Shown piece by piece: positions 1 to 64,000 of a stretch of 64,000 nt of DNA. Under the pieces are notes generated by a model, which worked only from the letters and a program-made list of their open reading frames with translations, did no database searches and was not told the origin of the DNA. Every line of letters starts with the position of its first letter. Position 1 is the stretch's first letter. Location: assembly GCF_900187945.1 (NCBI RefSeq), contig NZ_FYEH01000004.1, positions 248,001 through 312,000 of the forward strand, written 5' to 3'. Origin of the DNA: Arboricoccus pini. Its GTDB lineage: Bacteria; Pseudomonadota; Alphaproteobacteria; Geminicoccales; Geminicoccaceae. Position numbers and translations under genes: made by a program.

Positions 1-1
1 C

Positions 2-913
2 CGCCGCCCCAGCCCTCGTCCGCCGGTCAAGGCGCGGCCGAGGGTCTACTGGGCTACTCATCTCCAAGAACTCGTCCGCGATCCTTACCAGCACTATGCT
101 CGTCGCATTCTTAATCTTCGCGAGCTCGACCCGATCGACGCGGAGCCCGGGCCTCTGGAACGGGGTCAGGTTATTCATGCAGCGATCGATCGGTTCTTGC
201 GCGAATATCCAACCGGGCAACTCCCAGACGACGCACAAGAGCGTCTGCTGGCCATCGGCCGGACGACTTTTGCAACCCTTGCCGCAGAGCCGCGAATCGC
301 TGTCTTGTGGTGGCCCCGGTTCAAGGCCATCGCTGAATGGTTTGTAACCCAGGAACGCGAGCGGCGGGGAGTGGTCGCCCGCGTCCTGACCGAGATCGAA
401 GGCGAAATCGTCATCCCAAGTGCGAATGGCGAACTGCCCGGAATAAGGATCAAGGCGCGGGCCGATCGCATCGAACTCGGGAAAAGCGGCGCCATTTCCA
501 TTGGCGATTACAAGACCGGGGTCCTCCCGAGTAACACGGACATCCGCACCGGCCGGGCTCCACAGCTTCCGGTTGAAGCCGCTATTGCGCGCTCCGGCGG
601 ATATCCGGGCATTGAGGGAGAGGATCTGGCGGAGCTGACCCTGTGGGGACTCCGAGGCGGCGAGCCCGCGGGCGAGATCGTCAATCCCACGATGAGCAGC
701 CGAAAGGCGATCATGACTGCCGACGAACTGGCCGGCCGCGCCAGAAACTGGCTGGAGCGCCTGACCGCCTATATCGAAGATCCCCTTACCAGCTATGCGC
801 CGACGCCGCGTCCGGAGATCGCACGCCGAGGCGATGGGTACGAGCATCTGGCCCGGCTCGGCGAATGGTATGGTACGGACGTCCCATCGGATGCCGACGG
901 AGAAGATCCATGA
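2..913 (+). CDS. addB: Double-strand break repair protein AddB, C-terminal part
   Basis: The reading frame is open from the left edge, so this is the last 303 residues of a gene whose 5' part lies outside the window. AddB pairs with AddA in the alphaproteobacterial counterpart of RecBCD, which resects double-strand ends and loads RecA. The visible part is the PD-(D/E)XK nuclease domain. It contains the segment ERGQVIHAAIDRF, an ADRIE strand, and the catalytic GDYKTG motif (about residue 175 of the visible part), where Asp and Lys bind metal and activate water. Its TGA stop overlaps the ATG of addA (ATGA), which indicates translational coupling in an addB-addA operon. The identification is secure from the nuclease motifs and the partner gene. 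Confidence 0.93.
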   Translation, partial: RRPSPRPPVKARPRVYWATHLQELVRDPYQHYARRILNLRELDPIDAEPGPLERGQVIHAAIDRFLREYPTGQLPDDAQERLLAIGRTTFATLAAEPRIAVLWWPRFKAIAEWFVTQERERRGVVARVLTEIEGEIVIPSANGELPGIRIKARADRIELGKSGAISIGDYKTGVLPSNTDIRTGRAPQLPVEAAIARSGGYPGIEGEDLAELTLWGLRGGEPAGEIVNPTMSSRKAIMTADELAGRARNWLERLTAYIEDPLTSYAPTPRPEIARRGDGYEHLARLGEWYGTDVPSDADGEDP

Positions 914-3900
914 CGGGCTCCTCGTCGCGCATACGGCCCACACCTGAGCAGATGCGATCTGCCGATCCGAAGCATTCTGTCTGGGTCACGGCCAATGCCG
1001 GGACGGGCAAGACGCGCGTGCTATCGGATCGCATCCTGCGTCTTCTACTAGCCGGCGCACGCCCGGAATCCATCTTGGCAATTACCTTCACGAAAGCGGC
1101 GGCAGCGGAAATGATCGCGCGTGTCGAAGCGGTCCTTTCGCGCTGGGCGACGATGCCGGACGAACGCGAACTCACGCTCGAACTTGCCGATCTGAGCGAC
1201 GAAGAGGTGCATCTTCAGCGCGTCCGGCAAGCCCGCCGACTCTTTGCGCAGGTGCTGGACCTGCCAAAGGGCCTGCCGATCATGACGATCCATGCTCTAT
1301 CCACCGCGCTTTTGCGGCGCTTTCCCATTGAAGCCGGCGTCGCGCCGCATTTCGAGACGATCGACGATCGTACAGCCAGCGAAATGATGATCGAGGCGCG
1401 GGAGGAAATATTGACGCTGGCACAAAACGACGATGGCCCGCTGGCCCGCGCCCTCGACGTCTTGGCGACAAGCCTGAGCGAGACCAGTCTCACCTCGGCC
1501 ATTCAGGAAATGCTCGACCAGCGGGTCCGTCTTGAGCGTGCGCTCGAGCGCCACTCCGATCTCGACGATCTCATCGCAAGCATCTATCGGCGTCTCGACG
1601 CCGACCCAACGCTTCAACCCGCGGACATTCTTCTGCGTGCCTGTCGCGACGGCGAATATGACGCGGAAGGATTGGCGCAACTGGTGGCTGCCCTGCGAAC
1701 TGGCAGCAAGACGCAACTCTCGGCTGCGGTCGAGATAGCCACGTGGCTGTCGATGGCAGCGCCGGATCGACTCCGGTCTTTCGAGGCAAACTATAAACCG
1801 CTTTTCCTAAAGGCGGACAATGGCCCCAGGGGAGACGTGCTGACCAAGAAATTGCGGGAACGTTTCCCGGCGGAGGCAAATGTCTACGATCGGGAACAGG
1901 CCCGGGTCAGCCAGGTCTTTGCACGGGTCCGTGGCCTGTTCATCGCCCGCCGCACAGAAGCCATGCTTCGGGTCGGTTTTGCCGCAATTCAGTCCTATGA
2001 GCGCCAGAAGTCCCAGCGAGCAGCACTCGATTTCGAGGATCTCATCGAGCGGGCGCGAAAGCTCTTGGCCAGTCCCGACCGCACGGAATGGGTGCTCTTC
2101 AAACTAGATGAGCGCATCGCCCATCTCCTGGTCGACGAAGCCCAGGATACCAGCCCGGCGCAATGGGATCTCGTCGAGCGACTGACCGAGGATTTCTTCT
2201 CCGGCGAAGGCGCCCACACACTCCCGCGAACTCTATTTGTCGTCGGCGACGAAAAACAGTCGATCTACAGTTTTCAGGGTGCCGATCTCGTCAATTTTCG
2301 CAGCGTCAGGGATCGCATTGCTGAGCGAGCGGCCAATGCCGGCAAGCCCATGCATGTCGAACGGATCGAACGCTCGTTCCGATCCTCCCGGGCCGTTCTC
2401 GAACTCGTCGACGCGGTTTATGCCAATCCCGAGGTCAGGCAGGGCGTCACAGATGCCGCCGTCGAGATCCGTCATCAGACGCAACGGGTGAACGATGCAG
2501 GTCAGGTCGAGCTCTGGCCGCTTGTCGAGCCGGACGATCAAAATCATGGTCACGAGACAGAGGATGCATGGCCCCTGCCGGGTGGCCAAACCCTATCGCA
2601 TGAAGCCAATCGCCGCCTTGCCGAGGCTATCGTCGATCGCGTGCAAGGATGGCTCGAGACAAAGGAGCGGCTTGCCCACGCAGGCCGGCCGATCAGGCCG
2701 GGCGACATCCTGATTCTCCTTCAACAGCGTGGCACGGTCCAAGACCTACTGGTGCGCGCATTCAAGCGTCGCAACGTCCCGGTAGCCGGTGCGGATCGGC
2801 TCAACATCATTACGCACATTGCTGTTGCCGACCTGCTGGCGCTGGGCAATGCGATGCTGCTGCCAGAGGACGATTTGACCCTCGGCTGCCTACTGAAAAG
2901 CCCGCTCGTCGGATCTGAAAGTGATTTACCCGCTGATTGGGGGCTGAGCGAAGAAGAGTTGTTTGCGCTCGCTCATGGCAGGGAACAGCAAAGCCTGCTC
3001 GAACGGCTCCGGCAGTTTGCCGAAGGACATGGCGGCCGCTACGGTCAAGTTTATGGTCGCATTCGTGAATGGTTGCGCCGCGCCGATTTCATGCCGCCTT
3101 ACGAGTTCTTTGTACGCGTGCTGGGCGAGGATGGCGGCCGGCGTCGGCTGCTGGCGCGGCTTGGATCCGATGCCCTCGAGCCCATTGAGGCCTTTCTCAG
3201 CCAGGCGCTAGCCTATGAAGAGGGCCATCCGGCCTCTCTCCAGGGATTTGTCTATTGGCTGCGACAGGATGAGCGGCAGATCAAGCGCGACCCCGAACAA
3301 AGCCAGGATGCGGTCCGCGTGATGACGGTCCATGGGTCAAAGGGCCTCGAGGCACCTATCGTGATCCTGGCAGATGCGGGCCCTCGGCAAAATATCAGTC
3401 GATCGCGATTGCTTTGGGATCCGCGAAGCGGCCTGCCCTTCTGGCGTCCGAACAAAGAGGAGCGCGAGGATGTCACGGGCAATGCGATTGCTGAGCAAGA
3501 TGTCCGGTCGGGGGATGAACGGCGGCGTCTTCTCTATGTGGCGCTCACCCGGGCCAGGGACCGACTTTATGTCACTGGGTGGCAGCCGCGCAAAAAAAGC
3601 AACGACAGCGACTGGCACAGCATCGTCGAGACCGCGATGCGAAGCATGCCGGGCGTCGAAAGCCTCCCCTTGGACTGGGTCGGACAGGCGGACGCACGCG
3701 CCTTGCGAATCTCCCGCGGCGTGCCGGCGACATATGCGGCAGCGAGCGAAGCGAATACGATCGTCGATCGCGAAACCTCCATACCGCCCTGGTTATACCA
3801 GCCGGCAAGGGAGGAGACGACGAAGAGCCGACCGCTGGCGCCGTCCCATCAGAGCGACGATGAGCCCACCACTTCGAGCCTAGGTGACCACGCCTCGCAC

Positions 3901-4443
3901 ACAATCGCATTGCGGCGAGGCGTGCTCGTCCACACGCTCTTGGGGTCGTTGCCGTCTCTTCCGGCGTCAGAACGCTCAGCGGCGACCGAAATCTGGCTTC
4001 GCCGCCGGGCAGCCGAGATGCCAGCAGAGGAGCGCGCCGGCATTGCCAAGACGGTCATGCGCATTCTCAAATCAGCCGACCTCGAGCCCATTTTCGCCAA
4101 CGATGCATTCGTCGAACAGCCGATAGTCGGCGTAGTGGGAGAAGTTGCGGTCAGCGGCCAGATCGACCGGATGGCGATACGAGACCGGGAGATCATTCTT
4201 GTCGACTTCAAGACCGGTACGGCACCGAGCGGCGATCGCGCCCCCCCGCTACGCTACCTGAAGCAGATGCAGAGCTATAAGGCTCTCCTGGCACAGCTCT
4301 ACCCGGACAAGCAAATACGCTGCGCCCTTGTCTGGACCGACACGGGCGTCGTTTCCTGGCTGTCGGATGTGGACCTATCGTCCGCCCCCTTGCGTCCGTT
4401 CGACCGCTTCCCCAACTTGACTACAGAGGAAGCTAATATTTAG
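910..4443 (+). CDS. addA: Double-strand break repair helicase AddA (UvrD/RecB family)
   Basis: This is an ATP-dependent 3'-5' helicase and nuclease subunit of AddAB, 1,177 residues, the usual family length. The Walker A motif ANAGTGKT lies at residues 28-35. Motif Ia (AITFTKAAAAEM) and the Walker B/motif II segment LVDEAQDTSPAQW follow, then VVGDEKQSIYSFQGA and the C-terminal helicase motifs VMTVHGSKGLEAP and LLYVALTRARDRLY. A C-terminal RecB-like nuclease domain ends in IILVDFKTG. The frame is open further upstream, but the ATG at 910 overlaps the addB stop and is followed at once by the family N terminus, so I chose it. The gene is co-transcribed with addB and probably runs on into trxA, 54 bases downstream. 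Confidence 0.96.
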   Translation: MTGSSSRIRPTPEQMRSADPKHSVWVTANAGTGKTRVLSDRILRLLLAGARPESILAITFTKAAAAEMIARVEAVLSRWATMPDERELTLELADLSDEEVHLQRVRQARRLFAQVLDLPKGLPIMTIHALSTALLRRFPIEAGVAPHFETIDDRTASEMMIEAREEILTLAQNDDGPLARALDVLATSLSETSLTSAIQEMLDQRVRLERALERHSDLDDLIASIYRRLDADPTLQPADILLRACRDGEYDAEGLAQLVAALRTGSKTQLSAAVEIATWLSMAAPDRLRSFEANYKPLFLKADNGPRGDVLTKKLRERFPAEANVYDREQARVSQVFARVRGLFIARRTEAMLRVGFAAIQSYERQKSQRAALDFEDLIERARKLLASPDRTEWVLFKLDERIAHLLVDEAQDTSPAQWDLVERLTEDFFSGEGAHTLPRTLFVVGDEKQSIYSFQGADLVNFRSVRDRIAERAANAGKPMHVERIERSFRSSRAVLELVDAVYANPEVRQGVTDAAVEIRHQTQRVNDAGQVELWPLVEPDDQNHGHETEDAWPLPGGQTLSHEANRRLAEAIVDRVQGWLETKERLAHAGRPIRPGDILILLQQRGTVQDLLVRAFKRRNVPVAGADRLNIITHIAVADLLALGNAMLLPEDDLTLGCLLKSPLVGSESDLPADWGLSEEELFALAHGREQQSLLERLRQFAEGHGGRYGQVYGRIREWLRRADFMPPYEFFVRVLGEDGGRRRLLARLGSDALEPIEAFLSQALAYEEGHPASLQGFVYWLRQDERQIKRDPEQSQDAVRVMTVHGSKGLEAPIVILADAGPRQNISRSRLLWDPRSGLPFWRPNKEEREDVTGNAIAEQDVRSGDERRRLLYVALTRARDRLYVTGWQPRKKSNDSDWHSIVETAMRSMPGVESLPLDWVGQADARALRISRGVPATYAAASEANTIVDRETSIPPWLYQPAREETTKSRPLAPSHQSDDEPTTSSLGDHASHTIALRRGVLVHTLLGSLPSLPASERSAATEIWLRRRAAEMPAEERAGIAKTVMRILKSADLEPIFANDAFVEQPIVGVVGEVAVSGQIDRMAIRDREIILVDFKTGTAPSGDRAPPLRYLKQMQSYKALLAQLYPDKQIRCALVWTDTGVVSWLSDVDLSSAPLRPFDRFPNLTTEEANI

Positions 4444-4448
4444 CTTCC
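4428..4448 (+). other. Stem-loop across the addA stop codon
   Basis: GGAAGCTA and TAGCTTCC form a perfect 8-bp inverted repeat around a five-base loop (ATATT). The addA TAG stop codon begins the right arm. No run of T follows on the plus strand, so it is not a standard intrinsic terminator. It could slow ribosomes or protect the 3' end of addB-addA mRNA ahead of trxA. Only the symmetry is seen; the function is inferred. Confidence 0.4.
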
Positions 4449-4497
4449 GTTCGGTGACAGCTTGCGCTCGCTAAGCCCTTCGAAGGACATTCAAGGC

Positions 4498-4821
4498 ATG
4501 GCCATTATTCAGACGACCGACACGGCGTTCGAAAAGGACGTTTTGAAGGCCGATAAACCGGTAATCGTCGATTTCTGGGCCGAGTGGTGCGGCCCGTGTA
4601 AGATGATTGCGCCGCATCTTGAGGACCTCGACAAGGAACTGAGCGACAAAGTTCAGATCGTCAAAGTGAATATCGATGATAATCCGCTGACCCCCACCAA
4701 ATTCGGCGTGCGCGGTATCCCGACCCTGATGATGTTTAAAAACGGCGAATTGGCCGCCACGAAGGTTGGCGCGCTGCCTAAGCGACAGTTGGTCGATTGG
4801 GTAGAAGAAAGTCTGGGATAG
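4498..4821 (+). CDS. trxA: Thioredoxin
   Basis: This is a 107-residue thioredoxin that reduces protein disulfides in the cytoplasm using electrons from thioredoxin reductase. The active site WCGPC sits in the expected VDFWAEWCGPCK context at about residues 25-34. The cis-proline segment RGIPTLMMFKNGE and the C-terminal helix are present, so the fold is complete. The ATG at 4498 gives the family start MAIIQTTD and has an AAGGA about ten bases upstream. An in-frame start 36 bases earlier would add an unrelated extension and was rejected. It follows addA on the same strand, a common alphaproteobacterial order. Confidence 0.96.
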   Translation: MAIIQTTDTAFEKDVLKADKPVIVDFWAEWCGPCKMIAPHLEDLDKELSDKVQIVKVNIDDNPLTPTKFGVRGIPTLMMFKNGELAATKVGALPKRQLVDWVEESLG

Positions 4822-4968
4822 CCCGTGACAGATCCCATACGGAGGCCGGGGTCCGATCAGCAGCCTCGGAACCGCCTCGTTGAATTGCTGTTTTCGATAT
4901 AGCTCGTAGTTGAAACTGTCCGGATTGACCGGGCGCGGTGCGGGCATCGATAACCAAGGTGACCAACG

Positions 4969-5148
4969 ATGCTGACGCTGCTGATTATCCTGATCATCCT
5001 ACTGCTCTTAAGCGGCGGTTACGGACGCATCGGCGGATTCGGACCGTCGCGAGCGGGTGGATTTGGAGGCATGGATATCGTCTCTCTCCTCCTGCTCATT
5101 GTTGTGGTCATCGTTCTATTGCGATTTGTCGGTGTCTGGGGCGTCTGA
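4969..5148 (+). CDS. Small glycine-rich membrane peptide (DUF3309-like)
   Basis: This is a 59-residue ORF. A hydrophobic N-terminal helix (MLTLLIILIILLLLS) is followed by a central Gly/Arg segment (GGYGRIGGFGPSRAGGFGG) and a second hydrophobic helix (VSLLLLIVVVIVLL), which is the layout of DUF3309-type peptides. An AAGGT ribosome-binding site lies nine bases before the ATG. No function is known for the family; it is presumably an inner-membrane peptide. It stands alone between trxA and a convergent acyltransferase gene. Family assignment rests on architecture rather than diagnostic residues. Confidence 0.7.
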   Translation: MLTLLIILIILLLLSGGYGRIGGFGPSRAGGFGGMDIVSLLLLIVVVIVLLRFVGVWGV

Positions 5149-5175
5149 GAACACCAGCATTGTCGTCAGAACAAC

Positions 5176-5211
5176 AAAAAGGCCTCGTCCTGAATGTCGG
5201 GATGAGGCCTC
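5176..5211 (-). terminator. Intrinsic terminator of the acyltransferase gene
   Basis: The sequence AGGCCTC...GAGGCCT forms a stem of about 11 pairs, including G-T wobbles, at 5180-5211. Read on the minus strand it is followed by five T residues (the A run at 5176-5180 on plus). It starts directly after the TGA of the minus-strand acyltransferase, so it should end that transcript. It may also reduce read-through from the convergent small peptide gene. Confidence 0.8.
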
Positions 5212-6183
5212 TCAAGCCAATCCGGCAGCGTTGCGCAGCGTAGACGTCGCACGCATTACCGGCCGCGTCCATCGATGCTTGGTCGCTGCACACCAGTCTT
5301 CGGGCTTTTCGCGTATCCAGGCGGCAAAGTGCTCGTTTACTTTTGCCATGACGTCGAAAGCAGCTGCGCGAAAGTCGCGCTGGCCTTCTTCAATGAAGAT
5401 GGGTGGGTAGGCAGTCAGGCGGAACCGCACGCCTGGCAGGCGTTCAAGCCGGGCGGGTATTACGCCCGTTCCGGCTTTGAGCGCCATCCGCGCGGGGATC
5501 GTGGTGGTGGGCGCCGGGATGCCCGCAAAAGGGACCAGTTCGCCCGAATCGATCCGGTGGTCGACAAAGAGGCCGACGCTTCGACCAGCGCGCAATTCCT
5601 CCACCGTACGTCGTGCCGTTTGCTCGATAGGGATGAAGCCGCAGGGGATGGTATTGCGCCATTTTGCGACGAGCGCTTCCAACCCCTTGTTATGCTGCTC
5701 CTGATAAACCACGCTCAGCGGAAAATTACCTACGATCCCGCCCAGTGCGGGCATATTCCAGTTTCCCTGATGCATCGCGGCGAAGACGAAGCCCCTGGGC
5801 CCACGCCGCAGCAAATCGCCATCGAATCTGAGATCCAATTCGAGGCGTCGGTCTCTTACCATCTGCGGAAGATGCGGGTATTCGGCAACCACCCGGCCGA
5901 TTTGTCCCCAGATCGCCACTGCTGTCTGTTGGATCCAGGCATCGTCACGGTCGGGAAAGATCATCCGCAGGTTATTAAGAACGTTGCGATGCTTGCGTGT
6001 GCGAGGACCAGCCCATTTGCCTACGGCAAAACCCAGATCCGACGCGCGCTCAATGGGAAGCGCCCTCGCGACCGCCATAACGGCGCCAACCGAGCTTGTC
6101 TCGATACGCCGAAGCGCGCGGTCGACCACCGGATATTTTCCGGCGAGTGGCGCCAGATGACGATTGAAATAGATGCGTGCCAT
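5212..6183 (-). CDS. Lipid A biosynthesis-type acyltransferase (LpxL/HtrB family)
   Basis: A 323-residue member of the LpxL/LpxM/HtrB lauroyl/myristoyl acyltransferase family. These inner-membrane enzymes transfer acyl chains from acyl-ACP to lipid A precursors. Family segments are clear: the early EYPHLPQM region, FVFAAMHQGNWN around residue 138, a PIEQTARRTVEELRAGRSVGLFVDHR block, and FAGIPAPTTTIPARMAL. The catalytic signature is usually HX4(D/E). Here it reads HQGNWN, so the acidic residue is Asn143 (codon AAT), which is unusual and may affect activity or substrate. There is no strong N-terminal transmembrane helix. A terminator follows directly. Family confidence is high; acyl donor and acceptor are unknown. 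Confidence 0.85.
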   Translation of the reverse strand: MARIYFNRHLAPLAGKYPVVDRALRRIETSSVGAVMAVARALPIERASDLGFAVGKWAGPRTRKHRNVLNNLRMIFPDRDDAWIQQTAVAIWGQIGRVVAEYPHLPQMVRDRRLELDLRFDGDLLRRGPRGFVFAAMHQGNWNMPALGGIVGNFPLSVVYQEQHNKGLEALVAKWRNTIPCGFIPIEQTARRTVEELRAGRSVGLFVDHRIDSGELVPFAGIPAPTTTIPARMALKAGTGVIPARLERLPGVRFRLTAYPPIFIEEGQRDFRAAAFDVMAKVNEHFAAWIREKPEDWCAATKHRWTRPVMRATSTLRNAAGLA

Positions 6184-6379
6184 CGTGTCCTATACGCGCA
6201 ATATGCTAAAAAAATTTGCCTAATTCAATTTAAGGTTGTTAGCACCCATCTCCCTTTCTAATATAAACCGACCGATTGAACTCTGCATCTCATAGCGATG
6301 ACCCGCTCATGAAAAAGCAACCACCTCCAGGTTACTGCTTGCAGATGCTTACCCCTGCAGCCTAGCCACGGGCTAAGAT

Positions 6380-7114
6380 TTGGCCGCGCAACATGCATCT
6401 TTCAATCGTGCTCTTAGTCCGATCGCACGCGGGATCGGAAAGGGCATTGATGTCGTACTCCCGCGACGCTGCCTAGCGTGCAACGAATTCATCAATGCCG
6501 CGAATGGCTTGTGCCCAGGATGCTGGTCGCGGATGCGTTTTCTTCACTCCGTTTCGACGGGCGACGAAGATGAAGCCCTACCAGTCAACAGCCTTAACGG
6601 CTCGCGATCTGCGCTTATCTATGACGAGGCCAGCCGGCACCTTATCCTCGGTTTCAAACATGGCGGCCGCATCGAGGGCGTGGAATTATTCGCGCGCTGG
6701 ATGGTAGAGGCCGGCCGGGAGATTCTGGCTGAAGCGGATATTATTCTCCCAGTCCCGCTGCACCGATGGCGCCTGCTGAGGCGAGGCTTCAATCAGTGCT
6801 CGCTCCTTGCTCGTCGGATTTCACATTTCACCGGCGTCCCGACCGAAGACAACATCCTTCGTCGAACTCGTCAGACGCGGTCTCAACAAGGATTGAACGC
6901 CCGCGCACGCCATTCAAACATAACACCGGCTACCTTCGCGATATCACCCAAACGGGCACATCTGGTGCAAAATGCCCGCATCGTGCTGATCGATGACGTG
7001 CTGACGACAGGCACAACCTTGGCAGCTTGCGCACAGGTACTGAAACAACACGGCGCATGCTCTGTGACGGCCTTGACGCTTGCACGAACGGGATACGGTG
7101 CCGATATGGGTTGA
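6380..7114 (+). CDS. comF: ComF family protein (amidophosphoribosyltransferase-like)
   Basis: A 244-residue ComF homologue. The N-terminal zinc-binding cysteines lie in RRCLACNEFINAANGLCPGCW (CX2C...CX2C, residues 30-48). The phosphoribosyltransferase domain carries the PRPP-binding loop VLIDDVLTTGTTL near residue 205, preceded by RRTRQTRSQQGLNARAR. In naturally competent bacteria ComF acts in DNA uptake; elsewhere its role is unclear. The start is a TTG at 6380, the first possible codon after an in-frame TAA at 6374, because the nearby ATG is out of frame. It begins a compact comF-glutaredoxin-DUF1178 operon, an arrangement common in alphaproteobacteria. Confidence 0.9.
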   Translation: MAAQHASFNRALSPIARGIGKGIDVVLPRRCLACNEFINAANGLCPGCWSRMRFLHSVSTGDEDEALPVNSLNGSRSALIYDEASRHLILGFKHGGRIEGVELFARWMVEAGREILAEADIILPVPLHRWRLLRRGFNQCSLLARRISHFTGVPTEDNILRRTRQTRSQQGLNARARHSNITPATFAISPKRAHLVQNARIVLIDDVLTTGTTLAACAQVLKQHGACSVTALTLARTGYGADMG

Positions 7115-7149
7115 GGTTGTTGTGCTGCTCAAGATGGAGGTTCCCGCCA

Positions 7150-7437
7150 TTGCCCGCCGCCGAGATCGTCATCTACACTCAGCCCCTCTGCGGCTACTGT
7201 TCCCGCGCCAAACATCTCCTTGACGCCAAAGGCCTCGTTTACGAGGAGATCGACCTTTTTGCCGAACCGGCAAAAAGGCGCGAAATGCTGGCGAAATCGG
7301 GAGGGCGTCGTACCGTACCGCAGATCTTCATTGGCACCACCCATGTCGGTGGCTGCGATGACTTGGTCGCACTGGACCGGGCCGGTAAGTTGGACGCCTT
7401 GTTGGCGACGATAAGGTCGCCGGCAGAGCAATCATGA
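7150..7437 (+). CDS. grxC: Glutaredoxin 3
   Basis: A 95-residue dithiol glutaredoxin that reduces disulfides with glutathione. The active site CGYC is in QPLCGYCSRAK, followed by the family segments RRTVPQIFIG (cis-Pro, glutathione binding) and HVGGCDDL. The start is the TTG at 7150 because GGAGG lies nine bases upstream and translation then begins directly at PAAEIVIYT. Longer in-frame versions only add sequence that overlaps comF. Its stop overlaps the ATG of the DUF1178 gene (ATGA), so the two are translationally coupled. Confidence 0.94.
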   Translation: MPAAEIVIYTQPLCGYCSRAKHLLDAKGLVYEEIDLFAEPAKRREMLAKSGGRRTVPQIFIGTTHVGGCDDLVALDRAGKLDALLATIRSPAEQS

Positions 7438-7910
7438 TCCGATTTTCGCTCGCTTGTGAACGCGAACATGAGTTTGAGGGGTGGTTCAAAAGCAACGCCG
7501 GCTTTGATCAGCAAGTGGCTGTCGGCGGTATAGAATGCCCTTTTTGTGGATCATCGCAGATCCGTAAGGCTCTGATGGCTCCAGCGATCGCCAAGCGCAC
7601 ACGACGAGACGATCAGGATGCGCCCCCGACTTCGAGCGGTGCAGCGACGAGCCTGCCCTCACCTACCAGTGCGCCACCTGCAGCGCAGCTTGCAGCCGCA
7701 GTTCATCTGGTGCGCGCCTTACACAAGCACATCGAAGCAAATTTGGAGAATGTGGGTGAACGCTTCGCCGAAGAAGCCCGTCGCATTCATTATGGCGAAG
7801 CCGAGGAACGCGGGATTTACGGTCAGGCGTCCCACTCGGATGTCGAAGCGCTTGTCGACGAGGGAATTGCCGTCAAACTGATCCCACCTTTGCCGGAGTT
7901 CGACAGCTAG
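7434..7910 (+). CDS. DUF1178 family protein
   Basis: A 158-residue protein starting MIRFSLACEREHEFEGWF, the standard DUF1178 opening. It has a zinc-ribbon-like IECPFCGSSQIRKALMAP and a conserved C-terminal stretch GERFAEEARRIHYGEAEERGIYGQAS. A low-complexity Ala/Pro/Ser linker joins the two parts. No biochemical role is established; family members often sit between glutaredoxin and ubiG genes, as here. The ATG overlaps the grxC stop by four bases. It converges on ubiG with a 20-base gap and no obvious terminator. Confidence 0.9.
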   Translation: MIRFSLACEREHEFEGWFKSNAGFDQQVAVGGIECPFCGSSQIRKALMAPAIAKRTRRDDQDAPPTSSGAATSLPSPTSAPPAAQLAAAVHLVRALHKHIEANLENVGERFAEEARRIHYGEAEERGIYGQASHSDVEALVDEGIAVKLIPPLPEFDS

Positions 7911-7930
7911 AAGGGCAGAGGGTGCGGAGA

Positions 7931-8758
7931 TCAGGCAAGAGGCCTGATCGAGCTGACCATGTAGTTTACCCGAACGTCAGGCGTACGGTAGAAGCATGAC
8001 TTGCCTAGATCGTAATTGATGCCGGCGATATCGAGCGGAATGAGACCTGCACGCCGCAAAAGACCCGTGGTCTCAGCGGGAGTCAAAAAGCGTCGCCAAT
8101 CATGGGTTCCTCGGGGTAGCCATTTAAGAATATACTCAGCAGCGACAATGACTTGTCCAAACGAACGTACCGTGCGTGCGGGGGTACTCAGAAGGACGAG
8201 GCCTCCTGGACGGACGAGATGGGCCAACGAACTCACGAAGGCCTGAGGGTCGGCAACGTGCTCGATTACCTCTGAGGCGATCACCGCGTCGAACCTAAGG
8301 TCTTCTTCGATCAGCTGGTCCGTCGTGGCCACGCGATAGTCAATTTCCAGGCCGCTCGCCGCGGCGTGTCTATTGGCGACATCGATCAGTGCTGCTTCTA
8401 GATCGACACCCGTCATTCGCGCGCCCAGTCGGGCTAGCGGCTCCGCCAGCAGCCCGCCGCCGCAGCCGACATCCAACACAGCTAATCCGGACAGCGCAGC
8501 AGCGCTATCGACGCCGCCGCCCAGCCGCTTTACCATCTCGTCACGAAAAAAACCGATGCGGACGGGATTCATCATGTGCAACGGCCGCATCGGACCACGC
8601 AGGTCCCACCAGCCTTCGGCCAACCGCTCGAACTTCGCCCGCTCGCTGGCTGAAGTCCCCGTCGACGACGGCCCTTCTCCATCATCACGATCGGTCGCAG
8701 GTTGCGCGCTTTTGCCCGCAACAGGATGCCCGCGACGCTTGTTCTCGTTCGTCCCCAT
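7931..8758 (-). CDS. ubiG: Ubiquinone biosynthesis O-methyltransferase UbiG
   Basis: A class I SAM-dependent methyltransferase of 275 residues that carries out both O-methylations in ubiquinone synthesis. The SAM-binding motif is DVGCGGGLLAEPLARLGARM, followed by GVDLE and the ASEVIEHVADPQAF segment. The family core begins at ERAKFERLAEGWWDLRGPMRPLHMMNPVR. The roughly 38 residues before it are charged and poorly conserved, so the true start may be internal. It is divergent from lysC, with about 90 bases of shared promoter region, and converges on DUF1178. Confidence 0.93.
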   Translation of the reverse strand: MGTNENKRRGHPVAGKSAQPATDRDDGEGPSSTGTSASERAKFERLAEGWWDLRGPMRPLHMMNPVRIGFFRDEMVKRLGGGVDSAAALSGLAVLDVGCGGGLLAEPLARLGARMTGVDLEAALIDVANRHAAASGLEIDYRVATTDQLIEEDLRFDAVIASEVIEHVADPQAFVSSLAHLVRPGGLVLLSTPARTVRSFGQVIVAAEYILKWLPRGTHDWRRFLTPAETTGLLRRAGLIPLDIAGINYDLGKSCFYRTPDVRVNYMVSSIRPLA

Positions 8759-8851
8759 GATTAAGAAGGCCCCGCTTTTCGAAGGTCGAGCATATTTCCG
8801 TTCGCCTAAAAGAAGATATGCTTAGATGTATTTTTGCGAGTCCAACATCCC

Positions 8852-10075
8852 GTGACACTGGTCGTTCAAAAATATGGCGGCACTTCGGTAGGCGATCTCG
8901 ATCGCATCCGCAATGTCGCCAAACGCGTCAAGGCGGCTCGCGAGAGCGGCCTAAAGATCGCTGTTGTCCTCTCTGCGATGGCGGGGACGACAAACAAGCT
9001 CGTGGACTGGGTGATGAGCCTGGATGCGGCGAGCTTTGACGAAGCGGAATACGATCAGGTCGTCGCAACCGGCGAGCAGATCACGATCGGGCTGTTGGCA
9101 ATAGCCCTTCAAACACTGGGCGTGCCGGCGCAATCGTTCCTGGGCTGGCAGGCAGGCTTTAGGACCAGCGCCGACCACAGCAAAGCCCGGATCCTCGAGG
9201 TCGACGCCACCGCGGTTAAGCAGTGCCTCGACGAGGGCAAGGTCGCGATCGTCGCGGGTTTTCAAGGTATCTCGCCCCAAGGGCGGATAACCACCCTAGG
9301 CCGGGGCGGCTCCGACACGTCGGGCGTGGCCCTGGCCGCCGCACTGGGGGCTGCCCGCTGCGACATCTTCACCGATGTCGATGGAGTCTACACGACGGAC
9401 CCTCGCATCGTAGCCAAGGCTCGCAAGCTCGATCGCATCACCTATGAAGAGATGCTAGAAATGGCATCTGTGGGCGCCAAGGTGCTGCAGACGCGCTCCG
9501 TGGCCTTGGCCATGCAACATGGCGTTAGGATTCAAGTCTTGTCTTCTTTCGATGACAAGCCAGGGACCCTAGTTGTCGACGAGGACGAGATCTTGGAAAC
9601 GCAAATCGTTAGCGGTATTGCCTATAGTCGCGAGGAGGCAAGATTGACCGTAGTTGCGGTCAACGATCGGCCGGGCGTCGCCGCCAGCATCTTCGAACCC
9701 TTGGCAGAGGCCAACATCAACGTCGATATGATCGTCCAGTCGGTCAGTCGGGACGGCAAAAGCGCGGCGCTGACGTTCACCGTTACCCGCTCCGATCTGC
9801 CAAGGGCGCTCAACCTTCTCGAGTTGGCCAAAGAGGATATTGGATTCGACCGGATCGTGGCCGACAGCAACGTGGCCAAGATATCCGTTATTGGCGTCGG
9901 CATGAGAACCCACGCCGGAACGGCACGAACGATGTTCCGTACACTAGCGGAAAAAGGTATCAACATTCAGGCTATATCCACCTCCGAGATCAAGGTGAGC
10001 GTTCTCGTCGCAGAAGATTATACAGAGCTCGCGGTACGCGCCCTTCATTCCGCCTACGGCCTTGATGCCGCCTAA
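8852..10075 (+). CDS. lysC: Aspartate kinase
   Basis: This enzyme catalyses the first step of the aspartate pathway (Lys, Thr, Met and diaminopimelate), phosphorylating aspartate. The N-terminal VQKYGGTSVGD binds ATP, followed by the kinase-domain segments GRGGSDTSGVALAAALGA and CDIFTDVDGVYTTDPRIV. Two ACT regulatory domains follow from about residue 265 (RLTVVAVNDRPGVAASIFEPL; ISVIGVGMRTHAGTARTMF), as expected for a feedback-regulated enzyme. I prefer the GTG at 8852, which puts Val-Thr-Leu just before the kinase motif. A TTG at 8834 would add six residues; neither has a clear ribosome-binding site. Length is 407 residues. Confidence 0.95.
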   Translation: MTLVVQKYGGTSVGDLDRIRNVAKRVKAARESGLKIAVVLSAMAGTTNKLVDWVMSLDAASFDEAEYDQVVATGEQITIGLLAIALQTLGVPAQSFLGWQAGFRTSADHSKARILEVDATAVKQCLDEGKVAIVAGFQGISPQGRITTLGRGGSDTSGVALAAALGAARCDIFTDVDGVYTTDPRIVAKARKLDRITYEEMLEMASVGAKVLQTRSVALAMQHGVRIQVLSSFDDKPGTLVVDEDEILETQIVSGIAYSREEARLTVVAVNDRPGVAASIFEPLAEANINVDMIVQSVSRDGKSAALTFTVTRSDLPRALNLLELAKEDIGFDRIVADSNVAKISVIGVGMRTHAGTARTMFRTLAEKGINIQAISTSEIKVSVLVAEDYTELAVRALHSAYGLDAA

Positions 10076-10221
10076 TAAGCGAGGGGCGTGTATTCCCAGC
10101 AACATGGTCGACCATATCATCTGTTTCGGTTGAACGTTTTGAGAACCGAGCGTGTCGATCCCCGTTTGGGCTGAGTCCTATCCCGGTGACGGGCCGACCC
10201 AACGAGCGCCGGAAGAAGTCG

Positions 10222-11286
10222 ATGACGGACCAGCATTTTCATCCATTGACGGACCATCGCTGGTCAACCGGCGTCGCATTCCTGGGATCGAGACTAGCCA
10301 TCATGGCCGGGGCTATGACCTGGGTTTCCGAGCACCAGTTGGTCAGTGCCATTTCGAACGCGGGCGCCTTTGGCGTCCTAGCCTGCGGCGCCATGAACCC
10401 ATCGCAGCTGGAAGGTGAGATTCGCGCGACGCAACAGAAGACGAGCCAACCCTTCGGTGTGAATCTCATCGTGATGCACCCGGCCTTGAGCGACCTCGTG
10501 AATGTCTGCATTATGATGAAGACGACTCATGTCGTTTTGGCCGGAGGCCTACCGTCACGTGAGATCATCGCAAAGCTCAAGCAGGCCGGCATCAAGATTC
10601 TCTGCTTCGCGCCGAGCGCCGCGATTGGCCGCAAGCTGGTCCGCGACGGTGCTGACGCGCTGATCATTGAAGGTCACGAGGCAGGTGGGCATGTCGGGCC
10701 GGTCGCGACCTCGGTGCTGGCTCAAGAGATCTTACCCGCCATCAGGGATGTGCCGGTCTTCGTGGCGGGAGGCATCGGCCACGGGGAGGCGATCGCGGCT
10801 TATCTCAATATGGGCGCTGCCGGCGTTCAGATGGGCACCGCATTCGTCTGCGCCGAAGAGTCCAAAGCGCACCCCGCTTTCAAGCGGGCATTCGTGCGTG
10901 CGGCGGCACGCGATGCGGTGGTCTCCGTCCAGGTCGACCCGAATTTTCGCGTCATTCCCGTCCGCGCCCTGGCTAATGCGGGAACGGAGCGCTTCACGCG
11001 AACGCAAGTTGATATCAGCGGGAAATTTCGCGCAGGCGAGCTCACGTTCGAGGAGGCCTCGCTCGCGATTGAGCATTACTGGGCAGGTGCCTTGCGGCGC
11101 GCGGTTGTGGAAGGCGATGTCGAAAACGGATCTCTGATGGCGGGCCAGAGTGTTGGATTAGTCAGAAAAATCCAGCCGGCCACCTCGATCCTCGAGGAAC
11201 TTCTGATCCAGACCGAATTGGCTCTGGCCCGCGATCTTGACTATCGTTCCCAGAACACTCCAGGGCCGTCGGATCCGCCTAAGTGA
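10222..11286 (+). CDS. Nitronate monooxygenase family protein (FMN-dependent)
   Basis: A 354-residue TIM-barrel flavoprotein of the 2-nitropropane dioxygenase/FabK-like family. Key segments are GVLACGAMNPSQLEGEI, the IEGHEAGGHVGP signature around residue 156 containing the family His, VAGGIGHGEAIAAYLNMGAAGVQMGTAF (FMN phosphate binding), and a C-terminal YWAGALRRAV region. Members oxidise toxic alkyl nitronates such as propionate-3-nitronate, but many have unknown substrates. The ATG at 10222 has GGAAGAAG just upstream; a GTG 36 bases earlier is possible. Its stop overlaps the GTG of ptsP, so it is coupled to that gene, an unusual insertion between lysC and ptsP. Confidence 0.85.
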   Translation: MTDQHFHPLTDHRWSTGVAFLGSRLAIMAGAMTWVSEHQLVSAISNAGAFGVLACGAMNPSQLEGEIRATQQKTSQPFGVNLIVMHPALSDLVNVCIMMKTTHVVLAGGLPSREIIAKLKQAGIKILCFAPSAAIGRKLVRDGADALIIEGHEAGGHVGPVATSVLAQEILPAIRDVPVFVAGGIGHGEAIAAYLNMGAAGVQMGTAFVCAEESKAHPAFKRAFVRAAARDAVVSVQVDPNFRVIPVRALANAGTERFTRTQVDISGKFRAGELTFEEASLAIEHYWAGALRRAVVEGDVENGSLMAGQSVGLVRKIQPATSILEELLIQTELALARDLDYRSQNTPGPSDPPK

Positions 11287-13646
11287 CAGGCCCCTACGTC
11301 AACCGGACGACGTCTGACCAGGGCGCGGAGCCTCGCCGTGGTGCAGAATTCGGCAGCGCACGCCGCCTGCTGCGCCGGCTCATCGAGGTCGTAGCCGAGC
11401 AGATCAGCCCCCAGCAGCGGCTGGATCGCATCGTCAAGATGATCGCTGCCAATCTCGTTGCGGAAGTCTGTTCGGTCTACGCTCAACGCGCCGGCGATGT
11501 GATCGAGCTTTTCGCGACGGAAGGCTTGGCCGGCGAAGCCGTGCATCATGTGCGCATGCGCGTCGGGGAAGGCCTGGTCGGTCGTATCGCTGCCACTGGC
11601 GTCGTGATCAACACGGCGGATGCCCAAGGCCATCCGAACTTTCGCTATTTCCCCGAGACCCGGGAAGAGAACTACGCCTCGTTCCTCGGTGTTCCAATCC
11701 TAAGATCGGGGCGCGTCGTCGGCGTCCTGACCGTCCAGAACTCCGCTCGTCGCATCTACAGCGAGGAAGAGGTCGAGGCGCTCCAGATCATCGCCTCGGT
11801 GCTAGCGGAGATGTTCGCCTCCGGCGGCCTCGTCGATCCTGCGCAATACGGGGATGTGCCGGGGCTGTCTCATGAACCGCAGCGCCTCGAAGGACGACGA
11901 CTGGTAGACGGCGTTGCCGTTGGGCACGCTTTCCTGCACGAGGCGCGCGTTGAGATTGAGCGCCTCCTGTCCGATGATCCGGCCTATGAGCGCGACCGGG
12001 TCGATGCCGCCATGGAGGAACTCAAGGCTTCGCTCGACGCAATGCTCGCTCGCAGTGACCTTGCGGCCGGCGAGCATCGCGAGGTCCTAGAAACCTACCG
12101 GATGGTTGCGCAAGATACTGGCTGGCGCCGGCGTATTCGCGAGGCCGTCGACACCGGTCTTTCCGCGGAGGCCGCCGTCCGGCGCGTCCAGGAAGAAACC
12201 CGGCTGCGCATCGGCCATGCCAGCGACCCCTATCTTCGCGAGCGGCTTTTGGATCTGGATGATCTGGCCAATCGCTTGCTCCGGCATCTGACCGGGGCAG
12301 CGTTACAGGGGCCTGCCGATCTACCGGACGACGCAATCATCGTCGCGCGCAACCTGTCGGCCGCCGAACTCGTTGAGTATGATCGAACCCGGCTGCGCGG
12401 CATCATTTTGGAAGAAGGCTCGCTCACGGCGCACGTCACAATCGTCGCCCGTGCCTTCAACATACCGGTCGTCGGACGGGTCGACAGCGCGATGTCGCTG
12501 ATTGAATCTGGCGACATTGTCGCTCTCGATGGTTCGCACGGCACGCTCTTTCTTCGACCAACGGACGACGTTCTCCACGCATTCACGCGCACCGTGCAAC
12601 TGCAGGCAGAGCAACGGCAAGCGTATCAGGCACTGCGTGTGCAGCCGGCGATCACCCTCGATGGCATAAAGATAAGGCTCTCGATCAATGCTGCCTTCCT
12701 CGCCGATCTCGTAGGCTTCGAGGAGTCGGGTGCCGACGGTATTGGCTTGTTTCGTACCGAACTTGCCTTCATGACGCGCAGCACCCTGCCCACGGTCGCG
12801 GATCAGGCCGCCCATTATCGCGACGTGCTGGACCGGACGCAGGGAAAGCCTGTCATCTTTCGCACGCTCGATATTGGCAGCGATAAGCAGGTGTCCTATT
12901 GGCGCATGCCAGCGGAAGACAATCCGGCCCTAGGTTGGCGCGCGATGCGCATGATGCTGGATCGCCCGGCCATTCTGGCTGCCCAACTTCGGGCCATGGC
13001 CCGGGCTGCCGCAGAGCGTGAACTCTATATTATGTTCCCGATGGTGGCCGATGTCGACGAGCTCATCGCTGCGCGGCGCATTCTCGATCGGGAAGTAAAC
13101 CAAGCCCGCCTCGCGGGCCAAGGCCCCCGACAGGTCACGGTTGGCGTGATGCTGGAAGTTCCCGCCTTGATGTTCCAACTCGATGATCTTCTTCCCCTAA
13201 TCGACTTCGTCTCGGTTGGCACCAACGACCTGGCCCAGTTCCTCTTTGCCTGCGATCGGGGCAATCCCGCGGTGGCCGAACGCTACGACTTGCTCTCACC
13301 TGCGCTATTGAACCTGATTGAGCATTTGGCTCAGCGATGTCAGGCCTATGGCGTGAGCCTTGGTGTCTGCGGCGAGATGGCCAGCCGGCCGATTGAAGCA
13401 ATGGCGCTGGTGGCTCTCGGTGTCCACCACCTCTCCGTCGTCGCATCGGAGATCGGACCGATCAAGGCGATGATACGCTCGCTGGATGCCTCAAGATTGA
13501 GAGAATTCTTGCATACGGCGCGTAACTGGGCCGGGCGGCGAACCGGCGGCTCCCATCTGCGCGCAAGCATGATCGATTGGGCCGTCGACCACGGCATAGC
13601 CCTACCCGATATCGGCACTTGGGCTACGACACTGGATCCCCAATAG
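11283..13646 (+). CDS. ptsP: Phosphoenolpyruvate-protein phosphotransferase EI-Ntr (PtsP)
   Basis: A 787-residue enzyme I of the nitrogen phosphotransferase system. It passes phosphate from PEP to NPr, which regulates nitrogen, potassium and envelope responses. An N-terminal GAF domain (about residues 25-180) is followed by the PEP-utiliser N domain and the swivelling phosphohistidine domain with LTAHVTIVAR (His near residue 384). The C-terminal TIM barrel has GIGLFRTELAFM, FRTLDIGSDK, FVSVGTNDLAQF and a cysteine in LGVCGEMASRP. It starts at GTG 11283, overlapping the upstream stop (GTGA). HPr/NPr and EIIA-Ntr are not in the window. Confidence 0.95.
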   Translation: MTGPYVNRTTSDQGAEPRRGAEFGSARRLLRRLIEVVAEQISPQQRLDRIVKMIAANLVAEVCSVYAQRAGDVIELFATEGLAGEAVHHVRMRVGEGLVGRIAATGVVINTADAQGHPNFRYFPETREENYASFLGVPILRSGRVVGVLTVQNSARRIYSEEEVEALQIIASVLAEMFASGGLVDPAQYGDVPGLSHEPQRLEGRRLVDGVAVGHAFLHEARVEIERLLSDDPAYERDRVDAAMEELKASLDAMLARSDLAAGEHREVLETYRMVAQDTGWRRRIREAVDTGLSAEAAVRRVQEETRLRIGHASDPYLRERLLDLDDLANRLLRHLTGAALQGPADLPDDAIIVARNLSAAELVEYDRTRLRGIILEEGSLTAHVTIVARAFNIPVVGRVDSAMSLIESGDIVALDGSHGTLFLRPTDDVLHAFTRTVQLQAEQRQAYQALRVQPAITLDGIKIRLSINAAFLADLVGFEESGADGIGLFRTELAFMTRSTLPTVADQAAHYRDVLDRTQGKPVIFRTLDIGSDKQVSYWRMPAEDNPALGWRAMRMMLDRPAILAAQLRAMARAAAERELYIMFPMVADVDELIAARRILDREVNQARLAGQGPRQVTVGVMLEVPALMFQLDDLLPLIDFVSVGTNDLAQFLFACDRGNPAVAERYDLLSPALLNLIEHLAQRCQAYGVSLGVCGEMASRPIEAMALVALGVHHLSVVASEIGPIKAMIRSLDASRLREFLHTARNWAGRRTGGSHLRASMIDWAVDHGIALPDIGTWATTLDPQ

Positions 13647-13710
13647 CAGCGAATGCCACACCCATCTTTTTTTCGCGCCTGCCTAGGTAACGCTAACCCG
13701 AAACACATAA

Positions 13711-13730
13711 TTCTCGACTAGGATCGAGAA
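13711..13730. other. Inverted repeat upstream of the RodZ-like gene
   Basis: TTCTCGA and TCGAGAA form a perfect 7-bp inverted repeat with a six-base spacer, 65 bases after ptsP and about 113 bases before the next start. No T tract follows on either strand. It could be an operator or a weak transcript end structure. A TATGAT-like -10 element at 13832 lies only six bases before the annotated start of the RodZ-like gene. Confidence 0.3.
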
Positions 13731-13842
13731 CGTTACGATTGAGTTTGGAGCATGCCGAGCTGCCTGCTACCATTTTTCAACGCGCGGTTGCTAGGCTACG
13801 AAAATCGTCACGACGCTATCTTAACACAGGCTATGATGAAGC

Positions 13843-15003
13843 ATGAGCCAGCGAATCCCTGAACAGCGCAGCATGATGGACGACAAGTCCCTGCAGTTGA
13901 TCGTTTCGTTGGGAGAGGCCTTGCGCGAGGCGCGCCAGAACCGAGGCGAGGATCTCTATGACGTCGCCAGTTATCTGCGCATCAAGCCTTCTTATCTCTA
14001 CGCACTCGAGGAAGGCGACATTTCGCTGACGCCGGGGCGGGCTTACGCCCTGGGCTTCATACGCAGCTATGCGGATTATCTTGGATTCGATGGCGGCGAT
14101 GTCGTCCGCCAGGTGAAGCAGGCTGTCGACAGGAGCGAGGTCTCTCCGCCCCTGCGCTATCGAACACCGATCAGTGGAGAGACTGCTCGTCCCAGTGGTT
14201 TTCTTCTCGGCCTTTCGATCGTCCTTATCGGCTTGATTTACGGCACTTGGCACATCTATTTCCGTGGCGAGCCGATGCTGGACCGCGTCACGTCGGTGCC
14301 TGGGGAATTGGGGCGGATGACAGCGGAGTTGCTGAATACGTCGGCACCGACCGAGCAACCGAAATCCTCCTTAGCGCCTGCGGCCGCCGTGACTTCAATG
14401 GCTCGTTCGCCCGAGGAAAGCATAACGCCGTCACAGAGCATCCAAATTGCCAAGGCCCCGGGTGCCACCCTTCCGGCCGAACAGCCGCAGAGCGATCGAC
14501 TGCCTGCATCGGCGGATGCCCTCGGCAACAGGACGACTGCTTCGGTCCAGCCAAGCTCGCCCTCGCATGGCGATACCTCTTCGCCGGTGACAACCGCCGA
14601 CCTGCTGCAGGCGCTCAAGGCGTCCGGCCCGCTCCCCAACCAGACGAATACGACCGGTACCGGAGAGGCCTCCTCCCTGCCGGACCACTCGCCAGCGAGC
14701 GATCCGATGGAGGCCGCTGCGGCCGACGCGCCAAGGGTGATCCTCGTTGCCCGCGAAAACAGCTGGATACAGATCAAAAGTGCGGATCGAGATTTCGTCC
14801 GCACGACGACATTAACGCCCGGGCAACGGATCGAATTGCCGAATCGTACCGATCTCGCGCTTTGGACCGGGAATGCAGGTGGGTTGGAAGTCGTCGTAGA
14901 CGGCCAGAATCTCGGTGTTTTAGGTCAAAGCGGTCGCGTCGTTCGTGACGTGGCGCTCTCGCCGTCACAGCTGAAGAGCCGGCAAAGCTCAATACAGCAC
15001 TAG
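13843..15003 (+). CDS. RodZ-like helix-turn-helix membrane protein (DUF4115)
   Basis: A 386-residue protein with the RodZ layout: a cytoplasmic Xre-type helix-turn-helix of the HTH_25 type (about residues 24-90, GEALREARQNRGEDLYDVASYLRIK is the core), one transmembrane helix (about 118-140), a long Ser/Pro/Ala-rich linker, and a C-terminal DUF4115 domain (VILVARENSWIQIKSADRDF). RodZ links MreB filaments to the rod-growth machinery. Start choice is uncertain: the ATG at 13843 is directly behind a TATGAT box, and ATGs at 13873/13876 would place the start just before the helix-turn-helix. The position ahead of ispG is typical of alphaproteobacteria. Confidence 0.85.
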   Translation: MSQRIPEQRSMMDDKSLQLIVSLGEALREARQNRGEDLYDVASYLRIKPSYLYALEEGDISLTPGRAYALGFIRSYADYLGFDGGDVVRQVKQAVDRSEVSPPLRYRTPISGETARPSGFLLGLSIVLIGLIYGTWHIYFRGEPMLDRVTSVPGELGRMTAELLNTSAPTEQPKSSLAPAAAVTSMARSPEESITPSQSIQIAKAPGATLPAEQPQSDRLPASADALGNRTTASVQPSSPSHGDTSSPVTTADLLQALKASGPLPNQTNTTGTGEASSLPDHSPASDPMEAAAADAPRVILVARENSWIQIKSADRDFVRTTTLTPGQRIELPNRTDLALWTGNAGGLEVVVDGQNLGVLGQSGRVVRDVALSPSQLKSRQSSIQH

Positions 15004-15142
15004 GAGGACGCGCTGGCCCCGCGAGATCCATGCGATCGCCGCGCGATGGTTGCGCGCTGCCTGCCATAGGGGCATACGACTCCCGAAACTCACGAGCCAA
15101 ACCTAGGGCGGCCTAACGGTCGCGGAATTCGGGATCGGCAGG

Positions 15143-16411
15143 ATGGTTGAGCTAGCTACGATCGAGCGGCGTCTGACGCATCGTGTAATGGTCGGCGACG
15201 TTGCGATCGGCGGCGGCGCACCCGTCGTCGTTCAATCGATGACGAACACAGATACCGCTAATGTCAATTCAACGACCGATCAGATCATCGAACTCGCACG
15301 CGCTGGCTCGGAGATCGTTCGAGTAACCGTCAACAACGAGGCGTCGGCCCGTGCCGTCCCGCTCATACGCGAGCGTCTCGATCTGCTTGGTTGGAAAACG
15401 CCTCTGGTGGGCGATTTCCATTATAATGGACATCGGCTGCTAGCGGAGGTGTCAGAGCTCGGTCCGGCGCTGGCCAAGCTACGCATCAATCCCGGGAATG
15501 TCGGCTTCGGTGACAAGCGCGACCGTCAGTTCGAGGCGATGATCGAAGCAGCACTGCTCTGCGGCCGGCCTGTACGGATCGGGGTGAATTGGGGGTCTCT
15601 GGACCAGGAAATGGCTTCCAGGCTGATGGATCTCAACGCCCAAAGCCCGTCGCCGCGTCCCGCCGAGTTCGTCCTTCGCGAAGCACTCGTACGATCTGCC
15701 CTGGAAAACGCCGCGCAGGCGGAATGCATTGGCCTGCCTGCAGATCGCATTGTAATTTCCGCCAAAGTCAGCCGCGTCCAGGATATGATCGCTGTCTATC
15801 GGGCCTTGGCGCAGCGCTCGAATTACGCCCTTCATCTCGGCTTGACGGAGGCCGGAATGGGGATCAAAGGCGTGGCCGCGACCACTGCCGCACTGGGCTT
15901 TCTTCTCCAAGATGGCATCGGCGATACCATCCGCGCTTCCTTGACTCCCGTCCCCAATGAGAGCCGTACCAACGAAGTCCTGCTATGCCAGCAAATTTTG
16001 CAGTCGCTTGGCATTCGCGCCTTCCTGCCCCAGGTCACGGCCTGCCCTGGCTGCGGGCGCACAACGAGCACCTTCTTTCAGGAACTGGCTGACAAGATCC
16101 AGACGTTCCTGCGCGACAAGATGCCGAACTGGAAAGAACAATATCCCGGTGTCGAAAAGCTCAATGTTGCGGTCATGGGGTGCATCGTCAACGGCCCCGG
16201 AGAGAGCCGTCACGCCGACATCGGCATCAGCCTGCCCGGAACGGGTGAGAATCCTACGGCTCCTGTCTTCATCGATGGCGAAAAAGCAATGACCCTTCGC
16301 GGTTCCAGGATCGCAGAGGAGTTCGAGGCGATCATCGAGGACTATATCGCGCGACGATTTGGTACCGGCACGATCGAAGATCGCCATGCATCGCTGCTGA
16401 ATGCAGACTAG
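15143..16411 (+). CDS. ispG: 4-hydroxy-3-methylbut-2-en-1-yl diphosphate synthase (flavodoxin)
   Basis: IspG is a 4Fe-4S enzyme of the MEP isoprenoid pathway that converts MEcPP to HMBPP. The protein is 422 residues. It opens with [20 protein letters not shown] and [15 protein letters not shown], has [10 protein letters not shown] and KLRINPGN, and ends with the cluster cysteines in [10 protein letters not shown] (CX2C) and [11 protein letters not shown]. These are the diagnostic IspG residues. The ATG at 15143 gives the family start. It lies 139 bases after the RodZ-like gene and 69 bases before hisS, probably within one transcript. Confidence 0.97.
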
Positions 16412-16480
16412 GGGCAGCGCTTACGCGCCGAAACGCCTTCCCCTCTTCCTCCTCCGCCTTTTCCTTTGATCGATACGGTG

Positions 16481-17752
16481 ATGACTCAACTACGTCCTGT
16501 CCGCGGCACGCATGATCTTCTCGGCGAAGAGCTTCGACGGCACCGAAAGGTGGCGAAAGAGGCGCAGTCGACTGCAGCGCTCTACGGGTTTGAAGAGATC
16601 GCCACGCCTATTTTCGAATTCGTCGACGTCTTTAAAAGGACGCTAGGAGACGTCTCCGACGTTGTCACCAAGGAAATGTACGCCTTTACGGACCGAGGCG
16701 GTGAATCGCTCGTACTCCGTCCGGAAAATACCGCGGCCGTCGTCAGGGCAATGCTGACCAATGGGCTGACACAGACCCTTCCCCAAAAGCTCTTTTATTA
16801 TGGGCCTATGTTTCGCTACGAACGGCCACAGAAGGGACGTCAGCGACAGTTTCACCAGATCGGCGTCGAACTGATCGGCGCCCCCGAGCCGGAAGCCGAC
16901 ATTGAATGCATTGCCCTAGGTCACCATATCCTGACCAGGCTGGGGCTTGGTGACGTAGTCAGTCTTGAGCTCAATACTTTGGGCAATCCTGAAAGCCGCA
17001 AAGCCTACAGGACGGCTCTGGTCAGCTATTTGAGCGGCTTCAAAGACAAGCTGTCGAGTGAAAGCCTGGAGCGTCTGGAACGGAACCCGCTGCGAATCCT
17101 CGACAGCAAGGACCCGGAAGACCGTCAGATCGTTGACGGTGCGCCTATCGTGCTCGATTATTTGAATCCTGAGAGCCGCAGCTTCTTTGAGAAGGTCAAA
17201 GAAGGCCTGCATCAGCTTGGATTGCCCTACACGCTCAACCCGCGCCTCGTGCGCGGCCTCGACTATTACAATCACACCGCCTTCGAATTCGTTACCTCGG
17301 CCTTGGGCTCCCAGGGTACCGTCATGGGTGGTGGGCGGTATGATGGCTTGATGCGCGTCATGGGCGGCCCAGATATCCCGGGTGTGGGATGGGCTGCAGG
17401 CGTCGAACGCCTGGCGATGCTTCTGGCCGATGTAGCCGCCGCGACGCGCCCTGTCGCACTGATCCCAATCGGCGAACGAGCCGAAGGCGCAGCGTCCGTC
17501 GTTGCAGCGGAGCTGCGCCATGCGGGCATTGCCGTAGAACTTGCCTATAAGGGAAAGCCCGCAGCACGACTGAAGAAGGCTGACAAGGCCAACGCGGGCA
17601 TAGCTATCTTTCTTGGAGACGATGAGCTGGACAAGAACGTTGCCAGACTCAAGAACCTGGACGATGGCGTCGAAGAAGAAATGGCTCTGAGTCAGTTAGT
17701 CGAGCAGTTGCTTGCAAGAGGGCTCGGTTCTTTGGATCGCTCGTCCCCATGA
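16481..17752 (+). CDS. hisS: Histidine-tRNA ligase
   Basis: A class II aminoacyl-tRNA synthetase of 423 residues that charges tRNA-His. Motif 1 is around [12 protein letters not shown]. Motif 2 is [18 protein letters not shown]. The histidine-specific segments [15 protein letters not shown] and GGGRYDGLM are present, and motif 3 is [16 protein letters not shown]-terminal anticodon-binding domain follows. The ATG at 16481 gives [14 protein letters not shown], matching the family; a TTG five codons earlier is in frame but gives no benefit. A pyrimidine-rich leader precedes it and no clear ribosome-binding site is visible. Its stop overlaps the prfA ATG. Confidence 0.96.
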
Positions 17753-18846
17753 GCCGATCCGATGGCTCTCGCCACACACGCAACTTTGACGACAAGCTGG
17801 ACGCCATACTGGCCCGCCGCGACGAATTGCAATCACTTCTCTCGGCAGCACAATCCTCGGATTTCAGCTCGCTCGCACGTGAATATAGCGAGCTGGAACC
17901 TGTGGCCGAAGCCATCGGCTTGTGGCGTGCCTCGCACCGAGAACTCAAGGACCTCGAGGAATTAAGCCAGGAGGCGACCGGAGATCCTGAGATGCGCGAA
18001 TTGGCAATGCAGGAGCGAGCCGACATCGCGCTGCGCCTGGAGGAGCAAGAGCGCGCCTTGAAGCTGCTACTGCTGCCCAAGGACATTGCCGATGCCAAGA
18101 GCGCGATCCTTGAAATCCGCGCAGGCACGGGCGGTGACGAGGCAGCCTTGTTCGCCGCGGATCTGCTGCGCATGTATCAGCGCTATGCCGACCTGCATGG
18201 CTGGCGCATGGAATTATTGTCCGCGAGCGAGAACGATCTCGGTGGGTTTAAGGAGGTCACCGCGGAAATTGCCGGCTCCGGCGTTTTCGCGCTGCTCAAA
18301 TTCGAGGCCGGAGTCCATCGTGTTCAGCGCGTGCCGGTAACCGAAGCCGGAGGTCGAATCCACACCTCCGCTGCGACCGTCGCGGTCCTGCCCGAAGCGG
18401 AGGACGTCGATGTCGACATTGACGATGGCGATCTCCGCATCGATGTCTATCGTGCCAGCGGTGCCGGTGGACAGCATGTCAACAAGACGGAAAGTGCGGT
18501 TCGCATCACGCATTTGCCAACGCAGACAGTCGTCGCGATCCAGGATGAAAAGAGCCAGCACAAGAACAAGGCGAAGGCCTTGAAAATCCTCCGCGCCAAA
18601 CTTTTCGACATGGAGCGGGCCCGCCTGTCGGCAGAGCGGTCGGCCGACAGGCGCGATCAAGTCGGTTCGGGCGATCGCTCCGAGCGAATAAGGACCTACA
18701 ATTTTCCGCAAGGCAGGGTGACCGACCACCGCATCAATATGACCCTTTATAAGCTCGATGACGTGCTATCCGGCGCAGCGCTCGATGAATTCATCAATGC
18801 CCTGATAGCCGAGGATCAAGCCGCCCGGCTGACGGAGATAAGCTGA
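17749..18846 (+). CDS. prfA: Peptide chain release factor 1
   Basis: RF1 (365 residues) ends translation at UAA and UAG. The peptidyl-tRNA hydrolysis motif GGQ is in [17 protein letters not shown]. The codon-recognition tripeptide is PVT ([14 protein letters not shown]), of the PxT type that marks RF1 rather than the SPF of RF2. The N-terminal helical domain and the conserved [11 protein letters not shown] block are intact. The ATG overlaps the hisS stop (ATGA). prmC, which methylates the GGQ glutamine, follows ten bases downstream. Confidence 0.97.
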
Positions 18847-18856
18847 GATCTCGATC

Positions 18857-19735
18857 ATGTCGGGAGATTCGTCCGTCGCGACGCTATTAGATATGGGCGT
18901 CGCCGCCCTCAAGGCGGCAGGTGTCGAGAACCCGCGTGCGGAGGCACGTCTGCTCCTCGCCTACGCGACAGGGTTGGATAAGGCGGCGCAGATCCGCGAC
19001 CCGCAGACAAAAGTGACTACGCCCCAGCAGCATCGCTACGATGGCTTGGTAAGTCGTCGCGCCGCGCGCGAACCGATGGCCTACATCCTGGGACATCGAG
19101 AATTTTATGGCCTCGAATTCGACGTCAACCCGGCTGTCCTGATACCACGTCCCGAAACCGAATTGATCGTCGAGCGGGGATCGCAGCTTCTCGCCGGTGC
19201 GCACCAAGCTCGCATCCTTGACATTGCAACGGGCTCGGGCTGCCTCCTCGTGGCACTCCTAACGTCACTTCCGGGATCATCCGGCCAAGGAAGCGACGTC
19301 AGCGCCCCGGCCCTTGAGATCGCGAAAGCCAATGCGAGGAAACACGGCGTCGACGCGGCAACGGAGTTTTTTCTTGCAGACTGGGCGAAAGGCATTGAGG
19401 GACCTTTCGATCTCATCGTTAGCAATCCGCCATACATTCCTCACGCGGAGATAGCGCACCTGCAGCCTGAGGTAGCGCTGTTCGAGCCTTTGATGGCACT
19501 AGACGGTGGGACGGACGGCATCGAACCCTACAAGGCCATGACGCCCGATCTTATGCGCTTGAGCGGACCCACTACCCGCATTCTTCTTGAGATTGGCCAA
19601 GGACAGGAAAATGTCCTTGACGCCTGGTTCGCCCAACACGGGTTTGTGGTTGGCATGCATAGAGACCATGCTGGGATTGTCAGGGTCCTGGAACTCTGTT
19701 GGCCTGTCACCTTCGACAGGTCGCTCCATCCCTGA
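18857..19735 (+). CDS. prmC: Release factor glutamine methyltransferase PrmC
   Basis: A 292-residue SAM-dependent N5-glutamine methyltransferase that modifies the GGQ motif of release factors RF1 and RF2. The N-terminal helical domain includes REPMAYILGHREFYGLEF. The SAM domain has LIPRPETELIVE, ILDIATGSGCLLVALL and the catalytic SNPPYIP motif, followed by EPLMALDGGTDG. The conserved acidic residue after motif I occurs as GSDVSAPAL. Placement directly after prfA is the classic functional pairing. Confidence 0.96.
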   Translation: MSGDSSVATLLDMGVAALKAAGVENPRAEARLLLAYATGLDKAAQIRDPQTKVTTPQQHRYDGLVSRRAAREPMAYILGHREFYGLEFDVNPAVLIPRPETELIVERGSQLLAGAHQARILDIATGSGCLLVALLTSLPGSSGQGSDVSAPALEIAKANARKHGVDAATEFFLADWAKGIEGPFDLIVSNPPYIPHAEIAHLQPEVALFEPLMALDGGTDGIEPYKAMTPDLMRLSGPTTRILLEIGQGQENVLDAWFAQHGFVVGMHRDHAGIVRVLELCWPVTFDRSLHP

Positions 19736-19786
19736 TATGCCCTACCAGAATGCTGAGATGGTCCGGCGTCGCGAGGAGTATGGCAA

Positions 19787-20197
19787 ATGCAGCGCAAACT
19801 CGATCATCACGCTGCGCTTATCTACACGATGGTGATGGTGTCCGCTGCCGACCGCATCTCGGATGCGGAGCTCGATATCATGACCTATCTGGTCGAGCAC
19901 CTGCCGATCTTTCAGGACTTCGATCGCAGCCGGATAGACGACCTGGGCCGGGAATGCGCTGAACTTCTGGACCAAGAGGATGGGCTTGATCTGGCACTCG
20001 AGTTGATCGCCGATGCGCTGCCCGCCCCGCTCCGGGAAACCGCCTACGCTCTGGCCTGTGACGTGGTCGCGGCCGATGGTGCAGCCATGCAGCTCGAACT
20101 GCGCATGCTGGAGATGCTCAGACATCGCCTCAACCTCGACCGCCTAGTCGCATCCGCGATCGAGCGCGCAGCATCGGCGCGCCACAGGATAGCATAA
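19787..20197 (+). CDS. TerB family tellurite resistance-like protein
   Basis: A 136-residue all-helical protein with the TerB-like pattern: HAALIYTMVMVSAADRISDAELDIM in the first half and ALACDVVAADGAAMQLELRMLEML in the second, each with acidic residues that bind metal in TerB proteins. It has GAGGAG eight bases before the ATG at 19787. Despite the family name no tellurite role is implied; in alphaproteobacteria single TerB genes commonly sit in housekeeping operons. It lies between prmC and the NAD(P)HX repair gene, three bases from the latter. Confidence 0.82.
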   Translation: MQRKLDHHAALIYTMVMVSAADRISDAELDIMTYLVEHLPIFQDFDRSRIDDLGRECAELLDQEDGLDLALELIADALPAPLRETAYALACDVVAADGAAMQLELRMLEMLRHRLNLDRLVASAIERAASARHRIA

Positions 20198-20199
20198 GG

Positions 20200-21756
20200 G
20201 TGGCCCCCGGCATCCGGCTGGTCGCCTGGGCAAAACGGCCGCTCCTGGGTGCTCGCCAGTCCGGGTTGCTTGATCGCCAAGCCGAGGCTGAAGGCATAAG
20301 CGGCCTCGAGCTCATGGCCTCCGCAGGTGCTGCGGTAGCTCGCCGAATTACGCTTCACGACAAACCGGCAGAACCGGTTCTCGTCCTATGCGGGCCTGGC
20401 AATAATGGCGGGGATGGATGGATCATTGCGACCGAGCTGGCGGCGTTGGGCTGGCCAGTGCGCGTGGCGAGCCTCATTCCGCCAGCGAATCTCAAGGGCG
20501 ACGCTGCGGCCGCCAGAGCCCGATGGACGGGTCCCGTCGAGGCGATCACGCCTGAAACGCCGAAGAATGCATCCATCATTGTCGACGCATTGTTCGGCGT
20601 CGGATTGAATCGGGCCCTCGACCCGGCAGCAGCCAGCGTGGTCGACGGCGTCAACCAACTTCGAGCGAACCGTCCTAAAACGTTGGTCTATGCCGTCGAC
20701 ATACCAAGCGGTGTAGACGCTGACACCGGCGACATTCGTGGAACGGCGATCAAGGCAACTCACACGGTCAGCTTCGTCACCGCAAAGCCAGGGCACCTGC
20801 TGTATCCTGGTCGATCGAATCGCGGCCATCTCGACGTGGTCGATATAGGAATAGACGCTCAATTGATCGACAGGCTGACGCCAAGGCTGTTCGCCAACAG
20901 CCCGGCGCTTTGGGGATCCAGCCTTCCCGAACGGGGACCGGATTCCCACAAATATAAGTTCGGGCATGCGCTCATCGTGGGCGGCCCGGCAAAGAGTACC
21001 GGGGCTTCAAGATTGGCTGCGATCGCGGCATTGCGGATTGGCGCTGGCCTGGTAAGCGTCGTCACGGCCAGTTCCGCGCTCCCGATCTATGCAAGCACGC
21101 TCACGAGCGTCATGACGAAAATCGCAGATAGTAAAGAAGAAATCGAAGAATTGCTGAATGATGAGCGGATCACGGTCATACTGATCGGTCCAGGGGCCGG
21201 CATCACCAAGGCGACAGAGGATACACTGGAACTCATTCTGCGACGGCCAGGAAAGGCAGTCCTCGATGCAGATGCTCTCAGCGTGCTGGCCAACGCATCC
21301 CATCTGCGCGCATTGCTGCACGCTAACGTCGTTCTCACACCGCATGAAGGCGAATTCAAACGCCTCTTTCCATCGATCCGGGGTACACGCATAGAGCGGG
21401 CTGAAAGTGCCGCGCGGGAGAGCGGCGCAACGATTGTTCTCAAGGGCGCCGACACTATCGTGGCGACGCCCGACGGCCGTAGTGCGATCATGGGGGAGGC
21501 TCCCCCATCGCTTGCGACCGCCGGAACGGGTGACGTGCTCGCCGGCTTGATAACCGGCATCTTTGCGCAGAACGTAACAGCGTTCGAGGCGGCCTGCGCC
21601 GGAGTCTGGCTGCATGCCGAGGGAGCCGCCATGCATACCAGTGGGCTCATTGCGGAGGATCTACCTCGCTCGGCCGCCCTTGCTCGCGGACGGTTGCACG
21701 TCAGTCCTAGTCGGCACGCAGCCGTGATGTTACCGATCCATCAGCCTTGCGCCTAA
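20200..21756 (+). CDS. nnr: Bifunctional NAD(P)H-hydrate epimerase / ADP-dependent dehydratase
   Basis: A 518-residue fusion that repairs hydrated NADH and NADPH. The N-terminal YjeF_N epimerase domain runs to about residue 220 (VLVLCGPGNNGGDGWIIA; VYAVDIPSGVDADTG). The C-terminal ribokinase-like dehydratase domain (about 230-505) has HKYKFGHALIVGG, VLDADALSVL, VVLTPHEGEFKRLF and the GTGDVLAGLITG anion hole. The start is a GTG at 20200, three bases after the TerB stop. Another in-frame start would have to lie inside the epimerase domain. In many alphaproteobacteria glnB follows this gene; here it does not. Confidence 0.93.
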   Translation: MAPGIRLVAWAKRPLLGARQSGLLDRQAEAEGISGLELMASAGAAVARRITLHDKPAEPVLVLCGPGNNGGDGWIIATELAALGWPVRVASLIPPANLKGDAAAARARWTGPVEAITPETPKNASIIVDALFGVGLNRALDPAAASVVDGVNQLRANRPKTLVYAVDIPSGVDADTGDIRGTAIKATHTVSFVTAKPGHLLYPGRSNRGHLDVVDIGIDAQLIDRLTPRLFANSPALWGSSLPERGPDSHKYKFGHALIVGGPAKSTGASRLAAIAALRIGAGLVSVVTASSALPIYASTLTSVMTKIADSKEEIEELLNDERITVILIGPGAGITKATEDTLELILRRPGKAVLDADALSVLANASHLRALLHANVVLTPHEGEFKRLFPSIRGTRIERAESAARESGATIVLKGADTIVATPDGRSAIMGEAPPSLATAGTGDVLAGLITGIFAQNVTAFEAACAGVWLHAEGAAMHTSGLIAEDLPRSAALARGRLHVSPSRHAAVMLPIHQPCA

Positions 21757-22031
21757 CCGCGCTGCCCTCCGAGCTGGACTATGGCCCGCCCCAGAGAACG
21801 GCTCAACGGTTTAGAGCGGACGGGGTTGACGGCATAAATAAGCTGGAAGTCTCGCAGAGACGTCAGCGGCGGCGTGCGATGGAGCGAGCGGGGCGACGTG
21901 ATCGCAGATCGAAAGAAGGAACGCGGCCACATCGTCATCCCGCCTGAAGTTGCCAGCACCCGCAAGTATGGCGACCGCGCTTCAAAAAGAGCGCCGATTT
22001 TGTCGGTTAACTCATTGGGCCGACGAGTAAC

Positions 22032-25000
22032 GTGATCGAACCGCCAGACATACCCGGCCTTCTAGACCTTTGTCAGGAAGCACTGATCGTCCTGAAACGA
22101 CAGGAAAGCGATCGCCTGCTCCCTGAGATCGTTATGGTCAACCGCAAGCTCAACGAGCTTCTGGGCTATTCCCGTACAGAGTTGATAGGCCGCAGCGTGC
22201 GAGCACTGCGCGGCCGCGGCTTAGGCCGGGAGGCATTCATCGCCTTCACCCGTGCCCTTGCCCGAGAGAAAAGCGAAGACTTCCTGTTACCGCTCAGAGC
22301 AGCAGACGATCATGACCTCCTGGCACGGATACGCATCGTCCAGATCCCCGCCAGACGCGATCTCGTATCGCTGTGGATTCAGAGTGGCAACTCCACTGAT
22401 GCTCGTCACGACCTAGTCTCCACGATACTCGCGGCGCTGCCGAGACTTCAAAGCCTTTCGGATGATCATTTCTATGTCATGGAAATTACCGATGATCTTC
22501 ACTTCAAGATGCTTTGGCTCGATGGGCGCGCAGAAGCCAATCTCGGCTATTCGATCAAAGATTTGGAAGAACTCGACGGTCTTACCGGTATCGTCGTGGA
22601 GGATGACCGGGCGCTTTTGCGCGAACATCATCAACGGTTGATCGCCGGCGAATCACTTGAGACAAGCTATCGGGTGCGGCTGCCCAACCGATCCATTCGA
22701 CGAGTGCTGGATCGGGCGCAGGCCTTAAAATCGTCCCATTCCGCGCTGGCTTTCCATGTCGTCGGCTCGCTCAGGCCCACGCACGACCTACGGGAAGGCA
22801 TAACGAGCAACTCAAACTTGATCCGCCTGGGGGCAGCGCTCGCTGGACAGTTACATGCCCTCGTCTGTCTCGTCTCAGAGAGAGGCGACATCGTCTGGGC
22901 TAGCAACGAGCCCGCAACGCCATTAGCCGATTCCATCCGGCGGGCGATGGGTAGAGACGTGACCCGCTACGTCTCCGGTCGCCATCTTGATGATTGGCTG
23001 AACCTCGTGGACCAAGCCTTTGTCGAGATTGCTCCGGTCAACGGGGGATTGCATTGGCCGCTCGACAATGAAGCAATACCACTCTTTGTCCACGCAGCGC
23101 GTGTCGACGAGGAATTCGCCCTCCTGGTCGTCCGGCCGAGCGAAGATGTCATTAATGGACGTCCAAGCGCCGCTGGCCTTCGAGGCAAGGCAAGCAACGA
23201 ATTTCTCGCCATCGAACTTTTGAGCCAGCCTGCGTTCACGATAAGTGGCAGCGGCATCATAGCCGAGATCAACAAAGCCGCTCTTCAGCTATCGCACAGG
23301 AATTTCGGCGACAGATTGGCAACGGGTGCAGGCCTTCAGACCCTCGTCGATACATCCTTCGCTCCATCGGTCACGCAGGCGCTGCTGCGCGCCAACCAGA
23401 CGGGCGAAATCGTGACCATCGAGGCGGGATTGGGCGACCCGTATCAGTCAATCTTCATCAAATTCCATTTTCAGCTCATCCACGATCCCAGTTCGACGAG
23501 ACCTTCCAAGCTCCTGGCTGTTATGGATATCGTCGATCAAGTTGAGCCGTCGCCCCTTGAAGCCAGTCGGCTAGAGGCACACCTCTCGGCCGTCTTGGAC
23601 CTAGCAAATGACGGACTTCTTCTGGTCGACGAATTCGGCCGGGTCCTGCGTGCCGATGCCAAGGCTAACAGCATGTTTGGTCGAGAGACTGGCTCCCTCG
23701 AGGGCTGCGAACTCGACGATTTGCTAAAACGGGTCGACGGAACCAACGGCGCTCTCGAAGCGCTCGTCGACCGGTTGTCCGCGGATCCCTCGCGGAGCGA
23801 GATCATGTTGGCGGGAGCTTGCTCCGATCGAGGTCCGGGCGCGATCAGTCGCTTATCAGGGCGCGCGGGACTACGTGCTGGCGCTGCGCGACGTGCAGCT
23901 TCAGAAAGAAAACGAAGAGGCATTGCACTTCTTTGCTTTCTACGATGTCCTAACAGGACTTCCCAATCGTCGTCTTTTTCTTGAGAAGCTATTGCAAAGC
24001 CTCGAGCATGCACGCGTTATTAACGGCATGGTGGCCGTTCTTCTTCTCGATCTCGATCGCTTCAGATTAATCAACGAGTCCTTGGGCTTCGCAACCGGCG
24101 ACCAGGTCCTGAGTGCCGTAGCTGGACGGCTGGTGGCTCAATTGGGCGAGCAGGAAACCACGGCACGGCTCTCAAGCGACGAATTCATCATTCTCGTTCC
24201 GAATGTCGGATCGGTCGAAGCCGCCGGCAAAATGGCCAGGCATCTGCTCGAGACCATCCGGAGTGGCCTTGTCCTGGCCGATCATGAACTCTCCCTGTAG
24301 GCCAGCATCGGCCTCGCGCTCTACCCGAGTGACGGGACCAACGCTGAAATGTTGATGCAGAACGCGACGACGGCTTGTGCCAGAGCGGCGGAACAGGGAG
24401 GTAATCGATTTCAATTCTATGCCGACGAGATGAACAGCACTGCGCTCCAGCGCCTGATGCTGGAGTCCCGATTACGGCGAGCCCTCGAGCAAGGAGAGTT
24501 CGTTGTATATTACCAGCCGATCGTGAGTGTCGCTGACGGACAGATCCTGGGTGTCGAAGCTCTTCTGCGATGGTTTCATCCCGAGATCGGGATGGTATCT
24601 CCAAGCGAATTCATCCCCCTCGCAGAGGAGACGGGGCTGATCGTCCCGATCGGAAATTGGGTGCTCGGCGTCTCGTGCCGACAAGTTCGGCGATGGCAAG
24701 AACAATTCGACCGTCCCAATTTGCGTCTGTCGGTGAACTTGTCCGCGCGTCAGTTCGAACTCGATGATCTGCCCGCCACCATTGCCAACGTCTTGCGAGA
24801 GACCAATCTTGCGCCGGAACTGCTTGAGTTGGAATTGACCGAGAGCGTGGTCATGGGTGACGCAGAAGAAGCAGAACAAAGGATGGAGGACTTGACCGCC
24901 ATCGGCGTAAGGCTGGCGATCGACGATTTTGGCACTGGCTATTTGTCCCTCGGCTATCTTCGCCGCTTTCCGATCCAAGCCCTTAAAATCGATCGCTCGT

Positions 25001-25239
25001 TCACGACGGAGATTGAGCGCGACCATGGAAGCCTGACGATCGTCAAGGCCATCATCGGATTGGGCGAGAATCTTGGTATGCGGATCGTTGCGGAGGGCGT
25101 GGAATCTCAAGCACAGCTTAGCCTCCTGCAGGCATTAAGATGTACTGAAGTCCAAGGCTACTACCTTTGCCGTCCTCTCCCTGCCGAGGAAATCATGAAC
25201 GCGTTACAAGCCACTAGCCTCCCGCTTATCAAAGGATAA
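22032..25239 (+). pseudogene. PAS-GGDEF-EAL cyclic-di-GMP signalling protein, broken by a frameshift and a stop codon
   Basis: The 5' part (GTG 22032, PAS-type repeats such as VNRKLNELLGYSRTELIGRS) ends out of frame. Near 23820, in GGAGCTTGCTCCG, one extra T appears to break the frame. Deleting it joins EIMLAGA to APIEVRARSVAYQG and then to LQKENEEALHFFAFYDVLTGLPNRRLF. A second lesion is a TAG at 24298-24300 inside the GGDEF domain; the same frame continues as ASIGLALYPSDG. The cyclase signature reads RLSSDEF, not GGDEF, so it was probably already inactive. The EAL phosphodiesterase half is complete (VEALLRWF, SVNLSARQFE, LELTESVVM, IDDFGTGYLSL, ALKIDRSF, VAEGVES) and could be expressed from the ATG at 24349. 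Two sequencing errors are the main alternative. The 275 bases upstream hold no recognisable gene. Confidence 0.8.
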
Positions 25240-25675
25240 TCCGGACGTTTTGCTGAGGAAACCGATCTCGAATCCGCGTGAATAATTGATCCCGAAGAAG
25301 ACGATAGGCTGCCATACGCTGTTCGCGACTTCCTTCCACTTCGGAGGGATCCATCATGTGCCAGAATTCCAGCTCGCAGGAGCTATCACGCGTCAACTCA
25401 ACCGCACTATGCTGAGCTTCGGGCGACAGCGATATCACGAGGTCGAAATAACCATCTTCGAGTTGGCTGAAGAGCTTTGGCCTATGACGGGAGAGGTCAA
25501 TGCCGACTTCGTCGAGCACCTGAACGGCCATTGCGTCGAGTTCGCCCGGGCGAACACCCACACTGTCGACGAAGATTTGCCGCCCATGAAGGAACTTGAG
25601 AATAGCCTCCGCCATCGGCGATCGAATTGAATTGAACGTGCAGGCGAAGAGGACACTGGAGGGTAGATCCGACAT
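25229..25675 (-). CDS. Low-molecular-weight protein-tyrosine-phosphatase family protein
   Basis: A 148-residue protein with the LMW-PTP/arsenate reductase fold. The P-loop CTFNSIRS gives CX5R at Cys12-Arg18, and the general-acid Asp is probably in HMMDPSEVEG near residue 108. Known members remove phosphate from tyrosine or reduce arsenate; this branch, next to hisD and UPF0262, is common in alphaproteobacteria and has no settled substrate. The ATG at 25675 is preferred to a TTG two codons earlier. It begins ten bases after the UPF0262 stop in the same operon, and its 3' end overlaps the convergent EAL gene by 11 bases. Confidence 0.86.
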   Translation of the reverse strand: MSDLPSSVLFACTFNSIRSPMAEAILKFLHGRQIFVDSVGVRPGELDAMAVQVLDEVGIDLSRHRPKLFSQLEDGYFDLVISLSPEAQHSAVELTRDSSCELEFWHMMDPSEVEGSREQRMAAYRLLRDQLFTRIRDRFPQQNVRIIL

Positions 25676-25684
25676 CGGCAAAAG

Positions 25685-26155
25685 CTAGCTGCGTACATGC
25701 AGGACGCAGATCAACGTGAACAATCGTCGGGCTGTTCCAGCGTCCATGCTGACCTTAGTCTCCAGTACGTCTGCTAGAAGCTTGGCTCCTTCGTCGTGCA
25801 AGCCTCGACGCGCCATATCCAACGCTTCGATCCGTGTTGCCGTCGCGCCCTTAATGGCGGAAAAATAGCTTTCACAAATAAGAAAATAGTCTTTGATGAC
25901 CCCTCGCAGCGATCTTACCGGTATCAGTATCTCCTGTTCACCAAGATAGGCCTTCACCTCCAAGACGAGCGTTGAATCGCGAAGTCCCATCATCAACTCA
26001 TAGGGACCTGCCGGACCGTCCTTCAATGCGAAGCTATTGCCTTCGATAAGATCGAAGATCGCTACATTTCGCTCATGTTCGATTTCCGGGCTCCACCGGA
26101 TGACGCTTCGTTCGTCGATCACAACTTTGACGATACGCGACGTCGGCTTGCTCAA
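25685..26155 (-). CDS. UPF0262 family protein
   Basis: A 156-residue protein recognisable as UPF0262 from RIVKVVIDERSVIRWSPEIEHERNVAIFDL, GPAGPYELMMGLRDSTLVLEV and the SLRGVIKDYFLICESYFSAI segment. The family is restricted to alphaproteobacteria and has no known biochemical role. It starts four bases after the hisD stop and is followed by the LMW phosphatase gene, so the three form an operon. No signal peptide or membrane helix is visible, so it is presumably cytoplasmic. Confidence 0.92.
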   Translation of the reverse strand: MSKPTSRIVKVVIDERSVIRWSPEIEHERNVAIFDLIEGNSFALKDGPAGPYELMMGLRDSTLVLEVKAYLGEQEILIPVRSLRGVIKDYFLICESYFSAIKGATATRIEALDMARRGLHDEGAKLLADVLETKVSMDAGTARRLFTLICVLHVRS

Positions 26156-26159
26156 AGCG

Positions 26160-27461
26160 TTATACTCCGCTTGGGGCGGATCTTATCCGGACAGCGCGCT
26201 CATGGCCCTGGAGCCCTTCGGCATGCGCCATCGTCGCGGCCTCGACGGCCAATGCCGAGAAGGACTGGCTGTCACATTTGAGAAAGGTCGTCCGCTTCAT
26301 GAAATCGATGGTCGAAAGGCCAGAGGCAAATCGGGCGGTTCGGCCTGTAGGCAATACGTGATTGGGTCCACCCACGTAGTCGCCGATGACTTCGGGCGTC
26401 CAGCAACCGATGAACACCGAACCTGCATGCCGCACCCGGTCCAAGAGGCGTTCAGGCGCTTCAACTGCCAATTGAAGATGCTCAGGTGCCAGACGGTTGG
26501 ACAGATGGATTGCCTCGTCAAGCGACACGACCTTGATGATCGCACCGAGCTTTTCCCAGCTTTCTCGCGCGATCTCCTTACGCGGCAATTCGGCCAGTTG
26601 CCTTTCGACTTCGACTGCGACCCGCTCTGCATACTCGGCATTCGGCGTTAGAAGTATCGACTGAGCTCGTGTGTCATGCTCCGCCTGGGCCAAGATGTCG
26701 GCGGCGATCCAAGAAGGATCGCAGCTGCCGTCGGCAATTACGACGACTTCGGAAGGACCGGCTATCATATCAATACCAACCCGACCAAAGACTTGGCGCT
26801 TAGCCTCCGCTACGAATGCGTTGCCCGGGCCGACGATCTTATCCACGGGACGAATCATCGAAGTGCCATAAGCAAGCGCCGCAATCGCCTGGGCGCCTCC
26901 AATCCGGTAAACTTCGTCGATTCCCGCCAGATGAGCGGCCGCCAGGACCCATTGGTTAAGATTACCTTTGGGTGCGGGAGCGACCATCACCAAGCGTGAG
27001 CAGCCCGCCACCTTGGCGGGTATCGCGTTCATGAGTACGGAACTTGGGTAGGCCGCCGTACCACCAGGGACGTAGAGGCCAACCGCGTCGATCGCTGTCC
27101 AGGCCAGTCCCAGCCCAATCCCCTGCGCATCGACCCAATGTTTCGGCTCGGGACGCTGGCGTTCATGGAAGGCGCGGATCCGGGAAGCAGCTAACTCGAG
27201 AGCTTGGCGTGCCTCAGCGGACAGGTCCTTGAACGCCAGAGCCATCTCATCGGCACTAACCCGCAGATCGTCAATCGATGCTTCGAGGCCGTCAAATCGG
27301 CGTGTAAGGTCCTCGACTGCGCGATCACCTTCCATTTTGACACGCTCGATGATCGCGGTCACGGCATCGCGCACATCCGCTTGCTCGTCCCGACGCGCAT
27401 TCACATAGTCGACGAAGGAACGCTCGAATCCGGCACGGGCGGTATCAAGCCTGAGCGTCAT
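26160..27461 (-). CDS. hisD: Histidinol dehydrogenase
   Basis: A zinc enzyme of 433 residues that performs the last two oxidations of histidine synthesis with NAD. It contains the family signature MIAGPSEVVVIADGSCDPSWIAAD, the NAD-region segment YVPGGTAAYPSSVLMNAIPAKVAG, APEHLQL and GDYVGGPNHVLPTGRTARF, which hold the zinc and catalytic histidines. The ATG at 27461 (MTLRLDTARAGF) has GAGAG just upstream and overlaps the end of the DUF2948 gene by 17 bases. A start 42 bases further upstream would add unrelated residues. Confidence 0.96.
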   Translation of the reverse strand: MTLRLDTARAGFERSFVDYVNARRDEQADVRDAVTAIIERVKMEGDRAVEDLTRRFDGLEASIDDLRVSADEMALAFKDLSAEARQALELAASRIRAFHERQRPEPKHWVDAQGIGLGLAWTAIDAVGLYVPGGTAAYPSSVLMNAIPAKVAGCSRLVMVAPAPKGNLNQWVLAAAHLAGIDEVYRIGGAQAIAALAYGTSMIRPVDKIVGPGNAFVAEAKRQVFGRVGIDMIAGPSEVVVIADGSCDPSWIAADILAQAEHDTRAQSILLTPNAEYAERVAVEVERQLAELPRKEIARESWEKLGAIIKVVSLDEAIHLSNRLAPEHLQLAVEAPERLLDRVRHAGSVFIGCWTPEVIGDYVGGPNHVLPTGRTARFASGLSTIDFMKRTTFLKCDSQSFSALAVEAATMAHAEGLQGHERAVRIRSAPSGV

Positions 27462-27930
27462 AACTCTCGGTCCACCCAGGAAGAATTGATGCTTCGTGAT
27501 CACATGGCGTTATCGCGCAAGGCCTGGGCTCACCGAAGTCGTCGAGTACGGCAGCGATTTTCGACGTTCGCAGCGAAATCTGCGCCTCGCCTTCAAAGAC
27601 AAGCTTGATCTCCACAGCGTAGCTCTTGCCGGGCTCGGTGGCGATCGTGAGCAGCGAGAGCGATGCGTCCGGATTCTCTGGATCGAGTCCTTTATATTTG
27701 ACCTCGAAGATTTCCTGGAACGTCAGCACGCTCATGATCTCAGTCAGTCCCTCGCATGTCTTGGGATCTGACTGGCGCTCACGTCGGTAGCGGGTGAACG
27801 CCGCCAAAAAACGCTTTTCGTCTTTTATATAGGCCATTTCCCGGAGCGACACGCGGGCATCCTGGAGAACGGCGGAAATAACTCCTAGATCCTCCGCATC
27901 GGTTGCCTTCAGGCGAAGCTTGTCACTCAT
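27445..27930 (-). CDS. DUF2948 family protein
   Basis: A 161-residue protein with the DUF2948 pattern: LRLKATDAEDLGVISAVLQDA at the start, MAYIKDEKRFLAAFTRYRRE, and a C-terminal CDHEASILPGW. No function is known. The ATG at 27930 begins the conserved region; a longer frame would run into the murA 3' end. The gene lies between murA and hisD and overlaps hisD, which suggests a murA-DUF2948-hisD transcript, an order widely conserved in alphaproteobacteria. Confidence 0.9.
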   Translation of the reverse strand: MSDKLRLKATDAEDLGVISAVLQDARVSLREMAYIKDEKRFLAAFTRYRRERQSDPKTCEGLTEIMSVLTFQEIFEVKYKGLDPENPDASLSLLTIATEPGKSYAVEIKLVFEGEAQISLRTSKIAAVLDDFGEPRPCAITPCDHEASILPGWTESYDAQA

Positions 27931-27976
27931 TTCAGCTCTTTCATTAAGGACCGGCGCCGATGCGATAGAGCGCTCG

Positions 27977-29257
27977 CTACGGGATACGCTCGACGCATGC
28001 CCCAACTGCCTGCAATTTCTGCTCGAGATGCTCGTAGCCGCGATCGAGATGGTAGATGCGATTGATCTCGGTCTCCCCTTCGGCAGCCAAAGCCGCCAGA
28101 ACCAGGGAGACCGAGGCGCGCAGATCAGTGGCCATCACCGGCGCACCTCTAAGCGTCGTTCCGCGCGCGCCCTGCCCTCGCACCAGCGCCGATCCGCCGT
28201 GAATGGTGATCTGAGCCCCCATCCGCGCCAGTTCCGGTACATGCATGAAACGGTTTTCAAAGATCGTCTCGGTGATCATCGACGCACCCTCTGCATTGCA
28301 CATGAGGGCCATGAACTGCGCTTGCAAGTCCGTCGGGAATCCAGGATAGGGCCGCGTCATCACGTCAGTACCGCGAAGCCCCTCCGATGCCACGCTGACG
28401 GCAAAGCCGTCGGCGGTGTCCGTAAACTGCAAGCCGGCCTCCTCTAGTTTCTCCCGAGCACCACCCAGCAGCCCTAAATCGCCGCCAGTGATGTGCAGCC
28501 GGCCACCGGTGATGCCAGCTGCCATGACATAAGTGCCAGCCTCGATGCGGTCGGGCATGATCGAATGCACGGCTCCGTGCAGTTGCGCTACGCCTTCGAT
28601 GGTAATGGTGCTCGTTCCAGCTCCTTCGATCGCGGCACCCATGCTCGAGAGCAAAAGGGCAAGATCAACGATCTCCGGTTCGCGCGCGGCACCTATGATC
28701 GTGGTCGTGCCCTTAGCAGTCGCCGCAGCCATAAGCAGATTTTCCGTGGCGCCTACCGAGGGCTGAGTAAGCTCGATACGCGCACCTTTAAGGCCACCCG
28801 CCGGCGCCCGGGCTGTCACATAGCCTTGCGACAGCTCGATGATCGCTCCCAGACGCTCCATGCCGCTCAGGTGCAGGTCGATCGGCCTCGTGCCGATGGC
28901 ACAGCCTCCGGGCATGGAGACGATAGCCTCGCCACCGCGCGCCAGTAGGGGCCCGAGGACAAGGACCGATGCACGCATCTTTCGAACAAGGTCGTAGGGC
29001 GCGGTGGTGCTAAGCAATTCCTGACAATGAAAGGCTACGCGCCCCGGCTCGCCAGGAAGGTATGTCGATGCGACGCCGAGCCTTTGGACCAAACGCATCA
29101 TTGAGACGACGTCGGCCAATTCCGGAACATTGCGTAGTTCCAGCGTGTCTCCCGTCAAAAGCGTGGCCGCGATCAACGGCAGCGCGGCATTTTTGGCACC
29201 ACTGATCGCCAGCGTCCCCTCGAGCTTGCGGCCGCCAGTTATCAAAAGCCGATCCAT
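27977..29257 (-). CDS. murA: UDP-N-acetylglucosamine 1-carboxyvinyltransferase
   Basis: MurA (426 residues) commits UDP-GlcNAc to peptidoglycan by adding enolpyruvate from PEP. The substrate-binding [13 protein letters not shown] carries Lys22. The catalytic cysteine, the fosfomycin target, is present at Cys119 in [18 protein letters not shown], so the protein should be fosfomycin-sensitive at this position. Later segments include [18 protein letters not shown] and [15 protein letters not shown]. The ATG at 29257 gives MDRLLITGG; a GTG five codons earlier is possible. It is 46 bases upstream of the DUF2948 gene. Confidence 0.97.
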
Positions 29258-29318
29258 GATGTGATCTTTCACGCCTGCGTCTGGTAAAGGCGCTCGTCGC
29301 GCCTGCTGTTCTACGCTT

Positions 29319-29873
29319 TCAAAGCCGAGGCAACGTCACGCCTCGCTGGCCCATATATTTCCCTTGCCGATCGGCATAGGATATTTCAGGTGCTTCCTGC
29401 CCCTGCAAAAACAGGAACTGGCACAGACCCTCATTGGCGTAGACCCGCGCGGGAAGCGGCGTGGTATTCGAAATCTCGAGAGTCACATGGCCTTCCCATT
29501 CGGGCTCCAGTGGCGTGACGTTCACGATCATGCCGCAGCGCGCGTAAGTGCTCTTGCCAAGGCAGATCACCAGGACGTCGCGTGGAATCCGGAAATACTC
29601 GACGGTACGCGCCAGTGCGAAGCTATTGGGCGGGATAACGCATGAATCACCGTCGCGCTCAACGAAGCTTGTCGCGGTGAAATTTTTGGGATCGACGACT
29701 GCACTGTCGACATTAGTAAAGATGCGAAACTCCGGCGCCACGCGGGCGTCGTAGCCATATGACGAAAGACCGTAGGATATCACTCCCTCGCGTGTCTGCC
29801 GATCGACGAACGGCTCGATCATACCTTTGGTCAACGCAAGTTCGCGGATCCGGTGATCCGGCAGGAGCGACAT
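29319..29873 (-). CDS. dcd: dCTP deaminase
   Basis: A 184-residue enzyme that deaminates dCTP to dUTP for thymidylate synthesis. It has [20 protein letters not shown], the [19 protein letters not shown] segment containing the family serine and arginine neighbourhood, [32 protein letters not shown] with the catalytic Glu, and the C-terminal [14 protein letters not shown]. Length matches the standard alphaproteobacterial enzyme when the ATG at 29873 is used. It lies 61 bases upstream of murA on the same strand. Confidence 0.96.
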
Positions 29874-29984
29874 GCAGTAGATACCCCATCTCGAATGCGA
29901 AAACGCGCGTGGCGCCAACGCCCGTGAAACCTAGACCCCTTCATAGGCCATGGCGTTTTATCGCTCAATAAGGCCTGGTATCGA

Positions 29985-30170
29985 TCAGCCTTCATCCTTG
30001 ACCATAAAGGACGACCTTTCCTTAGCCTCAGCGAGCTTTGACGCTCGGGCCTTTCGGCGACGAAGGTTGGCGCGTAACTGGATTGCCAGCCGAGCCTTGC
30101 GCTCGTTGGCCGCGTCGTCGGTGACGCTGCTGATCGCCTCGGTCTCCTGTTTATGCTTCACATCCGGCAT
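29985..30170 (-). CDS. Small basic hypothetical protein
   Basis: A short Lys/Arg-rich protein of about 61 residues whose core ARLAIQLRANLRRRKARASK resembles a small unnamed alphaproteobacterial family with an ANLRRRKA motif. No function is known, and its charge suggests nucleic-acid or ribosome contact, which is a guess. The ATG at 30170 has AAGGCGG six bases upstream; an ATG at 30188 is nearly as good. It is divergent from the tRNA-Thr gene and lies 111 bases upstream of dcd. Confidence 0.6.
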   Translation of the reverse strand: MPDVKHKQETEAISSVTDDAANERKARLAIQLRANLRRRKARASKLAEAKERSSFMVKDEG

Positions 30171-30248
30171 ATGCGGCCCGCCTTGCATGTCCTGGAACCT
30201 TATGGCATCTAGCACGCCGTCAAGCTGGGGTTCCACCGGGACCTAGAT

Positions 30249-30324
<76 letters not shown>

Positions 30325-30330
30325 GAAATC

Positions 30331-30350
30331 AACGCTCGCAGTCGAGCGTT
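30331..30350 (+). terminator. Stem-loop just after tRNA-Thr
   Basis: AACGCTCG and CGAGCGTT form a perfect 8-bp stem with a CAGT tetraloop, seven bases after the tRNA 3' end. A T tract is missing (GCCGAAATCC follows), so termination would be weak or Rho-assisted, or the hairpin may guide 3' trimming. The remaining bases to 30637 hold no gene that I can support. Confidence 0.45.
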
Positions 30351-30637
30351 GCCGAAATCCTAAGCGCAGTAGGTTCATGGCACGCCATCGGTCGCGGCGC
30401 ACGCGTGGCAATGCCCTGGCCGGCACCTTGCCGGCGTAGCCTTGGCGAAGATCGTCTCCGCCCATCACTAAAGAGCGCCGAAGAGATCACATTCTCGACG
30501 GCCGTGACGATGCCTGGATGATGGTCAGGGAGGCGCCTAGTCCAACCGCCCACGGATCTTTTTAGTCTGAGATCGACATCATCGGTAGATTTACACCGAG
30601 CTGGGCACACGGCAGCCGATACCGGTCCAGGTCTGTT

Positions 30638-30799
30638 TCAGGCGTGGGTCGGCCAATGCGTCGAGACAATGTATGCCGCGTGGATGATACCGGGCAGATA
30701 GCCCAGGAGCGTCAGCATCACGTTCAAGCTGAACTCCTGGCCGGCACCCACAGTCCAATAGACCGCTATCGGTGGACAAAGCAAAATCGTCAAAAGCAT
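30638..30799 (-). CDS. Pmp3/YqaE-type small membrane protein (UPF0057)
   Basis: A 53-residue peptide with the Pmp3 signature: a first hydrophobic helix LLTILLCPPIAVYW with the conserved Pro-Pro, a Gly-containing turn (VGAGQEFSLN), and the second helix VMLTLLGYLPGIIHAAYIV, which is the most conserved stretch of the family. Pmp3 proteins sit in the cytoplasmic membrane and affect membrane potential and salt tolerance in yeast and plants; the bacterial role is unclear. The frame is open upstream, but the ATG at 30799 starts exactly at the family N terminus. GGCGGG directly precedes it, a poorly spaced ribosome-binding site. Confidence 0.85.
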   Translation of the reverse strand: MLLTILLCPPIAVYWTVGAGQEFSLNVMLTLLGYLPGIIHAAYIVSTHWPTHA

Positions 30800-30984
30800 C
30801 CCGCCACTCAAAAGCCTGTCCCCCGACCCGGTCCAATCTCGACCCACTCCGTCATCAATGGGTTTCAACGCACGAACTCTCCGGTTCGGCCGCTCTTTAA
30901 CGCACCATAAGACAAATTGATCGGCATCATGCAACGGGGATACGCCAAGCTAACGTCGAAACGCCTCGATGTTGGAATGCGCAA

Positions 30985-31416
30985 CTATGCCTCCTTATCG
31001 ATGTCGAGATGCGCGATCTGCCTGACACTCCCGTTTAGGTGAGCGGCGATAAGATGTCCCGAGGCGACGGCACCTATACAAAGCGCGACAGAAGCCACAA
31101 TGTTCAAAGCGGCTCTCGCGATGGCGCCAGACCGCAAAAGGTCCAGCGTTTGCAGGCTGAAGGATGAAAAGGTCGTATACCCACCGCAAACTCCAACCAT
31201 CACGAATAACCGCGTATTCTCCGAGACGGGAAATCTGCCTTGTGCGAGGGTCAGCGTGCCGAACAAACCAATAATAAAAGAACCCGTTATGTTGATGACG
31301 ATGGTGCCCCAGGGCAGATCGCGACTGATGGGCAACGTCAGGACGGATATGGCATAGCGGGCCAATGTGCCCAACGCGCCTCCCGCCATGATTATCAAGC
31401 AGACATTGAATGGCAT
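30985..31416 (-). CDS. crcB: Fluoride efflux channel CrcB/Fluc
   Basis: A 143-residue four-helix membrane protein that exports fluoride as an antiparallel dimer. It has GGALGTLARYAIS at the N terminus, GTIVINITGSFIIGLFGTL (channel Asn), and the Fluc hallmark GVCGGYTTFSSFSLQTL with the Thr and Phe residues that line the pore. The ATG at 31416 begins the first helix. No crcB-type fluoride riboswitch can be recognised in the upstream 80 bases, so its control is unclear. It stands alone between the Pmp3-type gene and tRNA-Gln. Confidence 0.95.
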   Translation of the reverse strand: MPFNVCLIIMAGGALGTLARYAISVLTLPISRDLPWGTIVINITGSFIIGLFGTLTLAQGRFPVSENTRLFVMVGVCGGYTTFSSFSLQTLDLLRSGAIARAALNIVASVALCIGAVASGHLIAAHLNGSVRQIAHLDIDKEA

Positions 31417-31872
31417 TTGTGTGTCCGGCTTTGTACGCGGCCGGAGTGCCTAGACCCCTACCGCTAAATTAGCGCGTCAGGAATTATCCGAATTAACGGT
31501 GGTTTCGGGAACTCCGTTCCCATCGACTGGCAGAGACCGATCGACGTTGCTTTTCAAAGGCCACGCACCGGCACGTACCGAACCACCTTGGACGGCGCGA
31601 TGTTAATCAGCTCATTCTGCGTGAACGCCTGCCGGCTTTGAGCGCAATCTTGACGAAGATGGATCAGCCCGGGCCGCACCGCCAAATCTCCTTCGATCGC
31701 GGCCCCATGGATAGGATCGCGCAATGGCTCCAACGCCAATGGAACAAGCGCCATGGATGGCGTCAAAGGCGAAGCGGCACCGGCCACAGCGCTGCTCAAG
31801 CGCTGGAGAGGGCGCTGCATATCGCGCACGAAAGACGCGACAGCGCCAGGCCGTCAACAAATAGGCAAATTA
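31417..31872. other. 456-base interval between crcB and tRNA-Gln without a supported gene
   Basis: This stretch holds the crcB promoter region (minus strand) and whatever lies downstream of tRNA-Gln. One open frame on the minus strand at 31554-31829 would encode 91 residues (starting MRDMQRPLQRL). It has no recognised domain, signal peptide or convincing ribosome-binding site, so I do not call it a gene. No repeat or strong hairpin was seen. Confidence 0.4.
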
Positions 31873-31946
31873 TGGCTGGGGGACCTGGATTCGAACCAAG
31901 ACTGCTCGGTTCAGAGCCGAGAGTTCTACCGTTAAACTATCCCCCA
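31873..31946 (-). tRNA. tRNA-Gln (anticodon CTG)
   Basis: On the minus strand, acceptor TGGGGGA pairs with TCCCCCA. The anticodon stem CTCGG/CCGAG encloses CTCTGAA with anticodon CTG. The T arm CTTGG-TTCGAAT-CCAGG is complete with one T-G pair. Discriminator G and CCA are encoded at the 3' end (TGG at 31873-31875 on plus). It reads CAG codons. It lies 36 bases downstream of the CCA-adding enzyme gene on the same strand. Confidence 0.97.
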
Positions 31947-31982
31947 AAGGGAGACCCGCATTGGGGCGTTCCGCGGAGCGCC

Positions 31983-33251
31983 TTATCGTTGCTCAAAGGG
32001 ATGTTTGTCAAGTCGTCCCACCACCAGCCGATCAAGCAGAGCCAAGCACCCCGAACGGTCTAAAGAGAAGTTGCTATCCACCCAGGCTGCCTCGACCTGC
32101 CGTTTGATATTTCCAAGCGCCGGCCCGGGATCGATGCCCCTTGAGATGAAGTCGTTGCCCGTGATCGGCAGAACCGGCCGAGATGAAGCGCTCGCTGCTG
32201 CTAGAATTTTGACTAACGCCGTTGGGTCGCCGTCACGCCTCACCCAGATCAACGTTAGGAAGTCCGCGGCCTCACGTAGCGGCATATTTCTGACATACGA
32301 CCATCGACGGAGGCTGTCGAAGTCGTCGAGTTCGTCAGGGAGCTCTTCGGTGAGAAGCAGGAGAAGTTGGCTGCGCTCTCGCCGCGATAACTTCAACGAC
32401 GCGCCCAAGCTTTCGGCCTCAGGACGACTAAATCGCCTCGATAGTGACAAAAGCACGGCAAGGGACAGTATCGGCCCCGGCGCGATGCCGAATTCATGCA
32501 GCCGTCTGAGACTGGCAAGGTCAGGCTGGTAAGGGACGATCAACCTCCAGATACCGGATTGTTCCATCAGCTTGATACTGAGGACGGCGCGCTGCTCGAC
32601 CAAAATCCGACTGAGCTCGCTCCAGATACGTTCAGCGGCCAGAGACTTCAAACCATCTCGATGACGCACGCATGCCGCCAGCGCGGCGAGATCAGGCGGC
32701 TCTTGTCCCAAGCGGGCTAGAAAGCGGAAAAAGCGCAAGATGCGTAGATAATCTTCGCGGATGCGAAGATCGGGTTCGCCGATGAATCTGACTCGCCCGG
32801 CCTTTAGATCCGACACGCCATCGAAGGGGTCGAAGACCGTTCCGTCCAGGCTGCAGCTCAGTGCGTTGAAGGTAAAATCCCTGCGCGCCGCATCGACCAC
32901 AAAATCATCGGTGAATTCCACAACAGCATGACGTCCATCTGTTTGGACGTCACGGCGCAAGGTGGTTACTTCAAATCGCCCCCCATCGACCAGAGCCGTT
33001 ATCGTACCATGGCGCAAGCCCGTCGGAATGACCTTGATGCCGGCATCCTGAAGCAGCACCATCGCCTCCTCCGGTCTCGCCTGCGTCGCGACGTCGAGAT
33101 CGTGATTGTCTGCCTGATCGTCCAAAATCGCATCTCGCACGGCACCACCGACGAATCGGGACTGCCGTCCGGTCCGGCCCAGTGCGTCGAAAAGTCGACG
33201 CGCCGCCGGATCCCTTAACCAAGGCGAACGCAGACGCGGGAGTTCAGTCAT
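31983..33251 (-). CDS. cca: CCA tRNA nucleotidyltransferase
   Basis: A 422-residue class II tRNA nucleotidyltransferase that adds or repairs the 3' CCA of tRNAs. It has RFVGGAVRDAILDD, the metal-binding pair in DNHDLDVAT (Asp-x-Asp), VVDAARRDFTFNALSC, and DLRIREDYLRILRFFRFLARLG, in the usual order. The C-terminal half is the variable helical region. It overlaps the DUF6111 stop by eight bases and belongs to a DUF1285-NUDIX-DUF6111-cca operon. tRNA-Gln lies directly downstream and could be transcribed with it. Confidence 0.95.
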   Translation of the reverse strand: MTELPRLRSPWLRDPAARRLFDALGRTGRQSRFVGGAVRDAILDDQADNHDLDVATQARPEEAMVLLQDAGIKVIPTGLRHGTITALVDGGRFEVTTLRRDVQTDGRHAVVEFTDDFVVDAARRDFTFNALSCSLDGTVFDPFDGVSDLKAGRVRFIGEPDLRIREDYLRILRFFRFLARLGQEPPDLAALAACVRHRDGLKSLAAERIWSELSRILVEQRAVLSIKLMEQSGIWRLIVPYQPDLASLRRLHEFGIAPGPILSLAVLLSLSRRFSRPEAESLGASLKLSRRERSQLLLLLTEELPDELDDFDSLRRWSYVRNMPLREAADFLTLIWVRRDGDPTALVKILAAASASSRPVLPITGNDFISRGIDPGPALGNIKRQVEAAWVDSNFSLDRSGCLALLDRLVVGRLDKHPFEQR

Positions 33252-33513
33252 TTTCCCTCTGCACAGCGCCCGGGACGACCTGCCCTTTTTTGTCCAGATG
33301 AGGCGGAACGTAGGTTCCGCCTGGCGGTTCGCCGCTCGCCATGAATGCGAGCACGCTCGCCACGATGAGGATCACCATCGCTACGAGGAACAGCGTTGGC
33401 CAGAGCGATCCGCTGCGCGTTGCGAGATCTAAACCAAGAGTCAATCGCCTGACGATATAGGTCAATATTCTAAAAATTAATAGAAGTAAGAGAATGACGA
33501 ATATTCGCGTCAT
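33244..33513 (-). CDS. DUF6111 family membrane protein
   Basis: An 89-residue protein with two hydrophobic segments (residues 4-19 and about 37-60) and a conserved C-terminal GGTYVPPHLDKKGQVVPGAV, the mark of the small DUF6111 family that accompanies NUDIX and cca genes in alphaproteobacteria. No function is known. It overlaps both neighbours (ATGA with the NUDIX gene, eight bases with cca), so translation is coupled along the operon. Confidence 0.82.
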   Translation of the reverse strand: MTRIFVILLLLLIFRILTYIVRRLTLGLDLATRSGSLWPTLFLVAMVILIVASVLAFMASGEPPGGTYVPPHLDKKGQVVPGAVQREND

Positions 33514-34103
33514 GATGGCGGATCGACTATACGCGACACAAAATCAATTAGAATTGCAGCGGTAGCCCCCCAAATTCGCCGGTTTTCAAAGTCCAGCAGC
33601 ATAGAGATCCTTGCGCCGTTCTGGCCTGAGAGACGTTCGCACCGATGGTTTCTCCGGTCGAGCAACCACGCCAGCGGCAGCTCGAACAGGTCCGCGACCT
33701 CGCAGGGATTGGGCGAGAATTCGGGATGGGCATGAGTCCAGCCGACTACCGGAAAAATCCGATAGCCACTCGTCGTGTCATAGGCAGGAAGACGCCCGAT
33801 CACCTCGACTAAGTCCGGCTCCAGCGCGATTTCCTCACGGGCTTCCCGAAGGGCGCCAGCTTCATCGTCCGGATCACCTTGCTCAAGACGGCCACCGGGC
33901 AAGCTGATCTGGCCCGGATGACCTCTTAAATCTTTCGTTCTCTCGGTCAGCAAAATGGTCGGGCCGGATGGACGATCGATCAAAAGGATCAACACTGCTG
34001 CCGGCTTCAATTCGCTCGCTCCGACGGCCCAGCCGAGCGGATCACCGTTGCGACGGCTCGGGAACGCTCCCAGGCTCTTCTTAAGCCGGACGGGGTCAAA
34101 CAT
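33510..34103 (-). CDS. NUDIX hydrolase, CoA pyrophosphatase-like
   Basis: A 197-residue NUDIX protein of the NudL/CoA-pyrophosphatase type, which splits CoA or related diphosphates. The upstream segment LTERTKDLRGHPGQISLPGG is typical of the CoA subgroup and the Nudix box follows as GGRLEQGDPDDEAGALREAREEIAL, with its metal-binding glutamates (REAREE) intact. The conserved glycine after EE-x is Ala here. The ATG at 34103 gives MFDPVRLKKSLGAFP; the frame is open upstream without family similarity. It lies 26 bases after DUF1285. Confidence 0.9.
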   Translation of the reverse strand: MFDPVRLKKSLGAFPSRRNGDPLGWAVGASELKPAAVLILLIDRPSGPTILLTERTKDLRGHPGQISLPGGRLEQGDPDDEAGALREAREEIALEPDLVEVIGRLPAYDTTSGYRIFPVVGWTHAHPEFSPNPCEVADLFELPLAWLLDRRNHRCERLSGQNGARISMLLDFENRRIWGATAAILIDFVSRIVDPPS

Positions 34104-34129
34104 GGTATTGGATCCGGTCGACCGAGCTT

Positions 34130-34699
34130 TCATCCTAACGCATCGAGAGTGAAAAAGCGGCCATCGCTCCAGATACCCCACACGTCGTTCTCGATCTCGG
34201 CATACTTGGCAAGCTCGAGGTAGACCGCCTGCGTGAGACGTGCCTCCAGACCACGTTCGGTCAGCAAATAGGGCGCATCGCCGCCTTTGGGCATTCGACG
34301 GATGGTCAGTGGATGCAGCGCCGACAGGCCATACCAAACACCCATGTTGGTCTGGAACTCAAAGCGCCTCATCCCAAAGGTTGAAGACCCAAGTCGAAGG
34401 CCGACAGCCAGGAAAGCCGAGTCCTCGACCTCCACCAGGCCCTGCTCGAATGGTGTGATGAGCCAGTGCCGCCCTCGCTCATCGCGATAGAGGCTTCGGG
34501 CGAATAATGCCGCGAGCTCCGGCCGACCAATAAGGGAATCCCGATAGTACCAGTTGCCACGCCGATCGATCGACAGCGACAAGGTGCCGCAATCCGCCCG
34601 CTCGCCCTTCAGGACCTCGAGCGTGCGTAGCGGATCGAATTCCGTTCGACGATCGCCCCCCGGGGCCGCTTTCTTCCCCTCATCGCGCGATGCTGGCAT
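34130..34699 (-). CDS. DUF1285 family protein
   Basis: A 189-residue protein matching DUF1285 through LSIDRRGNWYYRDSLIGRPELAALFARSLYRDERGRHWLITPFEQGLVEVEDSAF and the YLELAKYAEIENDVWGIWSDGRFFTLD tail (segments given in part). The family forms tandem beta-folds related to PH-like domains; no role is established. It is the first gene of the minus-strand operon and faces the moxR gene across about 155 bases, a divergence conserved in the class. It lacks a signal peptide. Confidence 0.9.
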   Translation of the reverse strand: MPASRDEGKKAAPGGDRRTEFDPLRTLEVLKGERADCGTLSLSIDRRGNWYYRDSLIGRPELAALFARSLYRDERGRHWLITPFEQGLVEVEDSAFLAVGLRLGSSTFGMRRFEFQTNMGVWYGLSALHPLTIRRMPKGGDAPYLLTERGLEARLTQAVYLELAKYAEIENDVWGIWSDGRFFTLDALG

Positions 34700-34855
34700 G
34701 GTCTGATGAAAAGCCCTTCATCGATCGGATGACCAGCCCTCCCATTTGACTGGCAACGATCACTTGCCGCAGGTCGAACCCTATGTCACCTCTGGCAACT
34801 AGGGAAGTGCGTGACAGTGCGAAGGCTACGCTGCCAGGAGCTGGGGAAGGAGCCC

Positions 34856-35854
34856 ATGACCGACCTTACTAACGATGAGACGATGGTGACAGCCGCCGAG
34901 ACGGCGATGAGCAAGCTCGCCGCAGTAAGAGAAGAGCTTGGCAAGGTCATATTCGGCCAGCGTCAGGTCGTCGATGAGACCCTCATCTCGGTTCTAGCAG
35001 GCGGCCACGCTCTCCTGGTTGGTGTACCAGGCCTAGCGAAGACCAGGCTCGCGCAGTCTTTGGGGACGGTGTTGGGATTAAGTGAGAAGCGGGTGCAATT
35101 CACCCCGGATCTCATGCCATCGGACATTCTGGGTTCCGAGATCCTCGACGAGGATGAGCAAGGACGCCGCTCGTTCCGCTTCGTCCGTGGGCCCATTTTC
35201 TGTCAACTCCTTATGGCCGATGAGATCAACCGCGCCAGCCCTCGCACCCAAGCAGCGCTCCTCCAGGCGATGCAGGAGCGGTTCGTGACCATTGCTGGGC
35301 AGACTCATCCCCTACCCACACCGTTCCACGTGCTGGCAACGCAAAATCCCATCGAGCAGGAGGGCACGTATCCGCTACCCGAGGCTCAGCTGGATCGCTT
35401 TCTACTTCAGGTTAATATCGATTACCCCGATGAGGAGGCCGAGCGTCGCATGATGATCGCGACGACGAGCGGCCAGGAAACTTCGCCCGTAACTGCCCTC
35501 GACGCTGAATCGTTGATCGCTATCCAGGCCCTGGTGCGGCGCATGCCCGTTGGCCAGAAGCTGGTCGACACAATTCTTGCATTGGTTCGCGCGGGTCGTC
35601 CTCAGCTCAAGATCGTGAGCGACCTAGAGAACTTGATCGCCTGGGGTCCAGGCCCACGGGCCAGTCAGGCGCTCATGCTTGCCGTGCGCGTGCGCGCTTT
35701 GATCGATGGCCGCCTTGCGCCTTCGATAGAAGACGTTAAGGCGCTGGCAGCACCTGTCCTTCGCCACCGAATGGCCACGACCTTCGGCGCACGGGCCGAA
35801 GGTATTTCGATCGATATGATCATCGAGCGGCTTTGCCGTCACGTGATAGGCTAA
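34856..35854 (+). CDS. MoxR family AAA+ ATPase
   Basis: A 332-residue AAA+ chaperone ATPase. Walker A is GVPGLAKTRL, Walker B is LLMADEINRASPRTQ, sensor 1 is ATQNPIEQEGTYPLPEAQLDRF, and the C-terminal lid ends in RHRMATTFGARAEGI. MoxR ATPases pair with DUF58/VWA proteins to mature or insert metal cofactors or assemble envelope complexes. The ATG at 34856 has a strong GGAAGGAG site; the frame upstream of it is not conserved. It leads an operon with DUF58, DUF4159 and a large membrane protein. Its specific client is unknown, and it is distinct from MxaR in the same window. Confidence 0.94.
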   Translation: MTDLTNDETMVTAAETAMSKLAAVREELGKVIFGQRQVVDETLISVLAGGHALLVGVPGLAKTRLAQSLGTVLGLSEKRVQFTPDLMPSDILGSEILDEDEQGRRSFRFVRGPIFCQLLMADEINRASPRTQAALLQAMQERFVTIAGQTHPLPTPFHVLATQNPIEQEGTYPLPEAQLDRFLLQVNIDYPDEEAERRMMIATTSGQETSPVTALDAESLIAIQALVRRMPVGQKLVDTILALVRAGRPQLKIVSDLENLIAWGPGPRASQALMLAVRVRALIDGRLAPSIEDVKALAAPVLRHRMATTFGARAEGISIDMIIERLCRHVIG

Positions 35855-35889
35855 CCAATGTTTGATCCGTTCAAGATGGAAATGCGAAT

Positions 35890-36795
35890 TTGACGACCTC
35901 GGGAGCGCCCTTCGGCCCCGAGCTCGAACGTCTTCGTGCTCGAGCAGAACATCTAAGCAATCGGCTGCCGGCGCTTCTTGTCGAGGCCGAGCGCGTGGCG
36001 GCGACTGTAGCACAAGGCGTCCACGGCCGCCGCCGTACCGGCACCGGTGAGGCGTTCTGGCAGTTTCGTGCCTATCAGGCAGGCGACGAACCCAAGTCGA
36101 TCGACTGGCGTCAGTCCGCGAAGGGCGCGCACATCTTCGTACGGCAACAGGAGTGGGAAGCGGCGGAGAGCGTCTGGCTGTGGGTCGATTCATCGCCGTC
36201 GATGCACTTTCGATCCACCGATGTGTGGCCGCGCAAACATGAGCGTGCGCTGATCCTCATTCTCGCACTTGCGACGCTGCTCGTTCGGGGCGGGGAACGC
36301 ATCGTCGCTTTGGGCAGCGGCGGGCGCCCCCGGAGCGGGCGACTTGGTCTTGTCCACTTCGCTCAGTCGTTGCTCGAGGCATTCAGTCGGAACGATGTCA
36401 GGCTGCCGCCGCCCGATCGGCTCCCCCGTTTTGCGCGAATTGTCCTGATCTCGGATTTCCTCGAACCGCTTCACGAGATAAGGGATAGTCTGGCCGCCTT
36501 CACCGCGAATGGCGCCACAGGCGCGGTCCTGCAGGTCACCGACCCTGCAGAGGAAGAATTGCCTTACGCGGGCCGCGTACTGTTCCAAGGACTGGAACGC
36601 GAAGGAACCGCGCTGGTCCGCAACGTCGATAGAACGCGCAGCTCTTATCAAAAGGCATTCTTTGCACAACGCCAGGGGCTGCAAGAGCTGGCCTCACGTC
36701 AAGGATGGCGATTTGCAGCACATCGGACCGACCGGTCCGCTGAAAGCGGCCTCCTCGCACTCTACCAGATGCTAGCTCCAAAAGCGGTTCGCTGA
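35890..36795 (+). CDS. DUF58 domain-containing protein
   Basis: A 301-residue VWA-like DUF58 protein. It contains the family opening LPALLVEAERVAATVAQGVHGRR, the FRAYQAGDEPKSIDWRQSAK motif, and a metal-site-like VDSSPSM (residues about 97-103). Such proteins are partners of MoxR ATPases. The first usable start is TTG 35890. It overlaps the stop of an 11-codon ORF at 35858-35893 (MFDPFKMEMRI) that begins three bases after the moxR stop, so re-initiation could feed this start. It ends two bases before the DUF4159 gene. Confidence 0.9.
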   Translation: MTTSGAPFGPELERLRARAEHLSNRLPALLVEAERVAATVAQGVHGRRRTGTGEAFWQFRAYQAGDEPKSIDWRQSAKGAHIFVRQQEWEAAESVWLWVDSSPSMHFRSTDVWPRKHERALILILALATLLVRGGERIVALGSGGRPRSGRLGLVHFAQSLLEAFSRNDVRLPPPDRLPRFARIVLISDFLEPLHEIRDSLAAFTANGATGAVLQVTDPAEEELPYAGRVLFQGLEREGTALVRNVDRTRSSYQKAFFAQRQGLQELASRQGWRFAAHRTDRSAESGLLALYQMLAPKAVR

Positions 36796-36797
36796 CC

Positions 36798-39554
36798 ATG
36801 CTGAGCCTCGGGGTCATTGCCTTCGCTCATGTCTGGGTCCTACTGGCTCTCCTGGCATTGCCGGTCATCTGGCTTCTCCTCAGGGCCACGCCCCCCAGCC
36901 CAAAGCAACAAAGCTTTCCAGCTCTTCGTCTGCTCCTAAGGCTCGACAACGAGGAGGAAACGCCGGCCCGAACGCCCTGGTGGCTCCTCTTACTGCGCCT
37001 TGCAGTGGCCCTCTTGATCGTGCTGGCCATTGCCAATCCAATCATCAATCCGACGGCCGAATTGAACGGCAACGGCCCTCTGCTCCTTGTCGTCGATGAT
37101 GGATTTGTAACGGCGGCCGATTGGCCCGCGCGCAAGGAACAGATCAAGCGGTTCGCCACACAGGCGCAGCGGGAAGGTCGTGAGGTAATGGTCCTTCGCA
37201 CCGCGCCGGACCCTCAAGGTAATGTTCGTCTTGAGAGCCTGCCGGTCGACCGGCTGCTGGAGGAGATCGACGGGTGGATGCCGCAACCTTGGGCGGTAGA
37301 TCGCGCGGCGGCCGTGACCGCGCTCGCTGACTTGAAGGCACCAGTGACCAGCGTCTGGATCGGCGACGCGATCGCCACGAGTCGGGCTAGCGAAAAGGAT
37401 GCCGCCAATCTAGCGCATCGGATCAGCGCGCTTGGCCCTGCCAGGTTTCTTGGCGATAGCGCTGCCATGCCACCACTTTTGTATCCGCCAGATTCTTCAT
37501 CGAGCGACTTGAAAGTCGTCGCAAAGCGACCACTCCCTGGGCCAGCCGACGAGCGGCAAATTCGCGCGATCGGCCCGGATGGCGAAGTCCTGGCGCACGC
37601 AGCGTTGCATTTCGCCGAGGGGGACAAGCTGGGCTCAGCGATCTTCGATCTGCCGGTCGACCTAAAGAACAGGATCGCGCAACTGGAACTCCAGCCGCGG
37701 CTCAATGCAGGCGGCGTCGTCCTTTTGGACGAGCGGTGGCGACGAAGGACCGTTGGCATTGTCGGCAACGCAAACGACACAGCCGACCAGCCGCTGCTCT
37801 CCGAAGACTATTTTCTTGAACGCGCCTTTAAGCCCTTTGCGGCGGTTCGCACGGCCAGTATCGAGGAGCTCACGTCGGCGCCGCTTTCTTTGATTGTCCT
37901 GCCCGACACGGGTCAGCTTGCCGACGAGCCGCTGCAAAAGCTATCGAAATTCGTTGACGATGGCGGTGTGGTCCTGAGGTTCGCCGGCCCACGCTTCGCG
38001 GCTGGCCACGACAATTTCGTCCCGGTTGCCTTAAGGGGAGGAGACAGGCAGCTTGGGGGTGCCCTCTCCTGGTCGCAGCCGCTCGCCATAACCCAGTTCA
38101 ATCCGCAAGGCCCGTTCGCAGGGCTCATCCCGAATCCGGAAGCGACGGTCAACCGCCAGGTACTAGCGGAGCCCGGACCAAATCTCGCGGCCGCCTCGTT
38201 CGCCAGCCTCTCGGATGGCACACCTTTGATCACGGGCAAACGCATGGGCAAAGGCTGGCTCCTGCTCGTGCACACGACGGCGAATACGAGTTGGACCTCA
38301 CTGCCGTTATCGGGGCTGTTCGTCGACATACTTCGGCGGACGCTGGTCTTGGCACCGGGAGCCGGCGGCATGCCGACAGGCAGCCTTCATCCAAGCGCCG
38401 TCCTCGATGGATTTGGTAATCTTCGCCCGTCGCCAGCCGGCCTTGCGCCCATATCTTCCGCCGATTTTCCAAAGGCAATCGCAGGCCCGCAGCATCCACC
38501 CGGCCTCTATGCTCCGACCTCGGTCGATGCAAGCGAGGATCAGATCGCCCGCTCGGCCCTGAACGTGCAAACAGGCGCCGTCGACTATATTGCGCTGCAA
38601 CCGGAGTTGCTCGGTGGTCCATTGGAGACGTTTTCCCTGCCGTCTGAATTTGGTCTTGGCCCCTGGCTTCTCTTGCTTGCCTTCCTGCTCGGGCTGGCCG
38701 ACATGGTGATCGGCTTAGCGCTACGGGGGCTGGGGCTAAGGCTTGGACGGGCGACGGCGCTGGGCATCGCGGCGTGTGTGCTACTGCTTGGCTCCCAAAG
38801 CACAAGCTTTGCGCAGTCGGATAACCAGCCACCTTCCAAGGCCATGAAGGCCACGCTCGAGACACAATTGGCCTATGTGCTGACCGGCAATCAATCAGTT
38901 GACGATATGAGCCGGGCCGGACTGGAGGGCCTGGGCCAAGTTCTGGGCATGCGGACCTCAATCGAGCCCGCCGACCCGGCGGCGATTGACCTCGCTACGG
39001 ACGATCTCGCAGTCTATCCGTTCATCTACTGGCCCATGCCGCCTAGTTTTCCGGACCTGAACGATGCCGAGCGCCAGCGTATCGAGGCGTACTTGCGTCA
39101 AGGCGGCATGATCCTGTTCGACACGCAGGACGCAGGTGACCTGCTGCCTGGTCAGAACGGTGGTGGACCTGGCGAGCAAAGACTGGCCCAAGTCCTCCGC
39201 GGGCTGGATATCCCGCCGTTGATGCAAGTTCCGCCTGACCATGTTCTGACCCGATCATTCTATCTCCTGCAGGACTTCCCTGGGCGTTGGACGGGTCAGC
39301 CCGTATGGGTCGACCAGGTACCGACGTCGCTTAATGATGGCGTTTCCAGCGTCATCATCGGCGCAAATGACTGGGCGGGTGCCTGGGCCGTCGACGAGTT
39401 TGGCAACAGCCTTCTCCCGGTAGTCCCGGGTGGAGAAGAACAACGCGAGATGGCCCGACGCTTTGGCGTCAACGCCGTGATGTATGCGCTCACCGGCAAC
39501 TATAAGACTGACCAGGTCCATGTCCCTGCACTCCTCGAGCGCCTTGGCCAGTAA
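36798..39554 (+). CDS. BatA-like / DUF4159 domain-containing membrane protein
   Basis: A 918-residue protein with an N-terminal BatA-like region (two hydrophobic helices at residues 5-28 and 61-82), a long periplasmic VWA/gatase-like part, a further membrane segment near residues 615-660 (LGPWLLLLAFLLGLADMVIGLALRG and a following helix), and a C-terminal DUF4159 domain of about 210 residues (LAVYPFIYWPMPPSFPDL; YLRQGGMILFDTQDAG). Such proteins always accompany MoxR/DUF58 genes in alphaproteobacteria, and the client process is unknown. It is third in the four-gene operon. Confidence 0.88.
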   Translation: MLSLGVIAFAHVWVLLALLALPVIWLLLRATPPSPKQQSFPALRLLLRLDNEEETPARTPWWLLLLRLAVALLIVLAIANPIINPTAELNGNGPLLLVVDDGFVTAADWPARKEQIKRFATQAQREGREVMVLRTAPDPQGNVRLESLPVDRLLEEIDGWMPQPWAVDRAAAVTALADLKAPVTSVWIGDAIATSRASEKDAANLAHRISALGPARFLGDSAAMPPLLYPPDSSSSDLKVVAKRPLPGPADERQIRAIGPDGEVLAHAALHFAEGDKLGSAIFDLPVDLKNRIAQLELQPRLNAGGVVLLDERWRRRTVGIVGNANDTADQPLLSEDYFLERAFKPFAAVRTASIEELTSAPLSLIVLPDTGQLADEPLQKLSKFVDDGGVVLRFAGPRFAAGHDNFVPVALRGGDRQLGGALSWSQPLAITQFNPQGPFAGLIPNPEATVNRQVLAEPGPNLAAASFASLSDGTPLITGKRMGKGWLLLVHTTANTSWTSLPLSGLFVDILRRTLVLAPGAGGMPTGSLHPSAVLDGFGNLRPSPAGLAPISSADFPKAIAGPQHPPGLYAPTSVDASEDQIARSALNVQTGAVDYIALQPELLGGPLETFSLPSEFGLGPWLLLLAFLLGLADMVIGLALRGLGLRLGRATALGIAACVLLLGSQSTSFAQSDNQPPSKAMKATLETQLAYVLTGNQSVDDMSRAGLEGLGQVLGMRTSIEPADPAAIDLATDDLAVYPFIYWPMPPSFPDLNDAERQRIEAYLRQGGMILFDTQDAGDLLPGQNGGGPGEQRLAQVLRGLDIPPLMQVPPDHVLTRSFYLLQDFPGRWTGQPVWVDQVPTSLNDGVSSVIIGANDWAGAWAVDEFGNSLLPVVPGGEEQREMARRFGVNAVMYALTGNYKTDQVHVPALLERLGQ

Positions 39555-39595
39555 GAAATTTTTCGATTTCGTCGGGATTTTATGGCGAGAATTTT

Positions 39596-41671
39596 ATGGA
39601 TAAATACAGCCTTACATGGACCCCTTATTTCCCCGTTAGTGTGGTCGCGGGCCTCGCCATTCTTTCCCTCATCGTTCTATTCCTCGGCTTCTACCGGCGA
39701 GCAAGAGGTTCGGTCTTTCGCGCTGTCTTCGTCATCGTGGCACTTGTATCACTCATCAATCCGTCGCTGCGCGATGAACAACGCCAGCCTTTGCCCGATG
39801 TGGCACTGGTCGTCGTCGACCGTTCGCCCAGCCAGCGTCTGGCAAAACGCGACGGGCAAGTCGACGACGCGGCCAAAGACTTGACCAGCCGCCTGAGCAA
39901 GATACCCAACCTGCAACTCCGCCAGATCGAACTTGACGGCGATGCGGACGGAACGAAGCTGAACGACCGGCTGGCCGAAGCTCTGGGCGAGATCGACAAA
40001 TCGCGCATCGGTGCCGTTATTGCAGTGACCGACGGCCAGATTCACGATGCTCCGGGGGCGGGAGACGAAGGGACCTTGCAAAGACAGCGGGATCTTCTGG
40101 GGACACCTCTCCATGTCTTGCTGACGGGACGCCCGGACGAGCAGGATCGCCAACTCACCATAGAACAGGCGCCGACTTATGTGATGGTGGGACAGGACGC
40201 TTCCATCACTGTTCGCGTGACAGAGAGCCCGTCTGGGAGCGATACGGTCCCCGTCATTCTCCGCCAGGACGGCAAGCAAGTTGCCCAGATTGAGGCACGC
40301 CCAGGACAGCCGGCGACCATCCCCTTTCGCCTCGACAAAGCGGGCCCGGCGGTGCTGGAGGCGGAAGCCGCTGTGCGACCTGGAGAGCTTACCGCGCTCA
40401 ACAATCGAGCCATCGCGAACGTCAATGGCGTTCGCGACCGGCTGCGGGTGCTGCTTGTATCAGGTGAGCCCTATCCCGGGTTACGGGTATGGCGGAATCT
40501 CTTGAAGGCAGACCCGGCTGTCGATCTGGTCCACTTCACGATCTTGCGCCCGCCGGAAAAACAGGACGGCACACCCATCCGCGAGTTGGCGCTGATCGCC
40601 TTCCCCTCACGCGAGCTTTTTGAGGTTAAGCTGAACGAGTTCGATCTCGTCATCTTCGATCGCTACAACCGACGCGGGCTGCTACCGCTAGCCTATCTCG
40701 ACAACATTGCGAATTATGTCGAGCATGGGGGAGCGCTACTCGAGGCCACGGGTCCTGAGTTCGCCTCGCCGACCAGTCTCTTTCGCACGCCGCTCTCGCG
40801 CATTCTGCCCGGGAGGCCTTCCGGCGAAGTCTTCGAGCGCGAATTTAAGCCTCATATCAGCGAACTCGGTCAACGACATCCGGTCACACAGGGACTGGCT
40901 CCCCCTGACGGGGATCCCTCATGGGGCGACTGGTTCAGACAGGTGGACGTGGAGGCTGGAGGCGCGCAGGTCGTCATGACCGGCGTAGCGGATCGCCCGC
41001 TCTTGGCATTAGCGCGTATGGGACAGGGCCGCGTGGCCCAGCTACTGTCAGATCACGCATGGCTTTGGGCTAGAGGCTTTCAGGAGGGTGGCCCGCAGGC
41101 GGCACTCCTCCGGCGCCTCGTTCACTGGTTGATGAAGGAGCCGGAACTTGAGGAAGAAAGGCTTGAGGCCGGTGCCACGGCCGACGGGATCAGGATCACG
41201 CGTCACACGATAGGACAAGACCCGATCAAGGCCACGATAACGGCCCCGGATGGCACGGAGCGCACCGTCAGCATGCAACCCGACGCGGCGGGCGTGGCTC
41301 GTGCCAGCGTCGTCGCCGACCAGGATGGCCTTTATAAGGTGAGCGACGGAGATCACGCCGTCTACGTAGAGCCACATCCGATCGCAGCTCGAGAACTTGC
41401 GGATATTCGCGCCACGGCCGACCGCCTCGCTCCCCTGGCCACCGCTACCGGCGGTTCGGTCAACTGGCTCTACCAAGATGGGGTCCCGGACATTCGGACG
41501 ATCGCCGCAGGCCGAAGAATGGAAGGCCGAGGCTGGATCGGAATCAGGCAGAATGGCGCCTACAATGTCACCGGCTCGTCGGATATCGCGCTAATCCCGC
41601 CATGGCTGGCATTACTTCTGTTGGCAGGAGCGATTGCCGGCGCCTGGTGGGCGGAGGGGCGCTCGGCATAG
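39596..41671 (+). CDS. Large membrane-anchored glutamine amidotransferase-like protein
   Basis: A 691-residue protein with two N-terminal membrane helices (about residues 13-33 and 40-55), a VWA-like strand with DRSPSQ, a large extracytoplasmic part containing a class I gatase-like region (VDLVHFTILRPPEKQDG; FDLVIFDRYNRRGLLPLAYLDNIANYVEHGGALLEATGPEF), and one C-terminal helix (IPPWLALLLLAGAIAGAWWAE). The gatase fold probably lacks a catalytic role. It ends the MoxR operon, and it converges on the ELM1 fusion gene with a 65-base gap. GGCGAGA precedes the ATG at 39596. Confidence 0.82.
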   Translation: MDKYSLTWTPYFPVSVVAGLAILSLIVLFLGFYRRARGSVFRAVFVIVALVSLINPSLRDEQRQPLPDVALVVVDRSPSQRLAKRDGQVDDAAKDLTSRLSKIPNLQLRQIELDGDADGTKLNDRLAEALGEIDKSRIGAVIAVTDGQIHDAPGAGDEGTLQRQRDLLGTPLHVLLTGRPDEQDRQLTIEQAPTYVMVGQDASITVRVTESPSGSDTVPVILRQDGKQVAQIEARPGQPATIPFRLDKAGPAVLEAEAAVRPGELTALNNRAIANVNGVRDRLRVLLVSGEPYPGLRVWRNLLKADPAVDLVHFTILRPPEKQDGTPIRELALIAFPSRELFEVKLNEFDLVIFDRYNRRGLLPLAYLDNIANYVEHGGALLEATGPEFASPTSLFRTPLSRILPGRPSGEVFEREFKPHISELGQRHPVTQGLAPPDGDPSWGDWFRQVDVEAGGAQVVMTGVADRPLLALARMGQGRVAQLLSDHAWLWARGFQEGGPQAALLRRLVHWLMKEPELEEERLEAGATADGIRITRHTIGQDPIKATITAPDGTERTVSMQPDAAGVARASVVADQDGLYKVSDGDHAVYVEPHPIAARELADIRATADRLAPLATATGGSVNWLYQDGVPDIRTIAAGRRMEGRGWIGIRQNGAYNVTGSSDIALIPPWLALLLLAGAIAGAWWAEGRSA

Positions 41672-41736
41672 CCGTCCGGTCGGCGCGCCGACATTGGCCA
41701 GATCGTTTTTCTTTGTGACGCCTCTATTCGGTGCGG

Positions 41737-44058
41737 TCAGGCTGTCGTCGAATAGTCCGTTAGCAGGCGCCTGACACGCTCTGATACACGATCGAGATCG
41801 TCCAGCCGCTTTGCTGAGGACACAGCTTGCCCCCCCAGCGGAACGGCCAGCCCTCTGGCAATCAATGCCCGTCTAGTAGCAAGGGGCTCCGAAGACGGGC
41901 GTCGCAAGCCTTGCGCTGTCAGTCGATCGAGGAATCGCCCTACAACATGCTGTTGATGCGGCGTACCCCGGTAGCTCAGACCGCCTCCGGTCGCCTTCTT
42001 CATAAGACCAAGAACCGGTCGCACAACCTTAAGCTTATCATACCAAAGCGGCAGGTCGGCAATGGCGATCGGTTTGTTTGTGGCCGTCACGCGTGCCAGA
42101 AGGGCCCTATCATCGACGGTAACGACGAATCCATCGGCACCACTCAGTATCTCGGCCAATCGATTATCGCCGCTTTCGCTCAGATGAATGACTCTCTTGG
42201 TTCCCTTGATCGCGTCTGCCATTGCCTCGGCGGTCGAGGCGGCCGCGCTGCCTACCGCACAGAGCCAAATCGCCCCCTTGCCGCCGACCTCATTGGCTGC
42301 CGCCTTTGCAATATTGATCGCTACATCGCGAGGCATGGCAAAAGGATATCTCCCGCCGGTAACGAAGACGGCCAGAACAGGCTCTTGCGGTACCGATCCC
42401 GAATTGCCTTCAGGCTTCTCGGGCTCCAACAAAGGCGCCGCCACCTGTAGAACATTGTCTCTGATCGGAAGCTGTTCTTCCGGCAAGGCAATGATCAAAT
42501 CGAATGCGCTGAAGGCACTCCCGGGACCGCCTATCTGCACGAGTCGTGTTCTGCCTTTGCTTTGGCGTTTGATCCAGCGGCCGATGGCGGCAGTCCGACG
42601 CCCGGATATCACTAGGTCCGGCCAAGGTTCCTCGATTCGGGCCGATTGTCCGACATCAAGGCCGATTCTGGATGCGCCACGAACAGCGTGGGGCAGCACG
42701 CCCAGAGGCCCAAAAACGAGATCCTTGGTCTCGAAGGGAATGGCCAACTTACGCGCGAGCGCCACCGCTTGCTCGTCCTCGCTCCGCTCGCCGGCCGTCA
42801 GCACCCAGACGCGGCTGGCAGAGCTACTCACGTGCCTTTCGACGCCCGATGGCTCAACTCCGAGATCAGGCGTGATGGCATCGAAATGCCAGCTCTTGCC
42901 GGGATGCGCTTGTGCCGCCTCGGCAATGCGCCTGCGCCACCAGACAGCGCTCCCCATCCCGTTCCCCGGGCTTGTTCGAATGGCGATATAGAGCGCCTTT
43001 GCCGCTCGACGGAAGAGCAGATCGAGAATCCACGGCGTATCGGCGGGCGGCACCACTTCAAAAAGATCAAAGACGGCGATGATGTCCGGGTGGGCGTCGG
43101 GCCAGGTTGACGGGCCCTGCTTCAGGGTTCGGCGGTTGGAAATTGCTAGACCGAACAGCGAAGCTCTCGAGTGCCCCGCGTCAGCAATCGCACGGATCTC
43201 CTCAACTGTCTGGCAGGAGAGCGCGGTGAAAAGTGCGCTCGCCTTTTCATTCGGAACGCGAGCTCGATCGATCGGGAACAGGTTGCTCGAATTGGCGCCT
43301 ACTTGGCGGTCGTAGCCGGGGCTCGGTGAGTCGACGGTGAAGACCTGATAGCCTTCCCGGTCGGCCCTCCGTTCAAGGTCATGCCAGATATAGGCAAGCG
43401 GATTGGCATGATACGAGTAGGCTTCCGGGAACGGCTCCCACGGTTGCTGATGCAATGCCGTATAATGCAGGCACTTCGTCAGGCGCTCGTCATATTCCTG
43501 GTCGCGGGCATTCCAGTGCGGATCGAGTTGCCCCCAGAGGCCACCTTCTTTGCGAGGCTTGTTCAATAATTCGCCCTTGCTGCCATGCGATGCCGCCTCT
43601 CTGTTCCACAAAGGCAGCATCTTGGCGCAATCGATCAGCATGACCGAGGTATCGGTATCCGCGATCGCGAGATAGCCGTGACCCTCGAGCGACAGATCGA
43701 AAAGCAAAGCGGGATCGGCCAGATAGATCTGATCGACATCGTTGTAGATCGCTTTGCCAGAACCGCCCGCCAAGGTTGGAATTGCGTAGCGATAATTCGT
43801 GAAGCCGGTTCGCCAACCTCGACGATCGAACCCGGCTAGGTTCTTCATCAGATAGATCTCGTAGGTGCGGCCCGGATCGCGAACTTGAAGAATCGAGTAG
43901 AAAAAGACTCGCTCGGCCCGGTACTGACTTTCCTCGGTACCAAGGAAAATTCTGACCGGTGGTGCCTTTGAAGGCACGGCCCCCACCAATGGTGGCAACA
44001 CGACCTTATCGGGTTCATCGCGATAAAAGGGCCAAAGGTCGAACTTTTCTTCGCTCAA
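41737..44058 (-). CDS. Fusion of a glycosyltransferase-like domain, a methyltransferase remnant and an ELM1 (DUF1022) domain
   Basis: A 773-residue protein with three visible parts. Residues about 35-260 resemble a GT8-type nucleotide-sugar transferase, with YNDVDQIYLADP giving an Asp-x-Asp at 107-109. Residues about 300-400 look like the second half of a class I methyltransferase (VFDLFEVVPPADTPWILDLLFRRAAKALYIAI), without any SAM-binding glycine motif. Residues about 415-690 match the mitochondrial-fission ELM1-like family, itself glycosyltransferase-B related (WPDLVISGRRTAAIGRWIKRQSKGRTRLVQIGGPG). The likely job is glycan or envelope polysaccharide synthesis. It lies 88 bases after an AI-2E permease gene on the same strand. 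The substrate is unknown. Confidence 0.78.
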   Translation of the reverse strand: MSEEKFDLWPFYRDEPDKVVLPPLVGAVPSKAPPVRIFLGTEESQYRAERVFFYSILQVRDPGRTYEIYLMKNLAGFDRRGWRTGFTNYRYAIPTLAGGSGKAIYNDVDQIYLADPALLFDLSLEGHGYLAIADTDTSVMLIDCAKMLPLWNREAASHGSKGELLNKPRKEGGLWGQLDPHWNARDQEYDERLTKCLHYTALHQQPWEPFPEAYSYHANPLAYIWHDLERRADREGYQVFTVDSPSPGYDRQVGANSSNLFPIDRARVPNEKASALFTALSCQTVEEIRAIADAGHSRASLFGLAISNRRTLKQGPSTWPDAHPDIIAVFDLFEVVPPADTPWILDLLFRRAAKALYIAIRTSPGNGMGSAVWWRRRIAEAAQAHPGKSWHFDAITPDLGVEPSGVERHVSSSASRVWVLTAGERSEDEQAVALARKLAIPFETKDLVFGPLGVLPHAVRGASRIGLDVGQSARIEEPWPDLVISGRRTAAIGRWIKRQSKGRTRLVQIGGPGSAFSAFDLIIALPEEQLPIRDNVLQVAAPLLEPEKPEGNSGSVPQEPVLAVFVTGGRYPFAMPRDVAINIAKAAANEVGGKGAIWLCAVGSAAASTAEAMADAIKGTKRVIHLSESGDNRLAEILSGADGFVVTVDDRALLARVTATNKPIAIADLPLWYDKLKVVRPVLGLMKKATGGGLSYRGTPHQQHVVGRFLDRLTAQGLRRPSSEPLATRRALIARGLAVPLGGQAVSSAKRLDDLDRVSERVRRLLTDYSTTA

Positions 44059-44146
44059 TTTGCTGCACCTGAGACATGGTCCAAACAGGGCCGGTTTCGA
44101 ACCGGATGTGTGTATGGATTGCCGCCCTCGGCGTCAAACCACACGC

Positions 44147-45238
44147 TCAAGCCGAGTCGGCCGGAGATTCCGGGTCGACCCAGCCCCCGACGACGGCAAT
44201 GCCGACGGCCAAAAGCACTGGCCCAAGGAAAATGCCGAGAAAGCCGAATGCGAAGGCTCCACCAACGACACCCAGAAAGCCGGGAAGGAAACCCAGACTC
44301 CCGCCACGGCTGATCAGCCATGGCCTGATCACATTGTCGAGGCCGCCGACGATCAACACACCCCAGATAAGGAGGAATATGCCCCAACCAATCTCGCCGC
44401 GCATGAATAGCCAGACGTCGATCGGCAACCAGATGACCGCTGGTCCCAACGGGAGCAGAGCGGTCACGAAGCAGATGAAGCCAAGGACGAACGCACTCGG
44501 AATGCCCGTGATCCAAAAGCCTATACCGCAAAGCGCACCTTGGATCAGCGCCGTGCCGACCACACCGAAGACAACGGACTTCATCGTGTCGCCCACCGTC
44601 TCCATCAAAGAAGAGATGCGCTCGCCAGCGATACGGGTACCAATCGCGCGCGCCTGTCCGACGACGAGTTCGCCATCTCGGTAGAAGAAGAATGCCGCGA
44701 AGACCGCAAGCGATATCTCGATCAAGCCGCCGCCTACGCTGACCGCCAGCGCGATGAGGAAATCCCGAATGGTCGAGAAATAAGGCTGGAGCAGAGTCCA
44801 AAGCTCGCTCGCATTCAAAGAAATTTCCTGCCAGGCCTCGACGATCGGTGGTCCGATGATTGGCACGCCATTCAACCAAATTGGCGCGGGCGGAATGCCG
44901 TTGGCAAAGATGGTGCGGAAAATATCAAGCAGGCGATTGACGCCGTCAACCGCGCTACTGCCGACGACGACGATCGGCAGTACGAAGGCCATCGCTAATA
45001 ATAGCGTCATCAACGAAGCTGCCAGGGTACTTCGCCCGCCAAGGCGCCGCTTGACCGTTTGATAGATTGGCCACGTCGAGTAAGCCAAGATGGCACCCCA
45101 AAGAAGCGCCGAAAGGAATGGCTGCAGGACCATGAAGCAGCCGACCACGAGAAGGGCGACAGCGACGATACCGATGACGATCTCCACGCGATCGTCGATC
45201 AGTTGTCGCAAGGGGCGCCGTTGCCTGGGTGCGCTCAT
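44147..45238 (-). CDS. AI-2E family transporter (PerM-like permease)
   Basis: A 363-residue polytopic membrane protein of the AI-2E/PerM family. Two helices lie near the N terminus (VEIVIGIVAVALLVVGCFMVLQPF and following), a coupled soluble loop covers about residues 110-165, and the C-terminal helices carry family segments such as GIGFWITGIPSAFVLGFICFVTALLPLGPAVIWLP and DNVIRPWLIS. The family includes sodium/proton antiporters and putative autoinducer exporters; substrate cannot be assigned here. It lies upstream of the ELM1 fusion gene on the same strand. Confidence 0.9.
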   Translation of the reverse strand: MSAPRQRRPLRQLIDDRVEIVIGIVAVALLVVGCFMVLQPFLSALLWGAILAYSTWPIYQTVKRRLGGRSTLAASLMTLLLAMAFVLPIVVVGSSAVDGVNRLLDIFRTIFANGIPPAPIWLNGVPIIGPPIVEAWQEISLNASELWTLLQPYFSTIRDFLIALAVSVGGGLIEISLAVFAAFFFYRDGELVVGQARAIGTRIAGERISSLMETVGDTMKSVVFGVVGTALIQGALCGIGFWITGIPSAFVLGFICFVTALLPLGPAVIWLPIDVWLFMRGEIGWGIFLLIWGVLIVGGLDNVIRPWLISRGGSLGFLPGFLGVVGGAFAFGFLGIFLGPVLLAVGIAVVGGWVDPESPADSA

Positions 45239-45492
45239 GGCAGAACCTTAAAGCGTTTCGCACTCCGAGATCTTAGGAGCGTGGCGCATGAAAAGTCGCC
45301 ATCGTTCTGAAAGTCAGAGGTTGCCCGAAGCCGCCCGGCGAAATTCAGGCTCATTGCCAGCAAAGATATAGGCGGTCTTTGCCTCAGCGCAGCCAGCGTG
45401 CGCGAAGCGTGGTTTCCGCGGGTAGAGCCATGCGTGAGCTTCTCAGGCGCTCGATATCGGCACGACCGGCGTTTCCCTAACCCTTCCCGTGA

Positions 45493-46668
45493 TCAGTAGA
45501 CGCCGTTCAAGCCAGAATCTCTGGGTGCAACGTTAGCGGGATTGAGCCCGGTCCCCGGATGATCTGCAGTCGGGCGTTCCTCCTGAGCCTCGGCCACTTC
45601 CCCTGTCGATGTCGCCGACGCGTCCAAAGAAGGTTTGACACCGCCGGTAATCGCCACGGGCGGCCCCCACACCTGAACTGGGATGCCGCGACGCTGGACC
45701 AATTCGGCTTGCACGCGATCCCAGTCGATTTCGTCGATTACGTCGGAAGCTTTTGCCTCCAGCAATTTTCTGGCATCGGCCATGGGCGCAGTTTGGTCGG
45801 CCTTGAAGGTGTAGGTGTCTTCAAGCTGATTGAGCTGCTCGTAGGTTGGATGGACCTCGATGAACAGCCCTCCCTGTCGCCAGCCAGCCTTGATCGGCTG
45901 TTCGACCGTCGTCACCTTCGTGCCGATGGGCAAGACGTCGAACAGATGATGGGCGACAGCCGTGTAGAGACGAATACAACCACGACTGGCCAGCCGCCCT
46001 ACCCCATATTCCTGATTCGTGCTGTGAATGGCATAAGCGGGCCATCCGAGATACATGGCCCGATCACCCATCGGATTGTCTGGTCCGGGCGGCATGACCG
46101 CAGGTAACTCCGGATGGGCCTTCCGCTCATCGGCAGTCAGCGTCCAGGTGGGATCCTTTTTCTTTCTGGTGATCGTCGTACTGCCGTCTGGGGTACCGTG
46201 GCTCTCCCGGCCTATGCCAATCGCATGCGTCTCGATTGGTCCATCCTTCGGAAAATAATAAAGCCGCAATTCAGACTTGTTGACGACGATACTGCCGGGT
46301 GTTCTCGCCACCTGCGGCAAAAGATGGGCTGTTGGCAATAAAATAAGCTTGTCAGGACCCGGAACCCAGGCGTCGACGCCCTGATTAACTGCCGAGACTT
46401 CGAGGATACCGACGTCATACTCTTTCGCTAGAGCGAGCAACACTGTGTCGGCCGTCGTCGTAAAATAAGTGAGGTCGCCCAGCATGTCCCCATCACGGGC
46501 GGCCGTCGGCTTTGCCTGCGGGTTATCGGCCTTCTTGCCGTTGAGGGCAGCGGTGGCTCGGTCAGCTCCAGGCGGCGCTTTGGTCGCTGCCAGCACTGAT
46601 CCGTTGAAGATGTACTCAGCACCCGCAATAGTGCCGCAGATCGTCAAAAAGCTACGCCTGGTCGGCAT
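45493..46668 (-). CDS. L,D-transpeptidase (YkuD family) with LysM-like domain
   Basis: A 391-residue exported L,D-transpeptidase that cross-links peptidoglycan or attaches lipoproteins to it. The N terminus MPTRRSFLTICGTIAGA is a twin-arginine-type signal. A LysM-like peptidoglycan-binding stretch follows (LTYFTTTADTVLLALAKEYDV to about residue 115), then the YkuD domain with YAIHSTNQEYGVGRLASRGCIRLY, holding the catalytic His and Cys (SRGCIR). The C-terminal 50 residues are a Pro/Ala/Thr-rich tail. The ATG at 46668 has AAAGG seven bases upstream; a TTG seven codons earlier is in frame. It sits near an Lpp-like lipoprotein and a second transpeptidase. Confidence 0.93.
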   Translation of the reverse strand: MPTRRSFLTICGTIAGAEYIFNGSVLAATKAPPGADRATAALNGKKADNPQAKPTAARDGDMLGDLTYFTTTADTVLLALAKEYDVGILEVSAVNQGVDAWVPGPDKLILLPTAHLLPQVARTPGSIVVNKSELRLYYFPKDGPIETHAIGIGRESHGTPDGSTTITRKKKDPTWTLTADERKAHPELPAVMPPGPDNPMGDRAMYLGWPAYAIHSTNQEYGVGRLASRGCIRLYTAVAHHLFDVLPIGTKVTTVEQPIKAGWRQGGLFIEVHPTYEQLNQLEDTYTFKADQTAPMADARKLLEAKASDVIDEIDWDRVQAELVQRRGIPVQVWGPPVAITGGVKPSLDASATSTGEVAEAQEERPTADHPGTGLNPANVAPRDSGLNGVY

Positions 46669-47358
46669 CAGCTTGCCTTTCTTGACCAACTAGACCGTCC
46701 AGTGGGCGCTTCGATCGACCCACTCAAAATTTCATCCGCTCTCTATCGAGTGGACGGACCACCATCAATAAACATCGCGCGAACCGCTAGGTGCCAAGTT
46801 AACCGGATCGCGACGATCCATACGCTGATATCGCGTCTGCCCTGATATTTTCAGCCCCGCTTCAAGGCGAGGAAATTCACCAAGTCAATCCGCGTCGTCG
46901 GCAGACATGGAGACAGTGCAGCAACACCCATTCGTAATGGCCGACACGAGCGACGAAGCCCCTTCGAATGTCCAGCGAAAGACCCTCAACTGGCGGCCGA
47001 ATCTCACGCCCATGCCCAAGATCTATAGTCGATGGCAGAAATATTTACGACACAAGGAGTGGGCAGACATGCGAGGCCGTGAATAACGAACGTCCGCTTC
47101 ATTGTCAGGCAGGCGCTCGATCGACTGAACGGAACGTCCGACAAACTCTCGACGTAGGCGTCCCGACTATCGGGTGCGAGCTTGCCGGCTCCAAACATGC
47201 GCGTCGGAGGAACTAAGCCGCACGCGAACAAATCAACGCCGATGTTGCGAAAATCGCCGGCCGACCCTCTCGGGCAGACCGGCGATCCCGACCATGAGTT
47301 CGATCCACGAAATTAAGCGTCGATCAACAAATCGCCGCCTATTTCGCCACGATCAAAC
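46669..47358. other. 690-base interval between the first L,D-transpeptidase and the Lpp-like gene
   Basis: No conserved gene is recognisable. At 47253-47286, ATCGCCGGCC and GACCGGCGAT form a 10-pair stem (one wobble). Read on the minus strand it lies about 73 bases after the Lpp-like stop and is followed only by TTTCGC, so it may be a weak terminator. On plus, AAGGAG precedes the five-codon frame ATG-CGA-GGC-CGT-GAA at 47070-47087, with no evident target. The rest is unremarkable. Confidence 0.4.
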
Positions 47359-47592
47359 TTACTTGCGCAGACCAGAATTGAAGACGCGATCGACCTTCTG
47401 GTTAGCCAGTGCAGCGTCCTGGGCGGCACGCTGGGCGGTCGCCAGGGCTTCGGTGGCCTTCTGGTCGGCGGCCTGTGCCGTTGCGCGAACGCCAGCGATC
47501 TCGGACCGCACCGAGTCCTGGTCGCTGCTGCCCGAGCATGCCGCGAGCGCGAACAGCGGGGCGGCAACAGCGAAAGCGACTACCTTCTTCAT
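47359..47592 (-). CDS. Braun/OprI-like alanine-zipper lipoprotein
   Basis: A 77-residue lipoprotein precursor. Residues 1-18 are a signal peptide ending in the lipobox LAAC. The mature form of 59 residues starts CSGSSDQDSV, is an Ala-rich heptad coiled coil (SEIAGVRATAQAADQKATEA), and ends QDAALANQKVD...GLRK. E. coli Lpp is 58 residues, has DAARANQRLD near its end and finishes in Tyr-Arg-Lys. Pseudomonas OprI also ends in Arg-Lys. The C-terminal lysine is the residue that L,D-transpeptidases link to peptidoglycan. The ATG at 47592 has GGAG six bases upstream. The gene lies between two YkuD transpeptidase genes, which supports an outer-membrane tether role. Confidence 0.85.
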   Translation of the reverse strand: MKKVVAFAVAAPLFALAACSGSSDQDSVRSEIAGVRATAQAADQKATEALATAQRAAQDAALANQKVDRVFNSGLRK

Positions 47593-47768
47593 GGAAATCT
47601 CCAAACTAACCTAGGTCTAAAATGATCGGCCAAGGCTCGCCTCCCACAACCGCGCCCCCCCTATCAGTGGCCAATGGGCCGAAAGGGGACCGCCGCAGTG
47701 GAAGATGCTCCCTGGCGTCGAAGACAATTATAGGTCGCGCCTCGCCCAGGTGAAGACTGAGAGGCGCG

Positions 47769-48392
47769 TTATGCGCGTATCTCGATCGGTGTGCCCAAAC
47801 GGACACTGTCCCAAATCACGTCGATCTCCAAGTCTGTGACCGCGATGCAGCCTGTTGTCCAGTTGAACATCCAATGTACGCTGCGGTTTTCCGGCGCGAT
47901 GTTCGGATCCAAGCCATGAAGCATGATGTTGCTGCCCGGCCGCTGGCCCAAGGAAGCGGCCCGCACCCAGTCATTAGCATTGGGATAGGAAATATGGATA
48001 GATTTATAGAATTCACTGTGTGAATTGAACCGGTCGAGAAAATAGAGCCCCTCCGGCGTCTTTCCATCGCCGGCGACCCGCTTTGGTCCGGTATCGTTGC
48101 GACCCAGCGCAACACGGAACTCGTTCATTACCTTGTCGCCGCTTCGGAGCGCCAAGGTTCGCGCGTGCTTGGTCACCAGGATATTATCTACGCTCAGCAG
48201 CCGGACGACCGCTGGTTGAGCCAGTGAACGCTTTGCCGCGAGGGATGTTGCACTGAGAGCGACCGCTCCGGCACCCAGACGCAGGACGTCACCGACGATC
48301 TTTCGCCTCGGTCGACACGTGTCCGCCGGGAATTCTACATCTGAAACCGACGATTCGCGCTGCCCAATGCCGTCGTCCACGACACGCCTCAT
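47769..48392 (-). CDS. L,D-transpeptidase (YafK-type YkuD family)
   Basis: A 207-residue protein with the YafK-like variant of the YkuD catalytic domain. An N-terminal signal-like segment RPRRKIVGDVLRLGAGAVALS suggests export. The domain contains GDGKTPEGLYFLDRFN, SIHISYPNAND, IMLHGLDPN and the catalytic NWTTGCIAVTD (Thr-x-Gly-Cys). This subgroup includes enzymes that join or release proteins on peptidoglycan. It is distinct from the larger transpeptidase 1.1 kb away and lies 177 bases upstream of the Lpp-like gene on the same strand. The start is uncertain within the first 30 residues. Confidence 0.88.
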   Translation of the reverse strand: MRRVVDDGIGQRESSVSDVEFPADTCRPRRKIVGDVLRLGAGAVALSATSLAAKRSLAQPAVVRLLSVDNILVTKHARTLALRSGDKVMNEFRVALGRNDTGPKRVAGDGKTPEGLYFLDRFNSHSEFYKSIHISYPNANDWVRAASLGQRPGSNIMLHGLDPNIAPENRSVHWMFNWTTGCIAVTDLEIDVIWDSVRLGTPIEIRA

Positions 48393-48602
48393 GGGTGGTC
48401 CGCCTTTTTGGGGTTAAACTTCTCCAACACCGCCCTTTTTTAGCACCACGCGTTACCCAGAGCGAGAAGCCGTTTTATCCCGCCTGATATTTCCCTGGGC
48501 CGTGTGTCGCACTGATCGCAGCAACGAGGCCGGAAGCGATACGCATTGTGGACGACGGCCAAATGGCCATCTAAGCGAAGCAAAGCACCAAGGGACCCAG
48601 CA

Positions 48603-48872
48603 ATGGAAAATGAACCAGAGGCTACCAGCATTGAACTCGAAGCCGCTGCATTCCGGCGCCTCGTGAAGCATCTTCGCGAGCGCTCGGATGTGGAGAATAT
48701 AGCGCTGATGGAGTTGGCCGGCTTCTGCAGGAATTGCCTCGCGCGGTGGTATCAAGAAGCCGCCGTTGAACGCGGGCTAGAGCTTTCGAATGCTGCGGCT
48801 CGAGAGTTTGTCTACGGCATGCCGTACGAAGCGTGGAAGAACCAGTTTCAAAAGCCAGAGCCGAAACGCTAG
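48603..48872 (+). CDS. DUF1244 family protein
   Basis: An 89-residue protein with the DUF1244 signature: AAAFRRLVKHLRERSDVENIALMELAGFCRNCLARWYQEAA (core around residues 14-52) and EFVYGMPYEAWKNQFQ. Two cysteines in FCRNCL may bind metal. The family is compact, helical and of unknown function. The ATG at 48603 begins the conserved part; the upstream frame is not conserved. It lies divergent from the second L,D-transpeptidase and 138 bases before bacterioferritin. Confidence 0.88.
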   Translation: MENEPEATSIELEAAAFRRLVKHLRERSDVENIALMELAGFCRNCLARWYQEAAVERGLELSNAAAREFVYGMPYEAWKNQFQKPEPKR

Positions 48873-48959
48873 GGCGGACGCACGAAAGCAGGAGTCCTTT
48901 GATAAGGCGCGGACATGACTGCACGACCAAAGTCACGGGCATTCGCTCCTTGACATTTC

Positions 48960-48974
48960 TTAGAATTATTCTAA
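48960..48974. promoter_or_regulatory. Irr/ICE-type palindrome in the bfr promoter
   Basis: TTAGAATTATTCTAA is a 15-bp perfect palindrome around a central T, matching the iron control element bound by the heme-responsive regulator Irr in alphaproteobacteria. It begins four bases after a perfect -35 hexamer TTGACA (48950-48955) and overlaps the likely -10 (TAATCA at 48972, spacing 16). A bound regulator would block RNA polymerase, as expected for repression of iron storage at low iron. The start codon of bfr is 36 bases downstream. Confidence 0.8.
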
Positions 48975-49010
48975 TCAAAAGCCAACATCATTGACCTGAG
49001 GGAGCCTTCG

Positions 49011-49502
49011 ATGAAGGGCATCATAGGAAACCGGCTTATCATTTCAGCCCTCAACGAATCGCTGAAAGGCGAACTCACAGCGATCAACCAGTATTTTCTT
49101 CATGCTCGTATGCTGGATAATTGGGGCTTCCGCCGCTTCGGCAAGGCTGAGTACAAAGAGTCGATCGAGGAGATGCACCACGCCGATCGACTGATCCAAC
49201 GTATCCTCCTGCTCGAAGGCCTTCCGAACCTTCAAGATCTGGGCAAACTCTACATCGGCGAGAATATTCGCGAGGTAATCGAGTGCGATTATCGCCTTGA
49301 GATCGAAGGCATCGAGATCTACCGAAGGAACATCGAATTATGTGAGAGGGAAAAGGATTTCGTGACTCGAGATCTTTTTGTCGAAATTCTCGAAGATGAA
49401 GAAGAACATCAAGATCATTACAAGACAGAACTTGATCTTATCGACAAAATTGGGATCCAGAACTACGGTCAGTTGCAGATCGGCGAGGGTGAAGATCACT
49501 AG
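49011..49502 (+). CDS. bfr: Bacterioferritin
   Basis: A 163-residue iron-storage protein that forms a 24-mer with heme at two-fold interfaces. Ferroxidase ligands are present: Glu21 (LKGELTAINQY), Glu54 and His57 in SIEEMHHADR, and later ECDYRLEIEGIEIYR and EEEHQDHY. The heme-ligand methionine is Met55, aligned with E. coli Met52. The protein is slightly longer than the E. coli one (158) through an acidic tail. GAGGGAG precedes the ATG. An Irr-type palindrome lies in its promoter and an intrinsic terminator follows, so it is a single-gene, iron-regulated unit. Confidence 0.97.
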   Translation: MKGIIGNRLIISALNESLKGELTAINQYFLHARMLDNWGFRRFGKAEYKESIEEMHHADRLIQRILLLEGLPNLQDLGKLYIGENIREVIECDYRLEIEGIEIYRRNIELCEREKDFVTRDLFVEILEDEEEHQDHYKTELDLIDKIGIQNYGQLQIGEGEDH

Positions 49503-49596
49503 CGATCAGCGATACGGCACGAAGAGCCTGCCCCGCCACTCGCAACACAGATGAATTCGGCGGAACTGTCTTGGCTCCGGCATCCACAAGATGCCG

Positions 49597-49620
49597 CGCA
49601 GCTTATCTCGCTGCGTTTTT
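49597..49620 (+). terminator. Intrinsic terminator of bfr
   Basis: CGCAGC and GCTGCG form a 6-bp stem around a seven-base loop and are followed by TTTTT (49616-49620), 95 bases after the bfr stop on the same strand. This is a standard rho-independent terminator and closes the bfr transcript. Confidence 0.75.
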
Positions 49621-49700
49621 AGGATTCGAGCCCCCTCCCTATCCCGGCATGGCCCGCATTGCTCGAGGAGCTAATGCGGAATAGGAATTTGACGACGTTC

Positions 49701-49738
49701 ATAAAAAGAAGCCCGGCGAACCTTCAGTCCGCCGGGCT
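49701..49738 (-). terminator. Strong terminator hairpin reading minus, without an adjacent minus-strand gene
   Basis: AGCCCGGCG (49710-49718) and CGCCGGGCT (49730-49738) form a perfect 9-bp stem with an 11-base loop. On the minus strand it is followed by TTCTTTTTAT. The nearest gene to its right is the plus-strand monooxygenase at 49961, so no minus-strand coding gene uses it. The interval 49739-49960 could hold a short minus-strand RNA; nothing else was recognised in the 458 bases between bfr and that gene. Confidence 0.65.
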
Positions 49739-49960
49739 AATGGCCGCGTCCTTCATTGGCAGAAGACCCACGGCGCTCGGGCCAAACCACAAGTCCTGCC
49801 AGTCACGCAGATCCGTTTCCGACTGGACTAATGTTTTTAAAGCAATTCACGTGCCAGATTTTCAAAAATGGTACGCTGGCAAAACCAGTCATTTGCGGTA
49901 GCTTCCTGCTTACGGACGCGTCACCTGCGCAGGCGCTGAGCAAATTAGGACCGATGGCAT

Positions 49961-51214
49961 ATGAGCGCACCAATCAGCGCCCCTGAAACAGCCGACGACG
50001 TTGCGGAAACGGATGTCCTGATCGTTGGTGCGGGCCTGACCGGACTGACGCTCGCCTGCGCCCTCGGGAACAGCAAGATCAGAGCAATACTGGTCGAGCG
50101 TCGCGCGTTTTCCGAAATCCTCGAGCCGAAGGCGGACGGCCGGGTGACAGCGGTCGCGCGCAGCACGCAGACCATGCTCGATCGGCTCAACGTCTGGCGT
50201 TCTATGGCGCCCGACGCGCAGCGGATCGACGACATCGTCGTTGGCGAAACGTCATGGCCCTCGAATGTACACTATGATCATCGCGATGTGGGCGGCGAAC
50301 CACTGGGATGGATCGTGCCCAACGCAATGATGCGGGCAGCCCTGGTCGCACGCCTCCGCGCATGTCCGTCCATTCAGGTACGCGAGAGCGCTGCGGTAAC
50401 TGAGCTCGGCGTCGACGGTGGCAAAGCCTATGTACACTTGTCCAACGGGAAAACCATCCGATCGTCAGTTATCGCAGTATGCGAAGGCAAGTCCTCTGCT
50501 ACACGCGAACTCGCTGGTATTGGCGTAACGCACTGGGATTATAAGCAAGACGGTATCGTCTGTACGTTCGTCCACGAGAGGCCTCATCTGAACAGAGCGT
50601 TCGAGAGGTTTTATTCTGATGGTCCGATTGCGACGCTCCCCATGACCGATGACGATGACGGGCGGCACCGCACTTCGATTGTCTGGGCCCTCGACCGCGG
50701 ACGCGCGAAAGCCATAGCCGCCCTTGATGACGACCAGTTCGAGGTCGAGGTGATGGATCGTGTCGGCTTGCATTTGGGACGGATGCATCTTGCGAGCCGT
50801 CGTTGGCATTATCCTCTCTCGCTGGTCTGGTCCAAAGCCTACGCGGCACCTCGTCTGATGCTGGTGGGGGACTGCGCGCGCGGAATTCATCCGCTGGCCG
50901 GGCAAGGGTGGAATGTCGGCGCACGGGACGTCGCGGCAGCAGCCGAGGTCATTTTAGACAGGATGTCCCTCGGACTGGATCCTGGGGACGAGATGGCCAT
51001 CGAGCGCTATGAAAGATGGCGACGCTTCGACAGCCTCGCTCTCGTGGGCATCACCGACGGACTTAACCGACTCTTCAACAATGATATTTTGCCTGTGAAG
51101 CTTGCCCGCAATCTCGGCCTCGCAGCCGTCCAGAGGACGAAGCCTCTCAAGCAGCTCTTCGTCCGGCACGCCATGGGCCTGGCTGGCGACCTTCCAGACT
51201 TGATGCGATCATAG
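49961..51214 (+). CDS. UbiH/UbiF/VisC family FAD-dependent monooxygenase
   Basis: A 417-residue flavoprotein hydroxylase of the ubiquinone-biosynthesis type. The FAD-binding Rossmann motif is DVLIVGAGLTGLTLACAL (residues 18-35), with LVERRAF and DGRVTAVARSTQTML. The second FAD motif reads LVGDCARGIHPLAGQGWNVGARDVAAA, while the family usually has GDAAH and GQGLNLG; Cys-Ala-Arg and Trp are unusual. C-terminal residues fit the UbiH group. The ATG at 49961 has AGGA about ten bases upstream. It is alone on its strand, far from ubiG. A role in ubiquinone ring hydroxylation is inferred; the position hydroxylated is not clear. Confidence 0.88.
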   Translation: MSAPISAPETADDVAETDVLIVGAGLTGLTLACALGNSKIRAILVERRAFSEILEPKADGRVTAVARSTQTMLDRLNVWRSMAPDAQRIDDIVVGETSWPSNVHYDHRDVGGEPLGWIVPNAMMRAALVARLRACPSIQVRESAAVTELGVDGGKAYVHLSNGKTIRSSVIAVCEGKSSATRELAGIGVTHWDYKQDGIVCTFVHERPHLNRAFERFYSDGPIATLPMTDDDDGRHRTSIVWALDRGRAKAIAALDDDQFEVEVMDRVGLHLGRMHLASRRWHYPLSLVWSKAYAAPRLMLVGDCARGIHPLAGQGWNVGARDVAAAAEVILDRMSLGLDPGDEMAIERYERWRRFDSLALVGITDGLNRLFNNDILPVKLARNLGLAAVQRTKPLKQLFVRHAMGLAGDLPDLMRS

Positions 51215-51490
51215 CCACCAGGACGCCGCCACCAGCTCCCGCCGTATCGCCGAGTTTACGCTTCTGGCAAGTTCGATGCCCCGCGAGCATAGCTAGTCGC
51301 GTCAAAGCCGCTGTGAAGGGACCGCGAGCTCGCTTTCAGCTATAGGCTTGCTGAAGATAGCACATCATCCGCCAAATGCACCTTCGGGGGTCCAGGTTCG
51401 CCACCTGTCGATCGTCGGTCACCGAGCCCGACTTGCCGAGGCGGGCATTGGTCGGCAAATGGAGAGGAGAACAACAAGCGTTGACCCATC

Positions 51491-51988
51491 ATGCCCTGCC
51501 CTGACGTCCGTCACCGACCCCTCTGGCCAGCCGTCCTGATTGGCCTGGCTTGCCTGGGAGGCTGCACCTCGCCGACGACCGACGAGGGCCTGATAGACCC
51601 GACTACGGTTGAACGGAGCAGCACCCCGAACGACTATCTGGCTTGCCTCGCGAGCGCCTGTCAGGCGGAGGTCGACGTTCCCACACAAATCTTCGTGGCT
51701 CCAGCGACCAAGCTTTTTCAGGCCTGGCGAGACGTGATAGCGGCGCAGCCGCGCACGGTCATCCGGAACGTGGATGAAAAACGCCTGCTCCTCAGTGCCG
51801 AAGAGAGCTCGCCGGTGTTCGGCCTAGTGGACGAGTTGGCACTCAAAGTCATACCGGTCAGCGAAACGACATCCACGTTTGCGCTTTACAGCCGCAGCCG
51901 CAGCGGTTTCTTTGACTTCGGCGCGAACAAGTCGCGCGTTGCCGATCTCATCGTCGACGTGCGTCGGCACCTTGGCGGGTCCGGCTGA
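51491..51988 (+). CDS. DUF1499 family lipoprotein
   Basis: A 165-residue protein with a signal peptide ending in lipobox CLGGC (Cys25), so it is probably a lipoprotein. The body matches DUF1499: NDYLACLASACQAEVDVPTQIF, KLFQAWRDVIAAQPRTVIRN, SSPVFGLVDELALKVIP, and the ALYSRSRSGFFDFGANKSRVADLI block. No function is established. The ATG at 51491 has no strong ribosome-binding site; GGAGAGGAG lies 22 bases upstream. The 276 bases before it hold nothing recognisable. Confidence 0.82.
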   Translation: MPCPDVRHRPLWPAVLIGLACLGGCTSPTTDEGLIDPTTVERSSTPNDYLACLASACQAEVDVPTQIFVAPATKLFQAWRDVIAAQPRTVIRNVDEKRLLLSAEESSPVFGLVDELALKVIPVSETTSTFALYSRSRSGFFDFGANKSRVADLIVDVRRHLGGSG

Positions 51989-52100
51989 GCGGACGAGAAT
52001 CAGCGGCGCGAGGCCGCGAGCGAAGCGGGTGCGGAGCAATTTATCACCGGCATCCGCCTTCGCCGTTCCGATCAATGAGACTGCGGGCTGGACCACGCTC

Positions 52101-52325
52101 TCAGTCCCGCCAGAATGGCTTCACGCTTTCCGTCTCAGCGTCAGCCCGACTAATTCCCATGTCACGCAGCATGTAGTCGGACATCGCCCTCAAGGCGAGC
52201 CGCTGCCGGCGTCGTTCTGCCCAGGCATCGAAAAGAGCTATCGCGCTGGCGAGCGCCACCCCAAAATGTCGGGTATCAATCCGGACTGATCTAGCTCGAC
52301 GACTCCCACCGGAAGAAGCACGCAT
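52101..52325 (-). CDS. DUF1127 family protein (YjiS-like)
   Basis: A 74-residue protein whose C-terminal part is the DUF1127 motif: LALRAMSDYMLRDMGISRADAETE, a short arginine-rich helical domain that in other alphaproteobacteria affects RNA turnover and phosphate or nitrogen metabolism. A strong AAGGGG lies eight bases before the ATG at 52325; a TTG 13 codons earlier is weaker. It is transcribed divergently from a MocR-type regulator 72 bases away, a pairing also seen in E. coli (yjiS-yjiR), which suggests direct control. Confidence 0.88.
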   Translation of the reverse strand: MRASSGGSRRARSVRIDTRHFGVALASAIALFDAWAERRRQRLALRAMSDYMLRDMGISRADAETESVKPFWRD

Positions 52326-52360
52326 GTGTTTTGCCCCTTGTTGATTTATAATGAATGGGT

Positions 52361-52396
52361 ACAATCGCTCTGCGTGGCCGTAAATAGATAGATTGT
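52361..52396. promoter_or_regulatory. Candidate operator between DUF1127 and the MocR gene
   Basis: ACAATC (52361-52366) and GATTGT (52391-52396) are a perfect inverted pair with 24 bases between them, lying between the divergent starts. A second weaker symmetry (GATTGTCA...TGTCAATT) covers the MocR start codon. Spaced half-sites are common for MocR regulators, so this may be its binding site; the assignment is inference only. Confidence 0.35.
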
Positions 52397-52397
52397 C

Positions 52398-53807
52398 ATG
52401 GTGTCAATTAATCGCAAAGCCCTTGTCGACATCGGCGGCCCGTCCTATCAGGCAATCGCGACGGCGTTAGGCGATGCGATCGCCAAGGGGGACCTGGGCC
52501 CGGACGCGAAGCTTCCGCCACAGCGCGAACTTGCATGGCAACTCGAAGTTACCGTAGGCACGATCAGTCGCGCCTACGACCTCCTGGCCCGAAGAGGACT
52601 TGTGCGAGGCGAGATCGGCAGGGGAACGTTCGTCAATGCTCGCCCGGCGGAATTCGCTCCGGCGCTTGCCCAGGCAGCCCAGACTGACGAAGTTCGTGAC
52701 CTCACATCGAATACAATCGCTTACACCGGCGTTCAAAGCCGGCTGCCGGCGCTTCTGGCAGCGATCGCCCAGGACCCGGGGACATCAGGGCTGTTTTCAA
52801 GATATCCGCCGATTGTCGGCACCCTCCGCCATCGCGAACTGTCAAGCAAATGGCTGATGACGATGGGCTTGCGAACGGCGCCATCGCAACTAAGCATCAT
52901 GAACGGTACGCAATCCGCCCTGGCTGCCGCCTTGTTCGCGACGACCCGCTCGGGCGCGCCCTTGATGATGGAATCACTTTCCTACACCGGCGCGATCAAT
53001 GTTGCTCGAGGGTTGGGCCTGAGGCTGGAACCGTTGTCCATGGACAATCAGGGCGTGATGAGCGAATCCCTCCGAAATGTATCCCTACAATCAGGAGCGA
53101 AAATTGCGGTCATCCAACCCAACCTGCATAATCCGACGACAATTTGCATGTCGGAAGAACGACGACGCGAGATCTGCGAGGTTGCCAAGGACCTAGATCT
53201 CCTTTTGATCGAGGATGACGTTTACGGCCCGCTGGTCGAGCAGGCGCCTCCTCAGCTTGCCTCGATGGCGCCGGAGCACACGATCTACATTACGGGCGCG
53301 TCGAAATGCCTGTCCCCAGGCTTGCGCTTCGCAGTCGTTTACACGCCTGAGGCGCTGGTCGGCAAAATGGCGTCGGCTCAGGCTGAGTTGTCACTCGCCA
53401 GCCCTCCGCTCATCGCCGAATTGTTTTGTCGAGCCTTCGAAGACGGGCTGGTGTCGATCGCCTGCGCCGAACAACGCAGAGAGATGGCGGCCCGCCACGA
53501 AATAGCGTTCCGACGGCTGGCACATACGCTGCCGGATGCGTCGATGATGACTGCCGATCCATGTGGCCTGCATGTGTGGCTGCAATTGCCATCTTCCTGG
53601 ACGATGAGCGAGTTTGTCCTCTCGCTTGCGCGCCAGGGCATCCTGGTCGCGCCATCGGACCGCTTCCACGTTGGGCGGGGATTGCCCCCCAAGGCAGTCC
53701 GCATCTCGATTTCCGCGCTGCGAAGCAGAGAAGCGCTCGCAACGGCGCTCGACACCATTGCCTCTCATCTGATCGAAGGAAACCAGCCCGTTACCGCATC
53801 GGTCTAG
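52398..53807 (+). CDS. MocR-type transcriptional regulator (GntR HTH fused to aminotransferase domain)
   Basis: A 469-residue PLP-dependent regulator. The N-terminal GntR winged helix (about residues 10-75) has LPPQRELAWQLEVTVGTISRAYDLLARRGLVRGEIGRGTFV in parts. A class I aminotransferase-fold domain follows with HNPTT, LLIEDDVYGPL and the PLP-lysine segment ITGASKCLSPGLR. It probably binds PLP and senses an amine or amino acid. The ATG at 52398 begins the domain, and there is no ribosome-binding site, so the transcript may be leaderless. It is divergent from DUF1127. Confidence 0.93.
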   Translation: MVSINRKALVDIGGPSYQAIATALGDAIAKGDLGPDAKLPPQRELAWQLEVTVGTISRAYDLLARRGLVRGEIGRGTFVNARPAEFAPALAQAAQTDEVRDLTSNTIAYTGVQSRLPALLAAIAQDPGTSGLFSRYPPIVGTLRHRELSSKWLMTMGLRTAPSQLSIMNGTQSALAAALFATTRSGAPLMMESLSYTGAINVARGLGLRLEPLSMDNQGVMSESLRNVSLQSGAKIAVIQPNLHNPTTICMSEERRREICEVAKDLDLLLIEDDVYGPLVEQAPPQLASMAPEHTIYITGASKCLSPGLRFAVVYTPEALVGKMASAQAELSLASPPLIAELFCRAFEDGLVSIACAEQRREMAARHEIAFRRLAHTLPDASMMTADPCGLHVWLQLPSSWTMSEFVLSLARQGILVAPSDRFHVGRGLPPKAVRISISALRSREALATALDTIASHLIEGNQPVTASV

Positions 53808-54090
53808 GCACGGGTCCAGATAAATCCGCTCTTACTCTCAGATGGTGTTCGGTTGGCCTGGTAGCGCAGACACGGATTTAGCGGAACTTACCCTTCATTT
53901 CCCGCGTCGCACTGAGGCAACGGGGCAATTCGATTGCACGTTGGTTCGCTCAGGCGCGACATACCCGCAGAGCGCCCAGAGCGGATCGGTAGTTGGATTG
54001 GCACGGGGGACCGGACGGGGAATTAACGGCGTGTGCCAGGATGGCCGCTGGCGTCCGACACGGCCGCCGCGCGCTCCCTGGGTCCTCCGC

Positions 54091-54891
54091 CTAACGCTCG
54101 ATCGCCTGGTCGACGAGGCTTTTCAGAGTGGAGGCGGAAATGGCCGAATCGACTGGTACAGAGAGTTCGAGCTTGCCATCTTGATGAACGACCTGCGCCG
54201 TGCCCGTCTGGACATCGATACTCGCGATGGAACTTGGGAATGGTTCGGCGCCATGTGACGGTCGGTCGATGATAAGCTGGACCAGACGATCAATATCATC
54301 GCCAACAATCGACAAGGCCGATGCATCGTCGGGCAAGGTGTCGAAATCGACATTGATGGGCAGATCGCTATCAAGTGCCGAAGAAAGCTTGCGCTCAGCA
54401 TCACGCACCCGCTTTCTGAAATTGGCCCTGTTTGCGCCGCCCCGCCCCTCGAGGGCACCTGAATAGGAGGCGGGATTGCCTAGGTCCGGATCGCTGCTGC
54501 TGATGCTTTCGATCTGGGAAAGCATGACCCAATGCGTGAGCGACCCGCCGTCCGCGCCCGCCTCGCTCACAACAACCATCGGTTGATCCTGATCGGCTAT
54601 AAACGCAATGACTTGACCATCGAGACTTTTACCCGAACGCAGGCCGATTTGTATCTGGGGGGGCTGCCTGCTGGAAACGGCCTTAGCGGCGATATCTCGC
54701 AAAAGTCGAACGAGAGGAGTTTGGAGAACACTTGCGTGATCGTCGCTAGCTCGAGTGACCTGCTTGAGGTCCTGCTGCTCCTGGGCCGCCGCCGTCTCGA
54801 GGCCCATTCTTGAGAAAGCAACCAGGCAGAAGCCAATCCAGGCCATACTCGCCAGTAGTGAATCCGGGTAGCGAGCGCTGCAAAGCCGCAT
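54091..54891 (-). CDS. Exported protein of unknown function
   Basis: I do not recognise a family. The 266-residue frame opens with a signal peptide-like stretch (LLASMAWIGFCLVAFSRMGLETAAAQEQQ, cleavage probably after AAA/Q); an ATG at 54846 could be the true start. The middle has a beta-rich segment QIQIGLRSGKSLDGQVIAF and a WVMLSQIESIS strand, reminiscent of Sm-like folds but not diagnostic. A charged helix follows, then DVQTGTAQVVHQDGKLELSV. It lies 283 bases after the MocR gene and is divergent from purA across 196 bases. Predicted periplasmic, function unknown. Confidence 0.6.
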   Translation of the reverse strand: MRLCSARYPDSLLASMAWIGFCLVAFSRMGLETAAAQEQQDLKQVTRASDDHASVLQTPLVRLLRDIAAKAVSSRQPPQIQIGLRSGKSLDGQVIAFIADQDQPMVVVSEAGADGGSLTHWVMLSQIESISSSDPDLGNPASYSGALEGRGGANRANFRKRVRDAERKLSSALDSDLPINVDFDTLPDDASALSIVGDDIDRLVQLIIDRPSHGAEPFPSSIASIDVQTGTAQVVHQDGKLELSVPVDSAISASTLKSLVDQAIER

Positions 54892-55087
54892 GAGTTCATC
54901 CAGTTAATTGCTGCCTGGTACCTTAGCCCCATAGCCCGGCACGCTGGCCTTAGAGGCTCTAATCAACTAACCATAGCGCCGCAACGCGGCTGGCCGGGAG
55001 ACTTCCGTCTTTCTGCAAGCGACAAGGCTCGGAGAACGGCCCTGTCAGGCATGCGCACGGCTCGATCGGATTGGAAGGCGGACACAA

Positions 55088-56398
55088 TTGAGCAACGTTA
55101 CAGTCATTGGTGCTCAGTGGGGTGATGAGGGTAAGGGCAAGATCGTAGATTGGCTGTCGAAGCGCGCCGACGTCGTCGTCCGCTTTCAAGGCGGCCATAA
55201 TGCAGGTCATACCCTGGTCATCGATGGCAAGACCTACAAGCTGTCGCTGCTTCCCTCCGGCGTCGTCCGGACAGGAAAACTCTCGATCATCGGCAATGGC
55301 GTCGTCATCGACCCATGGGCACTTCTGAAGGAGATCGAGACTGTCCGAGGCCAGGGGGTGACAGTCGGCACCGAGACCCTGAGGATCGCGGAAAATGCGG
55401 CCTTGATCCTGCCGTTACATGGCGAGCTCGATCGCGCCCGGGAGACGGCGCGCGAGCAAAGCGATGATGGTTACGGCAAGATCGGCACGACCGGCCGCGG
55501 CATTGGGCCAGCCTACGAAGACAAGGTCGCCCGTCGCGCCGTCCGTCTGTGTGATCTGGGCGATCAGGAGAATCTCCGCCTCAAGATTCACGAACTGCTC
55601 TTGCACCACAATGCACTTCGCCGGGGCCTCGGCATCGAGGAGGTGGATGGCGCTAAGTTGCTGGCAGAGCTGTTGGCCATTGCGCCGCGCATTCTGCCCT
55701 TCGCCGAACCGATCTGGCTGCGTCTATCCGAGCTCAAAAAGGCAGGTCGTCGCATCCTGTTCGAAGGTGCGCAAGGCACGATGCTCGATGTCGACCATGG
55801 CACCTACCCCTTCGTCACGTCCTCCAATACCGTGGCAGGAGGCGCCGCGACGGGCAGCGGCTTGGGCCCCGATAGTGTCGGTTATGTCCTTGGGATCTGC
55901 AAGGCCTATACGACGCGCGTCGGCTCCGGGCCGTTTCCCACCGAATTGTTTGACGAGGTCGGCAAAGGGATTGCCGAACGGGGTCATGAATTCGGCGTGG
56001 TGACAGGACGACCCAGGCGCTGCGGCTGGTTTGACGCCGTGCTTGTCCGGCAGGCCGTCAAAATCGGAGGCATAAACGGCTTGGCTCTGACGAAGCTGGA
56101 CATTCTCGATGGCATGGAGTCCATCAAGGTTTGCACCGCCTATAAGCGGCGCGACGGCGCGATGCTCCAACATTTCCCGGCATCCTTGGCGGCGCAGGCG
56201 GAAATCCAGCCGGTCTACGAGGAATTCGCCGGATGGAGCGAAAGTACACGAGGCGCTCGCAGCTTCGCTGATCTGCCTGCCAATGCGATCAAATACGTCA
56301 AGCGCGTCGAGGAATTGGTCGAGTGCCCCGTGGCCCTGCTCTCCACCAGCCCGGATCGCGAGGATACCATTCTCGTTACGGATCCATTCGCCGACTGA
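55088..56398 (+). CDS. purA: Adenylosuccinate synthetase
   Basis: A 436-residue GTP-dependent enzyme that joins IMP and aspartate in AMP synthesis. The N terminus [21 protein letters not shown] carries the catalytic Asp13 and P-loop, and [10 protein letters not shown] has His41. [38 protein letters not shown] and KVGRPRR-like [12 protein letters not shown] complete the signature. The start is a TTG at 55088: it begins the family N terminus exactly and AAGGCGG is positioned upstream, with no alternative ATG nearby. No terminator was recognised in the 234 bases that separate it from the convergent mxa operon. Confidence 0.96.
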
Positions 56399-56632
56399 GC
56401 AGCCTAAATCATGGAGTTGGGGCCTCCGGCGGAGATCGTGCGCCCTCTGCCGGCGGTCGATTGTCGTTGCGTCCGGTATCTAGCCCGATCGGGGTGGCGT
56501 CTAGATCTGGATCCATGGCCGAATGACTGTGGTTTGCTAAAGTAGGGTCACGGCACTACGGCTGGCAGATCGTTTCGTTTCCGGATCAAGCCGTTTGCGG
56601 CATCCGCAGTTTGGTGGACATGCTGTCGACCA

Positions 56633-57574
56633 TCAGCCCGCAACCACGGCACGCACGCCGTCGCCGACTTTCAACCGCACGAGTTCGCGCGTTTCGAGGA
56701 TTGAAACAAGCGAGACATCGGCTGAAAACCAGTTCGCGATCCAAGCAGTGAGGCCATCTGCGGTAATGGCAATGCCTTCCGGGTAGCGGCCAACCTTAAC
56801 GTTCGCATGCGGCGTGAGGCTGAGGGCGTCGATGAAAGATACATTGCCCGACTGTTGATTGACGACCAGGATCAGAGCTCCATCAGGCGTCACGGCTACG
56901 CCATAGGGCATCTGGCCAACGGCAACGGTCGCGACCGGCTTCAGATCGGCAGCCTGGATGATCGAGAGCGAGGCGCTCCGCACGTTGGCGACGTAGAGCC
57001 GCAGGCCGTCCGGGGCCAGGGCAATGGCAAAAGGCGCCCTGCCCACCGCAACCGACCCTGTCACCACCATCCGCTCGATATCAATTCGACAGACTCGGTC
57101 CATCTCGCGGTCGGTCACATAGAGCTGCCCGTGAGCAGCGACCAGATCAGAGGGCGACTTACCGACGGCTACCTCGCCCTCGATCGTCAAGGCCTCGCCG
57201 TCAATGCGCACCACTGTCCCTTCGCTCCAGTTAGTCGCAAAAAGATCGCCGTCATGCACAGTCAGTCCAAACGGTTCTCCCTTGAGTCGGACTCGTTCGA
57301 TGGTTCGACCGTCGCGAAGGTCGAGAACCGAGAGCGCCTGCGCCTCTGGATGACTGAGGACCAGACGATCCTCACCGAGGTGGACGGCGCGCGCCGGGCC
57401 GGGGTCGGTTGCGAAGGTTTGTCGAACTTGCCGCGTTCGCGAGTCGATGACCGAAATGGCTGCAGCATCCTGGCTGATGGCATAGAGAATGCCGGAGGAG
57501 GATGGCACTCCGCCAAGGACCGGGTGGGGAAGCAACGTTCCCAGCCCAGCTGCGAGCAAAGCCCGGCGTCGCAT
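56633..57574 (-). CDS. YVTN beta-propeller protein, last gene of the mxa operon
   Basis: A 313-residue seven-bladed-type repeat protein. The N terminus MRRRALLAAGLGTLLPHPVLGG is a twin-arginine-like signal, so it should be periplasmic. Repeats of the YVTN kind recur about every 40 residues (FAIALAPDGLRLYVANVRS; GVAVTPDGALILVVNQQSGNVS; GIAITADGLTAWIANWFSADVS). It begins three bases after mxaD and is part of that operon, in the slot where some methylotrophs carry mxaE/H. Such propellers often scaffold or bind redox partners, but no activity is shown here. It is not a PQQ dehydrogenase: no Trp-docking motifs and too short. Confidence 0.85.
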   Translation of the reverse strand: MRRRALLAAGLGTLLPHPVLGGVPSSSGILYAISQDAAAISVIDSRTRQVRQTFATDPGPARAVHLGEDRLVLSHPEAQALSVLDLRDGRTIERVRLKGEPFGLTVHDGDLFATNWSEGTVVRIDGEALTIEGEVAVGKSPSDLVAAHGQLYVTDREMDRVCRIDIERMVVTGSVAVGRAPFAIALAPDGLRLYVANVRSASLSIIQAADLKPVATVAVGQMPYGVAVTPDGALILVVNQQSGNVSFIDALSLTPHANVKVGRYPEGIAITADGLTAWIANWFSADVSLVSILETRELVRLKVGDGVRAVVAG

Positions 57575-57577
57575 GGT

Positions 57578-58141
57578 TCAGCTTTCGGCTTTGATCTTTA
57601 TCCCGTCGAGCGCGGACTGCAGAAATTCCGCCATCGCAGCCTCGGCGGCCTCATCGTCCTGACCGGGGGCTGGCTCATTGCCCGTATCGCCGCGGTAAAA
57701 ACGCCCTTCCACCGACACCTTGCTGCCGCCATCGGCTGGCGCCACTACGATCGAGGCCGAATAGAAGCTGACGGGAAAACTCTCCACATCCTCGCTCTCA
57801 AGCCGCCAGCTATAGGTCATCTGTTTGGCATCGTAGTCGTCCAGGCTCTCCTCCATCTGTCCACCTCCTTTGAAGGCCTTGCCAGCCTTGAGCGTATACG
57901 TCCGATCGGCGCCCGCCTGCGGATCATTGCCCCCCTTGCTCTCGACATTCTCGGCATTCGGATTCCAGCTGATGTCACCGAAATTGGCGATCACCGCCCA
58001 GACCTTTGCCGGGTCGGCCTTGATGTCGATGGATAGATCCGCCTTGTGCGGCGTCGGTCCATGCGCCCAGGCTCGGCGGGCAAGGAGCATGGGCAGCAAA
58101 GAGACCATCGCCGTACCGGCGAACAGCGCACGCCTGTTCAT
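57578..58141 (-). CDS. mxaD: Methanol oxidation protein MxaD (SRPBCC family)
   Basis: A 187-residue periplasmic protein of the START/SRPBCC fold. The signal peptide MNRRALFAGTAMVSLLPMLL has paired arginines and ends ARRAWA. The mature part has the MxaD pattern DIKADPAKVWAVIANFGDISWNPN, GGNDPQAGADRTYTLKAGKAF and VSFYSASIVVAP. MxaD aids electron transfer between methanol dehydrogenase and cytochrome cL in Methylobacterium. I chose the ATG at 58141 (AAAGGA six bases upstream) rather than the overlapping ATG at 58147. It lies between mxaL and the YVTN gene. Confidence 0.9.
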   Translation of the reverse strand: MNRRALFAGTAMVSLLPMLLARRAWAHGPTPHKADLSIDIKADPAKVWAVIANFGDISWNPNAENVESKGGNDPQAGADRTYTLKAGKAFKGGGQMEESLDDYDAKQMTYSWRLESEDVESFPVSFYSASIVVAPADGGSKVSVEGRFYRGDTGNEPAPGQDDEAAEAAMAEFLQSALDGIKIKAES

Positions 58142-58143
58142 AA

Positions 58144-59139
58144 TCATCCTTTCGTAAATTGCCGGGAAACACGACTCCGCCGATGACCAGAGAGTCGGTC
58201 GAACAGCGGGAGCATCATGTAAATCAGGAGGAGAGTAAGGAGAGCCATGCCCGCCGGGATGAAGCGGATATCCTCTGCTGTCACCTCCATGTGCGATCGG
58301 GCATTGGCAGTGATCGCTGCCATCAGCATTGCCGGATCGCCCGCGCGCGCATAGGCAAGGCCGGTAAGCTTGGCCAGATCCTTGAGATAGTCTTCCTTGA
58401 GCGAGGAGAGATGCTCGGTTCCCTCGGGCTGGGCGGCGCCATAGGGCGCATTGCGGGGATTGTATCCCTCGCGCTCCTCCATGCCCGGTGGCGGTGGCCC
58501 CTCGCGGTTCTCCTGCGGGACATCCTCCATCGCGTAGAAGCCGATCTCATGCCCGTCAGCGTCATATTTGGGAATGGGCGAGAGTGCGGCACCGCCGACA
58601 CCCAAAAGCAGGCCACGCACCTCGCCCTTGACGCCATCGAATACGGGCGGCCGGTCGGCCCGAACGGGCGGTGCTTCCTGACCGTCCGTGATGAAGACGA
58701 GGTCCGCCGGCATGCCATGAGCCATTGCAATCGAGCGCATCAGGCCGGATGCGATTCGGCTGTCGCCTTCCCAGGCCATGCGCCGGTCGAGGCCGGCGAC
58801 GGCCGCATCGAAAGGTGCGAAACCGTCGCAAAGCTCGATCGGCTCGATGAGCAGGAAGGGCTGGCGTTCCGTGAAAATGCCAAGCCCGATGCGTGAACGG
58901 CAGGGCAAGCGCGCCGCCATCTGGCGGACCAGCCACTTGGCCTGGTCGAGGCGGCTCGCCGGCTTCCCCGCCAACGTCACGTCGCGCACGGCCATGCTGC
59001 CCGTGATGTCGACGACGACGAGAAGATCATAGCTCGGATATTCGATATTCAGGCGCGGCATGAAGAGGGCCGCAGCGAGCAGGAAGGCTGCCGAGGCCAT
59101 AAGCCAGAAACGCAATCCTCTACCCGTTAACCTGCTCAA
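58144..59139 (-). CDS. mxaL: VWA protein MxaL
   Basis: A 331-residue membrane-anchored von Willebrand factor A protein of the methanol dehydrogenase accessory set. A first hydrophobic helix (FWLMASAAFLLAAALFMP) precedes the VWA metal site DITGSMAVRD (MIDAS), with VFITDGQEAPP later. A second helix lies near the C terminus (FIPAGMALLTLLLIYMMLPLF). MxaA, K and L are needed to insert calcium in MxaF. The TTG at 59139 overlaps the mxaK stop (TTGA); a longer TTG at 59175 or an ATG at 59100 are alternatives. It shares the operon with mxaC and mxaS. Confidence 0.9.
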   Translation of the reverse strand: MSRLTGRGLRFWLMASAAFLLAAALFMPRLNIEYPSYDLLVVVDITGSMAVRDVTLAGKPASRLDQAKWLVRQMAARLPCRSRIGLGIFTERQPFLLIEPIELCDGFAPFDAAVAGLDRRMAWEGDSRIASGLMRSIAMAHGMPADLVFITDGQEAPPVRADRPPVFDGVKGEVRGLLLGVGGAALSPIPKYDADGHEIGFYAMEDVPQENREGPPPPGMEEREGYNPRNAPYGAAQPEGTEHLSSLKEDYLKDLAKLTGLAYARAGDPAMLMAAITANARSHMEVTAEDIRFIPAGMALLTLLLIYMMLPLFDRLSGHRRSRVSRQFTKG

Positions 59140-59696
59140 GGCAGGCCTCGCGGCTGCGCCGGTAACTCGGTCCAAAGATCACTCGATGGCGGTGCCGGCT
59201 CCTCGGCATCCTCGTTCGGCGCCAGTTTTGGAAAGTCGCGAACAAGGCGGCTGGCGACATCGAGATTTTGCTTGGCATTCCAGGCGCCCGGGTCCTGTCG
59301 CAACACGTCGCGATAGCCGTTGCGCGCCAGGACGATTTCGGCTGCGGCCTTATCGGTGTCGTCGCGCTCGATAGCAGCGAATGCGCGGCGGACACGTGCG
59401 TTCGCCATATCGAATGTGAGCTTGCTGGCCGTGGATGCATCACCCCTGCGGGCCAGTGTATCCAGGATTGGAATGGTCTCGTCGATGCGGTCACGAAAAA
59501 GCAGGAACCGGCCGCGCGCGAGAAGAACTTCGCCGCGCGCATTCAATGGCACAGCACGATCTTCCGTGCCTGCCAGGGCCTCGATTGTCCGGTTATCGTG
59601 GATCTTCGCGCCAAGCTGCCAAGCTTGAGCCAGCAGACCCAGGCCCAGCAGGACAGGCAGGATGGTAAAGAGGCTGCCTTGCAACCATCGCATCAT
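59136..59696 (-). CDS. mxaK: Methanol oxidation protein MxaK
   Basis: A 186-residue protein with one N-terminal membrane helix (LFTILPVLLGLGLLAQAWQLG) and a helical periplasmic part resembling tetratricopeptide helices (ARGRFLLFRDRIDETIPILD; VLRQDPGAWNAKQNLDVASRLV). This matches MxaK in size, topology and position. It is required for calcium insertion into methanol dehydrogenase in Methylobacterium. Its ATG overlaps the mxaC stop (ATGA) and its TGA overlaps the mxaL start. The C-terminal 30 residues are Pro/Asp/Glu-rich. Sequence similarity within the MxaK family is weak, so position carries part of the call. Confidence 0.85.
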   Translation of the reverse strand: MMRWLQGSLFTILPVLLGLGLLAQAWQLGAKIHDNRTIEALAGTEDRAVPLNARGEVLLARGRFLLFRDRIDETIPILDTLARRGDASTASKLTFDMANARVRRAFAAIERDDTDKAAAEIVLARNGYRDVLRQDPGAWNAKQNLDVASRLVRDFPKLAPNEDAEEPAPPSSDLWTELPAQPRGLP

Positions 59697-60715
59697 CCAC
59701 CTCCCGACAAAATCGTCCGGTCCATCGGCCGGTGGCGGGCGAACCGAACCTGGCTACCGAGCGCCGCGGTAAGGAGAAGCGTCATGATCAGAGCCAGGAT
59801 CAGAGCAGGCGTCGCCAGTTCGAACCGCGGGGTCGGCTCGCTATAATGGAGTGGCGCCTGCTCGAGGCGACCGATCTCGGCCAGGGCCTGACCTACGGCG
59901 TCCGCACCGTCCGTCTCGAAGGCGCGATAGGGGATGCCCAAGCTCTTGAAGAACAGATCCAGATGTCGCTCGGGCATCGTCCGCGGATTGTCGACCGACG
60001 GGCTGTCGGGAACATCGTAGATGCCGCGGCCGCCCGCGGTACGCAGGAATAGCCAGTAGAGATGAACGGGCGCTTCGGCAAAGCCGGCCCGCAGGCGCTG
60101 CTGGACGTCCGGATCAATCACTGCCGCGCCATCGGAAACCAGGAGAATCACGCGCACGCCGTCGCTTTGTGAACGGCGGAGCATTTCGAGAGCCAGGATG
60201 AGACCGCGGCCCACGTTCGTGTAGCCAAGGCCCGGTCGATCGACCGCATCGATGGCGCCCAAGATGGCGTCCCGGTGATTGGTCAGCGGCATGACCGGTA
60301 TCGGTAGGGTGGCGAACATAGCAAGGCCGAAAAGGTCATGCTCGCGACGCCGGACAAAATCGGCCAGTAACCGCGTGGCCGCACTTGCCTTCGATTCCTG
60401 ATCCCTGTCCGGCCGGTCGCCGGCAAAGGTGTCGTTCATGCTGCCGCTACGATCGGCAAGGATGAGAATTTGCGCCCCCGTCCCCACCCTTTCGATCATC
60501 CGGCCGCCCACATAGGGCCCCGACAACGCAATGAGAATGGCGGCGATGGCGATGCAGGCCATCGCTTTGACGCCGATGGAAAGGAGAAGCGATGGCCGAT
60601 CGGCTGGCACGACCAGCAGTGAGGAAAAGGCGTTTCGACGCCAGGGCCGCACCAGGATGGGTAGGAGCGCCAGCGGGATGAACCAGAAGAGCCATAAATG
60701 GTCGAAGCTCGGCAT
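59693..60715 (-). CDS. mxaC: VWA protein MxaC
   Basis: A 340-residue BatA/VWA-type membrane protein. N-terminal helices lie at about residues 6-24 and 47-70 (SLLLSIGVKAMACIAIAAILIALSGPYVGG). The metal site is ILADRSGSMND, followed by a typical VWA body (GLGYTNVGRGLILALEML; VILLVSDGAAVID), and a C-terminal helix (TPALILALIMTLLLTAAL). MxaC is one of the Mxa proteins encoded with MxaR, S, A, K and L for active methanol dehydrogenase formation. It overlaps mxaA by TAATG and mxaK by ATGA. Confidence 0.9.
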   Translation of the reverse strand: MPSFDHLWLFWFIPLALLPILVRPWRRNAFSSLLVVPADRPSLLLSIGVKAMACIAIAAILIALSGPYVGGRMIERVGTGAQILILADRSGSMNDTFAGDRPDRDQESKASAATRLLADFVRRREHDLFGLAMFATLPIPVMPLTNHRDAILGAIDAVDRPGLGYTNVGRGLILALEMLRRSQSDGVRVILLVSDGAAVIDPDVQQRLRAGFAEAPVHLYWLFLRTAGGRGIYDVPDSPSVDNPRTMPERHLDLFFKSLGIPYRAFETDGADAVGQALAEIGRLEQAPLHYSEPTPRFELATPALILALIMTLLLTAALGSQVRFARHRPMDRTILSGGG

Positions 60716-61623
60716 TATGGACGCCCCCGCTCCGCTCGGGCCAGCAGCCTTGCCAGCCTCGCGGCCTCGGCGCGGGTGACGGCTACGCCCGTACCGAAGA
60801 AAAACGACCGGGATTGGGCAAAGAAGCTGGTGATCTCGCCAGCGAATGGCCGCATCTCCGGCTTCTTTGCCAGGAAGGTCGGTAGATCGTCTGCCAGGAG
60901 CCGACAGCCGAAGGAGGCGTCGAAAGCGCGATGCAAGAGTCCCATGGCGCCCGCCCCGTCCAGGCCCCTGTCCTTAGCGATGACACGTGCGGTCCGGGCG
61001 AAGGGGCGAGCCGGCCGGTTGTGGAAAGGCCACCAAGCACGATGATAGCCTAGCCCACCCAAACTAATGAGGAAGAGGAGGCTCAGGCCTAGGAGGCGGA
61101 GTTCATCGGAGCGCAAAGCGAGAGGCTGGGCCAGGAAATCAGGCGCCAGCAGTTCGTCGGCGTCGCGGCCACCTGGCTCGATCTCGCGCAAAGAGGAGGT
61201 CACGAAAGACCAGTCGGGCACCTTCGCCTGAATTGTCTGGCTTCCGGCCTCGAATTGAAGATCGAAGCCCGGAACTTTCATGCGGCGTGTATCGAGTGGG
61301 GCGTAGAAGGTCTGATAGCGCATCGCCAGACGATAGAGCGTGGTATCCGGCCGCTCGGTCGTGGTGAGCTTGAAATCGCGCAGCTCCAGCCAATAGGTGA
61401 CGCGTCCGGTTGCCGGAAGTGAGGCAGCAAGCAGATGGGTGCCTTTAGCGACCTCGATCTCGACGTCGCTCTCGAGTGTGTCGCCGATGAAGAAGCCATA
61501 TTCGCGTGGCAGGGAAAGGTCGACCGAGCGAACCTGAGCCATTGCGGCATACGGTCCAGGAAATACGGCGAGCGAGCCCAAAAGCGCGATCGAGAGGACC
61601 GACGACCGCCAGACGCAGTTCAT
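60715..61623 (-). CDS. mxaA: Methanol oxidation protein MxaA
   Basis: A 302-residue exported membrane protein. The N-terminal signal ends near PYAAMAQ. A beta-rich periplasmic domain (REYGFFIGDTLESDVEIEV; YWLELRDFKLTTTERPD) precedes a single membrane helix (LLGLSLLFLISLGGLGYH at about residues 192-209) and a cytoplasmic C-terminal part. This is the MxaA layout. MxaA is needed for calcium insertion into MxaF in Methylobacterium. The ATG at 61623 overlaps the mxaS stop (ATGA). Frame upstream of it belongs to mxaS and is not conserved. Confidence 0.88.
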   Translation of the reverse strand: MNCVWRSSVLSIALLGSLAVFPGPYAAMAQVRSVDLSLPREYGFFIGDTLESDVEIEVAKGTHLLAASLPATGRVTYWLELRDFKLTTTERPDTTLYRLAMRYQTFYAPLDTRRMKVPGFDLQFEAGSQTIQAKVPDWSFVTSSLREIEPGGRDADELLAPDFLAQPLALRSDELRLLGLSLLFLISLGGLGYHRAWWPFHNRPARPFARTARVIAKDRGLDGAGAMGLLHRAFDASFGCRLLADDLPTFLAKKPEMRPFAGEITSFFAQSRSFFFGTGVAVTRAEAARLARLLARAERGRP

Positions 61624-62483
61624 GCACGCGACCGCAAATGACGGGCGAGTGCTTCGGCATCGAAACGGTCGACGACGCGCAATAGATCGCGTCCATGACT
61701 GGCAAAGAGGCGCTGCTGGCGCAAACGCAGCTCGCCCATCGCCTGCTCCCAACGTCGCCTCAAGGCCGGCCGGAGAAACATCAGGCGACGCTTGCCGGTT
61801 TCAAGGTCGGCAAGGTCGACCAGGCCCCATCGAGGCATGGCGCCGCTCTCCGAGCCATCCTCAATTCGGAGAGCTACCAGATAATGTCGTGAGAGACCTT
61901 GCAGCAACCGGTCCAGCACCTCATCCGGCAAGAGAAAGTCGGAGAGGAGAAAGATGAGGCGTGGGCGGTTGCCGATGTGGCTCGGCAGCGCCTCAAGACT
62001 GACGACGTCGCCCCCAGTCGGTGGCACGGCGGCCAATAGCGCTTCTGCCTCGGCCGAGACGGTCCGTCGCAATGTCGCCCGCAGGCTAGGCGTCGCGGCC
62101 GACTTGCGACCATCGCACAAGGTCAAGCCAACCGGGTCACGATAGGCACGTGCCGATGCGATGAGGCACTGGACAGCGTCTCGGACGATCGCCTGGCGTG
62201 ACGCGTTACCTTCAAAACCCATCGAGCCCGACATGTCGACGACGATGTTGACCGTGATGATATTTCTTGGTTCGAGTCGGCGGACAAAGAGCCGTCCGAG
62301 CGGATCTCGGGCCGAGGCTCGCAGATCGATCCGCCTACCGTCCGGATCACGTTCGAACGGCACCAGGTCACGGAAATATGCTTGGCCATCCTGCCGTCGC
62401 CCGGCATGCGCGCCGATTCGCAGGCCAGTCAGGCCGTGCGGCGGGCGATAAGCGACGAGTGCGGGAGTGGTGCGCGGACTCAA
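61620..62483 (-). CDS. mxaS: DUF58/VWA protein MxaS
   Basis: A 287-residue DUF58-type protein, the partner of the AAA+ ATPase MxaR. It contains YFRDLVPFERDPDGRRIDLRASARDPLGRLF (the DUF58 hallmark, in part) and an intact metal site VDMSGSMGF (residues about 83-91), followed by the VWA-like fold with LIFLLSDFLLPDEVLDRLL. No signal or helix is present, so it is cytoplasmic. It starts with TTG at 62483, overlapping the mxaR stop (TTGA). Unlike the DUF58 protein at 35.9 kb, its metal site has the full DxSGS pattern. Confidence 0.9.
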   Translation of the reverse strand: MSPRTTPALVAYRPPHGLTGLRIGAHAGRRQDGQAYFRDLVPFERDPDGRRIDLRASARDPLGRLFVRRLEPRNIITVNIVVDMSGSMGFEGNASRQAIVRDAVQCLIASARAYRDPVGLTLCDGRKSAATPSLRATLRRTVSAEAEALLAAVPPTGGDVVSLEALPSHIGNRPRLIFLLSDFLLPDEVLDRLLQGLSRHYLVALRIEDGSESGAMPRWGLVDLADLETGKRRLMFLRPALRRRWEQAMGELRLRQQRLFASHGRDLLRVVDRFDAEALARHLRSRA

Positions 62484-63517
62484 GGTACCGGTACCGCCTC
62501 AAAGAGCCGTTGACAGAGATCGGCCACGATGGCTTCGCGCCGAAGATCATAGACTGGGTCAAGAAAAATACGGTGAGCCATGACGGGCGTGAAGACCGCG
62601 CGGATATCCTCAGGAACCAGCATAATCCGCCCATCCAGCCAGGCGGCGACCTTGGCTGCGCGTATGAGGAACGACAGGCCCCGCGGGCTGCCGCCTCCCT
62701 CGACAAGGCGCTCCATGTCGACGTCCGGCAGCACTATATTTGCCGATGTCGGACGTCGAAGGCAGTCCCAGAGCGCCATGACGTAGTCTTGCAGACGCGA
62801 ACTCGCATCGACCGAGACCTGGATGCGCTCTGCCACGGAACCCAGTTCGCGATAGTCGAGGATCGCCGGTCGTAACCCGGCGATTAGCCGGTCGACGTCA
62901 TGGAACCGCGAGGAAAAGATCAACGCGCGCCTGGCTGCCGAATCGGTAGGCGTGGCAACGTTGATCTCCATCAAAAAGCGGTCCCGGGCTGCCGCTGGCA
63001 GCTCGAATGTTTCCTCGCGCTCGATTCGATTGCGGTCGGCGAAGATCTGGAGGTAGGGGAAATCAACGTTGCGCGCGAAGGCGGCTATGCTTTTTTCGGC
63101 CATTAGTCGCAGCAACAGCGCGTGGACCTGCGGCCGCGCGCGATTGATCTCGTTGAAAAAGAAAATTGAGAGGTCGCCGCCATGGCGGAGAATCGGCCCG
63201 GGCTCGACACGCGGCCGGCCATCCTCGCCGATATAGGTATGGTAGATAAGATCCGAAGGCATCAGATCGACCGTGCCCTCGATGCGCTCGAAAAGCCCCC
63301 CCAGCACATGGGCGACAGCGCGTAGCAGGGTGGTCTTTCCCACCCCGACATCCCCTTCGAGCAGCACATGACCACGGGCGAAGATCGCGATCGTCAAAAG
63401 GCGGATGACGGCATCCTGGCCCAAGACGGCCTTCGCAACCTCTGCCTCGAACTCGAGGGCCGCCTGCCGCCAGAAGGAAAGGACGGGATCTGTCGATCCG
63501 TCGCCACGTGTCGCCAT
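62480..63517 (-). CDS. mxaR: MoxR-type AAA+ ATPase MxaR
   Basis: A 345-residue AAA+ ATPase required for methanol dehydrogenase activation. Walker A is LLEGDVGVGKTTLL. The Walker B/motif reads SIFFFNEINRARPQVHALLL, with Asn where MoxR proteins usually have Asp (compare ADEIN in the paralogue at 35.2 kb). Sensor 1 is IFADRNRIEREETFELPAAARDRFLMEI, and the lid ends MAHRIFLDP. The ATG at 63517 is preferred, with AGGCAGAG upstream; an ATG eight codons earlier has no site. It is 146 bases from mxaI and overlaps mxaS. Operon position and sequence agree. Confidence 0.9.
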   Translation of the reverse strand: MATRGDGSTDPVLSFWRQAALEFEAEVAKAVLGQDAVIRLLTIAIFARGHVLLEGDVGVGKTTLLRAVAHVLGGLFERIEGTVDLMPSDLIYHTYIGEDGRPRVEPGPILRHGGDLSIFFFNEINRARPQVHALLLRLMAEKSIAAFARNVDFPYLQIFADRNRIEREETFELPAAARDRFLMEINVATPTDSAARRALIFSSRFHDVDRLIAGLRPAILDYRELGSVAERIQVSVDASSRLQDYVMALWDCLRRPTSANIVLPDVDMERLVEGGGSPRGLSFLIRAAKVAAWLDGRIMLVPEDIRAVFTPVMAHRIFLDPVYDLRREAIVADLCQRLFEAVPVP

Positions 63518-63560
63518 GAGGATACTCTGCCTTGACGGCATTGGTTATTGTTTATTTCGG

Positions 63561-63603
63561 GAGACGAGCCCCCCGGCCCTCGCACGCAGAGGGCGGAGGT
63601 CTC
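63561..63603 (-). other. Nested inverted repeat between mxaI and mxaR
   Basis: GCCCTC (63576-63581) and GAGGGC (63589-63594) form a 6-bp stem with a seven-base loop, inside a wider GAGAC/GTCTC pair (63561-63565 and 63599-63603). No T tract follows in the direction of the operon. It lies in the only sizeable gap of the operon, just after the small abundant subunit MxaI. It could stabilise upstream mxaF/I mRNA and lower expression of the accessory genes; that role is inferred. Confidence 0.5.
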
Positions 63604-63662
63604 GCGATTGCCGCGACGGGACATGTTCAGGCAAGCCCCGTCGCTTCGCTGGCATTGAAGAA

Positions 63663-63974
63663 CTAGTCAGCGATCTTACTGACGTCGTTCTCCCATTTGC
63701 CGGTCTTGTTGAAGTTGGCGACGCGTTTGGCATTGCGCGCTTCCATACCGGCGATCGACTCGCTCTGCTTGTTGAGCTGGGTCGGATTATGCTTGGGATC
63801 GTATTTCGAGCCCGCGACCTTGTCGGGAAATCCGGGCTTCGGCTCCCAGCAATTACCCGGCGCTCGGCACTTCGTGCCGTCATAGGCCAGCGCGCCAGAA
63901 ACCGGCAGCGCCAACGTGGCGCCGAAAGCGAAAAGTGCGGCCAGGGTAGCACGCCTCAGAGTCGTTGTTTGCAT
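63663..63974 (-). CDS. mxaI: Methanol dehydrogenase small (beta) subunit MxaI
   Basis: A 103-residue precursor with a Sec signal of about 30 residues (TLAALFAFGATLALPVSGALA), giving a mature protein that starts YDGTKCRAPGNCWEPKPGFP, the characteristic MxaI opening with its two cysteines. A lysine-rich helix follows (GSKYDPKHNPTQLNKQSESIAGMEARNAKRVANFNKTGKW, in part). MxaI wraps around the PQQ-containing MxaF in the periplasmic alpha2-beta2 enzyme. GGAGAGG lies upstream of the ATG. mxaG, mxaJ and mxaF should be beyond the right edge. This gene establishes the operon as calcium-type methanol dehydrogenase. Confidence 0.97.
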   Translation of the reverse strand: MQTTTLRRATLAALFAFGATLALPVSGALAYDGTKCRAPGNCWEPKPGFPDKVAGSKYDPKHNPTQLNKQSESIAGMEARNAKRVANFNKTGKWENDVSKIAD

Positions 63975-64000
63975 GGAAAGCCTCTCCTTTTCAGCGGATT

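Follow-up and report, generated by a model that had tools for sequence, protein, structure and literature searches.

A predicted reversible Braun-type lipoprotein tether and its YkuD enzymes in Arboricoccus pini and other Alphaproteobacteria

A three-gene locus of the alphaproteobacterium Arboricoccus pini probably encodes a Braun-type (OprI-type) covalent, reversible tether between the outer membrane and peptidoglycan that is old in the class: judged from sequence, and at a rough probability of 0.86, the lipoprotein lpp would be joined to peptidoglycan by ldt1 and detached by ldt2. The locus lies in the window, the whole 64,000-nucleotide stretch of contig NZ_FYEH01000004.1 that we analysed. 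Directly observed are the sequences, their motifs, their synteny, and the joint presence and absence of the enzyme and a Lys-ended lipoprotein. From these we infer the formation of the bond, its cleavage and the old age of the system. In the proposed mechanism lpp would be lipidated at Cys19 and reside in the outer membrane's inner leaflet, where it would probably form an alanine-zipper coiled coil; ldt1 would join its C-terminal Lys to the meso-diaminopimelate of the peptidoglycan stem; and ldt2 would hydrolyse the same Lys-meso-diaminopimelate bond, rendering the link reversible.

The lipoprotein and its two neighbours

The features of the locus, with the evidence used for each, are:
47769..48392, (-) strand: ldt2, DpaA/YafK-like YkuD enzyme, proposed detaching amidase (YkuD, NF040599, motif, Foldseek)
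47727..47754, (-) strand: candidate sigma-70-like promoter between ldt2 and lpp, TTCACC-16-TATAAT (consensus scan)
47359..47592, (-) strand: lpp/oprI-like gene for a 77-aa alanine-zipper lipoprotein (translation, PF11839, NF040598, PDB 9tz4)
47250..47287, (-) strand: terminator-like strong hairpin with a short U run, downstream of lpp (fold, -31 kcal/mol for a 60-base stretch)
45493..46668, (-) strand: ldt1, ErfK/YbiS/YcfS-type L,D-transpeptidase (LDT), proposed lipoprotein ligase (YkuD, NCBIfam, PDB, Foldseek, motif)

The promoter candidate is weak, because two such sites were found against 1.1 expected in shuffles; the hairpin is absent from the terminator scan, whose criterion was five T in eight bases; and both scans of the locus gave results near chance.

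The lpp product (MKKVV...ALAAC followed by SGSS...DAALANQKVDRVFNSGLRK*) has a lipobox-type signal peptide, ALAAC, with the Cys at residue 19 (codon 47536-47538), and a C terminus LRK, whose Lys77 (codon 47362-47364) is conserved in relatives. The preliminary description of a 59-residue mature lipoprotein (Cys19 to Lys77) with an LAAC lipobox and an LRK end, lying between two YkuD enzymes on the same strand, holds in its coordinates and features. The comparison with Lpp/OprI profiles that it proposed gives a match: lpp scores 29.9 bits against PF11839, the OprI/Lpp alanine zipper (Pfam cut-off 23.1). Against NF040598 it aligns over the whole profile (1-90 of 90) at 35.2 bits, under the NCBIfam cut-off of 43, and hence we assign it to PF11839 only; the match to the OprI-like chain PDB 9tz4 is weak (E 0.16) and extends to the last residue. 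By profile, lpp is thus predicted to be of the OprI type (PF11839) rather than the E. coli Lpp type. Lipidation, outer-membrane location and a coiled coil are predicted for it; the lipobox Cys is invariant in both lipoprotein alignments, A1 and A2. The Ala periodicity of 3.5 residues in lpp is not significant (p 0.15), and a scan of lipoprotein lengths modulo 7 and Ala periodicity gave no clear excess. The protein is seven residues shorter than most members of its family, and the zipper lipoproteins of the lineages read span 52-87 mature residues.

The ldt1 product probably starts at MPTRRSFL, a Tat-like signal (TRRSFL), the listed ORF extending to a TTG at 46689. It scores 76.9 bits against Pfam YkuD (cut-off 23.4) and has the catalytic motif SRGCIRL (Cys codon 45976-45978), in which Cys232 and Arg234 are invariant among 22 aligned sequences. 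Its NCBIfam scores (PRK10190 159, PRK10260 144 and LdtE 134 bits) lie below the equivalog cut-offs (517, 583 and 480, respectively), and it is accordingly placed, by sequence profile, in the ErfK/YbiS/YcfS lineage with no named equivalog. The similarity extends beyond the catalytic domain, with matches to PDB 9tyw (E 7.7e-51, residues 62-335) and 4lzh (E 4.6e-40, residues 78-333); the predicted model also retrieves 4lzh in Foldseek (E 1.6e-24). The active-site motif and fold matches fit the earlier reading of a dedicated ligase. Of the earlier claim of a Tat-type enzyme with a LysM-like domain, the Tat-like start stands and the model has a beta-alpha-alpha-beta unit in the LysM-like region (residues 68-112), but that region has no Pfam match at E<=1.

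The ldt2 product is likewise a YkuD protein (53.9 bits, cut-off 23.4). In its motif, TTGCIAV (Cys codon 47847-47849), Ala replaces the transpeptidase Arg at Cys+2; among 22 aligned sequences Cys182 is invariant and Ala184 is present in at least 90%. In PMC8263019, most DpaA-like enzymes are described as having Ala or Asn at this position, and the active-site Arg as missing from DpaA, Csd6 and Pgp2. The score against NF040599, the DpaA equivalog, is 38.9 bits, below the cut-off of 365; we therefore take ldt2 to work like DpaA and do not file it as DpaA.

Conservation in Geminicoccaceae

Three YkuD genes were found in the genome, with the motifs SHGCIRL, SRGCIRL and TTGCIAV; the SHGCIRL enzyme we take to be YcbB-like. 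The three-gene neighbourhood, which the preliminary description proposed to look for, recurs in related genomes: the order ldt2-lpp-ldt1 is common to all 21 Geminicoccaceae loci, the window's included. An ErfK-type enzyme is present in 23 of 31 Geminicoccaceae genomes, and every one of these 23 has a lipoprotein ending in LRK, its gene adjacent to that of the enzyme in 22; in G004 the two sit on different contigs. The eight genomes lacking the enzyme, two of which are only 70-74% complete, yielded one short zipper lipoprotein, in G003, and this ends in LRQ, with no LDT match within 12 kb; this group also has weak, unread matches to the lipoprotein profile A2, in one 56-aa frame and in frames 245-399 aa long.

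A class-wide survey

An ErfK-type enzyme (at least 140 bits) occurs in 46 of 387 alphaproteobacterial genomes, from 22 families, and 42 of these 46 have a Lys-terminal lipoprotein near the enzyme or, in one genome, near a DpaA-like gene. Most genomes sampled in the class thus lack the pair; in the Fisher test of this draw, '0 of 341' means none seen in a reading that was not exhaustive, and relatedness is ignored. G045 has the enzyme, and no such lipoprotein was found there. Six second copies of the enzyme are known; five were fetched (L185-L189) and showed no lipoprotein, the partial copy of G172 being left out.

The refuting condition named in the preliminary description, a terminal Lys that orthologues do not conserve, did not hold beyond the family either: in the rest of the class sample, Lys is the last residue in 28/28 LDT-linked lipoproteins that were read and are intact, the exception being plasmid copies beside an LDT in Azospirillum brasilense, which end RKTRS, three residues after the Lys. 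Outside the last residue, identity among LDT-linked lipoproteins falls to 25-61%. Profile A2 (built with 15 short lipoproteins, all Lys-ended, from 25 inspected loci) and PF11839 are biased toward Lys-ended proteins. A search starting from the enzyme does not share this bias, though two of its nine positives had weak PF11839 matches: it found a Lys-terminal lipoprotein nearby in nine of 12 further loci, and of the three without one, two lie at contig ends. In 313 kb of background sequence, 19 short ORFs resemble lipoproteins and none ends in Lys, with an ORF finder that recovers 26 of 28 known cases; the enzyme-first search used a stricter version.

The scope of these counts is as follows. Profile A2 matched 58 genomes of the class, and the matching site was read in 39 of them (34 fetched and five of the window's family); among the remaining 19, an earlier reading had covered that site in G205, G242 and G363, G242 and G392 were read at the ErfK locus, and the others are unread. 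The 16S rRNA of G044 is about 92% identical to that of Skermanella, which gives it no family name. In six of the 35 class loci the stretch contains no LDT: L121 (contig end), L128, L137, L138 (G003), L139 (no lipobox) and L140 (stops). L123, beside LDTs, carries an in-frame stop and was left out of the 28 intact lipoproteins. Also excluded were L071 (G363; Lys/Glu-rich, ending KKK, no LDT match nearby) and L076 (ending KKK, no lipobox).

In the family f122, with genomes of about 2 Mb, the zipper near the ErfK-type enzyme is replaced by a Pro-rich lipoprotein of roughly 40-50 residues that ends in Lys (F-x-x-x-Q-x-K or similar). Five of these proteins gave no family match beyond the signal peptide in Pfam and NCBIfam. 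This short lipoprotein is hitherto undescribed and probably unstructured; it would then act as a flexible leash and not a rigid strut. We favour, with some reserve, an old alphaproteobacterial tether whose fixed core is an ErfK-type ligase and a C-terminal Lys, the spacer being exchangeable: a zipper mostly, and the Pro-rich form in f122.

Origin of the system

A midpoint-rooted tree of 107 ErfK-type enzymes, with f122 represented by 12 chosen loci, splits 79 alphaproteobacterial proteins from 28 of other classes (supports 0.94 and 0.67). Since the alphaproteobacterial enzymes form one group and most of the genomes sampled lack the pair, the system is probably old in the class. The G002 and G004 enzymes group with f122, away from other Geminicoccaceae, so descent within the class was not simply vertical. 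Recent transfer from another class was rejected on the class-wide presence and the tree split. Chance neighbourhood was rejected on the conserved gene order and the Lys-free background, which, with the PF11839 score, make the locus more than coincidence. The Parvibaculum match was considered as noise and rejected, as both enzymes lie beside it at L047.

Alternative readings

In the ErfK lineage, Lpp ligases stand together with a cross-linker, YnhG/LdtE (PMC10434034), and hence lineage alone leaves the reaction of ldt1 unfixed. Together with the LdtE score of ldt1, this would accommodate lpp as only a free outer-membrane spacer, with ldt1 making 3-3 cross-links like E. coli LdtE and the neighbourhood a regulatory convenience. 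A free spacer, however, leaves unexplained the constancy of the last Lys, A. brasilense plasmids excepted, in otherwise diverged proteins, the terminal Gln in G003, where the ErfK-type enzyme is missing, and the fact that the non-zipper lipoproteins near this enzyme type also end in Lys; a separate SHGCIRL enzyme, moreover, exists in the genome. We regard this alternative as very improbable. Somewhat less remote, yet still unlikely, is that the main link in this genome is made by N-terminally tethered beta-barrel proteins, as in Brucella, with lpp minor or conditional: tethers of this kind have been reported from Alphaproteobacteria (cited in PMC8263019), but two of only three YkuD genes found sit at lpp.

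A further doubt concerns ldt2, which could be an L,D-carboxypeptidase of the Csd6/Pgp2 type that trims tetrapeptides instead of an amidase that releases the lipoprotein; the proposal would otherwise be unchanged. For the ldt2 model, the five best Foldseek rows are chains of Bd1075, DpaA (E 4.0e-9), Csd6 and Pgp2. VIA-align ranks Csd6 (Z 18.0), B. subtilis YkuD (16.9) and Pgp2 (16.7) well above DpaA (13.3, rank 49), which also falls below many mycobacterial transpeptidases; the NF040599 score, far under its cut-off, points the same way. Against this, the best sequence match of ldt2 among solved structures is 8ikr, titled DpaA, and ldt2 adjoins lpp in all 21 Geminicoccaceae loci and shares the stretch with it in nine others. 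The carboxypeptidase is hence a tenable but less likely alternative; the motif and fold matches fit the YafK-type cleaver first suggested, with this caveat attached to it.

Implications and comparison with known systems

The classic Braun-type anchor is reported missing from Rhodobacter sphaeroides and most Alphaproteobacteria (PMC10470522). An earlier absence survey counted PF04728, not the OprI-type PF11839. The proposed Lpp-like tether of this lineage is supported by the sequences, but it is OprI-type by profile and is not confined to the lineage. If the tether is real, both classes share one reversible anchoring chemistry, the 'DpaA without Lpp' puzzle is answered in part, and culturable relatives offer a way to test the anchor. 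That the enzyme and the Lys occur together, with a Gln end where the enzyme is missing, makes a simple genetic prediction.

The closest parallel is the OprI/LdtPae2/LdtPae3 system of Pseudomonas. In P. aeruginosa, according to PMC10434034, OprI ends in Arg-Lys and is no longer anchored once the ErfK-lineage LdtPae2 is deleted, and its release is ascribed, as a proposal, to LdtPae3, an SXGChA enzyme. The same paper gives 1,154.567 as the calculated monoisotopic value of the Tri-Lys-Arg muropeptide. Both systems thus have a zipper lipoprotein ending Arg-Lys, an adjacent ErfK-lineage enzyme (Pseudomonas-type oprI adjoins one in five loci), a third, SXGChA-type enzyme as proposed releaser, and three YkuD proteins in all. 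The present system differs in belonging to another class, in its mature length (59 against 64 residues), in the DpaA-like gene within the cluster and in being known from sequence alone. With E. coli Lpp, LdtA/B/C and DpaA it shares the C-terminal Arg-Lys, an ErfK-type ligase and an amidase without the active-site Arg (PMC8263019); unlike there, lpp falls in PF11839, whereas PF04728 is the family of E. coli Lpp, and one ErfK-type gene was found against three ligases. DpaA (8ikr), Csd6, Pgp2 and Bd1075 (7o21) share the YkuD fold with ldt2 as its top Foldseek matches, but at about 20-30% identity; ldt2 is under the DpaA equivalog cut-off and its activity is predicted.

In R. sphaeroides, a Tri-Lys-Arg muropeptide makes up 4.3% (4.9% with copper, no fall) and its source protein is not known (PMC10470522); if the tether is real, it is worth tracing to a gene. 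The same species has DalA (RSP_1200), an outer-membrane lipoprotein that co-precipitates the LDT RSP_1199; the gene downstream of it, RSP_1201, is predicted to encode an LDT (PMC10470522). Like lpp, DalA is a lipoprotein, there of the outer membrane, with a predicted LDT gene as neighbour; unlike the predicted tether, it is a protein of about 18 kDa and its binding to peptidoglycan is non-covalent (PMC10470522).

Gene organization and the lipoprotein

The sequence supports an OprI-type tether, a system of known kind; what is surprising is its occurrence in Alphaproteobacteria, together with the joint loss of the enzyme and the terminal Lys and a proposed short-leash variant. It would be encoded by three genes, in transcription order:

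48392-47769, minus strand: ldt2, a DpaA/YafK-like YkuD enzyme, the proposed detaching amidase
47592-47359, minus strand: lpp, the OprI/Lpp-like lipoprotein
46668-45493, minus strand: ldt1, an ErfK/YcfS-type L,D-transpeptidase (LDT), the proposed ligase

Translation and gene order confirm the preliminary description of a lipoprotein between two enzymes: the lpp product (MKKVVAFAVAAPLFALAACSGSS...NQKVDRVFNSGLRK) has a lipobox, a mature part of 59 residues and a C-terminal Lys. At 29.9 bits it exceeds Pfam's threshold of 23.1 for PF11839 ('Alanine-zipper, major outer membrane lipoprotein'), and it matches NF040598 'Lpp/OprI family alanine-zipper lipoprotein' (NCBIfam) over its full length, but below cut-off (35.2 vs 43 bits). 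A search of solved structures gave weak matches (E 0.16-0.84) to four chains called major outer membrane lipoprotein; such weakness is expected for a protein so short. On its two sides lpp has a TATAAT box of the -10 consensus and a strong hairpin, which together suggest a transcript of its own, the scan for such signals being near chance.

The second gene upstream of ldt2 (49011-49502, plus strand) encodes a ferritin-domain protein (PF00210, 127.7 bits), which we take to be bacterioferritin-like. The second half of a 773-aa ORF at 41737-44058 (minus strand) contains a domain of the mitochondrial-fission ELM1 type (PF06258, 82 bits); its first half gave no Pfam match.

Distribution in Geminicoccaceae and across Alphaproteobacteria

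An initial search matched the lipoprotein in 22 of 31 Geminicoccaceae genomes, 21 of which keep both the order ldt2-lpp-ldt1 and the LRK end; two more, G002 and G004, came from a search with a profile, and their lipoproteins end in GLRK. The ErfK-type (ldt1-like) enzyme occurs in exactly the 23 genomes with a Lys-ended lipoprotein, and was not found in the other eight at E <= 1e-20; one of these, G003, retains a zipper lipoprotein ending in LRQ (G003:C1:1414117-1414308). All 23 genomes with the enzyme thus have the Lys, against none of the eight without it (Fisher p 1.3e-7, uncorrected for relatedness). Nearly all Geminicoccaceae lipoproteins read have 66 mature residues, the window's being seven residues, or one heptad, shorter; Lpp length has been surveyed across Gammaproteobacteria (PMC8824477).

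An 18-sequence lipoprotein profile matched 58 of 387 genomes drawn across Alphaproteobacteria. We read 35 loci, up to 6 kb each side: 34 profile-matched loci outside Geminicoccaceae and that of G003. An LDT lies in the stretch at 29, with the lipoprotein gene intact in 28, and Lys is the last residue in all 28, at varying spacer lengths. With ldt1 as query, and ErfK type counted from the match table at 140 bits or more, 46 of the 387 genomes, in 22 families, carry the enzyme. Twelve loci found through the enzyme had no profile match at that place: a Lys-terminal lipoprotein lies near nine, two (G413, G037) are at contig ends, and at G045 no lipoprotein was found. Altogether, an intact lipoprotein with a terminal Lys is present in 42 of the 46 genomes, as a zipper in 38 and as the short type in four. 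In 41 of the 42 its distance from ldt1 is about 1 kb at most, with ldt2 between the two in G208; in G116 the lipoprotein adjoins ldt2, the ErfK gene lying elsewhere. The four genomes without one are G037, G045, G413 (lipoprotein cut by the contig end) and G172 (in-frame stop).

The interrupted lpp-like gene of G172 (L123:6001-6270) adjoins LDT genes, its stop reflecting decay, sequencing error or a frameshift.

Besides Geminicoccaceae, carriers include a Parvibaculum sp. (ending in SLRK, both enzymes nearby) and large plasmids of Azospirillum brasilense. The latter are the exception to the terminal Lys: their zipper lipoprotein, adjoining an LDT (L212:2645-2908, L213:2546-2809) and annotated by NCBI as 'alanine-zipper protein', ends in RKTRS, with three residues after the Lys. 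The proposed Lpp-like tether is supported, and the reading widens from this lineage to other Alphaproteobacteria.

We found no report of an Lpp/OprI tether in Alphaproteobacteria in the open-licence literature searched; subscription papers may hold earlier ones. PMC10470522 states that Lpp homologues are absent from most Alphaproteobacteria, and gives for R. sphaeroides a Tri-Lys-Arg muropeptide at 4.3% (1.1% without DalA, 4.9% with copper), reported there without its source protein. PMC8263019 counted Lpp as PF04728.

A Lys-terminal lipoprotein also lies within 1.5 kb at 13 of 28 ErfK-type loci of other classes, chosen as best by enzyme score; five of the 13 are Pseudomonas-type OprI, recognised by their resemblance to chain 9tz4. 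In a tree of 107 enzymes (FastTree, midpoint root) the 79 alphaproteobacterial sequences stand apart from these 28, a separation that speaks against recent transfer from one class to another. Inside Alphaproteobacteria the tree is less tidy: the G002 and G004 enzymes group with those of another family, f122, and not with other Geminicoccaceae.

A proposed short-leash variant

In place of a zipper, f122 has near the enzyme a lipoprotein that is Pro-rich, with roughly 40-50 mature residues, a C-terminal F...K and, in most, a YAxxRT-like stretch. It is present in 75 of 80 family genomes (E <= 0.01); at the 30 loci read (L249-L278, e.g. L249:1501-1707) Lys is always last, with an ldt1 match within 1.5 kb at 25 of them. 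Searches of Pfam and NCBIfam with five members gave no family match apart from hits at the level of the signal peptide. These lipoproteins, mostly near an ErfK-type LDT, form an undescribed family.

The enzymes and comparison with known systems

NCBIfam profiles liken ldt1 to ErfK/YbiS/YcfS/YnhG enzymes across most of its length; its matches among solved structures include 9tyw (E 7.7e-51) and the Klebsiella L,D-transpeptidase 4lzh (E 4.6e-40), the latter also alike in fold by predicted model. Its motif is SRGCIRL, with Cys and Arg invariant in 22 aligned sequences.

The motif of ldt2 is TTGCIAV, with Cys182 invariant and Ala184 in at least 90% of 22 aligned sequences; a lost Arg at Cys+2 is a mark of most DpaA-like enzymes, and Csd6 and Pgp2 are L,D-carboxypeptidases (both from PMC8263019). 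The five best Foldseek rows for the ldt2 model are chains of Bd1075, DpaA, Csd6 and Pgp2, and VIA-align of the model did not single out DpaA. Taken with the lost Arg, this makes a hydrolase likely. The earlier suggestion of a YafK-type cleaving enzyme holds to that extent, its reading as an amidase rather than a carboxypeptidase resting on the gene neighbourhood.

A search of the genome turned up a third YkuD gene (SHGCIRL, with a long N-terminal part), presumably YcbB-like. In P. aeruginosa, PMC10434034 reports that deletion of the ErfK-lineage LdtPae2 abolishes OprI anchoring, and describes a cross-linker, an OprI ligase and a putative releaser; the window's genome has three enzymes with parallel motifs.
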